From: Clavelina lepadiformis
Lineage: Eukaryota; Chordata; Ascidiacea; Aplousobranchia; Clavelinidae
NCBI RefSeq assembly: GCF_947623445.1
Contig: NC_135241.1
Location: forward strand, 18,230,501-18,294,500
Length of the DNA stretch: 64,000 nucleotides
Reading direction: 5' to 3'
Shown: piece by piece, positions 1-64,000 of the stretch
How positions within the stretch are numbered: the stretch's first letter is position 1
How the letters are laid out: every line of letters starts with the position of its first letter
Made by a program: the position numbers and the translations under genes
The notes under the pieces: model-generated
Told to the model about the DNA's origin: nothing
Database searches by the model: none
Seen by the model: the letters and a program-made list of their open reading frames with translations, nothing else

Positions 1-3000
1 ACCATATGAGCAATACGTCATAACGCCATAAGTTTTCGAAGTTCAACCCGAGCTTAATAGTGATGGAAGTTATCTTTGTTGTTTAAGTTGACTATTTTGT
101 TATCGTTTTTAGGGCATTGCATGATCACCTCGTGGAAAGGCTTTTAAGGAAAGTGGTTTTCACGCGGATTAAGTGAGTAATAAGTGAACGGTTTTGTTGT
201 GCTGCATTCTGAAAATGTAATCTTGTTACACGCAAGAATGCGTCCAGTTATATTGTGACGTGTGTTTTTATGTCTACGTAAGATTAAGTGCCTGCCCGTT
301 GCCACTACTTGGTCTTGTACAAACAAAACTCTAACGCCAGCTATTACTGCGCCTTTCACATGGCGTTCTAATCTAGAATCTAATAACCAAGTGATCTAGC
401 GCCTTCAGATAGCTTTTGGAAGGCCAGGTCGCCCGCTGTACCGTAAATGCTATCGTCATTTTCATATGACGTACAACAACTGACGAAAGGAACGCATGTA
501 AACTTTTCACTGTTTCTACAAGTGAGATATTTTGGTGGTTATTGCCCAAAGGGTGGATATAAATTGTCAGGCTAAATAATTGCAAAAAATTCAACGCTCG
601 TTATTTCTTGATTCTTACTTTGTTGTTAAATTTTGCTTCACGATTTTCTGAGTATCGCCGAAAGCCCCCGCTTTCTATTCTTAGAACAAAACAGTTTCTG
701 GGCTTTATGTATCACATGAAAACCTCTTGAGATTGTTTCAAAACTCCAGTGTTTTTAATCTAATTTTAAAACCTTACCTTTATTTCGCTAATTCGTTCGC
801 AGTAATCGCCCTTAGGCTTGTTTTTAACTACACAACGCACCGCAGTGATTTCGATGTGGTGACTTACCAAGTCCAGACTAAACAAGGTTACAACGGCCTG
901 TCTTGACTGTATAGCTATAACAAGTCAACCATTTCTCGCGTCAGAATCAAAAAATCATTGGCATTCGTTCATTGTGGTCATGTGCGGTATGTATGATAGG
1001 GATTCGATTCAAAACAAAAGTATTTCCTATTAGCACTAAATTCAATGCTTGTGTGGGTTCATTAATAAAGTTAGCCTTACACACATACTATACACAAATA
1101 GTCACTTGGGTAAAATTATTACCATTTTCAAAGTGGAGTAGTTTTATGGCGTTATAAGTATTTAAACAAACTATAGAATTCATATGAATAAGCAAATTTG
1201 TTCTAGAGTGGTCTTTGCATGACGCTTTGTGAATCACACCAAGACGAGTTATGTCCTGAAGAAGTTCTTTTTCAAGTGATGAATTTTTCAATATGACTCC
1301 GGTGGAGTCCTTGGCTTGATACTTTACAACACAGCCTAAATGTTAGTTTGTTCTTTTGTTTTAAACACCTCGACGCAATGAAAAAGATTTGGGCTGTTTG
1401 TTGCATATTTTCTACAATGATAACGTTTAAATCTGGCAATGGTTCTAACACTATAGAATTTTTTTACAGAAACCTGATACTGACATGTAATTTGTTTGCG
1501 GTTTTTCGCATGAAAAGCGCATTTTGTTGAAGTTTCGGTACTTGTTTACGAGATGAGTTTAGTTAATTTCGTGCTTGGTTGTGTTTTATCACGTGTGTTT
1601 GATCACATACTTTTGATCACTGCACCCTTTTTCCCGGTATCCGCTTTTTATGATTGTTGTTACGTGTGTAATGTTCATTGCATTCACGCTTTCGTCATTC
1701 TTTTAATGAATAACTTTCTGAACTCCCTTAAAAATTACGTTATTACGTTCGCTTTCAAGCGGATGTAGTCGTAATTGCAGTAATTGTAGTCGTAATCGTA
1801 ATCGCTCTCGATTGAAAACCTAATCGCTTCTGATTAAGACAATATTAGGCTATTTTGAACACATCGCCCACACAATCTATTGAAAAGACGTTGATAGCAA
1901 TGCTTGGCAGCGATTTTCACAACAAGTGTCTGTTAGGCTAAATGGTAATGAAACGCGAGAATCATGGTTAGGTTAGGCCCGTTCTCAATCATACGGTTTC
2001 CATTTCTAAACTTGGTTGTTGACCTTTAAAGATTGGTGGCAAGGTTAAACAACAAGCATTCTGCCGCCCCGTTTATCCGTATTAAAGCTTCCGAGTGTCA
2101 TTAATTAAAACGTGATTCGACAGCAGCAATCGGCGCACCCATTCGATACTCCAGTAACTCCATCAGAGCTATTTAACAGCTTTTTCTCTCTTGCCGTATT
2201 TGTATATATATCCACGTCGGCGGTTTACTTGTGTTAAATGACGTGCATGCTGGCATTTTAACCACTAGACATCCTAATTCGGTACTTTGTCTCACATTAA
2301 AATGGTATACATTGTTTGGAAAAAACATGTTTTTGGTTTATTCAAAAGTTCCCGCTTAATTCGCAAACATTAAAAACATTATGCTGTTACGACAGAACTA
2401 TTATGGTGGCCTTTTGTTTTGCTATGTTGTGGATTCCCTCCTTGCTTACTCTATCTACGAGTTGTTTTCTGAGCCAAGCAACACCATGTAGTAAACAGAC
2501 AAACCCGTGTTGTCTTTGTTTTGCTTAGTCTCTGCACGGACTTACTCTACGGGATTCTCCCCGTATCACGTTGTGATACTCAGAAAGCTGTCATATACTT
2601 ACCCTTCTCTGGGTTCTCGATTTTTGGAGTGTTTTGTTACAGAAGTTGCGCGTAACTCGAGAACTTATGGCATGATTAGTTGTCTGCAAACTTGAGCTGA
2701 AATAGAAGCTTGCTTGGAGGGATATGCCGCCAGGGATTAAGCATTTCGACAATATTTCGTTCTGGCCATTGTTTAAGTTGTACTTTTGAGCATGTGTACG
2801 CTTGATTTAATTTGAATGGAGTTTATTTCAACTACGTTTGGAGCCCAAACCGCTCAACTGAACTCCGACTGAAGCTCAAGGACTGTTGAAGGTTGGTGTT
2901 GCTGCTTTGAAGCCGAATCATTTGCCGAAATCATCGAAGAATCACTTTTTCCCAAGTCTCAGTCATCAAGTTACTGGGATGAGTCACCCCGGTTTGGAAT

Positions 3001-6000
3001 TTCTTACTTCCCGTCGGTTGCGCACGAGACCGTAATGTTAGCAGACATTACGTTATCGCTCTAGACCAGTTTGGAATCCTTGACGTAACGGATATCACGT
3101 GTGCACAATAATTTAACCAAATGAAACATTTCTCAAACATGTTTGGCTGTTGCTAGCAGGCAACAAAGCAATTCGGTACAAAGTCACTCACGGCATTACT
3201 GAATTTTGTGTTCAATATCTGTCGGTGGAATGGTACTGCGTAATCAAACCACACCTAATCTACAATGACACCACAGATTAGATCTGATTTCATGGCCATG
3301 TGTTTGTATCGAGGTCACCAATATCGATTTACGATACTGAGTGGATTTCCTGCTTTTTAGTAGCAAAAATCTGTCGTTAGTCAGAGGCCGTAAACAGCGC
3401 ATCCAATTCATTAAATCGGTTTCTTCAGATGAGTTCCTTTTTCTGGCAAGCGGCTTTGAAATCTAGTGACGGTTAGATAATTTTGAATAAGCATTTAACT
3501 TTGACGCAGTTTCCACGTGGAACCGCAGTGCTTGATGAAATCGATGAGAGAAACTTGCAGTTCCCCTTTCATTAATAATACATTGTTTTACGACCGTCTT
3601 TGTTGCGTATTGGCGCTGGCGAATTGTCAGATTAGAGAGAGTTTTGACAAGTTTCGTGGATACGCAGACGCTCTGTCTGAAATTTTGGCTGTTGTCAACG
3701 TTTCGTCTGCCCTTTCGAGTTATTGGATTTTTTATGAGACCGGGTTTTTATTGGTTCAAGCCCTGTTTCTGTTGAAATACCCTTTTACGGCTGTAAAAGT
3801 TCATTCATGGACGCTTTATTGCAGCGAACCGTGCCTTAATCTACGTGATGTTTTTCAGTGTATTTGTCTCGGAGGTTTAAAATCGCATCGCTTTGATCAA
3901 AGTGTTTGCAAGACCGTTTGCGGCGTTTCAACCTTACGCTGACATAAATCCAATGTTTTGCGCCATGTTCGCCATCTCTGCTTTCTTTCATTTGAAGTTG
4001 TTAACGAGTTGTCCAGCGTTTAGCGGTGAAAAACGGTCCAGTCTACTCGCGGATGTGGTTTTTACCACGACGTCTTGATGAGCTTCAGCTTCCTAGCAAC
4101 GACGAAAACATTGTTGTTTTGAAAATTAAAAACTTGTTTGTCTGTCGTTTCGCGCGACTTAGTCCGCTTTTTGATTGACTAATATGCCGCAAAAATTTCT
4201 TCACTTCTGCAATGCGAAATTAATGATGAAAAATAATTTCGCTATCCTGAAGATCATAGTGAAATTTAACAAATGCGTTGCTGGAATAGGTTCAAATCTA
4301 AAACAATTTGGTCTAAATTTCAATGGATTTGGTCCTATTAATTACCTGCTAGTAATCGAAATCGTAGAAGAAGCAGTGTAGTCAGATTTTGCCATAAACA
4401 ACCAAGATTATTGTTATAACGGACTCGCATCATACGGTTCTTTGCCTGTCAAATATTCCTACCTGCATTACACTACAATAAATTAATCTTTGCAGCTGAC
4501 ATTTCGCATTACGGTCTCTTGCGAATCCACCCAGTGAAAGGTTTCGTGTTCTTTATAGACTTTTATTGCGGCTAGAAGACACGTGCACACTATGTATGTG
4601 ATAAAGGCGTTCATCTTAGCTCAAAACACTTGTATCGCATATAATAATTTGTTATCAAGTAACTTTGGTTTGGACTAGAACTTTAGTAACCCATTACCCA
4701 GTCTTTAGTTTCTTAAATTTTGGCACAGGCGTTATAGTAAACGTTTTTTACATGTGAAAACAACGCTCTTTATCCCGAACTTTCCGGAGTAGTATTTGGT
4801 CGTTTTCGTTGAAGAGAATGACAAGGATGAATCTTATTGTAAAATTTTGAACAAGACCAAATGTATGTTGCCTGGCAAATTTTATACCGAAGCAAACAAG
4901 TAGGTGTTAAACGTGAAAAGTTTCTAAAATTTTAGCTGACCTGATGCTTGAGGTCTTTAGTTTCTTAGGAAAAAGACTCTATTGTTTCATAGCTTTTTAC
5001 CAAAAACAATGATAGTGTGAGTGTATATTTGCCTGAGTAACTTATTTACAGCTGGGCACATTTTAAGATTATCTTTCACAGTTACTTGCTGTTTGTGCGG
5101 CGAACATGTAATTGCCCTGTTGCTTTGACCACAAAAAGAATCACGACAACTTGTGTCGCTGTTATCTTCGTCTAAAGTCTAAACAAAGAGACATTTTTTC
5201 GAAAAATTTTCCATCTCTTTGTCAACGACTGGATTTATTACAGCGTTCTTCATCGCGCAATGCATCATTCGCTGTGTAAGCATGGCTCTGTGGGTGAGGT
5301 TGTTGGGCTGTTTAAATTAAGTTATTTTGTAAACAGCAGCGAACGGCAACGTTCATGAGAGCTTGAAGTTAGAAAACTGTTGATCGATTTACGTATTTAT
5401 GAGTAAGGTGTACAGATGAAAGAGTGATAGCTGTGAAAACTCGAATGACATGCTAATCGTATTTAATTATTTATTTGCGAGCTGTAAGTACACTCACGTA
5501 AATAATCGTTCAGACTTCTAAGATCCACGATATTGGCACCCGTATTTCATCATTATTTGGCATAAATAGAGAGATCAGTACCCCCAACTTTGCCCATTAA
5601 CGCCTCCGTGGAGATGTTCAAATGTTTGAAGAGAATTTGACCGTAGCTTCCTGTATTTTTGTTTTTGAATTCCTGCTCTATCGTTCGACTCCGCGTTCCG
5701 TTTATTCTCAACGTCAAATATAACCTCGCCCCTATGTACTGGTATTTATTATCTCTGTTGCCCTAAACGAGCGGAAATTCCTTATCTGTGCGCCATGGTG
5801 GTTCAAGAAACCGGACGTGATTGCTTATTAACTGAACGAATTGAAACGTATTACTAGGTGATTACGGGTTGTCAAACTGTTTGCGTTATCATAACTTTTA
5901 TGCCTTGTTTGATGAATAGGTAGGTGGTTTTCGGTTGTCTTGGTTTATCGCCGAAGTTGTAAACCGTTTATAGTGTACAATCGCCCGCTTGTGCCAGCTA

Positions 6001-7900
6001 ATCATATAGCCGTTGCAGATGTCGGTTTGAACCAAGTTGTTTACTGCTGTCTGGACGTTTGCGAGGGAGAAAAACGGATTATTTCGCTGGCTCGAACGCG
6101 AGTTTTTCTTGCGCTGTAGCTAGAAACTTAATACAGTACTGTATCGTAAAATAACCTCCTTCCATTTCGGGAAATGTCAGCGTGTTGGTTTTACCAGACC
6201 TCACAATGGCACCCTGTGTTTCGCTGGTAGTAGTCATTTCGGAAGAAAAAGCGCAAATTCTTTGCTTTCACCTGAAACTTTCTTATCAGTTGCGGGCGCG
6301 GTTTTGATCGTTGTTTTGCTTCATGAAGTACCCACATCTCGAAAACAAAATTTTTCTTGGCAAGCAACGTGCGTTTCAAGCATGAGAAACGCTAATTTTG
6401 GCCTCTAAGTCATACGGTGGTTGAGGCTTTTTTTATCCTTTCCATGTCCGCCTCTTTCAAATGTTTATCAGTGTCAGGTTGTGTTTACGTCAGGGTAGGG
6501 CGTCATGATCAACAACCAAATATGGCCACCCCAAAAGAATGCTGCGTTTGTTCATCGAATTCTGGGACAAAAACGATAATCTTCTGCACTAAAATGTGAA
6601 CCACAAGCAGAAGAACTTTTGCAGGAATTTTTCTGACAATGTTATCCGTTTTTATTTGAGTTGTTTCTTATAATGAAGAGATTATATTTCACGGATCATT
6701 ATGTAAGTTGACGTTTCCCTCTCTCGATCTACCATAAAGATAAACATATGAACTTGAAGAATCTATTTTGCTGAACAAGGCGAGCTCATCGAAGGTTTAG
6801 GTGGTTTTCTTATGTTAAAAGGCATCGGCTTCGTAAAGTTTGAAGTGCAAAGCTTATTTATTGTCAGCAGTTCAAGGAGCTCTAGTCCTAAGAACTGTTT
6901 GTGAGCATTTTCAAATCCACGACCGATATTTCCATTAATATTTCATAAGTTGTTCGTGTTCGCTCTGACTTCTACGTCACAGCAACAGCCTGTTGCATGA
7001 ATGCCTTCAATTAAAATTTCGTCCACGAAATTAACTTTGAAATCTTTTGCCGGTACGCTTGGAACCAGTCTACGGTTAGAAATTTAAAAGTATTCCTAGA
7101 AAACCACTCATTAAATTATTAAACTGTCTTAAATACGAGTTACATTTAGCATCCGGACTATCAGTAGGCAGACGACATTTAATTTACTTTACACAATATC
7201 CCCTTTCTTTCGTCACGTTGGAAGCTCGTCATAACGTTCGGTTTACTTACAGAGTTTGCAGAGTTCAGTTCAAGTGGCCGAGGTTAACTAAATAAAAGTG
7301 GGCTTTTGTTACGAATAAGATCGTCGGTTTTGAACGACCAGCGATGACAGCCGAGTCCTTGGTATCTTCTGACATCGTTTTCGGCAGCGGCTAAACGCTC
7401 TAGTAGCGCCAAAACCACATTTAATAAGGCTTCTTACTTTGGATGTGAAACTCACCTACTATTAACCCCATTTTGATTCGCTAGGCTTGTCACCATCAAC
7501 CTTATTGAATATTTCTTAAAGAATGTCCGTGGCATCAACGTGAAGTTGTTAACTCCATTTCCGAAATACCTGGCTTATGTACTAGAAGTTTGGTAGTTGT
7601 TCCCAAACCACTCTGGCGCGCCGAACTTTGTTTACGCCAGTTCTTGGGTTGTGCTTGAGCGCACGCACTCGGTGCAGCTTCTTGTTGAATCTACTTTGTC
7701 GGTTGCTTTGACCACCACTATATATGATAGAAGACTATGTTACAACAGTTTTTAGATGTTTGAACCCTTTTGCTGTGTTGAGAAAAGCCGGATTAATTTT
7801 GCTCGATGTCAGCACTGTTCGTCAAGACCGTCCTGACACATCGGGCTGCGTTGCGCGTTGATACAGTGCCTTGTATTATTGCTTTCTGCTGATAAAATCT
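1..7900. other. CpG-rich stretch with no recognised gene
   Basis: No reading frame here resembles a known protein. The longest is about 140 codons near 3517-3942, starts at GTG and shows no family signature. CpG is frequent: in 6961-7380 I count about 22 CpG by eye, against about 6-7 in a similar length of the AKAP1 intron near 36.6-37.0 kb. The block could be an unmethylated intergenic or regulatory domain, or part of a large intron of a gene off the left edge. I see no transposon termini here. Confidence 0.5.
1764..1805. repeat. Short imperfect GTAGTCGTAAT/TAATCG repeat
   Basis: A run of related units (GTAGTCGTAAT, GCAGTAATT, GTAGTCGTAATCG, TAATCG) repeats over about 42 bp. It is a degenerate microsatellite and no function is implied. 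Confidence 0.5.
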
Positions 7901-7925
7901 TTCTGGCTAAACGAACACAAGAACG

Positions 7926-7980
7926 ATGGCACTTTGCGATAAGGCGACGCGATTAGCGACTGTTTGCTTTAAGTGGCAAG
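7926..7980 (+). other. Candidate 5' exon with a strong splice donor
   Basis: An ATG at 7926 opens an 18-codon frame (MALCDKATRLATVCFKWQ) that runs into CAAG|GTAAGTGAG, a near-ideal donor at 7981. The upstream 150 bp are CpG-rich, as expected for an unmethylated promoter. I found no downstream acceptor that keeps this frame open for long: joining to 11953 gives a stop after 19 codons. It could be a non-coding first exon of ASH1, an exon of an unknown transcript, or chance. Confidence 0.25.
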
Positions 7981-9792
7981 GTAAGTGAGAACTTGACTAC
8001 AAAGCAGGCAATTTTTCATGTTATAAATGAGAAATAAAAGAGCAGTTTCGAGCCTCGAAATCAGCCCAAATTGTTATTTCATCGCACTCGCCAGTTTTTA
8101 ATTTGTTTTAGTGAACCTAATAGCTCACGCGTATGTGATTACTGCCGTGCGACTGGAATGCAACTCTAAAATGACCGGTGAAGAGTAAGCAATTAGCTAC
8201 TCTGGTCAGCGCAAAGGTTATCGACTGACTACTGTAACGCTCTATTAGGGTCACGCTTCGATATCCTATGTCACGGCTTGGATAATATTTTCAACTGTAG
8301 TGGTAAATCATTTGCTTTACGTGTGTGGTAAAAGTATGCGATTAAAGAAGAGATAGCTTTCTTCCCATTATAAGGGATATACTTGAATTTTTTCAAGAGC
8401 ACACGGAAATAGCGGGTGTGTGTATTTTCCGTTGAAGCATTTCCTGAAGTACCGCAACAGACGGGAAACATATTTCGTCAACTAAATTGTCCGGTTTCCT
8501 ACAACGGTAGCGTAGATTTGGCCTTGAAAATATTTTCGTATATGAAAATTTCTTTCTGGTTAAACCGCCACTTAACTGGGCTCAATTAGAATTTGTACGG
8601 CCCAACGCTTGGAATTGCGGGAAATTCCGCAATCGTTTGCTGTTGGCGTACAATCAACTGAAACGTGTTATCACACAGTAACATTTAACGACGGCGCTAA
8701 AATGTGGTTTGCCGATGTTTTTGATACAATGAATGCAACAAATGGTGAAAATTCCCGACAATTTCGAACTACCCAATTGTAGCTCAAATGTAGAGGAAGG
8801 GCTACCTGACATTTGATAATACAAACAGTACTTCACAGAGGTAACTATTAAAGGCTACGCATCGGTTTACTCTTGAACGAGTTTTTATTGCACTATTTTT
8901 TTTCTTTTCTAATGTCTACGTTCGTATGTGATTATATTGCATGCGTTAATGCGGTTAAGGCTTAAACAAGGTAAAACTTCGTTCTAAAGCGAATTAAACA
9001 TCACTGTCTTGTCGCATACAAAAATTATTGCCGAGGTCATAATTCCATGCTCAGTTGCTCATGCAGAGAGCTCAAGATGGTTCTTTTCTAACTATGTGTG
9101 AGTGTGATTACAGACAAGTGTATTTGTTTTGGCCCCGAGAGAATGGTTATGGCATTGGACGTTTATATTGAGCAAGGAGAAGGCGATTGCGACAGTTAAG
9201 TGAAGAACGCAATTAGCTATTTGTGACTGTAGAACATGATCCGTGCTGTGCGGTGTGGGAGAGTATTGCCTCGTTCCCGCGAGAGATAAAACTTGAAGTT
9301 GAATTCGTTTTTAGTGCGAAACCGAAGCAGATAAGATGCGGGCTGTGTTACTGAAATTTAATTCCTCATCTATAAGTCTATACAACATACTCTTAAATCA
9401 TTTGCATGCGTAATTTGAAAACGCGATAATCATCTAAAAGTTGCCAAAAATTGTTTTAGGGCTTTTTACTTTTATACTCAACTGTTGATGTTTCTAGATT
9501 GTTGCTGGTTCTATTTCACGCCTTGGTATATCACGTCGTTAGCGACAAATTGACATCGTGTTTACTGACACATATCACGTTTTTATTAATGGCTTAGCCA
9601 GTGCTCAAATTTTTATTATTTTTTGTGGTTTAGGAGCATTATGTCTATTGTTTTGTATGTGTTTCACCGGAAGTGTGTTTTGCATTACGTCATTGTTTAT
9701 GGATTAAAATCAACTTCTAATCCGGCCTGTTGTCGCATTCAGTTTATAATTTAGTCTCGAAGCTGCGGTAATCAATTGCGACTCAGGTTATT

Positions 9793-12196
9793 ATGGCGGC
9801 GTTAATGTAAGTTTCGCTTCCCACCGTCTTTGAATTCAGTTTGCAATTGCCGGAAGTCTTTAATCTGCTGTTTGTGCGTTTAATTGCAAAGCACTTTATG
9901 ACGTAACATTTAAAATATTAAAATGCGTTTCAACTGCTTTTTGCATTCGCGAGTTGCTTGTTTGGAAAGCTGCGGATTTCATGCCAAAAACAGTTTAGCA
10001 ATAAACATGTTATATAAAGTTGCAATGTGACAGCAATATAAATTAGACTGAGTATTGGGCGCTGTTTTTTTTTTCTTAAATTGTCTTACCAGTTCTTTGC
10101 TTGGCAAAGTTGAAGCTGAATACTTTGCGTTTTATTTACCATAAGGAATCATTTACTAGCTTGTCAAACTACGCAAACCATCACACTGAAAAATGTCATA
10201 TTTCCTGTTTGTTTATTATTACTCGTCTGGATGGCAGATATCTGACTGGGCAAAAAGATCATCTCAATGAATGCCGCATTTTTGTCGAGGTCGCGTGGGT
10301 TGATATTTCAGCAATTAACCACCTCCAGAGCAGCGAACAAGAAATTTATCACATGTAAACGGGTTCAGTTTTTGATTAGTGGTGGTCTCGCTCTGCCATG
10401 GGCTCGATTAAGGAGCCGCACGAGTTTGCGCATTTATCACTCTCACTTCCTACTGTGCTGGAACAATGTTTTGCGCTCGGGTTGTTGATTTATCGTGATG
10501 CGCTGACGCTTAATAAAGTCGGTATAATTCCGACAGTATGCCGGGTTGATATCTCCGAATGGCTTGCTTTAAAAAGTCGTCAATGTTTGACGCAGTCGTT
10601 CTGCGACGTTGTAACTTTCCTACTTTGTTTAGTCCTTCTGCCTCTGTTTGCTTGACACTACGTGCGTTTATCCGTTAACAAAGAAGTTTCTCACCGTTTG
10701 TGCAACGGGGAAACACTTCGAACAGGACTAGCATTTAACAAGTGAAAGGTGTTATTTATAGCTTTTGAAATGGATGCAATGCCTAGACTTAATATCCCGA
10801 ATTGGCTTACTGTGATCTTGATCGCCCAGTCACGTAGCAAAACCCTGTTGGAAGGTCGTGTTTATGAGATCACGTACCTGAGGCGCCGATTTCGCTGAAG
10901 GGCGATCCAAATACTTTGCAAGGAAATTTTTTTGGTAAATAACTATATAACTCGTCATGCGGATGCTCATGACATCATTCCAAAATGATTCCAAGCTGAT
11001 GTTCCAAGTTTCGTTTCTATAAACAGATTTACGCGGCTACGGTCGGTTAAACTTTGATGTAAATGTTACATCAAAAAGTTCTGCCTCTTAAAGAAAATTA
11101 ATGGCTGTTGTTGTCACTTTTAAGGGGAACACCTAACTGTATTTATGCCAAATTAATCCCCCACCTGACAAGAGATAGCAGCGCAAAATTTACGATTTGT
11201 CGATAAGTCTAACATTTTTTCTATATCTTTGACTTAAGGTATTAGCTAAAAGGTTTTTTGTTAGGTTTTTTATTACAGAGTTAAGATTATACCGGTGTTG
11301 AGATTAAGGTTGTTACCCTTTTATGCTAGTCGCTGCGGAAATGAGAAGCTCTACACTTCGATGCTCTGAGGCGTAAAAGTTTCCGATACGACCTTCAAAG
11401 GTTCCCACACTGACTGAAGTTTGTTTGCCGGCGGGTTTCAGTGTTGTTGGCGCAGCGAACGGATTTATTCCAACGAGCTTATTTACCAGAATACTGTGGG
11501 CTTGTTTTGATCGCTGGATCTCGGCAAATATTTTGATGCAGTTGCAGTCGCGGTGCGTAAACTCTCACATACTGTTTCCGATGGCGTGTTTTCAGAAATT
11601 TGAAGTTTTAAGCCTGCTTTGGAAACTCAGCCCAATGGATAACGTTAACTTGTGAAAAGGCTTCAGAAGCATAATTGTGGTTAAAGTTCCATGCGATAAG
11701 CAGTCGGCGAGGAATGCGCCAAAAGGGCAAAAAGAAACTTGTATATTCTCAAGTAGTAGTTCCTTGTATGGTGTTACTGGAAATGTCATTGTTTCAAGAT
11801 TAAGTCCACGGAACTTACGCCTGCATAACAAAAATCCATTCAACTATGTGTTATTTTAAATGGTTCTATATCGAGGTCACGTGCTATAGTGTTTTGCACG
11901 TACAGTACGTGCATTGATTAATCGTCAGTCTTTTTTCGTTTTTTTTTTTCAGCGGTATTAGTAGGAAGAGCCTCATTGCTTCAAAAGGGTGTAATTTTGA
12001 CAACAGTTTGACCAACCGTGTAATTTATGTTAAAGTTATGGCTGTAAGATCGCCTGAATTAGCTCATAAAACTCAAGAAAGCTTGACCAAGATTTTACTA
12101 CCTAATCATTCTAATGTCTTGTGTGATATGATGCTGTTTGAACAGCGTAGTATGTGCCTATTTTCTTGGTTAAATGCAGGCAATTTAGCAGACTGA
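9793..12196 (+). CDS. Candidate small two-exon gene, about 85 aa, unknown function
   Basis: I do not recognise this protein. Exon 1 is 9793-9806: ATGGCGGCGTTAAT followed by the donor GTAAGTTTCG. Exon 2 is 11953-12196, after a long T-rich tract ending in TTTTCAG. The junction completes an ATC codon, and the frame then stays open for 80 more codons to TGA at 12194-12196. The product would begin MAALIGISRKSLIASKG and is basic near its N-terminus, with no clear membrane segment or zinc motif. In support are the good donor, the excellent acceptor and the maintained frame. Against it are the 14-nt coding exon 1 and the lack of homology. Exon 2 might instead be a 5'-UTR exon of ASH1, whose first coding exon begins with the same CGGTA after its acceptor. 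Confidence 0.25.
11895..11913. other. Perfect 19-bp palindrome next to a splice acceptor
   Basis: TGCACGTAC-A-GTACGTGCA has two perfect 9-bp arms. It contains two ACGTGC/GCACGT cores of the kind used by bHLH-PAS factors and ends 39 bp before the acceptor AG at 11951-11952. It could be a regulatory site or a small hairpin near the branch-point region. The sequence is certain, the role is inferred. Confidence 0.4.
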
Positions 12197-13592
12197 CTTG
12201 TTTTTCATTGTTCCTCGTTTCATCAGCTTGTTATTTCACTTTCATTTTACGGCAAGCACTCAACCTATAATGAGTTTGTTAGAACAGCACCGCCAAAAGA
12301 GGTCACCATATTTGGTTTCTGTCGAATCGACGTATTCGCATACATTTTGTGATCCAAAAATCGATGCGTTGGTATGCACTGTGATAGATGAGCGCACAAG
12401 AGATAAGACCGTTCCAATTTCGCCTGCTGATAGTGCGCAGTACGCTGATGGCCACATATTTGAACGTACAGTTGTGCTTTGCCAGGTTTCTGTCATTTAT
12501 GCATGTGCATATCTGTTGCGTTAACGATTGATATTTATATTGATTTTGCTAGGGTTGCAATATGTTTGTACGTTTAGTGCTTGGCTTAACAGGTGTAGTA
12601 TTTATAAAAAAACAAAACCTTTTACATAATTTATGTATTTTTATTGTAAAATCGTTGATGGTCAGTGCATTAGTGGAAATACGAAGTGTTCCGTTTTATC
12701 TGTTCAGCCAGACATAGTTCAGATTGCCTGTGGGTTTATACTGGTTATAATCCATGTTTATTAATTACTTTTATGTTAAGCATTGAAGTTGGGTAAAGTG
12801 TATACCAAAGCTAGGGTATGTTGGGATGAGTTACAGCTTACCAAAGCAGTGAAAGAAACACAGTATAATAAATAATCTCCAGTGTCATTAAAAAAGCCGA
12901 TGAGTAACAAGGTGAATCACATTATCCTTGGGGCGTAAGTTAAGTTATTTCAGCCTGCGAATAAAGTCATGTGTGGCTGTACTTTTAATAAACATTTCTA
13001 AATATGGTGCTACATTTTGCTTTTGTATGATTATCGCTTTTATAGCAGTGCTAGAGTGAAGGGATAAGTTTGAGCCTTAACAACAAAACTGTAGTTTGTC
13101 AGACATTACCTTGTCAGCATAACTATTTCACTCCTGTAAAAACGTTTTCTAGATTTTCAGTTGACTGCATACCTACAACTACTGTAAATAGCATTGTATG
13201 TAAAAGAGTAATTGGTGGTTGATGTGGTTAAGTAACGGCCTTACGACTCTTTGCTGTGCCACCTTGGAATAAAATTATGATATGGTAAAACGCAGGTATG
13301 TCATATTTATGATTAGACTAAGCGTAGTTATCGGTATGTCAAAAAAACTTGCTTTACAGCCAATTAAAATGTCAATATTATCCTTTTAAACTTGTCATTG
13401 TGTATATCATGCATAGTTTGTAAGATTTTAATACTAGTTGTAAATGGCATTGTAGGAATATTTGTTTTATTACAGCAATGACCGGTAGTGATTTCCATTA
13501 ATATACTTCTATAATTTCTTTTGAAATAAACATAATGCACTATTGAAAACTGTTGCAGTCTTTAACTCATTAGATTTATTGCTGGTTTTCAG
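12197..13592. other. Region upstream of the first ASH1 coding exon
   Basis: CpG density falls across this stretch. A polyadenylation-like AATAAA lies near 12869 and could end the candidate small gene. A plus-strand frame at 12268-12522 and its minus-strand shadow show no family similarity. The acceptor TTTTCAG at 13586-13592 defines the start of the ASH1 exon or a trans-splice site. Confidence 0.4.
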
Positions 13593-13607
13593 CGGTACCT
13601 AGTTAAA

Positions 13608-13637
13608 ATGGTGCCATATGCATTTTACTCATTATGA
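13608..13637 (+). promoter_or_regulatory. Upstream ORF overlapping the ASH1 start
   Basis: An ATG in favourable context (AAAATGG) at 13608 opens a nine-codon ORF that ends with TGA at 13635-13637. It spans the first in-frame ATG of ASH1 (13618, weak context) and stops one base before the second (13639). Ribosomes would have to leak past it or reinitiate, so 13639 may be the real ASH1 start. Conditions: the 13593 acceptor is used and this is the mRNA leader. Confidence 0.5.
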
Positions 13638-16600
13638 CATGGATCACTCTGCTGGCGGTGGTTTGCATGACACAAATCGAAGTAATGATCTGCTGATGTT
13701 CTGCAATTATATTACTCAAGGAGACACAAATTCATCTTGCATTGTGACCTCTCCTCCAGATATTGTAGTTGCCGCTAATATAGAAGACAGCTCAAGATCT
13801 GAAACAGATTTGAGACACAAATCTACAGTAAGAATACGTAACACTGTGCTATGCTCTCTAACACAACATGGTCAAGTTAGGTATCAAAAGTAATGCTTTG
13901 CCTTAAGCAAACTATCATTATATTCAAGGAAAAGATATAAATTAATGATGTATCATGCTGCTTCTCGGCAAGGTATAAATTTCAGTATTAAATCCTACTG
14001 ACTGACAGTATTTACTCATACTTATTATAGATATATAATACCTAAGTCGATGAAAAAGGTATCTTTTGAGTTCATGATGAAATTGGCTTTAGCTTGTTTT
14101 TCGTGTTGTTTTAAAGTTTGGTAGGAGCTTGCTGTGTTTACTCCTTTGTTGTGTTTTAGGAAAGATTTCCTTTTGAAGAGTCTCAGGTAGACGTTGCTTG
14201 CTCCTGTTCTGCTGCTGACAACGATACGGGAGAAGAAATAACTGTGACCGAGGAAGAAATAGCACAACTTAATCATTTCGAAGCTGATATTAACGAACCT
14301 GACTACCACATCCCTTCCATAACTGTGGATGGTGAAGGTAATATTTTCAACATAGTGTGGTTGACATGTATGAGAAGTAACAAACGTTCACGGACCATTT
14401 TTCACTTGCAGAGGCTTTGGAAGGTTCATCTGATAGTGGTGGAGATTACTTGTCGCATGATAACATTTGTAAAACCATCAACGACATTACAAGCAACAGG
14501 CAAATTGCAGAGGTGTTCATTCCTGGTATTGGTATGTCTCAAAACACACTGCTAGAGACAGCTTTGTCCATGTCAAAGATAACACCACAAACTGTACCGA
14601 CTGGAGGTGAAGAGTTTCTTTCTATTGGACTAAATCAGCCACAGAATAGTAGTGGTTACCCAACATCAACTTGGCCTATTGACAGTATGAACGATAATGG
14701 TATTAGTGGAACCAACCCATGTGAGGCATCTTCCACTTACGTGTCATCACGACATACCTATACTCCCACAAATGTTGGCCACACCGATCTTGGATCATAT
14801 GCGAGCACGAACCTAAACAACACTTACGCGCATGGCGTATTATCGAGTACTGCCTACCAGGAGCAACAGCAGTATATGCCACAACAAAACCGGAATATTA
14901 TTGGAAACCAACTTAATCAGTTACTCCAAAACACTTCCTATCAGTCGCAAGATTTCCAAACCCATTTAAGGCCCGAGAGCTTGCCAGTGTCAAGGACACC
15001 AGAATTGCCATCTATTTCTTCATCGTATAGTAACAAGGTAAAGTTAAGATTTATTTACCTCACATAAAAGTTTAGAGATGTCCATTTCAAAATATTGAAT
15101 CCGATGCAAATACTCAAAAGTTATTAAAAATAATTGTTTATTTTTGTTAAAGTTTAAAGAAAAGTCAATTCAACTCTTATCTACATTGGTCATTTATGAA
15201 TAATGCTTAACGTATTTATGCCATAACATTAACATAGTTTTCTGAGATCAAATTTGTGTATTGGTAATTGGCATAATGCAACCCCATTTGACTTCCCATC
15301 TCAATCGCATTGACCTGTAAATAGTTACTTTGTATGGTAGTTTTGAAATCCATTTGATTTACCATGGATTGCTGGGCATTCAAGCACCTTTGACATACTG
15401 ATTCAATATTTTGTGTTTGAAATTAATTAATCTAGAATAATTTGAAATACAAAAATATTAAAAAACAGGACATTCTTATTTCCTATGTAAGATACATGAT
15501 TTTTAATTTTAGTGCACCTTGATTAACTGCCTCTGTATCTTAGGTTACTTATACGATTTCTTTGCTTTGCAGATTGAGTCTTTTCACCAAAATTCACAAT
15601 TCGGTGCGACCACTGTGCCCATTTCCCATGCTCAAACTGCAGATATGTTACAAACATACAGCACACCATTCAGCATAAGCAACAAAACTAGTTCTGATGG
15701 CCTACCTGTCAGTGGACACATCCACCAGATCGAAAGCGGTGAAGACAACATTATGGAAGATAGAAGTGGAGAAAAGAAGCTAACCACTACTCCGATCCCA
15801 TCTGATGCTGAAAAGATGTCAAGCAGCAGTAGTGTAAGCAGTGGCAGCCGTGAAGAATCTCCAAGTCCAAGGGACCTTGAAGCAGACTGCAGTATGAAGG
15901 AGGCAATGATGGGCATCAACTCATCACATTTGCATCACAAAAATGGGAATATATCTAACTACAGGAATGTAGATCATCATGCCAGTGATATGCAGAGAAT
16001 AAGATGTGATCCAGTTGTCCAGAATGCTCTCAGCAACTCAACGGTAGTGCTTAACAATGATGAGGTTTCAAATCCTGTACCAGTTGCGGAAAATACCGTT
16101 GAAATCGATGAAAGTTCCATGGAGTTTAATCGGGTGGAAATAGCGGATAGTAACAATGGTTTAAGCAAATTACTTCCCAGTGGCTCTGGTTCTACAGCAT
16201 TAAACACCCCTCAGCTCCCAAGTGAAGGCAGTACCCAAAACAAAACCATTCCCAATTTCGCTCCTGATGATGATCACATTGGTGAGGGACATGGAAACAG
16301 AATTAAGCATCATCGCATCAATGATCAACTGAGCTCATGGTCTGTAATGAAAGAGGAGAGAAGGAAACTGAAACTACAAAAGAAATTGAAAAAGTTGAAA
16401 CACCAGAATGAGCAGAATCAGATTCATTCCGATAAAAGAGAACATGCGGGCACCTTGAATGGGAATTTATTAAATATTGATGAGAAATCTTCCTACCACA
16501 AGCATAAGCATCGCAATCGTTCTAAGTCACATGGCAAAGGGGTTAGCACAACCTATGCACCCAATGATAGACTGCCAGCTTCTGCAGCAAAAAACAGTTT

Positions 16601-19600
16601 CCCAAGTGCATCTAGTGGATTAATTCCGAAAGTTACAGCAGATCCAACCAATACATCAAATTTATCAAGAATGAACTATTTGCCTCCAAAAAACATCACG
16701 GAAAAGGTCAAAAGCAGAAAAGATAAACACTCGGGCAAAAATCATGGTGCTTTATCACGTTCGTCAAAGCAGACACAAAACATTTCACCCCATGAAAACA
16801 CGCAACCTACTGCAAAGAAATCGCATCTTGATTCTTGTAAGTCAAGTCCCATTGCTCCACCAAAGTTACAGGTTGGTGTAAATCAGGTTGATGCAGGTGT
16901 TCATCGTTGGCAGACTGTCACAGCCATACAGGGACCGAAATTACCACCAATGCTGTCTGAAAGGGATCGTATACCAAAGCGTGGTCGTCCATCCAAGAAG
17001 ATGACTGAACTCAACTTGAAGCTTAAACCAGATCCCCCACCTGCACCTAAAGAGGTCGTTGATAAAGTAGCCTTAAATAATGAGAAACTGACTGCCACAG
17101 GCTCGAGTGTTGTGTCAATATACACCATAAACGACAAAGGCTTCATTGAACAGTTGGACGCTAAGCCGAAAGAAAATCGACGCAGCAAAGAACAAGCAGA
17201 AGCATTCAGGAATATGCTTTCAGAAATTTCGAAAAAAAGTTCAATACAGAAGAAGACTGCAGGTGCAAAAGATGTTGTTGGTGCATTTAAAGCTGTTGGA
17301 GTCCGTACCAGGAAACAAGCATCAAATAATACTTGTAATGATGCAAATGACAAAAAGAAAAAGTGTCAAGGCAAAGGGAATCCAATCGGTAATGACAATG
17401 AAAGTAATAAACATAAAGAAAAGACAGTTATGGAAGATAACGGTATGTTTACATTTTCCGAACTTGCCAAACAGTTTAAAATATCCAATTCTATTTTATA
17501 TCGTGCAATGGAACAATCACAAAGAAGCGCCTTATCAAGAAAAAATACAAAGAAAATCAAAGACAATGGCCATCAACATCGCAACAGCTCTCATGCTAAA
17601 CCTGCTAGTTTGTCAGAAAAAGCTAACAAAGTTGTTCCTTCTGGTAGACTGGATTCTTCTGCCCCGGAGAAAAAACTTACAAGCTCTTTAAGTAACAATG
17701 TTCAAGGTGGGAAAAACTATTGCAAAGTTCCAGCAAAAGAGTCATCAATATCGGATGTTGACCTTCCTCCTTTAAAACCAGTGTCATTATCGAGTGATAG
17801 GAGTGGTGGTCCAGAAGATGAAATTGTGAAGAGGAAAAAGAAGAAAAAAAAGCATAAAAAGGAGAGAGGAGAAAATGACAAGAAGAAAAAAAGCAAAGTT
17901 AAGAAGAAAAAAACTAAACACAAGGAGAAACGTGTCAGGGAACTTTCTGATTCCGTATTCACAACTGAAGCAACTGTCTTGCCAACACCAGCCAAGAATA
18001 ATGGCTCATCTTCTAGCCCAGTTAAAGAATCCAAGTCTTCACCAGTAGCATCGCCTGCAGCAGACGCTAAAAAACTAGCAACATTTACAACTCAATCAAG
18101 TAAACTTTCTCAAAAAGATCTAGCTCGTGCTAAAAACAGAGGCGTTTCAAAGCACGACTCCAATCGGAATACCAACGCTTCGACTCGAACGATGAGCATC
18201 TCAAGTTTGTCTGGGTGCGAGGAAGCTTATGATGCTGGTGACAGTTCTTCAGATATAGAAGTGTGCATCAAAAATGCAAAATCAGCAGAAGACAAAGACA
18301 TTCCACAAACAAGCACTGCGACTGATAAAAAATCTATTCCTTCTATTTTTGGCTCCAGTGTAAATGCAGTTATGCCTACCTTCCAAGGTTTAAAGGAACA
18401 TGGTGGCTTGATGCAGTTCTCAGAACGCACAAAGAGTGTTGACGAAACAAACCTGTTACGGTGTAAAAAACACAAACACAAGAAGAAGAAGTTTGTTGGG
18501 AAAGCTAAGAGCGCTTGTGATCCTAAATTCCTTTGCGAAATGGAAGAACTTGTCAAACAACTGGAATCTATGAAACTTTGCACTTCCGTCCAATTTATAG
18601 CAAATGCTTTTATGGGAAAAATATCCAACGTTTTTGCAGCTGGTTTACAGCCAAAGTCTGGTTCTAGTTTATTTCAATCACCTGGGGACAAAGATTCTTT
18701 CTCTTATCGAGATCCAGCCAAAAATCGATCAAAACAGAAAAAACAAAACGTGTTTAATGTTCCAAGATCTGCCCCAGATGCAGCCTCCTCTGCATGTGGT
18801 ACTTCCCATGAACAGTCAAGCATGTCCATGTTCTGCCGAGCGGAATTCTTCAGGAAACATGGCTATATCAAGCCATTTTCAGGTCCACCTGTAAACACCT
18901 TCTTGAAAACAAGCCAAGTGCCATCATCTCAAAAAAATGCTTCATCAAATTTGTTTGCAGACATAATTAAAGACTCGTCGTCCAAGCCATTTGGTTTTTC
19001 ATCCGTAAATGGGTCTTCATCCTTCATTCAGGCTAGCACGTCGAAGCCAGAGGAATTTTCTAAATCCATAAGTGCTTCAAAAGTGGACTTGAAATCTGGA
19101 AACCTTAGCATACCTAACAAGAAATCAATTAAACGAAAACCTGGTTGGCCCAAAGGTAGACCTCGTGGCCCTAGAGCAAAGAAACCTTGTTTGGATGTGG
19201 AGGAGGAGACAAATGATATTGTGCAGATTGAGGATTGTGGTGAGGAATCATTGAGGAAAACATCTAACCTTGTTCAGGCCCCAGAAATTTCCACCAGATC
19301 AACAGAATCAGCATCACAGAGTGTATTTGAAAGTCCAGAAAAAAGATCTTTTGGAGGGCAAGGAACATCTTCCCAAGACGATGATTCAGAAAAGTCACCA
19401 CCTGCAGTTTCTCGTCTTAATCATGAATTGCTCCATCACATTAAAGCTGCAATTTCCGCCAAATTTACATCATCTGACATGTCCTTAGATACAGTAGAGA
19501 AGACTCTGGATACAGCATTTGCTAGTTACCTCCAGCGCTTAGACACAAGTGTTAATCTTCCTTTTTCAACACCAGGAAATCTTCACGAATCTGTTACATC

Positions 19601-22600
19601 CAGCAAAGGTAATTTTCAAGATGAAAGCAAGCAAAATGAAGGAATTGCTTTCTCTTCAAATTCTCTGAAACATGATCTTCCGGTAAAAAGGTCACGGGGC
19701 AGGCCACCCAAATATCCCAAGTTAAGTAAACCTGGTAACGCAGTGTCATGCAACAATGAAGATATGAACAAGACCTCAGAAAAGCATCCCAAGAAGCTAT
19801 GGGCATCACTACACAAGGATTTAGCAAGTAACTCACCAAATTTTCTTGGCAAGCCAAAAAAACGTGGACCTGGACGGCCAAGGAAATACTCCCTAGAAAA
19901 TCTACAACAAAACGCTGCACCATCCAACAGCAAAGGTCAAAATTCCATTAGTGATGAGGCGGCTTTACTTGTCTCAAGTTGTCGGCGAGCAAGTGCATTA
20001 TATACTCCAAAAGCAAGACAGCTAAACAAACAAAACCGAGCAGCAAGTCCTCGGCGAACTCAAAAAGGACGAGGGAGGAAGGCCCAATCAAACTCAGTTT
20101 TATCAAACACGAAGTACAGTCATCTGTCGGCCAGTCTCTCCTCCAGTCTACCTGAAGACAAGAAAGGTGCAGTTAGAAACCACAAGTCCAAAGCTATATC
20201 TTCTGGTCAAGTATCCAGCAAAGATTTTAAACAAGAGAGAAAAGCACAACTGGAGTTTGCCACTTCAGATGCTGGGGTTTCTACTGAGTGCAGTGAAAAT
20301 GACATTAGCAATCACATTTCAGAAGCTATCGACACAACAATGAAATCAGTGTGTAGTGGCACTGAATCTAACAACTCAGCTATAAAGCAGAGATTGTCAA
20401 CATCTTCAGACACATCTCAGAAGGGCTGTAGCAAAAAGAGCCTGGAATCAGTGGTTGCGAAATTGAAGAGCAAACAGTCTGCTGCTAGCTTGGACCAGGT
20501 TATATTGTCGTCAGATTCCAGTTCATCCGGCCTTAAAACTCAAGATGAAATGGAGGTAATTAACAGTATTGATGAATAACTGAATCGATAATTTCAGCTT
20601 AAAGCAATTAAATTTCGATCTAAAGCTCATAGCATGAGTGGCGAGAAGAACATACGCATGCACAGAGTTCATTTTTTTAACGCAACCATTTCTTATTTTA
20701 CAGCAGGCACCCTGTGCAACAGATGATGACAGCCAAGGGTCACAGAATTCTAAGTCTGAAACAACTTTCTCTTACACTGAGATGGTTGAACCTGCATCAC
20801 CAACAACCTCTGATATTGTAGTTAATGTAGATTTGGATGACAACAGAAAGCAAATTGTGTCCACTGTCGATAGGTAAAAAAAGTATTCCTTTGTTACTGG
20901 ATTTTTGATTAATATGCCAAGATCTTTTAGTTATGTCAAGGCAATGTCATGTATTACATATAATTTTTTTTATGTCAATATTATTTTAGTTGGAAAGATG
21001 AAAACAATCATATCACATCGAGTCAAGCTAAAGTAAAGGAGTTTCAGAAGTCAGGCCTTTTTTCAGCTGCGTTAAAATCGGGCAGGTAATGTTAATTATT
21101 CATTGTTAAGCCATTGGACAAACTCTGTAAGATGTGCATATAATTTTGTGAAAAATTTTTGCCCTTGGCTATTGAAGTAGAAATTGTTGCTTTCTATTTT
21201 TTTCATGCGATATGTCACCATGTATTCAAACATAATTTATGCCTTAACGTCAGAATTTTAGTTCAGATAATGATTTGTAGTCATCACTGAAATATGTAGT
21301 ACCGCTCAAACTTATCGTTTAATTTTGCAACAGAAATGGTGAAACGTGTCAGTGCTGTCGTGACTACCAGTAGCAACCGCAGGTCTAATATAGTATTAGC
21401 TACCGTCAAAAGCACTATTTTGAATTATGTTGGTTTATCATTATAAACCTCTGAAATAGGCTTGGCAGTCTAGCTCACTGATAATTATGGATGGTCAGGT
21501 TATTGCATGATATGCTGTGTAATTCATTAAGTGTGCAATTATAGAGTATCTCATGATATCGATTAAAATACTTTACATGGAGCTATATGTGAAGTACAAT
21601 TTCAATCACACATTTTAAATTACCGGTTCTGTTTGTTTATGCTGCATTTACGTTGGCAAATATCAGAATGAAGTGTTTTAATCCATCCATCAAGTCACCA
21701 CACACTTGTGCTATCAATTTAAGTACCTAGCACAAAGTTTAGTAAGCATTGATAAGTAACTATTATGATATATTTACTCAGCTGTGATGATCACAAGAAC
21801 GTCGATGATGAAGATGGACAAACCCTGTTTGAGTCTTTATCTATTGCACAAGAATATATTTTGGAAAACCAAGCAAACTTCCAACTACCATACAACATAT
21901 GGCGCATGTTCAGTAAAAAACTCATAACAACTCAGGAAGACCTGGCCCAACGTTACACAAAGATTACAAAAAGTAAGAAATGTTTTGTTCCAATATAAAG
22001 TTGTTGTTTTATGGTATATATGGTATTAGGTACGGATTTTATGCAGTTGGCAAAGAAATTAAATCGTTTGCTGTTATTTTTCTCAGATGTTTATGTGGAT
22101 ACGCAACCTATCACAGAGCAGGAAACTCGTGCATGTGTTTGTCAGACTGATGAAGCCTCTGATGAAAAAGCTTGTGGAAAAGAGTGTTTAAACAGACTCA
22201 TGCATATGGAATGTTCGCCTGATACTTGCCCGTGTGGTCAAAGGTACAACAATATCATTAACTTTGTCATCCTACAACTTTTTCTTGTGAGACTTACACA
22301 GCCTAGAGCATGATGTGTCATTTTTGCGGGATGTCAGAGGTGGTCATCATATTGCCTTTGTTGCGTTGCGCGGTGCATTTAACTTATCCAATCACTACAT
22401 TGCATTTATTAATGTTAAGGTGTCGTAACCGGGACATACAAAACGGAAGATGGTTTCCACACATTGAGCCATTCAAGACTAACAACAGAGGCTGGGGTAT
22501 CAAGGCCACTAAACCTGTAGCAATAGGTAAGGTGGCGGAAGCCAAAAGCATAGGCATTTGTTGCATTCAATTATATACCCAGGTACACTGCGTGAAATTA

Positions 22601-25600
22601 CATGGTTTGTTCTGATTGGTTTAGGCCAGTTTATACTGGAGTACGTTGGAGAGGTGATTAGCGAACGCGAATTCCAACGCCGCACGAAGGAGACCTATGG
22701 CGCCCTCAGTGACCAATACTGCGTCCAGTTGGAAAACAACAAAATGATTGACGGAAATCGGCTAGCTAACATCGGCAGATTCGTCAACCACAGGTGCGTT
22801 GCCCCGTTTTAGGAAAGTGCTAGTTTATTTGTTACATTTTTGTTTATTTTGTCTTCTCCATTATTTTACTTACAATAATTTGCACTTTAGTTGCGAGCCC
22901 AACTGTGAGATGCAGAAATGGATTTCTACCGGGGAATACCGAGTGTGCTTGTTCGCAAAACGTTCAATCAACGTCGGCGAGGAACTGACGTGCGATTATA
23001 ATTTTCATACGTTTGAGCTCAATCGTCAGCAAGTTTGCAAGTTAGTAATAAAACGCCCTTAAATATTTTGACATCACTTAAACTATTTTAACAGACCTAA
23101 ATTTGTTACGAATGAATGAGATCTTCTTCAGTGGTAGATAAACCCATAAACGGTGGTAAAAATCTAGACTTTCGTTTATGTAGATGCGGAGCTTCGGGAT
23201 GCCGCGGAATTATTGGTGGAAGATCGCAAAGGGTCTATGCGGAAGGTTCTCTGAACAGGATGTCGAAGGTTTTGATCGGTCATAAAAAAACGAACGACAG
23301 CGCTAAAGAAAGCGATGGTCTCTTACACACAATAATATGTGTAAGTGCCTACTTTTTACATGGTTGTATTGCCGAATTGAGGTGAATATCGAAAATGTAA
23401 AATATGCGATCATTTATTTTTTATGTAGGATAACAGTCTGCAGCAAACTCCAATCGAAGAGAAAAACTTCATCCAGTCTCATAAAATCTTTCTCTTTCGT
23501 AACTTGACCCAAGTAAGAAACGACTTCATCGCGAACTGATAGCAGCTCGTTTGAGCGTGCGGTGTATTTAAATGATGAACGTTAATTACTTAGGCATTAA
23601 ATTTAGTTTTTTTTTTTCGGGAAGACGTGTTTAATTGGATATTCTTTTTCAACATAGAAACAAGTGGTAACATTTAACTTGGATCAGTAGTCTGAAAATT
23701 GCAGCTTCTTGGTGGACAAGTCGTTAAATATTTCCGTTGTTACAGATCAAACTTCAGCACGAACGAGCGAAGCTTCTAGGAACAAAGCCACAATTGGACA
23801 AAGTGTTTCTAAATGGTAGGTAGTTATTTTTGACGCATTGTTTTGGGGATTTTTATTCCTTTATATATTTCCTGTGGTCTGCGGAAAATGGTAAGGCATT
23901 CCCATTAAAGACGGAATTACCCGCTGGTAATTTTCGTTTTGTGAAATTAGCATATGGGAAACTTCACTTTTCCTCGTAAAAATATTGATTTCAATACGCG
24001 ATGCCAGCCTTTATGTTATGGCAGTAGTATGTATGTAGGCCTGTTATTCAGTCGTTCGAAAATTGCACATTTTCCCCCTTTGCTAAAACATTAAAGCGCA
24101 AATTTGTTTATTTTGGCTTATTATTTTTCAGGCTCGGAAGTCCCTGGCTCCGTAGAGGTCAGTACACTGCTTTTAGAACAAGATTTATTATGAGTTTCCA
24201 AATTTTTTAAAATAGTCCGTCAACGCACGATGTTTCCGTATGTAGACGCTTTTAGTAACCTTTCCATGTGATGTTCAAATTTCCTTTTTTTCAGATCGAA
24301 AATAGAAACTCCCGTTTGCTCTATGAGATAATTAAGGGGATATTTTCTGAAGTGATGACGTGCAAAGACGACAGTGGAGTGTCGATCGCCATTCCTTTCT
24401 TCCAGCTTCCAACTAAGCAGAAGTAAGCTCGCTCCATTTGTGTATAAGTATTTGGTAATTCTCTCTCGTGGTACATGCACCAGTGCCATATATTTTACAA
24501 GCAACAAATGGTTTGTTTATTAATTATTTTCGTCGTTGTTATTGATTTCAATATCTTAATTGCCTTTTTCTCGCGCAGCAATCTCGGGCATTACGACCAC
24601 AGTAACGACCCGGTCGATCTGAGCTATGTCCAGGATAAGATTGGCACTGACCAGTACGAGAGTCTCGATGATTTTTCAACCGATCTCTTGCATGCGTTTA
24701 GAAACGCAGAAGTGAGCAAAAACTTCTTAAATCCAATCTTATACAAAGAGTAATATAAGGAAAAGTGGCATACGAGATATCTCGGCATTTCGAATTTTAA
24801 GGGATCTTTATTGCTTATTCCATGTTTATTGTTCATACTAATTAAATACTAATTAAATCTTCCGAATCCTTCATCTGCTAAATAATATTAAACAAATGAT
24901 TTTATTAGACCTAAGTGCATTTACTTTAGTTGCAACAGCACTGTCTTAATCTAAATGTTTTTCACCGATTTCAATAGAAACACCACGGTCGAAAAACCTC
25001 TCTTGCAAAGGATGTAGGCAAACTACGTCGAGTTTTTACCGCCGCAAGGAACGCTGCTGCCGCCAAACTTGGTGGCCTCACAGAAAAAAATAAGGTTGGT
25101 AACAATCTTCATTAAAATATACTTAATTTAACGCAAATTACTCAATTCCTGCCAAGTTGGGTGTCCAAAATGACTTCAAACGCCCGGAAGTATTTCCCCG
25201 TGATAACCTGCATCCGAGTTCTCTGTATTCGTCTTCTGATTGTTTTGCAACAACGCAGGAATTAGAGGAACTTCAAAGTGAGTTGGAGGACAGACGCAAG
25301 AATGGCGATTACATCCGATGCATCTGCGGCATCTACAAAGACGAAGGACTGATGATACAATGCGAAAAATGCTACGTAAGCAATTTACTACAATAACCGT
25401 TTCTAATAAAAAATCTTGCTTACCTAATATTGGAACCGCCCTAACTTCGACAACACTCGGTCTTTTTCGCTTCAATCGTAGGAAAATGTAGATTAGTGTT
25501 ATCAACGCGGTGTAACATTTGCTTGTTCAAGTGTTTCTTTTTCAATCTTTTAGGTCTGGCAACACTGCGACTGTATGAAAGTGAGTCCAAGTGATTACAA

Positions 25601-27764
25601 CGAAGGGACTTCTTATCTGTGCGAGGAATGTGATCATAGGGAAGTACCGAAAGAGGTCGAAGTCGTTCCTCAACCTCCGAGTGCTCCTCCCGGACACACT
25701 TATTATCTAACTCTACTCAAAGATAGTCTGTTGGTCAAAGTCGGTAAGTGTCGCTATGGAACCAATAAAGTTTTTTAATGTTTTAATTACCATTTTAAAC
25801 AGAATCAACATTTTATTTTGTCAAATATTATTGTTTTCCTTTTTCGTTCATCGTTTGGTTTTACGTGTTTTCAGTATTTTGTTTGTGAACTAACAATATC
25901 AAATTCAAATTAAATTTTAGATTTTAGATTTTAGTGCCTGAAAGATAAATTTAAAATCTGTGTTTTTTTCGATCATCAGGAGATTGTGCTCGCTTGATTC
26001 ACGATCATTGCTTACGTCAACGATCTTCAAACAATCCTCCAGTTCGGTCCTCCTACAGGCTTCAGTCCCACTCCACTTCAGATCGCATGGACTTCTTCAG
26101 GATCAAGAAGTTATGGACCGACGACAAGTAAGCAGCTTCTGTCGAATTGTCTCAGTCAAATTTTCGAGGAAGTCAATTAGGAAAACAAATTTATTTAAAA
26201 AAACGCTCGAGACAGTTTTACTTATTTTCTTAATTACGGAATTGTAAATATTTGCATTATATTCACTTTTTTGTAATCATAATTTCTTAATAATTGACGT
26301 TTTTTTAACTCTCCTATTAATTAATAATTAGATTATTTAATCATTTCGCCAAACATGGTTTATATTACAGTGGGGATAAGTTCGCTTACGGCCAGCACTA
26401 CATCCGTCCCCACGATAGCAAGCATTCAGAATCTCGTCTTTTCTTCACAAACGAGCTCCTCGCCACCTCTTTCCATGAAATAGTTCCACTAGAAGCAGTC
26501 GTCAGTCTTATTTGTGTAATGGAGCTGGCAACATACAGACGAGGCAGACCGAAAGGTAAGATTGTCCAAAGAAGCAATCTTAAAAATTGATTATAGCATA
26601 ATTGGCGAAGCATTGAAAAACGTAATTTATTCGCAAACAAATGGAGCGTATCGTTGTGTTTGAACTTGTGACTGGGATAGTTTTGTTAATAAGCAAACTG
26701 TTGGGAAGTGTCGAAAGTAAGCTCAAACGCGTGAAATTCAACCAGGTTTTAAAGAAGCGGATTTATACATCTGCCAGCATCGAGTTGACCTGTCTTTCCG
26801 CATCGTGAACAAAGTGATAAGGACAAGTTATCCGATTTGCACAAAACCCCACGTCTTTGATGCGTTCCCCGTCCGCCTAACAACTGTTAGAGATTTTCAG
26901 GTAAGTGTCGAAATTTGAGCTCGTTTTCATTTTTCCAGGGATTTATTACTACACTACGTTGTTGACTATTACGTAGAGATGCATGCTACGTGACATCATA
27001 GAGTAGGTGATAGAAGCAAGTTCGATTTCGGTGCTAACCGAACTTTCCAGTTGATCGATAGACATTACATTTATGATGACAATAAACATCACTTTTAAAA
27101 TGGCAGGTTCCGGAGCAGTTTAGAAAAACCCAATCTCGACGCACTCAGTGGTTTAAATCGATCGACAGAAATACGAAGTCTGACGAAGGTAGAACATTTT
27201 TTCCTCGATTACACACATTTGTTGTTTATAGCACTGGCATTTGTTTGCTGTGGCCAATACTGGCTGTTAATTAATATATTGGTGTATCCTTAACACAGAA
27301 CTTTGACACTTTAATGTTTGCAGAAGATAGCAGTGGCGATGAGACCGATGGAGGCAACAACGTTGACGAGATCGTGGGATTTGAAACCTTTTCCAGGGAC
27401 CCGGAAATGCAGAATTCGCCGACCGGAAGTGAACGTAACGTAAAAGAAAGGAGACTGGATGGGATACTAAGCAAATTAAGAAATAACGCGTCCACACGGG
27501 TAAGCGGATAAAGGGATTTGATATATTTTCAAAGTTTGACATGATAGTTACAACAAGTCCAAATTGGAATCGAACATCAGTAACATTGAATCGTTTGTGC
27601 AATGTGCAAACTGTAGGTTGATATTTTGGATATGTTCAATATAGCTTAACGATAACTTGATGTAAGGTATATCTTGCATTGTTTTGTCACTGTTAATGAA
27701 CATGAATTGGTCGTTTGAATGTTCTATGTGGTTAATTGCAGACGACATCGAGTGCTATGGAATG
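13618..27764 (+). CDS. ASH1L: ASH1/ASH1L histone-lysine N-methyltransferase
   Basis: Nuclear trithorax-group enzyme; the family dimethylates H3K36 and keeps genes active. Exons: 13618-13827, 14160-14337, 14412-15037, 15573-20555, 20704-20873, 20990-21085, 21782-21972, 22087-22243, 22420-22526, 22625-22793, 22891-23040, 23184-23340, 23429-23512, 23746-23815, 24132-24157, 24295-24422, 24579-24711, 24978-25094, 25259-25375, 25554-25743, 25980-26127, 26371-26555, 26746-26900, 27107-27188, 27324-27499, 27741-27764. All junctions are GT-AG and in phase, giving about 2942 aa; human ASH1L is 2969. Features by residue: four AT-hooks (near 806, 1529, 1711, 1767), a conserved [12 protein letters not shown] block (about 1321), AWS-SET-postSET (about 2152-2398), bromodomain, PHD and BAH. 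Alternatives: start 13639; exon 19 start 25157; readthrough of 27500 gives a stop three codons later. An in-frame TAG at 13600 argues that coding starts in this exon. Confidence 0.95.
17827..17936 (+). other. Poly-lysine / purine-tract segment of ASH1
   Basis: Inside the 4983-nt exon, about 36 codons are mostly AAG/AAA ([14 protein letters not shown], then [15 protein letters not shown]). The plus strand is almost pure purine here. It probably acts as a nuclear-localisation or DNA-binding basic patch. A second shorter patch near 18468-18495 (KKHKHKKKK) directly precedes the [12 protein letters not shown] block, matching the order basic patch then DPDFIAELEEL in human ASH1L. Confidence 0.7.
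22087..23223 (+). other. ASH1L: AWS-SET-postSET catalytic block of ASH1
   Basis: Four full exons plus the start of a fifth encode the methyltransferase core. The AWS cysteines are intact ([16 protein letters not shown]). In SET, the cofactor/pseudoknot motif reads [16 protein letters not shown] and is joined across the 22793/22891 intron. Post-SET reads [14 protein letters not shown]. The motif that is ELTYDYN in human ASH1L reads ELTCDYN here: TGC at 22991-22993, residue about 2330. This is the Phe/Tyr-switch position that sets methylation multiplicity in SET enzymes. The following loop reads NFHTF where human has NFHSF, within the known autoinhibitory segment. All other core motifs look functional. 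Confidence 0.9.
24295..26900 (+). other. ASH1L: Bromodomain-PHD-BAH block of ASH1
   Basis: Bromodomain: exons 24295-25094, containing [18 protein letters not shown] and, across the next junction, [21 protein letters not shown], which parallels human [20 protein letters not shown]. PHD finger: split at 25375/25554. Cysteine pairs CIC and CEKC, then WQH with CDC, then CEEC form the Cys4-His-Cys3 set. BAH: 25980-26900, with [33 protein letters not shown] and a YRRGRPKGF segment close to human TYCKGRPKGV. The order matches the vertebrate protein. Confidence 0.92.
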
Positions 27765-29268
27765 ATTGTGACGTCGCAGCTACAAGGAAGTAACGCACCG
27801 CTTGTTACAGAAGTGTATTGCACTTTTTGATTTTGATTGAATATTAATCACGTGGATGTATGCTCTATCGGTGATGACGCCATTTTGATTGTAAATTGCA
27901 GTAACTGTCATATTGCGTGCACGTTGTGTATTCTTTTGCACGCAGAAGGCCGGTTATGATGATTATAACGCACTTAAATCAGGAAAACACAAACAGCAAA
28001 TTCCAGCCAGCGTTTATATTTTAGTTCAAACACCATTTAAAAATACTTCTACGGTAAATTCGGCCGTTCTTGCCTATTGGACCATAACACACCATTACGT
28101 AGATCAAATGTTGATGAAATTTGTTGAAGTTATTTTATTCGTTGGAATCATAAAACTTTTCATTAAACATTTTGCCATTAATGAAATGAACGTTGTATAT
28201 CACAGCATATGAATGCTGACCTATGGTCCCTTCAAGACTGAGCTGTGATCTTGTGCGGGTGTGCCCACACACACCAGTTTTGTAAGTCCTTTATAAACCT
28301 GAAATTTTTTAGCATTCGTTGCGCACATCCCTTTGGCAGTGGGTTAAAACTTGTAAACAACAATAACAAGTTGGTGCACATGGCCAGATATTACTCGAAG
28401 GGATCATTGATGAGCCCTTTTCAAAACCTTCTTTGCGTATTTTTCCGCATAACTTGTGCAACTTCTCTCAAGTATTATCGTTTCGTATCAAATTCTATGG
28501 ATGTTGCGTTTATAAACCGCAAAACTAACCTAACAAGGTGCATCGTCACATTTTTGTTTATTTTTACGTCTTTCCGTTAAGCTTGAAACGTGTTGCAGAA
28601 TGAGTCAGTACCTAACCTTGCTTTTGAGTCCAGGCTCTGCGACTTTTGTGAAACTTTCAGTTCACCTGCTGACGTAATGTCTGCAGCAAAATAATGCACC
28701 CTCGCTGTCTGTTGGCAAGTGTAAGTGTTTCGTTAATTTTGCTTGATCGAAACCAATCTTTACGCGCCAAGGTGTTTATATTTTGCGCAGGTGTAATATT
28801 TTTTACGAATTTATCGTTCTTACAGCTATTACGTTATCGTTGAGCGATCGACTATCTTTGCAAGTTAATCTTGTGCGCGTGTGTACAGTTAATTCGCTTT
28901 TTATAGTTTTAATGATGTTTGAAAACAGGCGCGTTTCCATTTAAATACAAACGTGCGGCGTTAATTAGCAATCTCTTTCTGCTTGCTTTGTCGTAATTTT
29001 TGCGCTTACAAGGTTTTTTTGATCATGCCCTTTGCAACCGGCGTTGTTTTCGGCCAGTAGGTGTCGTAGGTATAGGAGTTATTTTGATAGTTCCAATCAA
29101 TTGTGGTCTCACATGCTTTCATGCGCGCTTTGTGTATTTTTATGTTGTTCTCTTACCAGAAATTCCCGCTTGTTGCCCCTGAAATTGACATAGATATAAT
29201 CTCTTGTATAATCTGTACAGTTTTACATACGAGCTTGAAAATGTGCATTTTTATGCTGGCAAGGTAAC
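27765..29268. other. Likely ASH1 3' UTR; no separate gene seen
   Basis: Frames of about 100 codons at 27913-28212 and 28245-28580 resemble no family and lack splice-consistent partners. No AATAAA follows the ASH1 stop closely, so the 3' UTR may run to the signal at 29269. The block ends about 290 bp before the convergent proteasome-activator gene's poly(A) signal. Confidence 0.4.
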
Positions 29269-29274
29269 AATAAA
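29269..29274 (+). terminator. Candidate ASH1 poly(A) signal
   Basis: AATAAA is followed within 35 bases by a GT-rich run (TGTAATGTTTCGTGTG), the usual layout of a cleavage site. Assignment to ASH1 assumes a 1.5-kb 3' UTR. Confidence 0.35.
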
Positions 29275-29557
29275 AGCGTGAACAATGTAATGTTTCGTGT
29301 GCTCTCACTTTAGGGTCTGCAGCATCACAGGCGATAACAGCTGCAGCTACAAAGTAGGTAAATTGCTGTATGTCTCAGCTGTAGCGATTAACGTGATAAT
29401 GAATCCAAGAAACAAAACAATGAAAAAGTCATCCTACTCCTAAACCAACCGAGTTTAAAGGCTGCCGATCATAATCCAATTGCGATGTATAATGTGAAAA
29501 AACCAATCACTTACTGCATTCAATCATTGGCATATTCTTAGCAAGATAACAAAACCG

Positions 29558-29563
29558 TTTATT
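29558..29563 (-). terminator. Poly(A) signal of the proteasome-activator gene
   Basis: TTTATT on the plus strand reads AATAAA on the minus strand. It begins only 13 nt after the TAA stop (29577-29579), which implies a very short 3' UTR. Confidence 0.6.
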
Positions 29564-29576
29564 ATAGAACTCGATT

Positions 29577-30407
29577 TTAATAAATGCTGTGAATTGCACT
29601 TTGGTTCCTTGGCGATTTAATTTTGTCAATATTTTTGCTGATAAGATCGTGAACCGAAGAGCAGGCGTTTCGTAGCTCCGCAACCATTAACCTCAATCCT
29701 ACAAATTGTTTCTCGTCTTCCTCCTCAACAAAGCGAGTATAATCTTGCACCCCCGGCCGTTTAGTCAGTTGAGTTATAACTTTAGCCCTGGACAAAAAGT
29801 AAGAAGCTATTTCTTCCTGGTTGGACAAAAGATCCTGTTCCACAGTCTTCAACTCCCCCAACGTTTCTTCTTGAACCTGTAACAGAAAATCATATCGACC
29901 AGTGGGAAATTAGCCTGGATAATTTTTGAAAGCTTAAAATTTTTTTCAATACCATTATCAGACAAACTTTAAAAATATCCGTTTTCAGTCCATAAAAAGG
30001 GAGACTCTAAACCCTAAAACTACCTCTACTCCAAAATTATTTCCATCTTCAATTTTTGGTATTAGCAAAATGATCCACATTCTTAAGGTATTGACCGCCT
30101 CCAAAAGAGTGACAATTTCTGGTTTTAGTCGTTCAACCAAGCGAATAATATAATCGTTGGTGCCAAAAATACGCTGCCCTTTCACAGAGAGACTTGTTTC
30201 TCCAGACTGCATCGCATCCTTTTCTTCATTGTGCAGTTGCTTTAAGGACTCATGCGTTGAGTTTCTCACTCGGAAAATGTTCACCAGGTTGAAGTCTTGT
30301 TCCCTCAGTAATCCGTCCAATTCAACAAGTTTAAGAGGAAAAAATGAACCGATCAGTCTTTCTGCTTCTTCACAAATACGATTCTTGAATTCTTCTTGGG
30401 AATCCAT
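29577..30407 (-). CDS. PSME3: PA28/REG proteasome activator subunit (PSME3-like)
   Basis: PA28 subunits form heptameric rings that cap the 20S proteasome and open its gate without ATP. Two exons: 30407-30024 (128 codons) and 29876-29577 (99 codons plus stop), joined at VE|VQEET in phase 0; total 227 aa. The activation-loop region reads LLIPKIEDGNNFGVEVQEET, near-identical to vertebrate PA28. The C-terminal half keeps YFLSRAKVITQ, EDEKQF and LRLMVAELRN. The protein ends in Tyr, like PSME3, whose C-terminus docks in 20S alpha pockets. It is about 27 aa shorter than human PSME3, and the homologue-specific insert is short and lacks the KKRR nuclear signal. It may therefore be an ancestral or divergent gamma type. 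It lies tail-to-tail with ASH1 and head-to-head with AKAP1. Confidence 0.9.
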
Positions 30408-31930
30408 AAAAAAGCTTTAAATTTGCACTGGTCGATTTATTTGCATAACAAAATGTATTTGGTCATTTTCTCCAAAACCACAACTTACACACATGGTTCT
30501 ATGACGTAAATGACTTTTGTTACGTATTTCAAAGAGACGCAATACTTTGCAAAACGTTTAACTATTGTATAATTGCATACATTATTTTCAATTATGATAG
30601 GAAAATGGAAAAAATATGTTGACGGAAAAATAAAGTACGGTTTTTAATGCTGCAGTAGTTTACTTTTTGTAGAAGCAACTAAAAGTTTGCAAACAAAATA
30701 CGTATATGAACGAACCAGTGTTGAAATAAGTTTACAAACAAGGACGATCAGTTGTTTTATTTTTACACACTGCTACGTTCTGCTCTGTTGGCTCTGTGTT
30801 TGTATTGAGGTAAAGCACATGGTACGAGACAACGTTTGACCTTCGCGTGTTCGCCGCTGTCCTCGCTCTTGAGAAAAACCTTGTGTATGTATTTCCTTTA
30901 GCTCATTTTACGGCCATTATGTCCTTATTGCTCAACTTTTTTTTATGGCACCAGTGCCAATCAATAAACCATTTAGCCTAGGCTGCCGAAATGTAGTTTT
31001 AACTTTCAGGCAATAGGCTAGCAGTAAATACTAAATAGACGTCACACATCTACAGTTAAGGAACTGTAGAGCTTGTGTGTTGACCTTTAAAAAGTTATAG
31101 CCTTAAGAGAAAAATAAACAGCTTGGATTTAGTATGTTACGTTAGTGGAGGATTAAATGGTTAAAAGGTTTTTATGGTATGGTAGGCCTAAACTCAAAAA
31201 ATTTTGACATTTGTATTATTATTATTATATAAATACTGCCTACCATTTTGAAATAATCTTGACATTTCAGTTGTTTCAGCTTTATGGGCTGGTTTATTAA
31301 AAAATACTTCTGTATGTGCAGAAGTCAGGTGGTATCGTGTGTTTTTCATCATTCCAATTATTTTTAGAGCCTTTTTGATTTACCAAGCTTTAATTTTGTT
31401 GGTAATATGCACATGTGGAAGTTGGTGTGAAAATGCTTAATAAAATGGTCTACAATTATAGAAGTATGATAAATCCGCCCATGTTCATTGTTGTTAGCAA
31501 GTAACTTCAAACATATCAGATTAATAAATCCAACACCACAAATTCTGCCATGACAGCATTGGATTATAAATAATTGTTAGAGATCGGTATATATGAATCC
31601 AAACTCAAATAAAAATTTGTCAAATATGATTTAAGTAGAAGACTTAAACAAATAAAAATACTAACAAGGTAAATCCAATTGCAATATTACCTAGAACAGG
31701 GTGTCCAACCTTTTTGGCCAAAGGGCCACATTCGATTTACGGATGATTGCGCGGGCCACTTGAGTGTTTACTGCTAATTTCGAATTAAAACCCTCATACC
31801 AAAATTCTAATCTTAGAAATAAATTGTGATGCAATAAAATTAACTTGAACTGTTGTGCACCTCTGCACTAGAGACTATAGTATATTATCTATCTATTGCT
31901 CTATTATCTCTACTATCTATTGCTCTATAG

Positions 31931-32441
31931 CAGGGGTGGCCAAACTGCGGCTCTCGAGCCGCATGCGGCTCTTTGAGCTTTTAATTGCGGCTCTTTAATG
32001 AATTAGCATTGTTGAATTAGACATGCATTTTCCCGGTCTAGACGAGTTGTTTGATCAGATTATGAAACGATGCGTTCTATCACACGTAGTAACAATAGGC
32101 TCATTGTTAGTAATAATCAAATTACACTCCAAAAAGTACATTATTGTATAGAAGTGTGCTAACTTGTACACTGTAGTTAAGTAAGCTGTCAGATTGAAGC
32201 TCTACGTCAGGCCTGACCTAGTTTTAAGTCTTGGTTACGGTTATACTAATAATTGCAAAAAGAGTTGGTGAAGCCCAGGTGGAGACTCATAGTATCACTA
32301 CGCAGCACTAACGTTTATCAATAGCTACACTTCGTTGTGAGTGAAAAAATTCGTGTTTTTTATTGTGTTTGTGTTGTGGCTCTTTTAAAACTGGAATTTG
32401 TTATATGCGGCTCGAGCATGAAGCAGGTCTGGCCACCCCTG
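31931..32441. mobile_element. Nested hAT-type MITE, copy 1 (511 bp)
   Basis: Starts CAGGGGTGGCCAAACTGCGG and ends TGGCCACCCCTG. Target duplication CTCTATAG is perfect at 31923-31930 and 32442-32449. The left end carries a subterminal palindrome CTCTCGAGCCGCATGCGGCTC. There is no coding potential. It lies inside the outer element, so it inserted later. Confidence 0.92.
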
Positions 32442-32463
32442 CTCTATAGTATAGACTATAGAG

Positions 32464-32929
32464 CAGGATTGGGCAAACTACGGCCCGCGGGCCGCATGCG
32501 GCCCGCCGGCACTTGCAGAAACTCCTACTCATCACTTATTGTTTTAATTAGACAGGTTACATGACAAAATATTATTCCCTTTTCGAGTGTGTTTTTCTCT
32601 TCACTTTCAGTGTGTAAACACACACACGTCAGTCGCGCATGTATTGCAACATGCTCTCAGCAACTAGCCGTACACTTCTCACGCATTGTTTGATTCAATT
32701 GTTTGATCATAAAATACAAATACGGTAGCGGCTACTGTAGGCCTTTGTGATGATGATTGCATAGCTTTAAACGTAACTGAGTGTGAAATACAAAAATTTT
32801 GTTTAATATGAATATGCGTTTATTTACACACCGGGTAAATTTTCCTACTTTGCAATGAGAGTGTGCGGCCCCCCGGCTGCAACATTTTTTCAAATGTGGC
32901 CCTCAGTACAAAAAGTTTGCCCACCCCTG
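32464..32929. mobile_element. Nested hAT-type MITE, copy 2 (466 bp), different subfamily
   Basis: Starts CAGGATTGGGCAAACTACGG and ends GTTTGCCCACCCCTG. Target duplication CTATAGAG is perfect at 32456-32463 and 32930-32937. The subterminal sequence is GC-rich (GGCCCGCGGGCCGCATGCGG). Its target duplication is the exact reverse complement of that of the neighbouring element. No transposase is encoded. Confidence 0.92.
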
Positions 32930-34122
32930 CTATAGAGCAATAGACAAAAAAAGCAAACAATAAATACCAATTTCTTGAAATGTAAGTTCGCCATAAATTA
33001 CATAGGCGATTCAGTTGATGATATAAGTCATTTCGAAAAATACCGCACGGGCCACTCAGAACCTTCCCGAGGGCCAAATGTGGGCCACGGGTTGGACACC
33101 CCTGACCTAGAAGTTTACCAATTTAGTTAAAAAAATGATATATAGTTTGTAGCTTAGCTCAAACAAAGGTAACATTCCTAACACTGAAAGTCATTTTCAA
33201 AACAAATTTAGTTTCTCAATCACTATTTAAACCTATTTTTAAAGGAAACTGTTAGCAATTGTGCTATTTAAGCCAAATGGGGCACTATGTTGTTAAAATT
33301 TTATGATTTGGTGCTCATGCTAATAGATTCAAAACTCTTTCATGTTGGCTGAAATATTTATGTTTGCGCAAATCTGAATGTCTAACCTGAATACTGATAA
33401 CATAGAATGTGTGGCATAACGACAATTTGGCACATAAGCCAACTTTCTGTGCCAACGATATCTGGCATATTATGCAAGCTTCCTAATAGCAGAATTAAGT
33501 TAGGAGATTAAATTCATTTTAAACCTTGTCTTCTTATTGTAATAAAAAACACAGCGTTCATACTATGACTATCCAACTTAGTTTTAGGGTCTCTTTAAAC
33601 ACACTCACTGCATTTTTAGTACATAAACTTTAGGAAACAAACTTTATAAATTGTGGGGCGCTACTTTGCTTTTAAATATCTATACGTTTTTTGCCAAAAG
33701 AGTACATGTTTATTACTGTACCTACCCAATTCCCATCTACATTCTCTGTTCAGCGTTTCTGGTTAAAGATACCTTATTTGAACAAAGTGACTGGTTGTAG
33801 GTAGTCGTTAAAATTTATCAGTCATTTACACAACATACCAAAATTACAGTTTAAAATTACTTCTGGCTTAATGGCATAGTAGTGTTCGTATTTCCTGTTC
33901 AGTTCACACATCAGTTGGTATCAGTTAATTGGTGTCTACTCTTATGTAAATGTGTAAGTCGATTATATGTGCTTGTTCGTACGGGAATGATTGAGCTAAC
34001 GCCATTTGATTATTTTTACTTCTAAAGAATGATACAAACATATTAATAATGGAATGAGTATATGAATATTACTTCATTTGAATCAGAAATTTGTTTTTGA
34101 ATAATTTACTACTGTTGGCTCT

Positions 34123-34140
34123 ATGATTGACACAAAATGA
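34123..34140 (+). promoter_or_regulatory. AKAP1 upstream ORF overlapping the start codon
   Basis: ATG ATT GAC ACA AAA TGA encodes MIDTK. Its stop overlaps the AKAP1 ATG in the arrangement ATGA (main ATG 34137-34139). This favours termination-reinitiation or reduced translation of AKAP1. The layout is certain, provided the leader includes this segment. Confidence 0.6.
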
Positions 34141-37100
34141 AGCAATGGCAGCAGTCTCACCTAATCATCACTGCAACCACCATTCCCATTGCTTTGTTGA
34201 TTGGCTGGTGGGTTTATAAAAAGACGGTTAGAGGTAGAAAATCTTCACATGGCGGTCCTGAAGACTCGCAATCCCAGGGCAGTTCACCCATTGATAATTC
34301 AAAACCCTTAAGAGTAGAAAAGAAATCTTTATATGAAGATGTTGGATGCTGCAGTGATGAAGAAAATATTCAGGTTGGTCTCCTCGCTGCCTCTGAAATG
34401 CAAGAAGAAGACACCTTAACAGCTGAAAGACTGGAATCTGAAATGTTCGAGGAAGAGGAAGGGGATGCTGACATGATTAACCGTGCTGTTTCGGTGGAGA
34501 ATAACGCAGGTAAAGATTCTGAGGATTGTGTTGAAGAAGACTTCGAAGAAGGAGGAGATTGCAATGCTAATATTTTTAAGCAAGAAAATGTAAATCAAAA
34601 TGAACAAACAGCTCTTCTAGACATTGACCAGGCCAACATTTCAAATGACAAAATTGACAGCACTGTTATTCAGGAGTCTGTGGAATCTTCAAAAACGAAC
34701 TTTACAGAAAAATTCACCCAAGTTGCGGAGGCATATCCAGTGAATGAAGTGACAGCTTATCAAGTAATTTGCAGTGTTGTCACTTCATCAAATAATGAGG
34801 AACAATCGCCTGCCGAAACAGAAGATGAACCTGACTTAAATGATGTGGTTGCATCAGAGTCTGAGCAGCTAGTCTTAATCAAAGCAGCTGAAAGAATTAG
34901 CTCCAGTGACATTGAGACGTTAAACGAAGCTAAACAGATACCTGAAACTACAGACAATATTAATTTTGCAAGTGCTAATGAACTGGCAAGCAATAAAGGA
35001 ACTCCCATTCAAGAACAGTGTGAAACGCTTGTCCATTTTACATGTGAAGTCACTGATTCAGATAATGTAAAAACTACAGTTCCGACTATGGTGGCCCCCG
35101 ATCAAAGCAGTGATGGCATATGCAGTTTAGAAAGTCCTCTTACATCGGATTCGGATGACCAACAACACAAAGACACATTATTGTCGGGTTCTTGTAACTC
35201 TTTGAATGAACTGAGTGACTCTAAATGTATCAAATTACAAAAGAAAACATCTTCTGTTAACGGCACCAACTCAAATGGTTATTTATTAGACAATGAAAAA
35301 TGTGACACCGATGAGATGGCAACCGACACTATTATAAATAGCGATGTTAATAGAAACAACAGCAATAATGTAGGATTAAAACTCAACCACACTACCACTA
35401 ATGGCAATGGTCTGCATCATGAAGAGTGTCACGATAACACACTTGATAATGATGGTACATCTACAAATAATAATGAAGATCATGAGGAAAGCATTCACAT
35501 CTCTCAGACTAATGGTTGGGATATAAGCGAGCCAGACACAGGGTTAGATACACATGAAGTAAGTTGATACAACATGCCATTTGGTATAGCTGCTGTAAAA
35601 ATTTTTAGACATATACATACACTATTGAAGTGATGTGAAAAACACCTTTCCGCTTTTCGGAGTATATCATTGTAAGGTACCTACTTTTATGCGTGAACCT
35701 GTTTGTTTGTATTATACTGTACATAACCTGTACAGATTTCAATTTATTAAGTTCTTGCTTCCATCTTTTTCCAAAAAGGACTCTGCAAATGGAGAAGATA
35801 AAGAGTCAAGTGAGAAAAAGTCATCAGGGAGACCAAAATCTTTGCCATATCTTAGTATTAATGAAACTTCTACTGAAGATGAAGATGATAAGATGCAAGT
35901 CCATGTGGAATTCCCCTCAGTAATTCATATTATGCACATTTTGTAATACAGCAGCAACATATAATGAAGAATGTTAACACAAATTATTTCGTTTATACAG
36001 GAATTGGTTGGCTTGCTTATTGGCAAGATGGGACGAAATATTAAGCAACTTAAACAAGATTCTGGTGCCGATGTATATGTACACGCAGAACCATTTAGAG
36101 ATGATATTCAAGTTCTTCAAATTTGTGGTATGAGTATAACTTTTAAAATTGAGATAAACATAACTGATGTGTATTTCCATGTCGGCTTCTAAACTTTTTT
36201 AATAAACCATGATTTTTGATTCAGGAAGGTCATAAATACTTAATGTATATCTAAAAATTACTGACAATATCATGCATATTTACAGTAGGTATGTTTATTC
36301 ACTATTTAGGAACACAAAGTGAGGTGGAAAGTTGTGTAAGTCGCATCAAGCGACGTTTCAATGAAATTTCACTGACACCGTATGATGCGGATAAATTAAA
36401 ATATGCTTCACAAGAAAATTCATCTGTTGGTGTAGACAATTCAGCTTCACAAGTTCTATATCCAGTGCCCAACATATCTCAGGTAATTCTAGTGAAAGAT
36501 GTGTTCATGGCTTCCATAAACATTAGCTGTGTATATTATATTGCCTTGGATGTCTACTGTGTAGTGTAGCAGTTATATTATGGATGTTTATAGTGTATGA
36601 AGTGCTAAGTTGTCTACGTGAAGTGACTGTTTTGCATAACCAGTTTCCTGTTTGAAGCAATTAGTTTATGCAAGTCGTTGACTGGTTTAGTGAAGTCTCA
36701 TCCTTTGTTTGCTTTTAGAGCTTTTGGTATCTGCAAGTTTTGTTCAAAAATATGTTGGCTTTGTTACTTGATTTAGTTAGTAAACATTAGAAAAATTTCA
36801 TAATTAGCATATATCGGTAATTAAAAAGTTTTCATATCTTTGTATCAGTGAAAGTTCTTTTTATGCAAGCAAGTAATGTTTCATCAATTTATTGTTTATT
36901 TGAATAAGTTGCTTGACAAAATTATAGCAACAACGCAACAAAGTCAGACTAATTTAAATTTCGTTTTAAGCTGAGACTTCCTGATGGTATCACTGTTGAG
37001 GTGATAGTGTCGGCTATTGCTGCAGTGGATTGCGTATTCTTACAGCAGTATACCCACCCGACATTTCATTGCCTAGATAGTTTGGAACGTGCCATGGCCT

Positions 37101-38217
37101 TATGTTATGCTGAACCTTCCACACCTGGTTTGCCTAACCCGGTACAAGGTAAATCTTTTTAGTACATGTTGCTTTCTTGGTTTTTTTAATTTGTAATCAT
37201 TTATGTGAAGCCAAAGTTTTAAATCTTTGATCATGGTTATACCAGAACACCATGTCAGATTATTTCTAACGATTAGTGGTTTTGAGTTTTTCTGTGTAAC
37301 TTGTTTGGAAACAACATGAAATACCAAAATCTGCTGGGAAAGGTTCATTTTTTTGCTTTACCATTTACAGCATCCATATCAAACTGCAATCTATTATAAT
37401 TATGATTCCAAATTTCCGAATAATGTACCCAAAATACATTCAAAATGATATCCATTAAATGTCTTATCGACTTCAATTTCAGTTGGTTTAATTTGCGCTG
37501 CCCCTCAACAAGGGTTATGGTATAGAGCACAGATAGTGCAGTGTTTTGAGGAAACTGAAGAAATTCAAATCAAGTTTATGGATTATGGTGGCTATGCCAC
37601 TGTTGCAGGAAAGTGTATCAAGCAAATTCGGTGGGTTTTCAGCAAGGTTTTGTAAATACAGTATATCTTACTTGCATATTGCTTACCTTGCTTTTGAAAA
37701 AAATCACTGCAATCAAAAATCCTTTTTCAGTGCTGATTTGGTAACACTACCTTTCCAAGCTGTGGAGTGTTATCTAGACAACATTGCCCCACCTGAAGGT
37801 AAGTCGAATTTGCAAGAACTTCTATCTACATTTATCATCTTTGCTAGTAAAATGAATTCATCGAAAAATACATTTTTGCTTTAAATTGGTTAAATTCCCC
37901 AAATTTCAGACAATCGTTTTTGCGAAGAGACAGTAACAAAAATAGCAGAATTGCTCAAAGAAGGAAGGTTTCAAGCTCGTGTGACAGGGTATCGTGGTGA
38001 TGGGCATCCCAGAATACAGCTGTTCAAGTGCATCGACAATGAAGTATGCATACACGATACACCCCTATAATTCTATACATGCCAACAGATAACAAAAATT
38101 TTCAGGCCTTTTACAAATTGCATTGCTTTTATTGCTTAGGTAATCCATATTAACCAAGAAATGGCCACTAAAGGTCTTGCTACATGGATAGAGCCAGCAC
38201 CTCACCACCCAGTTTGA
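34137..38217 (+). CDS. AKAP1: AKAP1, mitochondrial A-kinase anchor protein (KH + Tudor)
   Basis: Family role: tethers PKA and mRNAs to the outer mitochondrial membrane. Nine exons: 34137-35558, 35779-35919, 36001-36127, 36310-36482, 36971-37148, 37483-37630, 37731-37798, 37910-38043, 38140-38217; all in phase, 822 aa. N-terminal membrane anchor at residues 7-26 (TIPIALLIGWWVYKK) followed by basic residues. Residues about 203-217 (VTAYQVICSVVTSS) match the human RII-binding helix (AAFQIISQVISEA) in spacing. A long acidic, Asn/Ser-rich linker fills the first exon. KH domain: ELVGLLIGKMGRNIKQLK with GKMG as the GxxG loop. Tudor domain: FLQQYTHPTFH, ICAAPQQGLWYRAQIV and FMDYGGYATV, followed by LVTLPFQAVECYLD; all align with human AKAP1. 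TDRKH also combines an anchor, KH and Tudor, but has two KH domains and a weaker match. Confidence 0.93.
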
Positions 38218-40079
38218 TACTTGTTATAGATGAAAGCAGCTGAAAAGAGTTTTTTATTCAGAAAAGAATGAAATTTGTCAGGAGAAAAAGCCATAGCTTC
38301 ACATTTTGTTTAGTTATCACATAAAATGTGTAAATTGTGATTGCTGGCAGTAGCCTAAAATGAATGGGTACAAAAGGTTAAACCTTTTAATGCAAATGGC
38401 ACAATGAACATTTGTTCAACTTTTACTCTTAAATAGTATAAGTTCAGCAATTAATTAGCGTTGGTGGGTTTTTGTAAAAGGCTACAGTTTATACGACATA
38501 TGTTGCACATTTTGTACACTGCTAAAAATTCATGCAGTTATTAATATTATTTCTACAGATACAAAGTAATCCCCGTGTTTTGCATCTGTGGCTAAGGAAC
38601 ATTTTTGTTCGATGTTGCATGTACTGTGATTTATGCCACCATTTTTGCCCATTGTGCAGAAGTATCTCCAAGTATTGGCAGCTTGTGAATTACATAAGTT
38701 TGGCTCAAAATTTTACTGTGATCCTGTGCTAACATCTTGGTTAACAAATGCTCTCAATAATACTGTGACGTTGGCACTTTTCGAAAACGTTCCACCTTCA
38801 TCAGAAAACATGTCACTCATTTACCTCTATGGCCATGGGACTGGGCTTTTATTAACAATTTATCTAAATTATACTCCCTGCAATAGTTCAAGTTTTCTTT
38901 GTTTCAGTTTGTTCTAGTTGTAAAAACAGTTAATAATTTTTCATATATTAGCATCTCTGTAGACTGCCGTGGTGCATGGATTAGATCACCCACTGCATAG
39001 TTGGAAGCTGTCAAATTACTTACGGGCAAAACAAATATTTGCTATATGCAGAATGTTCAACCAACAGTGTATTTAGAGTGTCACATTTGTTGGCTTTGTT
39101 TATAATTTCGATAGTTTTTGTCGATACATCTGTTCTACATGTGCATATTCAAAAAGTTTTTAAGTAATATTGCAGCAGCTAAAGTTGTAAACTGTAACGT
39201 TGTTATATTTATGCGATGGTTATTGTCAGAATTTTCGATTTCTTAAAAATTTAATTTAAGCAACTCACTATGTAAAACTTATTGATTAGACTCTAAATGT
39301 AAATTTGTGGAAGTTTAACACTGAAGTATGTACACTACCCACGTTCCATTACAAATTTGAAGTCTGTTAATAAGAGTGTTCCATTGCAAATGGACAACTA
39401 TGCAAGAGCATATTAACTACAAAGCCTAGTGTTAATTTACTGTATTTTGGGTATGCCATATTAGTTATATAAATATGTAGTAGTGTTTTGCCAAAATTTA
39501 TTTACCCATAGATAAATCCATGCAAATTTAAAGATGTGTTGAATGATGTTTGTAGTTCTTAATTTACACTGTTTATCCAATTTTGTAGAACTTACGTTTC
39601 AGGTTTGTTCTTGGGTTAGTTCCCCGAAAAGTTCTAAAGACTGTTCTTTGTGTACTCAAAGCGTGCAAAATTTAACTGCAATCCAACTGTATTAGTTGAT
39701 TGTAAAACGTGTCCCATAACATTGGCGATTTTCAAATTAATTAACGATCAGCGATCTTGTGTAAAAAAACTGTTCATTGCTCTCACTTCTGTGCATTGTA
39801 TTAAGAGTAGTGTTGTTTGCCTTCACAAAGTTGTACATTGCTGCTATGAATTCAGCTTATTTAATCCATTTAAGTTGTATTATAGTTTGTGTTATGATTG
39901 TGTGCGTGTGTTGTACCCATCGCATGGTTCACATTAAAAGTGCCTGCAAATTCTTTTTGTCTAGTTAGAAACGTCGGGTTTGGTATTTTTTCCGTAATCG
40001 TTACCATTGTGCATAAGTATAAGTATAAGAATCGTTCAGTTTTGCAAAATCTGGAAAGATGCATTCGCGTCATTTACTT

Positions 40080-40442
40080 AACTCGAGTCAGGTTTTTGTG
40101 AAGACTTGTCTCGTGTTTGTTGTTCAAAAAGTTTGACTTGACTAACGTGGAAATGTCGGTTGACTTGACTCGAATTACAATCCAAATTAGCACAAGTTGT
40201 CATAGAACTAGTTTGCAAACCATTAATTAAAAATCACTATGCAGCACAGTCTATTGAAGGTGCAAAAATCTTAGAAACAAACATAACTAAACGTTATGTA
40301 AATTAAATGCTATGCTAAATAGTTTGTAAATTGTTGGTGGCTCAGTATGTTGACTTCGACTTGACTCATTGAACGTGACTAACTCGATTAGACTTGATAT
40401 CAAAATGCAGTTAAAATGACTCGACTTGACTTTGACTTGCGC
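40080..40442. repeat. Degenerate GACTTGACTCGA repeat region
   Basis: Variants of TTGACTTGACTCGA recur near 40083 (ACTCGAGTCA), 40131, 40158, 40349, 40375 and 40415-40442, separated by AT-rich spacers. The periodicity is irregular, so this is a decayed repeat or transposon interior, not a clean satellite. I could not find its ends. Confidence 0.5.
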
Positions 40443-40528
40443 TGTTAGTGGCTTGATTTGAGTTGTCTCACGACCATTATGATTTGTGTCCACTAGCAAA
40501 ACCTTATTTGGAGCTTTCATGGATAGAC

Positions 40529-40701
40529 CAGGGGTGGGCAAACTTGTTCAATGAAAGAGTCACTTGCGGAAAACTCCAAACACGAGCTAGCCGCTAAATC
40601 AGTAGTTTCAATACAAATACCGTAAACAATAATGGATATTACTATTCAGCTAGAAGAGCCACAGAAAAACATGTCGGCGACCCTCAGTTTGCCCATCTTT
40701 G
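40529..40701. mobile_element. hAT-type MITE (173 bp)
   Basis: Starts CAGGGGTGGGCAAACTTG and ends GTTTGCCCATCTTTG. Near-perfect 8-bp target duplication: GGATAGAC (40521-40528) and GAATAGAC (40702-40709). The first 45 bp match the element at 57807 almost base for base, including TTCAATGAAAGAGTCACTTG. It is an internally deleted member of that family, and the decayed end and duplication suggest it is old. Confidence 0.85.
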
Positions 40702-40714
40702 GAATAGACTAAAT

Positions 40715-41128
40715 AGGGTTACCATATTTTCGTGGCCTAAAATCCGGACACTCTTTAGTGCCCACTAGCGGTTTTTAAAAATGAGGTATGAACACATTGT
40801 CTGTCAATATGACGTCACACTAGCAACGCTTTGCCTATCCATTGTATACCGGAGTGGATTTTTGAACATAGTGTCGTGAATTCACTAGGCTATTGGGCTA
40901 TTTCTGATTTGATCTCTAGGCTAGGCCGCTAGGGTCTAGGTCAGACTCGTCGCGTGCCACGTGTTGGACACCTCTGATTTACAGGATTATTCCCGCAATT
41001 CTAATCCCCCAAAACGCCCATCATAAAATTCCGGACATTTGAGCATTTTTTTAAATTCCTCCCGGACGCAAAATTTAACCCTACATTCCGGACATGTCCG
41101 GAATTTTCCGGACGGTATGGCAACCCTA
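40715..41128. mobile_element. TA-flanked terminal-inverted-repeat element
   Basis: Left end TAGGGTTACCATA and right end TATGGCAACCCTA are inverted copies, with ATCCGGACA and TCCGGACA motifs just inside both ends. Flanking TA suggests a TA-duplicating superfamily, not hAT. It has no coding capacity. A solo hAT-like end (GCCACGTGTTGGACACCTCTG, ending at 40976) sits inside. The TGGCAACCCTATT end is repeated once more at 41138-41150. Confidence 0.55.
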
Positions 41129-41148
41129 TTTGCGGTGTGGCAACCCTA

Positions 41149-41183
41149 TTGGTAGGCCTGTTAGTCACTAACAGGCCTACCAA
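41149..41183. repeat. Perfect 17-bp inverted repeat with one-base loop
   Basis: TTGGTAGGCCTGTTAGT, then C, then its exact reverse complement. It abuts the duplicated transposon end TGGCAACCCTATT. It is probably a transposon remnant or the product of a local inverted duplication. Confidence 0.7.
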
Positions 41184-43910
41184 ACCACACGGACACAATT
41201 CACAAGCAATAATGTTACCATATAAACCACAATTAATTCCAAATCCCGCTTGTAGCAGATTCCTACATGCTAAACTTCTCATCAAGCATAAAACTAAACG
41301 TGCGTGAAAACAGAACTGTCCCTTTAGCTATTTTGCATCGACATAATCTTCACTTTCATCTTAAAGGTAAATTTTAGCGCACTCATTTTTTCAGTTAAGC
41401 GTAACATACCCCCTCTTTTTGGAGGATATCTGTCCACTTTTTTTCATGACAATTGAATTGTTCTCCGAGGAAACGCTAAAATCTCCAAGTGTTCTCCTTT
41501 ATGGCAATAACATTTTCATACTGGTCGTTTTATTTCAAATTGGCAGCACCTGGCCTCACAAATGTAGATGCATGTTGTGTTTTTTTAGATATAGGGCATA
41601 GGCTATTACGGTTCATATCGAACTAGAAAAGCATTCGGAAAGTGTAAACCTCTTGGCGCCAAAGCAATAGGTTTAGTGTCCCAGCATGTGGTATGATCAG
41701 AAACGTTGTATTGTACTGTCACAAAGACTTTGTTACAAAGATTTATTCAAAGAGCACAAAGGATGTTTGTTTTATGCATTATGGTTTTGAAGGATAGAGC
41801 AGATCTGCTCTGAATTTGTTTGAACAAATGTCTTAAGTTTTCTATTACCATTGTGGTTATAAGAAACACAAGGAGATAAACGAAAAGTTGAAGATTTTGC
41901 CGTGTTGGAAGTTACAATCATTGCAATTCAACTAACTTATTTTCAGAAATCAGAAAACCGTTGTATATCTGTATACGTGCTGTTCCTTGTTTTTCTCGTA
42001 ATAAAGAATAAAAGGTTGGCTCGGCCAAAAATTTAATCAGACGTTATTTGTATTATTGCGGAGATGTTCCAAATTTTATCAAAACTTATTCTAACAATTT
42101 GACTTTAGGAATGCAACCGACAAAGAACAAGAACGAACTTTCGTGTTTAATTACAATGTCAGTATTATTTACTTGCATAGAAAGTAAATCCACGTCACGC
42201 ATTTTATACAATTAATGCTGCAAGTGCACTAGCGAATTTAGGGAGGGCTATGATCCTCCTCACGAAGCAAATATTTTTGGCTATAGACGTTTTTTAATCT
42301 TCATTACTTTTCTTTCATCGAACTTTGTTGGTTGCTACTGCTTATCAACTGTCACATGAAATTTTTGAAATAAAACTCAAAATTTTTACACTCCGCGCTT
42401 TTTCGATGAGATGCCGGTAATTTATATAGTATGCTATGTAAAAAAAAAACGTTTGTCCCTTCTCTCCTCAACGCAATCCTAAATACGCCACTAAGCACTG
42501 TGCAAGCGTTTGTTGGCATTATGTGTCCTACTTTTTGGTACTGAAAATATGGAAATCTTAGCGTGACATGCCCTAAAACTCTGCAATCATATTTAAGTTG
42601 TTTATAATATTTTGGCAATCCATTTTTGCCATCCAAGTCAAAAAAAATTAAGAATTTTATATTTAAAATTTTTCGCTTTTTCTTGCGCTTTTGTTTTCTT
42701 CGTTCCTTTTTACAAAACGATTTGGTACTTTAATGACGTCATCAAGGTGGTTAGCATTTTTTGTTTTCATTTATCCAGCAATTTCCTTTTTTGCTCTTTG
42801 AAAAATTACAATTTGGTTGATAGTTTGATAATGCACTGGTATGTTATGCAGTTCGACTAATTTCATTAGGTGTCAATATTTTTTGTTTGGTCCTGGCAAA
42901 AGGTGGTATTTTAATAAAACAACGATTAAAAACTACTCAGTTTTGTTAGTATGCTTATGACTTAGTGCTCACACTGGGTAGTGGGCAGTTGGTCACACAA
43001 CAGAGCATCGATTATATGGTGTCAATTAATTTATCATCAAAGGTCAATTGCTGCAAGAAAGGTCGAGAGCGAAGTTTCTAGAGGTCGCTGTTGCCTTGTT
43101 CACTGACCCACTCCATTGTACTCGATCGTTGTCGAGGAGTGGGGACGAGAGCGCAGGTGAAGCTGTACCGTATGGTTACAGCCCGTGAAGTTAAAAAGAG
43201 TAGAAAGCAGCAGGCTCTATTGTGTGGTTATGATGGTCTGTAATGCCTAGGCCTACGATTTAGGTTACCTTAAAACAGCTCAAAACAACTTCTGGACAGT
43301 TCTGGTGATATAGGCTATCAGCAATCTGTATTTGTGAAAAGCTTGTATGATACCCCGGAGATCTCTGGCTGTTTGGCGTGGCGAAGGAGCAAATATCGTT
43401 ACGCCACTGGTATAAATACTAGCTTCAGCATTTCTAGCGTGGTATCACAAGAAACAAGCATACAAAAACTGTAAGTGCAAGCCAACCCAGTATGGAATGT
43501 AAGTTTTTTGTGGGACCTCACTAAAATCCTGGAAAGGCTGAAGCGAAGAAAATAGGCTTAATTGGGAAACACTGTTTTTAATTCAGGCTTATAGTGTGTT
43601 GTTTTTTGTGCACAGGGCAGCGGTGTAATTTTCATAAACGGCTCTGCACCAGTAGGCAACAAAACATGTGCGCCAAATATGGCTGTTTGAGAATTTCTTA
43701 GCTTACTAAGTAGCTTTTTTGACTCATTTTGTGTACCAGGTAAGTACCGGACATGTCCGATGCACAACGCTTTCCTTCCATACAGGAAGCTAACGGCTTT
43801 CCTATCGTGGTAAACGTCTCCATTCATTAATTAAACTAAGAATTACGCTAGGCCTATGTTGCAGCGGAAAATAATTAGAGTTTTAACATTGACATGATGT
43901 AAAACATGGT

Positions 43911-44005
43911 TCTAGTATACAAGTGCACAAACACAGCATGCCTTTGTATACAAGACCCACCTAATAAATTTGTGACGTCATCTGGCTGTGCACTTGTATA
44001 CTAGA
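43911..44005. mobile_element. Short 95-bp element with 19-bp terminal inverted repeats
   Basis: TCTAGTATACAAGTGCACA at 43911-43929 is the exact reverse complement of 43987-44005. The 57-bp interior is non-coding. AAAACATGG before and AAAACATAG just after (44010 on) are similar but not adjacent, so the target duplication is uncertain. It is a MITE or foldback element of unassigned superfamily. Confidence 0.65.
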
Positions 44006-45450
44006 CCCTAAAACATAGTCCCTAATTTATGGCATAAATCTTCCTGTGCTTAAATGCAAGCTTTCCATTCAGATGCTTCGATGACTCTAAACATGTTCCA
44101 CAGTGTTACCTGTGTCCTTTGATAACATCGTATTTACCATTCGAGTGAATCTATGTAAGGGTAAATTTAGACTCTTTTTTGGCTATCAATTTAGCTCCCA
44201 AATTATGGCTTACTCAAAGTCAAGTATTCAAAAAGATTACTAGAAATTTATCTCGGCTGTGCAGTTGCCACGAAATACAGACCGGGAATTGAGGCTTCGG
44301 TGCATTCCATCTCGCCAAAATTTTCATCTTTACACACTCGATTTCTCATTGAAAACTGCCATATTTTCCAATCGGGCAGATAGCTGTACAAATGTAGACA
44401 AAAGATAATGAGTAATTCATATTTGTATGCTGCAAAAGTCAGTGTTGGAAAAGCATGCCAAGATTAATGACTTTCTTCTTTAAGCAGTTAGAAATTTTTG
44501 TTTTTTTCTTAGTTTATCAAGTGAATAATACTCTTTAATATGAGGGTTTAAAATAATATTAAATTTAAGAAGACTTACGGTCATTTTATTCCTGTGATCT
44601 ACCACTAAGCTAAATTTCAAGTCACTACATGCAGAATTATTATTGGTAAGGTTTCTATCATATCAAACATATTCACCTTGTAGGAAGCTACATTTTTTTA
44701 CAATATATGATAAATTAAACTAGCTAACTAGATCTTTTTTCATACAATTATGCATCATTTTTGTTTGTATGTACATAAACTCTTTGTGCACCCATCATGG
44801 CTGTAAGTTTCATAACCACTATTATGTTTGGGTCTGAATTTGTTGTACGCATGAAAGTGCCTCTGTTTCATAAAATACATTGCTCTCACTAACTTACTTA
44901 GTTTTTCAATATGTCTTTGTGATGTGTATGTATGTATGTATGATAAAAGATATCTTAGCAAAAGATATATGCTAATGATGTACTTATTTATGATAATGAT
45001 TTCTCATTTTTCATTCAGGTTTTCAACTTTAACACAAGCAGTAGGGACTTGCTCAACTTACTTAGATTTTTTGAATTTTTTTATGTTTAAAAAAAGAGCT
45101 TTTCAATCTTATTTGAGCGTACTTATTTAGCTCAGCTTCTCCTAAAGTACAGCCTCTCAAACCACGATATTTTCCGCTGTTAAGAGTGTTGTTTGATCAT
45201 GAAAAATTTGCTCCATTAAAAAGTCATTTATAAGGCCTTTTCTTATAGACCATGTTTTAAATTACATTTCAAGTACCATTATTATTTTGTGATTTTTATT
45301 ACATCCTCTTTATTATACCCTTCTACTGCATCTCCACTTACATATAATATATATTTTGAGTTTAGGTTATATAAAAGACAAAGCACTAATATCTAGAATG
45401 ATTTTGTCACAGAGTGTCACTGGTGTTTCTGAAACAGCTAGGTATACAAA

Positions 45451-45954
45451 ATGGCTTCAGCACTAATGCGTGTGTGTACTGGTAATGGCGCAGTTTGCCG
45501 CTCTGTTCTTAATACTTTACAAAAACGGAGTTTTGCTGAAGCCGCTGTAAAACCGAGTCAGATGTGTTTCACATTTGCATCCCCTAGTGAAGTATTCTAT
45601 GAAGGAAGTGAAAACGTCAAGCAGGTTGATGTACCAACTGGCACCGGCACTATCGGTATACTTGCCAATCACGTTCCAACTTTGGGAGTTTTAAAGCCAG
45701 GAGTTCTGACTGTTCTAGAAGCAGAAGGAACAGTGAACAAGTATTTTGTGAGCAGTGGCTCATTTAGTGTAAATGAAGATGCTTCCGTTCAAATTACTGC
45801 AGAAGAAGCTGTGCCTGTGGATTACCTAGATAGAGACCTTGCTCGCTCCAACCTGGCCAAAGCACAAGCTGAGTTGGCCTCTGCAACTACTGATGAGGCA
45901 AAAATGGAGGCACAAATTTCCATATCTTGCAACGAAGCCATGATCAATGCTTAA
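45451..45954 (+). CDS. ATP5F1D: ATP synthase F1 subunit delta, mitochondrial
   Basis: Central-stalk subunit of the mitochondrial F1Fo ATP synthase, equivalent to bacterial epsilon, coupling rotation to ATP synthesis. One uninterrupted exon of 167 codons; human is 168. Residues 1-30 form a basic, Arg-containing, acid-free presequence (VLNTLQKRSFAEA), typical for matrix import. The beta-sandwich follows, with CFTFASPSEVFYEG, GTIGILANHVPTLGVLKPG and KYFVSSGSFSVNED. The C-terminal helical pair runs from LDRDLARSNLAKAQAEL to the end. The ATG is preceded by acceptor-like sites TTTTGTCACAG (ending 45412) and TTTCTGAAACAG (ending 45437). A 5'-UTR intron or trans-splicing is therefore likely even though the coding part has no intron. 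Confidence 0.95.
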   Translation: MASALMRVCTGNGAVCRSVLNTLQKRSFAEAAVKPSQMCFTFASPSEVFYEGSENVKQVDVPTGTGTIGILANHVPTLGVLKPGVLTVLEAEGTVNKYFVSSGSFSVNEDASVQITAEEAVPVDYLDRDLARSNLAKAQAELASATTDEAKMEAQISISCNEAMINA

Positions 45955-47390
45955 TTTCATATGCAAGTAAATAATAGCAAATTTTATTGCCACAAAGGTT
46001 TTGGACACTATTCTCATTAATACTTTGGTCATTATATTCCAATGGAATATTTTTTTGCTTAGGTCTTGATGTTCGGTTTTTGTCATAGCTGATATTGTTG
46101 GATGCTTAGTATGAAACCTGTGGCGCTCAAGTTATTAGTAATAAAATAATTTACTGTATATTGCTTTGTGGATTGCATTCCTTTCCTAGGTCGATTGTTA
46201 TAGGTAGTCATTCTGACATTGTACGGTATATTCAGTACTCTGCAATATTTCTCAAACTGGCAGGTAATGTGGTCATATGAGCCCAATCTGTTATTAAAAT
46301 TGTTTATTCAAAATTATCACAAGCTCTTAAAAGTTTATATACACCAAAGTCAATATAAATGGTAGTGGCCAAATAGCTAACTTAGTCCTACATGAAGTTA
46401 GTTTTAACTAAATAGTTAACTAAAGTTTTTTGTAGTTACGGGATAGTTTGAAAATGTTTACCAATTTAAAAATATAAGACAGAGTTTGCAAATAAAGTGG
46501 GTGCAATGCCTTTATTTCGTTTTTTCTTTTTCGAATCAACTAATTCATGAGGAAGTTAGCAGAAGAATAGTTTTTTTGGTTTCTGAAAATTTTATTTGGT
46601 GATTTAGCCACCAATAGAGTGCTTTGTACCACAACCAATGCATTTATGAAGAAAAGAATTATGTTAAAGAGTTGTAAATTATAATAAACCTTCCGATGCT
46701 GACCCTAAAAAATGTCCGATTCTGATCAATTTTTCCTAATCACTAGTTCATTTGCAAGTCATGTTAAAAACGTTTTGTAGGTAATCTTGTTTTAAAGGTA
46801 TTCAATGAAGAACTAACAATGCAATTTGAAGTACTTCGACGTTGTTTCACTTCTACTGCTCTGTACTGGAGGATCATTAAAATCAAAAGATACAGAACGA
46901 ATTACAAACTTTTTCTCATTCTAGTAGCAGTGAAATGTAATAATGTGTTTTTACTGTTCCCTTTATGCCTGCTTCGTTGACCTAGTAATAAAAGTAAAGT
47001 GTATGGGTGACTTATCAGATGTACCATTATGCTGTTATTGTACATGGTGAAGTGAAACGTATTTTATCTGAAAGCTGTATTTTATTTGGTATATTTCATG
47101 CTCAGTAGCACCATTATAAGTATATGTGCTGTGCATATTGTAAATTATTAAATATAACCCATTTCATATATCTCTGATGATTCAATGAAAATTTCATTAT
47201 AAATACACTGCTGTGCACATCACAAATTATAATATTGGCAAATTGCGGTGTGTTTGTTTTCTGAATTATTGAACATAATAGTTTTCAGATTTTGTAAAAG
47301 GATGCGTATGATGTTTGCTTTTTCTATCAGAAATGTGTATTCAATGGCAACTATGTTAAAAATCAAGAAATTCTTTTTGTATCATTCTAG
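45955..47390. other. ATP5F1D 3' UTR and intergenic DNA
   Basis: AT-rich and CpG-poor. The poly(A) signal for ATP5F1D is at 46140. I see no exon, RNA gene or transposon end in the remainder. The KAT8 leader acceptor TTTTTGTATCATTCTAG ends at 47390. Confidence 0.5.
46140..46145 (+). terminator. ATP5F1D poly(A) signal
   Basis: AATAAA about 185 nt after the stop, followed by T/G-rich sequence (TATTGCTTTGTGG). Confidence 0.5.
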
Positions 47391-47420
47391 GAATTTTTCT
47401 TAAAATTTTAATTTAACATA

Positions 47421-48797
47421 ATGTCTGCAACTGCACCAATTGACAAAGAGAATGAAAACAGCTTAAAACCTGAAAGTCCAAACCTTACCAAGAATGACGT
47501 GCTAACTCATAATGCCTCAGATGCTCATGGCAAGAACATCACTGATGGAGGAACAGAACATAAAGTTAAACTTAACGGGCATTATTACTGCCAGCGTAGT
47601 GATGGTACGACACATGTGGCTGAAGTTATCCAAAAGCGCGTCAATGCACTGCGTGGAGATTGTCATGAATACTATGTTCACTACAGTGGATTCAACAGGC
47701 GTTTGGATGAATGGATTGACGCGAGCCGCATCGATACAGCCAAGTCTGTTCCAGAGAGCAAGGCTGCTGTAGTAAAGCCGGGCGATGTTAATGATAATGC
47801 TGATAACAGAATGACCAGGAACCAGAAAAGGAAACATGATGAAATTAATCACGTTCAGAAATCTTATGCCGAAATGGACCCTGCCACTGCTGCTCTTGAA
47901 CGAGAACATGAAGCAATTACTAAAGTGAAATACATCGATCGAATTCAGCTTGGAATGTATGAAATTGATGCTTGGTACTTTTCACCATATCCGGATGAAT
48001 ATGGTAAACAACCAAAGCTTTATGTTTGTGAATATTGTTTCAAATACATGAGATTTGAGGCAACATACAAGCGACATTTGGTGGAATGCACATGGAGGCA
48101 ACCACCAGGTCGAGAAATATATCGAAAGGGCACTATTTCAGTTTATGAAATAGATGGTAAAGATAAAAAAATTTATTGCCAGAATCTTTGCCTTTTGGCA
48201 AAATTGTTCCTTGACCACAAAACTTTATATTTCGATGTGGAGCCGTTTCTTTTCTATGTTATGACTGAGGTGGACAGGGATGGTGCACATGTGGTTGGTT
48301 ATTTTTCGAAGGAAAAAGAGTCCCCTGATGGCAACAATTTGGCATGCATTCTCATATTACCACCGTTTCAAAGGAAAGGTTACGGCAAATTTTTAATTGC
48401 ATTCAGCTATGAGCTCTCTAAAGTAGAAGGCCAGATAGGTTCACCCGAGAAACCCCTGTCTGATTTGGGGAAGTTGAGTTACCGAAGCTATTGGACTTGG
48501 GTGCTTCTTGAGATTCTGCGTGATGTTAGAGGTGCTTTGTCTATTAAGGATTTAAGTGAGATGACCAGCATTACACAGGCAGACATCATATCCTCACTTC
48601 AATCACTCAACATGGTAAAGTATTGGAAAGGACAGCATGTCATTTGTGTTACTCAGAAACACATTGAGGAACACTTGCGGTCACAATACTTCAAGCGCCC
48701 ACGGTTGCCAGTGGACAGTGCATTTCTCCGATGGCAACCACCCAAGAAGAAGACCATGTCAACTCACAAGAAAGATGTTGTATTTCACAAAAAATAG
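47421..48797 (+). CDS. KAT8: KAT8/MOF MYST histone acetyltransferase
   Basis: Nuclear enzyme that acetylates H4K16 in the MSL and NSL complexes (family knowledge). A single uninterrupted 458-codon exon, the same length as human KAT8. Chromo-barrel domain at residues about 50-108 ([35 protein letters not shown]). The MOF-specific linker [20 protein letters not shown] separates it from TIP60. C2HC zinc finger: C203, C206, H219, C223. Catalytic core: autoacetylated Lys261 in CLLAK, Cys309 in ACILILPP, acetyl-CoA loop QRKGYG at 317-322, catalytic Glu343 in GSPEKPLSD. All are intact. The leader carries an acceptor at 47389-47390, 30 nt before the ATG. A full MYST protein with no coding intron suggests an expressed retrogene or intron loss. 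Confidence 0.96.
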
Positions 48798-49464
48798 CTG
48801 CTTTTGAATCTCTGTTTCTTTAATGTATGCTGCTGTTTATAACATTTTACTGCCATTTTGTGAACTGACCACAGTTATAGTCATTGTCCAAACAAATTTT
48901 TGTTTCAAAATTTTTTTTTTAATTTTTCCACTTTGTTTTCAACACCTTGTGATTTCACATTGACCTGTAATACAAGTAACATCAATAGTATTCTCAAATA
49001 TAACGAACCTATGAAAGTTTCTTCACATATTCCAGAAAGTACATTTTTAGTACCGTATTAATATCTGCTTTCATACAAGTAGTATTTTGGTTTAAGAAAA
49101 AAGGCAAAATTAAGTAGTTAATTATTGGAATGCCGACACGCAAATTGTTGAACTAGTCAGATTCAATTCTGTCGTCCTTTCTCTATTGGTAATATATTTT
49201 AATTATTCTGCGTATTGTAAAATACATGTCAAATCTCCAAAAACAGATGAATCTGGGCCCTCAGTTATGTCATTTTCTTGTAACATGCCATGAACTGGAG
49301 GAAGGACACTTAAAACAAGTTGCATATCACCGCAAACAATCTAGTAAAAAGCTATCAAAAGTTCGGCATTTCAGTATTGTTAACTTTTGTATTTTCATCT
49401 TAGACATGGAACAGGGCAATTCTGTGTAAATTCAGTTGTATAATTGTATTAAGATCAATGAGAG
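48798..49464. other. Intergenic region and leader of the BLOC1S3-like gene
   Basis: Contains an AT-rich KAT8 3' flank with no clean AATAAA. The acceptor TTTTCATCTTAG ends at 49403. After it, a seven-codon upstream ORF (ATG 49406, MEQGNSV, TAA 49427-49429) precedes the next gene's ATG by 35 nt. Confidence 0.45.
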
Positions 49465-49989
49465 ATGTCTGAAAATAACCAAGTTGATCACAAGGCACAT
49501 GGGATTGTTGTTCTCGGGGAAGATTCCGAGAGTGACATTGAGGAAGCTATGGAGGCCACTAATGGTTATTTAAATGTTGAATCTTCCGGCGCTGGGGTCA
49601 ATCAACTTTCAGTGGATGATGATATACTAAGTCAGCCTGAGGTTGAAGAAAGAGAGACAGTGTTAAATCCTGATCTTGCAAAGAATGAAGGAATCACGCC
49701 ACCTTCATACAACTCCTTACTCCATAAAAAGCTGCAAGAGGCTAATATTAAATTATGGATGTCCGTTGGTGAAGTGCAAAGCAATACTAGTCGGGATGTT
49801 GTGTCCACCATGAAGAGGGTGTGTGGGAGACTGGACAAAACCCAAGCCCTAGCAGTGGACAATTCAAATAAAATTCGATCGAGCATAGATAACTTAAGGA
49901 TTCTATCAAGCACTGTCAGGGCAGTTTTATCACACAGCAAAACAGCGTTACCACAGTTTATAGAAGCCCAAACCACCACCACTCTATGA
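49465..49989 (+). CDS. BLOC1S3: BLOC-1 subunit 3-like protein
   Basis: 174 aa in one exon. BLOC-1 sorts cargo from endosomes to lysosome-related organelles such as pigment granules. The N-terminal half is acidic and disordered (GEDSESDIEEAMEATNG), like the Glu/Ser-rich start of human BLOC1S3. The C-terminal half is helical: SLLHKKLQEANIKLWMSVGE aligns with human SLLQLRLAESQARL. RDVVSTMKRVCGRLDKTQAL then aligns with RDVAALASRLAAAQAAGL, after which both run to a similar terminal helix. Similarity is modest and lies in a coiled-coil-like region, so another small coiled-coil protein cannot be excluded. It is convergent with SLC39A9, and a poly(A) signal lies 80 nt downstream. Confidence 0.65.
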   Translation: MSENNQVDHKAHGIVVLGEDSESDIEEAMEATNGYLNVESSGAGVNQLSVDDDILSQPEVEERETVLNPDLAKNEGITPPSYNSLLHKKLQEANIKLWMSVGEVQSNTSRDVVSTMKRVCGRLDKTQALAVDNSNKIRSSIDNLRILSSTVRAVLSHSKTALPQFIEAQTTTTL

Positions 49990-50068
49990 ATAATTATGCT
50001 TATTATCTTGTACATTGTTTAACGTTTTTGTATCACTTCTAAGGAATTTTACTAAAATACTTTTTGGT

Positions 50069-50074
50069 ATTAAA
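50069..50074 (+). terminator. BLOC1S3-like poly(A) signal
   Basis: ATTAAA variant 80 nt after the stop, followed by GTTCTGGTT. Confidence 0.45.
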
Positions 50075-50642
50075 GTTCTGGTTAAATATTGATGCAATGC
50101 AGCAGTATCACTGGAAAGGTACCGGCCATCTTTGACTCAATTGATTTGCATTGCATAACATCTCATATTTTAAAGGTGAACAACATGGTATGTGGCTTGC
50201 ACTTGAAATGTGTGTAATATAATATCATATTTATGCCCTCAATTTCACTTTTCGTTAAAATAAGCATAGTCTAAAAACCAAAACAGAAGTAGATTGTTTA
50301 CCAACGCAAATTTGTCTCTAATTATGAAGACCGGCTCAGTGTTTTGTACGCAGGTTTTTATGATGCAAAATTGTCAAAAATTTACAGGTACTGTATTGCC
50401 CAAAAGACACCTGTTTAGCTTGAGGCGTAAATTATTAGTGAAATTAATACCAACAAACTGATATTGCAAATATACAAACTTAAATCAGAAACCAACTACT
50501 TAAGAATTGTATGTGCATTGTGCAATAAATATGTTGTTGACAATCATTAGTCGGATGATGCAAAGTACAGCACTTTGATAATGCATGCACTCATCTGGTA
50601 GGAATTCGTAAACAAAACGAATTATAAAAGTACAAGTGCTTT

Positions 50643-50648
50643 TTTATT
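50643..50648 (-). terminator. Candidate SLC39A9 poly(A) signal
   Basis: TTTATT on plus reads AATAAA on minus, about 460 nt past the SLC39A9 stop. It is the first good signal in that direction. Confidence 0.4.
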
Positions 50649-51105
50649 ATGAAAAATGCAACAGTAACCTACAGGCAGGTGAGATTGGCCGTTCTGGTCT
50701 GAGTGACGGCTTTCTATGAAAGGTAACGTACATTAACTTGGCTACCACTCTGCCAACTGTATTCATATACAACAAAAATTACTGTTGGAAATTACATTTA
50801 GTGTCACCAAGCAATAAAACGTTAACAAAACAAAAAAATAGATGTTAAAAGCACTTGGCGGGCACCTTAAAGGCAAAACAATAAAGCAACACAAGTCTCC
50901 ACAATCCTTTATAAGCATTACAATATCATATTCCTTAAAACTAGAAGTGCAACACAAGCATTATTTTAAGGCCTGTATGAAGGTCCAATGGAATGCTATC
51001 TACTAATATATGTAGTTTTACTTTGTACGTTCATTGCACTTACGTATAGTTTATCAGTAAAAACATGCACTCAATTGGTTGAATACTCAAGAAAAACAAT
51101 GAACA

Positions 51106-53155
51106 TCAATGGCTGTGGCTTAAATTTAACAATAAAGGAAATAAACTGCCTGATACTAGAACTGAAACCTCACAAATATTAAGTCCTTTGTTGCTCCCTG
51201 AATGAGCAATTTCTGGAAGAACATGAACGGTAGCAACATACAAAAATGTTCCAGCTGAGAATAGCATTGCAATGCCAGTCGCATTTACCTCCGAGAGGAA
51301 CTGACGATCTTTCTGGAAAGTTAATAACAACAACGTCAACTAGCTAATTGGGTTATTGGCCTTAGGGACTTCCACTACAAATTTTATGATTAATCATCAG
51401 CTGCCATCATACTTCCTCCTTAATTATACACAGAGCAAGGTAGAACAGATGCTTCACTTGATGATTTGGTTGGGATGAATCAAACCATGCACAGTCACTT
51501 TATACCTTTTACGTTATCCTATCATGCTGCTATTTACTTCTTATTGAATACGCACCTGATTTAGCAAACAAAATGTTACAATAGCAAGCAATGGTGCTGC
51601 TATTGCAAAAATTAACAAATGTTTTTTAACTCTTCTCACTTCTAAGCCTTCATGGACAAGAAACGACACCAGTCCAAAAGCTGCCGGTGCCTAAAAATGA
51701 TACATAGATATTTTGTAAAATTGTGCAAACTTTTCATTAGGATAACAAAAAATGAAGGTAAAAACTGTTACCTTATGAAGCATAATGGCTATGAAAACTA
51801 TCAGTTGTAGATCATGCCTATCAGTGCTTGCAGCTGCTCCTAGTGCAATACCATCAGCTGCTGCATGAACGACCAAACCTATTGTCGCTGTGTGTCCTTT
51901 TGATTTTTGATCACTCAGCTGTGATCGAGAGCTTCCTAGTTTGCTTTGATTAAGCTCGTCTAAAGTATGTCAGGTAATTCTTTAAGGTTTATGGGAAGAA
52001 AAATTTCAATTTTTATCACATAACACTTTGTACTTAAATTTTGAACCAAAGAATGATGAGCGAAGAAACTTATATAATCTTTTAGGCATGCACTACATTA
52101 CCAATATGACATACCTAATCGAATGTCTGGAGCATGTGAGTGTGTTGCCCCACCGATCTGATCAACAAGCAGCATGAAAACAAAGCCTAAAAGTAAAGCT
52201 AGCCCAATTTCTCTATGTGGGCTGTTATGTTGATGAAGATGTTCTGTAGTTTCCACAGCTAAAGATGTACATTTTTTAAATAGATGTTCACTTTAAATCA
52301 GGCATAGTATGCACGCCAATATGAGAACCAATACCTGCAAAATCTATTTCCTGATTGATAGATTGACTTTTTGTTGATTCACCATCACTAACTTCTGCTT
52401 CATTGTTGTCTGTGTCAAAATTTCGCTTGATATTACTTACAGGTAAAAATGCTCAATAGTAAAACTTCTTGCATATCAGGTTCCTTTTTGAAGTTAAGTT
52501 AATGTTTTTATTCAACTATTACAGTTAACAAAATAAACGTTTAAGGTTTAAAATTCTTTGGGTTAATCTTTAATCTTATCACAAAAATAAAAGCAGTTGA
52601 ACTAGGCTAAACTAAGAATAAAACTAAACAATGCAACAAATAAGTTTTTTAGGGCATAACATCACCTAATGCAAGCTTCACATGCATGTTGTTTGGAGTT
52701 TGTTGGCTGCTGTACATTGTCTCAACTCCTTCTGGTATAATGACAGCCAATGCAGTTCCCACAAGAAGGCCAGCACCAAAAATGGTGAAAAGTTGTATTT
52801 TTCTCTAACAATAAAAATGCAAAACATCCTGGTGGAAAGTTCGTTTGCAGCGCACCAGAAAAATAGGCTTTTTACTTAAATCAACATCAAAAAGCACATG
52901 CCCCACAAATTATACGTCTAACCTAGAATATACGACATAACAGCAACTTTGGCAAAGCAACAAAGTGCCTAATGTCCAGTAGCGAAAAACATAATCGGCC
53001 CACAAACTTTAGGTCTTTAAAAAGTACTAAACAAAAATTACATTCCAGTAGATACTCACAGGTGAAAGAGAAAATGCCAAAGGAATCCAACCAGATACCA
53101 GACATCCAATGAGCATAGCAAAAGACAACAAACAGATAGTCCAGAATTCAGCCAT
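51106..53155 (-). CDS. SLC39A9: SLC39A9 / ZIP9 zinc transporter
   Basis: Multi-pass zinc importer of the ZIP family; vertebrate ZIP9 is in the Golgi and plasma membrane. Seven exons read down from 53155: 53155-53060, 52804-52666, 52451-52335, 52258-52115, 51959-51772, 51690-51556, 51312-51106; all in phase, 341 aa (human 307). Exon 1 encodes the first membrane helix ([20 protein letters not shown]). Then [20 protein letters not shown]; a variable loop (exon 3, rich in Asp, Asn and Ser); [13 protein letters not shown]; the metal-site helix [16 protein letters not shown]; and [15 protein letters not shown] across the 51772/51690 junction, keeping the HKxPxxF motif. The end reads [20 protein letters not shown] and VATVHVLPE, then a His-rich tail. 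The start of exon 3 is the least certain boundary; it was chosen to keep phase. Confidence 0.93.
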
Positions 53156-56100
53156 ATTTTAATTTTATCTTTTGAGATTTAACTGATGCTCCAACCCAAA
53201 TTTAGCCTCTTCAGAATAGATTGCTTATTCATAAAATTCTGATTGAAAAGAGGATTTTTGTGAGAACATATATTTCACCAACTACTGAAATTTACCTAAT
53301 TTCAATAAGAAAACTTACCTAAATGGCTAGCCAGTTACGTCATTGGTATTTTGGTAGCCAGTAAAGTAAGCGTCTATTTCACTGACTGTTCGTTACCGAA
53401 ATAAGAAAACACAAAATTAGGTACACATTTTCAACTTAATATGACATAGCCTACTATACTGCGTAGCCTACTGCACTATAGGCTATTTTATCCAAACCAA
53501 AAATTAATCGGCTATGTGCCAGAAGTGTACAACCAAATGATGTCAAAATTTGGGTCGCAGGGGCTTAGTATACAAATGCTGAAATGCGTCATGACTGTTT
53601 ACTTCCACACTGGACCTGGCAATTAAAAAAAGAACTAATGCCTTCAGATGAGACTCAAGTTCTCACTATTTGTCATGAGAAGCCAAAATTTCTAACAAAT
53701 GTGAACTTGCTCAGAGCCCTAATTAAGAAATATACGGACAATTTGCCAGCTATGATATTACAATTTTACAACTTCGATAAACAGTTGCCGGTAGAATAGA
53801 AACAGGGGTAGTCACTTTGTTATCATGAAGTCGTATTTTTATTTTGATTACAGTGAGACATTTCAAAACCATAGAAAATTACGTAAACTCTTTGCAGTAC
53901 CCAACGTCATGACATGTCTTGACGTCATCATGAACTTTCCGGCGTATCATATATAGACATCTTAGAAAAGAAAATAATAAATGGCAAAGTCAAAGGAATG
54001 GCTTTCAAAGTATATGCCTGGAGTCTTGAAAAGGAAGTAGACTTTGTGAGACAAAGTTTTCTATTAAAATGGAATGATAATTCTTCCCGGAAACGGTAAT
54101 CTACTTGAATTTTCATGACAATAGCATAATAAGCGTCGGCTCTGTGGCCGAGTGTTTGAACGACAGGCCTTGCATTAATGTAGCCCGTGTTCGACACGCA
54201 ATGCCGCTACCGTTGTAATGCCCTTGGCTTTGAACAAGGGCAGTAACCACGCTTACTCCTGTTCAGTGTTCCTGGTATACAGTCCCAATTTCAGGCAACA
54301 CATTATAAAAAATAAAAATGTCTGTATGGTATCAATCGGAATTTGCACAACGGCTATAGCTTGGTTACAGGGGCTCCACCAATGGAGGAATCATCGCCGA
54401 GCCCGAGTTTAAGTCGTGTTTAGTCAGAGGATAAATATTATGATACCATACCATTATATAACAAATTCTAGTTTTGCAAAGTAAAAGTTACTTACTATTT
54501 GTTATGCTGTAAGATACTTCTATTCTAGGCTTATCAGTAGATTGTGATAAACATACTCGTACACATTCAGCTGTTTATATTGTAAATCAAATATTTTTGA
54601 AACTAAACAAATATTTGTAAAAACAAATTTCAATGATGAAAGCGAATTAAAAGGCTTGGTATTGTGGATAAAACTCGCGGTTATTCCTACATTGTGTAAC
54701 AAAACCTCATCGTCAACAAATACCAGCCTGACTACGTCATCGCATATTTATGGCAACAGAACATTCTTCTTTGATAGAGTTAGTTATGTAAACGATTGAA
54801 GACTGAGGCCTCTTGCGAGAAAGCTTTACAGGTTGGCGTGGTTATGGGCTAAATACTTTCACTTCAAAGTTTCCTTTAATTGTAAAGTTGCGAGCGATTC
54901 AAGCTAACTAAAATATTTCACATATGGATCACTGGTGCAGGTATATGTAAAAAGGATAGATTGAACGACGAATGTTGTAAAACAAGAAATTAAGTATAAC
55001 TTATGAAATAAAATTAAGATAGCATTAGACTTGAATGTGGATATTAAAAACCACACTAGGCTACTTTATAATAGCATAGAACAAATATTTAACGCACTGT
55101 AAAAATAATGAAAGCCCAGAAATCTTTTCTAGCATTTGGACATATTTGCCTTTTACAGTATTTAGTTCACGCAATTATCAATAAAAATATACGATACGAA
55201 CTAGTAGTGAGCAAAAAACGTTTATCAAAAGCTTACCCGTGCTGCAACCTAATTTATTTTAGCTGTCTTACATACAGATATGTGTAGTGTTGGAGCGTGG
55301 CTTTCAAACGAAGTGAGTAGTGACAACCCGAAGCTACACTACAACCTAAACTTGTCATTAAAAATGTCACATGCCAGTGATGGCACTGTGCTTTTAAGCG
55401 GTAGTGATAACTGGTAATGATAAATAATTTTTTGGCTATTATCGTGTTGATATAGGCAAGGTTGTCGTTTCTGAAAGCTGCGCTAAGGCAGTGCTGTGTC
55501 TTTCCACTCCAGTGACAGAGTCGTAATAAGACGGTGCGATGTTGACATAGCTTTTTCATGAAAGCATTTTTTGTTGTACAGTAATAGAAATTGAGCGTCG
55601 TGACGGAAACAATAACCCATACGTTTGCTGGCCTATGCACAAAGGTATGTTAATACACCAGAATTAAAAATATTTGGTGAATAGACGAGTGTAGTATTTT
55701 CTCAATGCTCTGCTATGGTCGTTAAGTTAATGTTTCTTTAAACATTTTGTGTCAGTTACTACACTTACAGAACCAACTTAGACTATTTCAGACATCTCAA
55801 TTGCTGATCAGATGCGTATGGTATAGATGCGTTCATCAAACCACCATCAGCTTAGCTGCTGTTGTTATACAATAACAACAGCATAGTAGTGATCGTTCAG
55901 GTAACTCAGTGCCAATTTTTTTGCGTTTTGCCGTAACGCACGCAATGAAATGCGTTGGACTGAAAAAAATATTTAACGTTTTTCTAAAACAATTTACTTC
56001 TTGTCGACTAAAAAGGCTGTTGTGAAAAAAGAAGGATAGATGTAAATTAATTGCAAAAATAGAAATATTTGAAAGACAGAACAAATCCATCAATGTCTTG

Positions 56101-56646
56101 AAGATTTCCAAATTAAGCTTTGTGCAGGGCTCTGCTGCTTACGATTTTTTTTATTATGGCTTACTCAGTTGCTGACTATTTCAACGATTTGTATATTTTT
56201 GCAGAGATAGCTATCCTCTTGGAAGTTTTATCAGATAAATGAGCTTTGTAACAGAAACCAATGCAATATAAGTTTCCTTAAAATATAGATTTTAGAATTA
56301 AACATTAGCTAAGCTAAGATGAGACGCTGTTATATCTTATTTGACAGTTAACAGGGTATGATTTTGAAATCGGCAAAATGCCTTTGAAACTGGAGAATAG
56401 CCCGTGGCTTTACGACAAAACAGTCACGACATAATGCTTTAACGCACTTTTTTGTCAAACTTCATTTCTCTCTTCGGCAGCTTTATCTGCGATTTGCAGG
56501 AAGCTTAGGCTTGACTTGTTGTTACTGAGCAAGGAATTAATGTTCTGTAGTTGTAATTCTCAAAGTATAACTTCTTTGTCGGTCTGCACGGTTATATAGA
56601 TACGTAGGGCTAGGTCATTGCATTGTCCGATGTTTAGACGTCTAAA
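53156..56646. other. Intergenic region upstream of SLC39A9
   Basis: Holds the SLC39A9 promoter and a tRNA-derived SINE near 54.13-54.42 kb. A 71-codon plus frame at 53584 and a 128-codon minus frame at 55254-55640 resemble no family. CpG frequency rises towards 56.6 kb. Confidence 0.45.
54133..54420 (+). mobile_element. tRNA-derived SINE
   Basis: A tRNA-like head contains a pol III A box TGGCCGAGTGT (54145-54155) and a B box GTGTTCGACAC (54187-54197), with the tRNA(Leu/Ser)-like start GGCTCTGTGGCCGAGTG. It is followed by a non-tRNA body in which CCCTTGGCTTTGAACAAGGGC resembles the central part of many marine-invertebrate SINEs, and a tail ending near CGAGCCCGAGTTTAAG. No clear target duplication remains, and the head cannot fold into a functional tRNA acceptor stem. 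Ends are approximate. Confidence 0.65.
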
Positions 56647-59600
56647 ATGCGAGGTAATATAGGTAGTAAAGTCAGCGTCCGGCCGGGAAAGGTGTTTCGG
56701 CCAGCGATTTTAAATTCGCCCAGCAGCATCAGGACGAACGTAAGTCAAAGAATGAAATCACAAAAGAAGGATGATTCCAATAAAAAGTGCCGAAAAGAGT
56801 TCTCTCATTCGAAACCTGGAGAACAAGTGCTACAAAAATCTCGAGAAGAAATTCGAAAGCTTACTTCTGAAGCCGTGTTTGGTGATGCCGGTTGTTCTCA
56901 TCAGCCTAATATAAGGGAAATTCGCTGTTTGAAATGTTCTTGCATTGGAAACATACACTTGGTAGAACACACTGAAGATGTTATCGACGCATTGAGGAAA
57001 CGTGCATATAGGTAAATGAATAGTTACAGTAGTAATAGTATTAGTACTAATTATATGGTGTTGTAGTGGTGAGTTAATTTTTGTTGAATTATGTTTTGTG
57101 TCCTGCAGGGTTGTTGAACTCAAAGTTTTTGAATACCGTTTTTGTAATAACGAATACATTTCTATACCTATCTCGTAAGTGGTTACTAAAACAACAACCA
57201 CTGTACTTTTATCGTATTAACATTATCGTATTATTAACATATTGCGAATAAGTTTTTCACGTGATGAGTACATTTTCGACATTCCTCGCAAAGCTATATA
57301 ATTGCATATTTGGGTTGCAGACTTGCAGTGTAGGTAAAGTTTTGTCGTGCCTAGTTGCGTAACACACGGGTACTAACAACCAGTCGGACAGAGCTTTTAG
57401 TTATGAAATGTTTAACTAAATGAAATTCAGGATATCTTGTATGTATAGCAGGGCTAGGCTGTATTGATATGTGAACCCCAATTTTAGTTATAATTAAGGT
57501 CACCTTTCTAACGCAGAAGTAAGGATTACCATTGCAAAACGTAATCTTTCACACAAAAATTGATTTCAACGTTTGCTTTTACACCAAAAGTACCGGTCCC
57601 TGTAAAGTTTAGCAAGCACTTGCAAGGGTTTTTAACTTCCATCCATAATGATAATAAGCTAATTTTCTATCGGCTGCAGTGCCTATTGTAACTTATTTCC
57701 TGAGCGGTTGGCTGAGGCCTGTCGTAGACTATCGCGATGGGCGATCCTGTGTTTGTCAGGGCCTGTGCGTAGAAATGGAAGTGACTATTTCGCGTTACGT
57801 ATAGGTCAGGGGTGGGCAAATTTGTTCAATGAAAGAGTCACTTGCGGAAAAATATAAACACCAGCGAGCCGCAAAATCAGTAATGATTGTCAATTTGGTT
57901 ATTATACTATTAGTAGTCATTTTGGGATATTACTTTTTAACTAAAAGACCCATAAAAACATGTTGGTGAGGTGCATTTTGACAACCTTTGCAATAGAGTA
58001 TAGAATTTATACCTGAAAACAATGTCGGAATCGATGTCTAGTGTTACGTCATAAACGAAATGCTGGCCTACATAAAGAAAAACTTGTAATGAAATGATTG
58101 TTTATCGTTCCTTAGCCTGTAAGGACGACCACTTCAATTACAAAGTCTGTCTGTAGAATTGTTGTCTGTCCTCGATGATAAATGAGTCTCAGGTCGTTGT
58201 TTCGCTTCTCTTAATCTTAGAATCAATTGTACACCTCGACAACTGTATAATCTGGTTATATTGAAGTTTCATTGAACGAATAAATCAAGATAGAACATTG
58301 TGACAGCAACAGCACAAAGACATGTTGCGGCGTTGAACGTAGAAACCAAAAGGACTGAATAAATCAAAATGCACGCACAGGGGAAGCATCGATTACGTCA
58401 CAAAGTGTTATGCTTCGCTGATTCGATAGACGAGAATTCTATGTCGTACACAATTTTATATTACATTAATTGATATATTTATCACAAACTACACAGAAAC
58501 TTTCATAAACGGTACTCTTGGTAGCCTTTACATTTTTTGGAATTTTACGATTCGACTAGAAGAGCCACAAAAAACATGCCGGAGAGCCGCATGCGGCTCG
58601 CGAGCCGCAGTTTGCCCACGTCTGGTATAGGTCATAGAGCCCATTGTTAAAGATAGGCAGTTAGGTTAGCGGAAAAGGTATGAAAAAGTTGTATATGGTA
58701 ACTTATTGATGGTTAAACTGAAGTTAGGTGTACAATGTACATAATAATAAAATGATGATGGCGCCACTTTCTTGCAGCACATAACCAGGGAAAACCGTCT
58801 GAAATCCGTACACTTGTTTTCGCATTACATGAGCTTGTAACTTTCCGAACAGGAAGCAGCACATCTGTTGCTACAAAAACACCTTTATTTTATCACAATT
58901 GAAAACAATTAAATTGTGGTAGAATTTTTTTATTTTCTCACGTTGTGAATATACCTACTGCGTATTTCAAACTTCATAGCAGTATCTTTCGGTGCTGTAA
59001 GCAACGAATTAAGATTTCGGTTCGAAACGCATGTTATCAGCTCGAGAGAAATACCTAGTTCAGTTTTACTTTCACTAGCAATATTTAAACTGAGTTTATT
59101 CGGTAGACGGCGTAATGAGATAGGCACAACCCACTTTTCTCTGAAAAAATACAGTATTTGGCAGAGAATTTTCGCCCAGACTTCAAACAACATACTTGAA
59201 GGCGGTAGCGTCGCAATTGGTAGCCTTTTAAAAAAATTTGGAAATCAATTCCTCTTACTTTAAAACAAAAAAGTGACTATTTCACCCACAGATTGCACTG
59301 ATTGGTTGTTTACGATAGGCAGAAGGTTTTGGGACGTAGGAGAAAGACAACCAAGCAGTTAAATTTTGTTCATCATAGTTACATTGAAGTTTGACTCAGT
59401 TTACTTGAAAAATTAGAGCTCGATTGAGGTTAGCATCGTGTGATAACTTTCCGTTAAAGTTATAGCATTTAAGTGAGAAGACAATCTGAATACGTTTTTT
59501 TGCCAGAAAAGTAGACGCTGCCTAAAATAAAATCTAGAAAGACAACGAAATTTTGTCATTTGCTGGAAAGCCAACTTATTCATAAACCCAGCTCGTGGGC

Positions 59601-62600
59601 AAAGTGTTTATCTGCACATTAAGTGTCATACTGCTGATGACACCAGCAATAAATCGGTCATAAAGCGCTGACTTCGAAGTAGGTCAATTTTAGCGAGGAA
59701 AAAAAAGAACTGGTGCTCAGTGAAGCGCAAAATTTCCACTTAGTGGCTGTAGTAATCAGCGAAGTCGTTCGGCAACTCCATTGCTCTCATGTAGTGGCTG
59801 TTGTTAACAAGTGGTCGTCAGTTTGTTGACTGTCGTTAAAACTTAGATAAGAATTCAGCACGTATGAAGTTGCACGTTGGAAAGCTGTAGCTAAATTCGT
59901 CTATTAAAAGAGAGCATTTGTACTTCTTGAAGAAAAGCGAAAATAAAGAAGTTTTTGAGTGTTGCGTTCATACTTCCCATTGCTAGGGCAGTTTGTAAAG
60001 CATATTATTCCACGTTTTTTTTGCCCCAATGGCATTTATTGATTTCATTGGATATTACTACGGTACATCAGTTAATTCAGTTGGTATATTTGCAGCAGGG
60101 CTGACCTTGGCAGCGAAATATGCTGTGATGATCTGTTACGTATGAAATTTTTCTTAACCTAAATGTTTTTGTTTCTAGCTGCAATTCGCATTTTCTTGCT
60201 GCCTTACATTATACTAAGAAGAAAAGGCATTTGACTCACTTCGACCGCAACAATATCGCAGATCGCACTGAATTAGTTCAACAGTGTTTAAGGTACAATT
60301 TAACTGCGGAATCGCCTCCTTACGAAAGAAGGATTCTGAATTTAAAACAAACTACTCATACTGGTAACGAAGTACCTTATCGGAGTGGATTAACTGATTC
60401 ACATTGTGCTGAATTAAGTGAAGCAAACTATTCTCCGAAAAGAGCGAACAAGTTTCAAGACAGTACATTAGAACCTGGACAGTTGACTACTGGTCCACGT
60501 AGTCTAGAATCGTTTAATGAATTAATTCAAGCTGATACGGATGATTGCGCCGACATTGTTTGTCGAAAGTCTTCCGAAGGCTTTTGTAAAACAAAGACTT
60601 CCATCTGTGTAAGCCAATCGAAGCCTGAAACGAACTGCGATAAACAAGCTCTTGACAACTCTATTAACATTCTGTCAACTCTTTACTCCCACCGAAAACA
60701 TCGACCGTCTGCGGTAAAAATGAAGTCGAATTCTGGCAAGAAACCGGTGCGGGTACACCTTCTCAACGGCGAGTCAATTCTACTTGTATTTGATGTAAGT
60801 TTGTTTAACAATTGTCGCATATTTTCGTTTTCTTTAGCAAGCGCATTCAAAGTGTTGTATTTATTCAGTTATTCAAGCAATGCTTTGATTGTAATGATAA
60901 AGTGGCTCCTTGTTACAACAACACAGTTTCAAATCATGGTTTAAAAATAAGCGCGCCACTGATTTTACTACACAAGAAAACTTCAGCAAAAAGTGTATGT
61001 TGATGTTGGTAATGAAACGCAAATAACGATGACAATGGTGACGACTAGTGACTTGCATATTATCTTAACCCTGGCACAGTTGCAAATTATCAATGCCGTA
61101 TCAGGAATGCTATATAATCTAGCTGGTATCTGATAAATTTATCCTGCCCACACTAATGGACATTGAGTACAGTGTGCGAGGTCGTCGTGATTTTTATCTG
61201 GTAGTACCCTTGTCTATAATGGAGTAGTCGCCTTTCATATCAATGAAATATTTAACTTGAATGCAACATCTTACAGTGCAAAGCTATCGCCAAGGAAGTG
61301 TTTGACCAAGTGTGCACAATGCATTCCATCAAAGAAAGTCATTTCTTTGGATTGTCAGCCGTCGTCGGTTAGTATGAGATATCCCAATATTACCATAAGT
61401 CATTCGCTTTTCTCAGTTTAATATATTTTTGTTCGCTTCGTTATAGAATGGTAAACAATTCCCAAGCGATAAATAATGTGCATTGCGTAAAAATGCAATA
61501 GGCTACAATATTTCAAAAGTGTCCGATACATCTTTTAAGAATGTCGTAATCGTCCAATTCCAATGGTATTTGCAGAAAAGGAACACCGTTTTATGGACCT
61601 AAAGCAGAGATTGTCGAAATACGCACCAAAAGAATGGGGAAAGGATCAAAAGAGAAAGGTAAATAATAGAAAGCGTAGAGCTCGACAAAAATGTCAAAAC
61701 GTATGCGAAAATTACTTTTTGAACATTTGTACAAGTCGACTCATCCTTTTCGATTTAATATACCATATAAGGGGACGCCTGATTAAAGATAAAGGGTCGT
61801 TAGTGTTTGATCTTAGGATGTGTCGTTAGATTTATCACAAAACATGGGAGGGATGAAAAAGCTGTTTCAACAAGGTATCGTTGAGCCGTTGGAACAAAGC
61901 TGTGTATTGGTCGCTCTTTAGCTAGTTTCAAGTGGGGTTTAGGGATGTATGCTGCCATTGACAACACGACCACATTACGAGTACTCCCTCTATTGCTTAT
62001 TCTTAGGGTCTGTGAAGTTTTGTAGCATTTTTACTCAAAGGTTTCTTGTTCATCACGTTATATTCTTTATTCGTGCTATTTACAATTTTCAAACAGCATT
62101 GTACAATTTTCGAATTCTATCTATTGAGTTTGGTTATGGTGCTGAATAAGAATTGGCGTTTATTGCTCGATAGTATGTAAATGATGGATAGGCTTAACAG
62201 ACATGGCCATGGCCAATGGCGTATCACTTTTCAGTGTACGGTTTCAATATTCAATAGGTTTATAAACTTACGGTGAGTTTAAGTGAGTGAGTTCCCATAT
62301 CACCCATATCAGTGTCATATCATGCGGCAGAAATTTTAAACCACGCTCAAGCGTCGGTGGAAATGCAGCTTATTTATTTAGGAAAATGAAACTTTGACCA
62401 CTGTGAGTACTGTAAATCCTAAGGCAACCGCTATATACCACCAACGCTTCAATTGCGAAGTGTGGTTTTGTGTCTGTTGTGTCATGTTTTAGAATTAACG
62501 TTTCTCAATGCTTTGTGTACAAATTGATTGTCACTTGCTTTGCTTCGTCATTTGAACGGACCTCGCATGCCACAGGTGTGGTTTTCATGCCCCATTCACA

Positions 62601-63665
62601 CATTACGTCATGGTTTGGTTTGGATAGCCGAATTGGATTCATTGTCTGCTGGTATTACTCGAAACACCTTTTCGCTTGATCCACTGAAATCCCGTTTTGC
62701 TGTCAAAATTTTTTGAGTAACTGCTGGATTTCTCGAGTATGGTTGTCGTTTACCTAGTTGCGTAATTTTGAAAAATACCTATACTTTACAGCGTACACCA
62801 TTAGCAAAAAGCGATCTTTTGTGAATTAACGTCTTATGCCATAAAGTATTTCTTTTAACACGCAGTTGGACTTTGTAATTATCTTTTATGTAAGTATGCT
62901 GGCAATAAAGTTTGTAATAACTGGGTGTATACAGAAGCACAATTCGTTTAAATGTCCCATGATAAAAGCCCATCAAAGGACTGAAAAAGACCGCGAAATC
63001 ACTTTTCATGCATCGCTTTGCGTTGCACGGGAACACGACTTTCCCTCTTGGCGAGTATCAAACAGAATTCCTTCCTCGCTTTTGCTTAAGTTCCTCTTGA
63101 CGCAACGTCATTCACCTTTATGAATTTTGTAATTTTCTGTGCTTTATAGTATTTGTTATGTAAGTTAGTTAACTTAAGTACAGTATTTGCTGCAGGTAGA
63201 CTACACCTGACCAAACTGTATATACGAGCGACGAACGCGTTTTATTAATTATCATCTGTTCTTTTTTTTCAAGGTTTTTTTAAGAGTTGTTAAGTTTACG
63301 AAATCATTCATGATAACAAAAATCAAAATTTGGATTTTTGAATTTACAAACTATTGTTGTGTTCTCCATTCATATATGTTTTCTTCACTTTGTTTCTGAT
63401 AAAAATACAAAGAAACTTAAAGATCTATTTCAAGAAGTGGTAATTTAACACCTGCTGACTGCTGTATGTTCTTGCGAGTTAGAATATATAGTAGGTCTAT
63501 ATACTGTACTTTAGGTTAGGCGTATATATTATAAAGTTTTTGTAACTTGACACTTTTTAACTGATTAAATGTATTTTAGGAAGGAGACATCAGTATTCAA
63601 CCATCGTCGGTATTCACCGTGCAATTTCAAGTACAATACTACGTGGAGCATCCAAAACTTATATG
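56647..63665 (+). CDS. FRMD6: FRMD6 (willin)/Expanded-like FERM protein, 5' part, runs off the window
   Basis: FERM scaffold of the Expanded/willin group, linked to Hippo signalling at the cell cortex. Exons: 56647-57011, 60179-60794, 61277-61367, 61576-61658, 63580-63665; all in phase, ending inside a TG|G codon at the last donor, so the gene continues to the right. The FERM domain starts at residue about 309: KPVRVHLLNGESILLVFD, then SIKESHFFGLSAVV (human LKDCHLFGLSVI), DLKQRLSKYAPKEWGKD (human ELSQKLYKYCPKEWKKE), then FQVQYYVEHPKLI (human FRVQYYVENGRLI). The 308 residues before it have no equivalent in human FRMD6, whose FERM is near the N-terminus. They include a Cys-rich piece, CLKCSC. 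Exon 1 could belong to a separate transcript, but its donor phase fits exon 2. Confidence 0.8.
57807..58624. mobile_element. hAT-type element (818 bp) in the FRMD6-like intron
   Basis: Starts CAGGGGTGGGCAAATTTG and ends CAGTTTGCCCACGTCTG. Perfect 8-bp target duplication GTATAGGT at 57799-57806 and 58625-58632. Its left 45 bp match the 173-bp element at 40529. Near the right end is a palindrome GAGCCGCATGCGGCTC. A second degenerate copy of the family's right end (CTAAAAGACCCATAAAAACA, about 57940-57998) lies inside, so the element is composite or was rebuilt by an internal duplication. No transposase frame is seen. Confidence 0.88.
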
Positions 63666-64000
63666 GTAAGCTATGAATGGTCAGAATTAGCTTTCTTGTT
63701 TTTGGTGTACATAAAGATGGGCTGAGTTGTCATACACACTGTTTGCTTCGTGCGTAACCAGCAGGTACGCGTAAAATTACACGCATTGTTGAGTCTCATT
63801 CGGGCAAAAATAAAGCGTCGGCCAAATCCTCATAAATCTTGTTAGTTGGTGACGGCATGAATGAAATAGCAGTCAATGTCAATTATTCTCCCTATTGAGC
63901 ATGCATTATGCAATGTCTTCAGTATGTTGATTATTTTGCTGACAGACAATTTTACCTCAAAAACCGCTCTTTTTAAGTGTTAAGTGTCATATCTAAGTCC

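Follow-up and report, generated by a model that had tools for sequence, protein, structure and literature searches.

A cysteine at the Phe/Tyr-switch column of ASH1 in the light-bulb sea squirt Clavelina lepadiformis

In the light-bulb sea squirt Clavelina lepadiformis, a 64,000-nucleotide stretch of genomic DNA (the window, whose positions are used throughout) holds an apparently intact ASH1 gene with a cysteine codon at the Phe/Tyr-switch column of the SET domain, where human ASH1L has Tyr2253 (a numbering counted from Ser2259). In flies, ASH1 maintains the activity of HOX genes through dimethylation of H3K36 (PMC5963871). The Phe/Tyr switch is proposed to work by way of its affinity for active-site water, the departure of which eases the addition of further methyl groups (PMC3356298). 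The question raised by the locus is whether the cysteine is genuine and, if it is, whether it changes the product of the enzyme. The original prediction, that product specificity or rate may be altered, is partly supported by the results discussed here; missing from it were a published precedent, the MLL3 substitution Y4884C, and a second gained cysteine.

The switch codon and the gene that carries it

The codon at 22991..22993 (plus strand, as for all ASH1 features given below) reads TGC, within the context GAG GAA CTG ACG TGC GAT TAT AAT, which translates as EELTCDYN. It lies in an exon (22891..23040, in the frame from 22892) that has AG/GT borders and encodes the end of the SET domain; the cysteine noted originally is confirmed, and a wrong reading frame or an intron at this codon is ruled out. 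TGC is indeed, as had been noted, one transition away from TAC.

Joining 20 exons gave a gene model that runs from 15513 to 26900, possibly short of the gene's termini on either side, and comprises 2,531 codons with no stop. It opens with a large N-terminal exon (15513..20555) that begins at the start of the open frame, its true 5′ splice site not being fixed. There follow exons encoding most of the AWS domain (22087..22243), the end of AWS with the start of SET (22420..22526), the SET core up to the split NH|SC (22625..22793) and, downstream of the exon with the switch, an exon opening with the post-SET Cys motif (23184..23340), two exons with most of the bromodomain (24295..24711; its end is in the next exon, 24978-25094), two with the PHD finger (25259..25743) and three with most of the BAH domain (25980..26900).

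That the gene is ASH1, as originally proposed, is borne out by the Pfam AWS, SET, Bromodomain, PHD and BAH matches, which are all above the cut-off and stand in ASH1 order, and by the catalytic domain, for which an ASH1L chain is the best match (2e-74, against 2.7e-46 for the best SETD2 chain and 1.4e-45 for the best NSD-type chain, 6kqq). Its 211-residue catalytic stretch and human ASH1L (3ope) can be aligned with no gaps, 106 of the 211 residues being identical. Fourteen of the 16 human cysteines in this stretch are kept (those lost are 55 and 67), the AWS and post-SET zinc ligands presumably among them, and both NHSC and the catalytic Tyr (TAT, 22997..22999; human Tyr2255) are retained. Moreover, a FQLP sequence (21879..21890) precedes the first Cys of AWS by 43 residues and corresponds to the FxLP motif through which MRG15 activates ASH1, reported to lie about 40 residues before AWS (PMC5963871); three MRG-domain matches are present in the C. 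lepadiformis genome. Considering that NHSC, the catalytic Tyr, 14 of 16 cysteines, FxLP and the domain order have all been kept, broad decay of ASH1 is ruled out, and the expectation that the rest of the SET domain would be intact holds. In the autoinhibitory loop, human Ser2259 is replaced by Thr (23009-23011) and human Gln2265 is kept (23027-23029).

A whole-genome search with ASH1 returned five matches, one of them full at 100% and the other four weaker SET matches; on this result a second copy of ASH1 or a retained haplotig in the assembly is ruled out. The copy searched, at 209.06 Mb in 95 contigs, differs slightly from the published kaClaLepa1.1 (210.1 Mb, 102 scaffolds). The search of the genome contigs gave one relative, a distant SET protein (L036, 3001-3096) that has Tyr at the switch and comes from a bacterial contig, binned as Candidatus Moraniibacteriota; in the viral contigs scanned, no relative was found. 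Within ASH1 itself, the Tyr of the human enzyme is matched in Neurospora, where Tyr886 is the predicted switch (PMC6251624); the statement that ASH1 normally carries Tyr is thus correct for these two, and on the sequences compared the sea squirt Cys departs from the residue common to both.

The switch column in other SET proteins and a second cysteine

The view that other SET enzymes have either Phe or Tyr at the switch proved too strong. Human KMT5B has Cys in this column (EEISCYYG), as does the Suv4-20 of C. lepadiformis (EEITCFYG), so Cys is native to the column in the Suv4-20 family; SETD7 has Val. Searching the genome for SET domains gave 31 matches, 30 of them with loci, from which 19 genes were read, some of them pieced together by eye out of two or three loci (outside the count are L014, L020, L021 and the one match that has no locus). 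The switch residue in these genes, which were named by recognition except for SETD8, Suv4-20, EZH and MLL3/4 (matched to PDB chains), is Phe in 11, Tyr in four, Cys in two, Asn in one and Ile in one. Since KMT5B/Suv4-20 carry Cys, SETD7 carries Val and four of the 19 genes have neither Phe nor Tyr, the column is not always aromatic; further, most human SET proteins are reported to be without aromatic residues at the conventional positions (Suv4-20h2 paper). The SETD2-like (L002/L009) and NSD-like (L003/L013) genes keep Phe, which leaves ASH1 as the only one of the H3K36 enzymes found in the genome to show the change.

Two other groups of SET sequences came to light in the same search. Of two SETD8/KMT5A-like genes (L006, G000:C5:26819-27166, minus strand; L012, G000:C7:9634864-9635058), one has Tyr at the switch (EELLYDYGDR) and the other Phe (EEMLFDYGDR), the natural equivalent of Y334F, a substitution reported to turn SET8 into a dimethylase; the Phe copy is matched best among PDB chains, by a narrow margin, by 3f9w, listed as the engineered SETD8 Y334F mutant, and the pair also differs 15 residues before the switch (Val and Ala). 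Additionally, five PRDM-like SET matches (named by recognition), four of them with loci (L035, L032, L026 and L030), lie within about 17 kb (G000:C4:4410418-4427335), and L026 and two others have stop codons inside the match.

Compared with human ASH1L, exactly two cysteines have been gained in the 211-residue stretch, one at the switch and one (TGC, 22946..22948; human Gly) 15 residues before it, at position -15. Suv4-20 and SETD7 likewise have Cys in the -15 column, and among 15 tabulated C. lepadiformis SET genes (the remaining four of the 19, read by eye, have Ala in the G9a-like gene, Met in the MLL3/4-like gene and Tyr in both PRDM-like genes) only ASH1 and Suv4-20 do so. Both families that share this residue have relocated the switch: in Suv4-20h2 it is replaced by Phe191, supplied by another part of the polypeptide (Suv4-20h2 paper), and in SET7/9 it is Tyr305 (PMC3356298). 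A hand count puts both Phe191 and Tyr305 two residues beyond the Cys of NHxxxPNC, and thus in a single column. The count runs back from the motif Tyr, which is Tyr217 in Suv4-20h2 and Tyr335 in SET7/9. At this alternative site ASH1 has Met in both human and sea squirt (ATG, 22910..22912, also by hand count), and NSD2 T1150 belongs to the same column, being 27 residues before F1177 just as the ASH1 Met is 27 before the switch Cys. Read as switch, -15 and alternative site, the residues are Cys, Cys and Met in sea squirt ASH1, Cys, Cys and Phe in Suv4-20, Val, Cys and Tyr in SETD7, and Phe, Gly and Thr in the SETD2 and NSD genes of C. lepadiformis. The sea squirt ASH1 therefore appears to resemble the relocated-switch layout minus the aromatic residue at the alternative site, a resemblance in which the pairing of cysteines was noticed after the fact and is backed by few families.

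Other residues of the pocket may have changed as well. NSD2 L1120 is reported to adjoin the K36 side chain (PMC10244704), and its column, tentatively placed, holds Leu in human ASH1L and Val in the sea squirt (GTC, 22723..22725). When nine columns of the pocket, known from NSD2, Suv4-20h2, MLL3 and EZH2, are compared (the placing of NSD2 L1120, EZH2 A677/A687 and Suv4-20h2 W174/A178/I181 being tentative), with human ASH1L as the sole ASH1 reference, six residues differ and five of the six are smaller, for a total of -192 cubic angstroms. A volume as low arises in 1.3% of random nine-column sets, or in 7.0% if the switch column is omitted, in a test that is weak and exploratory, given that the columns were chosen after the sequence had already been seen. 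The fly protein presumably shares Gly and Val at two of the nine columns, so part of the shrinkage may be old.

Possible consequences for H3K36 methylation

We suggest, at slightly less than an even chance, that the sea squirt ASH1 is a working H3K36 methyltransferase whose lysine pocket has been widened, such that the enzyme favours H3K36 already bearing methyl groups and is able to go on to me3. Loss of the switch ring would remove the Tyr hydroxyl together with its bound water and leave more room; a pocket without Tyr would hold mono- and dimethyl-lysine better; and the enzyme would then work best on H3K36me1 or me2, with me3 within reach, as for MLL3 Y4884C on H3K4. Part of the gap may be filled by the second Cys and the alternative-site Met, like the residues found there in Suv4-20 and SETD7. 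MLL1 reportedly methylates its own active-site Cys, and by this parallel one may speculate that the thiol in the ASH1 active site could itself accept a methyl group.

This interpretation draws on published mutants, which agree with the original premise that the switch position affects product specificity. MLL3 Y4884 occupies the same column as the ASH1 switch (4848+36 = 4884, counted on the KMT2C chain), and Y4884C was reported to turn this monomethylase into a trimethylase that prefers H3K4me1, with me3 formed in vitro and H3K4me3 raised in cells, at an activity on H3 fourfold below that of the wild type (PMC4379744). Yeast Set1 Y1052A, Y1052V and Y1052F are described as active; relative to wild type their me1 came to 0.35-0.63 and their me3 to 1.05-2.70, changes of threefold at most that were silent in two functional assays (PMC3585878). 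In Set2, F234Y takes the product back to me1/me2 and Y149F favours me3 (PMC8110526); NSD2 T1150A, for its part, is reported to give me3 output and an enlarged pocket (PMC10244704). Suv4-20, with its Cys in the switch column, requires a monomethylated substrate according to the Suv4-20h2 paper. We favour an active ASH1 with a relaxed product on the strength of the MLL3, Set1, Set2 and NSD2 precedents, of the kept cysteines, FQLP motif and domain order, and of the weak me3 activity that Neurospora ASH1 appears to have in vivo even with its Tyr. The confidence placed in it is limited because the precedents include no animal ASH1, because MLL3 Y4884C is fourfold weaker and because NSD1 Y1971C, which alters a different pocket (cage) residue, was found inactive (PMC10244704).

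The same mutants can be read otherwise. Given that the Set1 substitutions were silent in both assays, that most human SET proteins are without the conventional aromatics and that the switch rule is loose, MLL4 in complex going on to me3 although it has both tyrosines, the change might be near-neutral, with ASH1 still making H3K36me2, other pocket residues setting the product and Cys being tolerated. We regard this as somewhat unlikely, since a Tyr common to human and Neurospora ASH1 has apparently been conserved through a very long span of evolution, and since the paired cysteines suggest a packed rearrangement rather than a simple loss. The reduced activity of MLL3 Y4884C and the inactivity of NSD1 Y1971C could instead point to a weakened or inactive enzyme, with ASH1 acting mainly through its reader and scaffold parts; Ash1 was, moreover, reported as not found in the tunicate Oikopleura dioica (PMC5240408), and the need for it may therefore be relaxed in tunicates. 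Decay would, however, be expected to strike NHSC, the catalytic Tyr, the 14 kept cysteines, FxLP and the domain order too, and all of these persist, which makes such a loss improbable.

Ascidians are polymorphic, a single haplotype was read and one transition suffices for the change, so the cysteine might conceivably be an allele private to the animal sequenced, or else an error in the base call. Against this, the kaClaLepa1.1 assembly is reported to have a QV of 67.4 and 117-fold HiFi coverage (PMC10884593), which corresponds to about one base error in five million per base; an error at TGC is thus very unlikely, and an assembly error at the codon was rejected on this ground. Additionally, the accompanying -15 Cys and the Leu-to-Val change argue for a settled state and not a stray allele. 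Taken together, a private allele or an error appears quite unlikely.

Returning to the widened, active enzyme that we prefer, a bolder form of it is that C. lepadiformis has a natural H3K36 trimethyltransferase apart from RNA polymerase II, obtained through the substitution of the MLL3 mutant, stabilised by the second Cys and a pre-existing Met, and amounting to a further independent origin of a relocated switch. H3K36 trimethylation is normally the task of SETD2 (PMC9116022), and we consider this form unlikely. More generally, the sea squirt may hold a natural version of an altered cancer enzyme, and from a living animal with the cancer-mutant substitution one could learn whether normal development tolerates a pocket of this kind. 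In the literature found on the ASH1L Tyr switch and on tunicate Ash1 histone methyltransferase, seen in part and with subscription journals thinly covered, an ASH1 with Cys as its switch residue was nowhere described, and the motif strings ELTYDYN, ELTCDYN, EVTYDYN and ELTFDYN were absent from the texts searched. The change is a Cys switch in one enzyme of a known family, and makes for an unusual active site.

Relation to known systems

Sea squirt ASH1 shares with human ASH1L the AWS-SET-postSET, bromodomain, PHD and BAH arrangement, the catalytic Tyr, the Met after NCE and Gln2265, and differs from it by Cys for Tyr2253, Cys for Gly at -15, Val for Leu beside K36 and Thr for Ser2259. Neurospora ASH1 is likewise an H3K36 methyltransferase and appears to have a weak me3 activity in vivo (PMC6251624), although with Tyr886 at its switch. 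MLL3 (KMT2C) Y4884C has the same Tyr-to-Cys change at the same column, but is a somatic cancer mutation in an H3K4 enzyme, was tested with WDR5, RBBP5 and ASH2L, and has Ile at -15. SETD7 (SET7/9) has in common with sea squirt ASH1 a non-aromatic switch column and Cys at -15, and differs in Tyr305 at the alternative site and in being described as a monomethylase. Finally, Suv4-20 (KMT5B) has both cysteines but belongs to another family with another substrate (H4K20), and the Met that ASH1 has in place of its Phe (Phe191 in Suv4-20h2) indicates that the protein is not a Suv4-20; since this Met is not aromatic, the layout is a full copy of neither Suv4-20 nor SETD7, and sea squirt ASH1 offers a natural test of how the switch, the residue at -15 and the alternative site work in combination.
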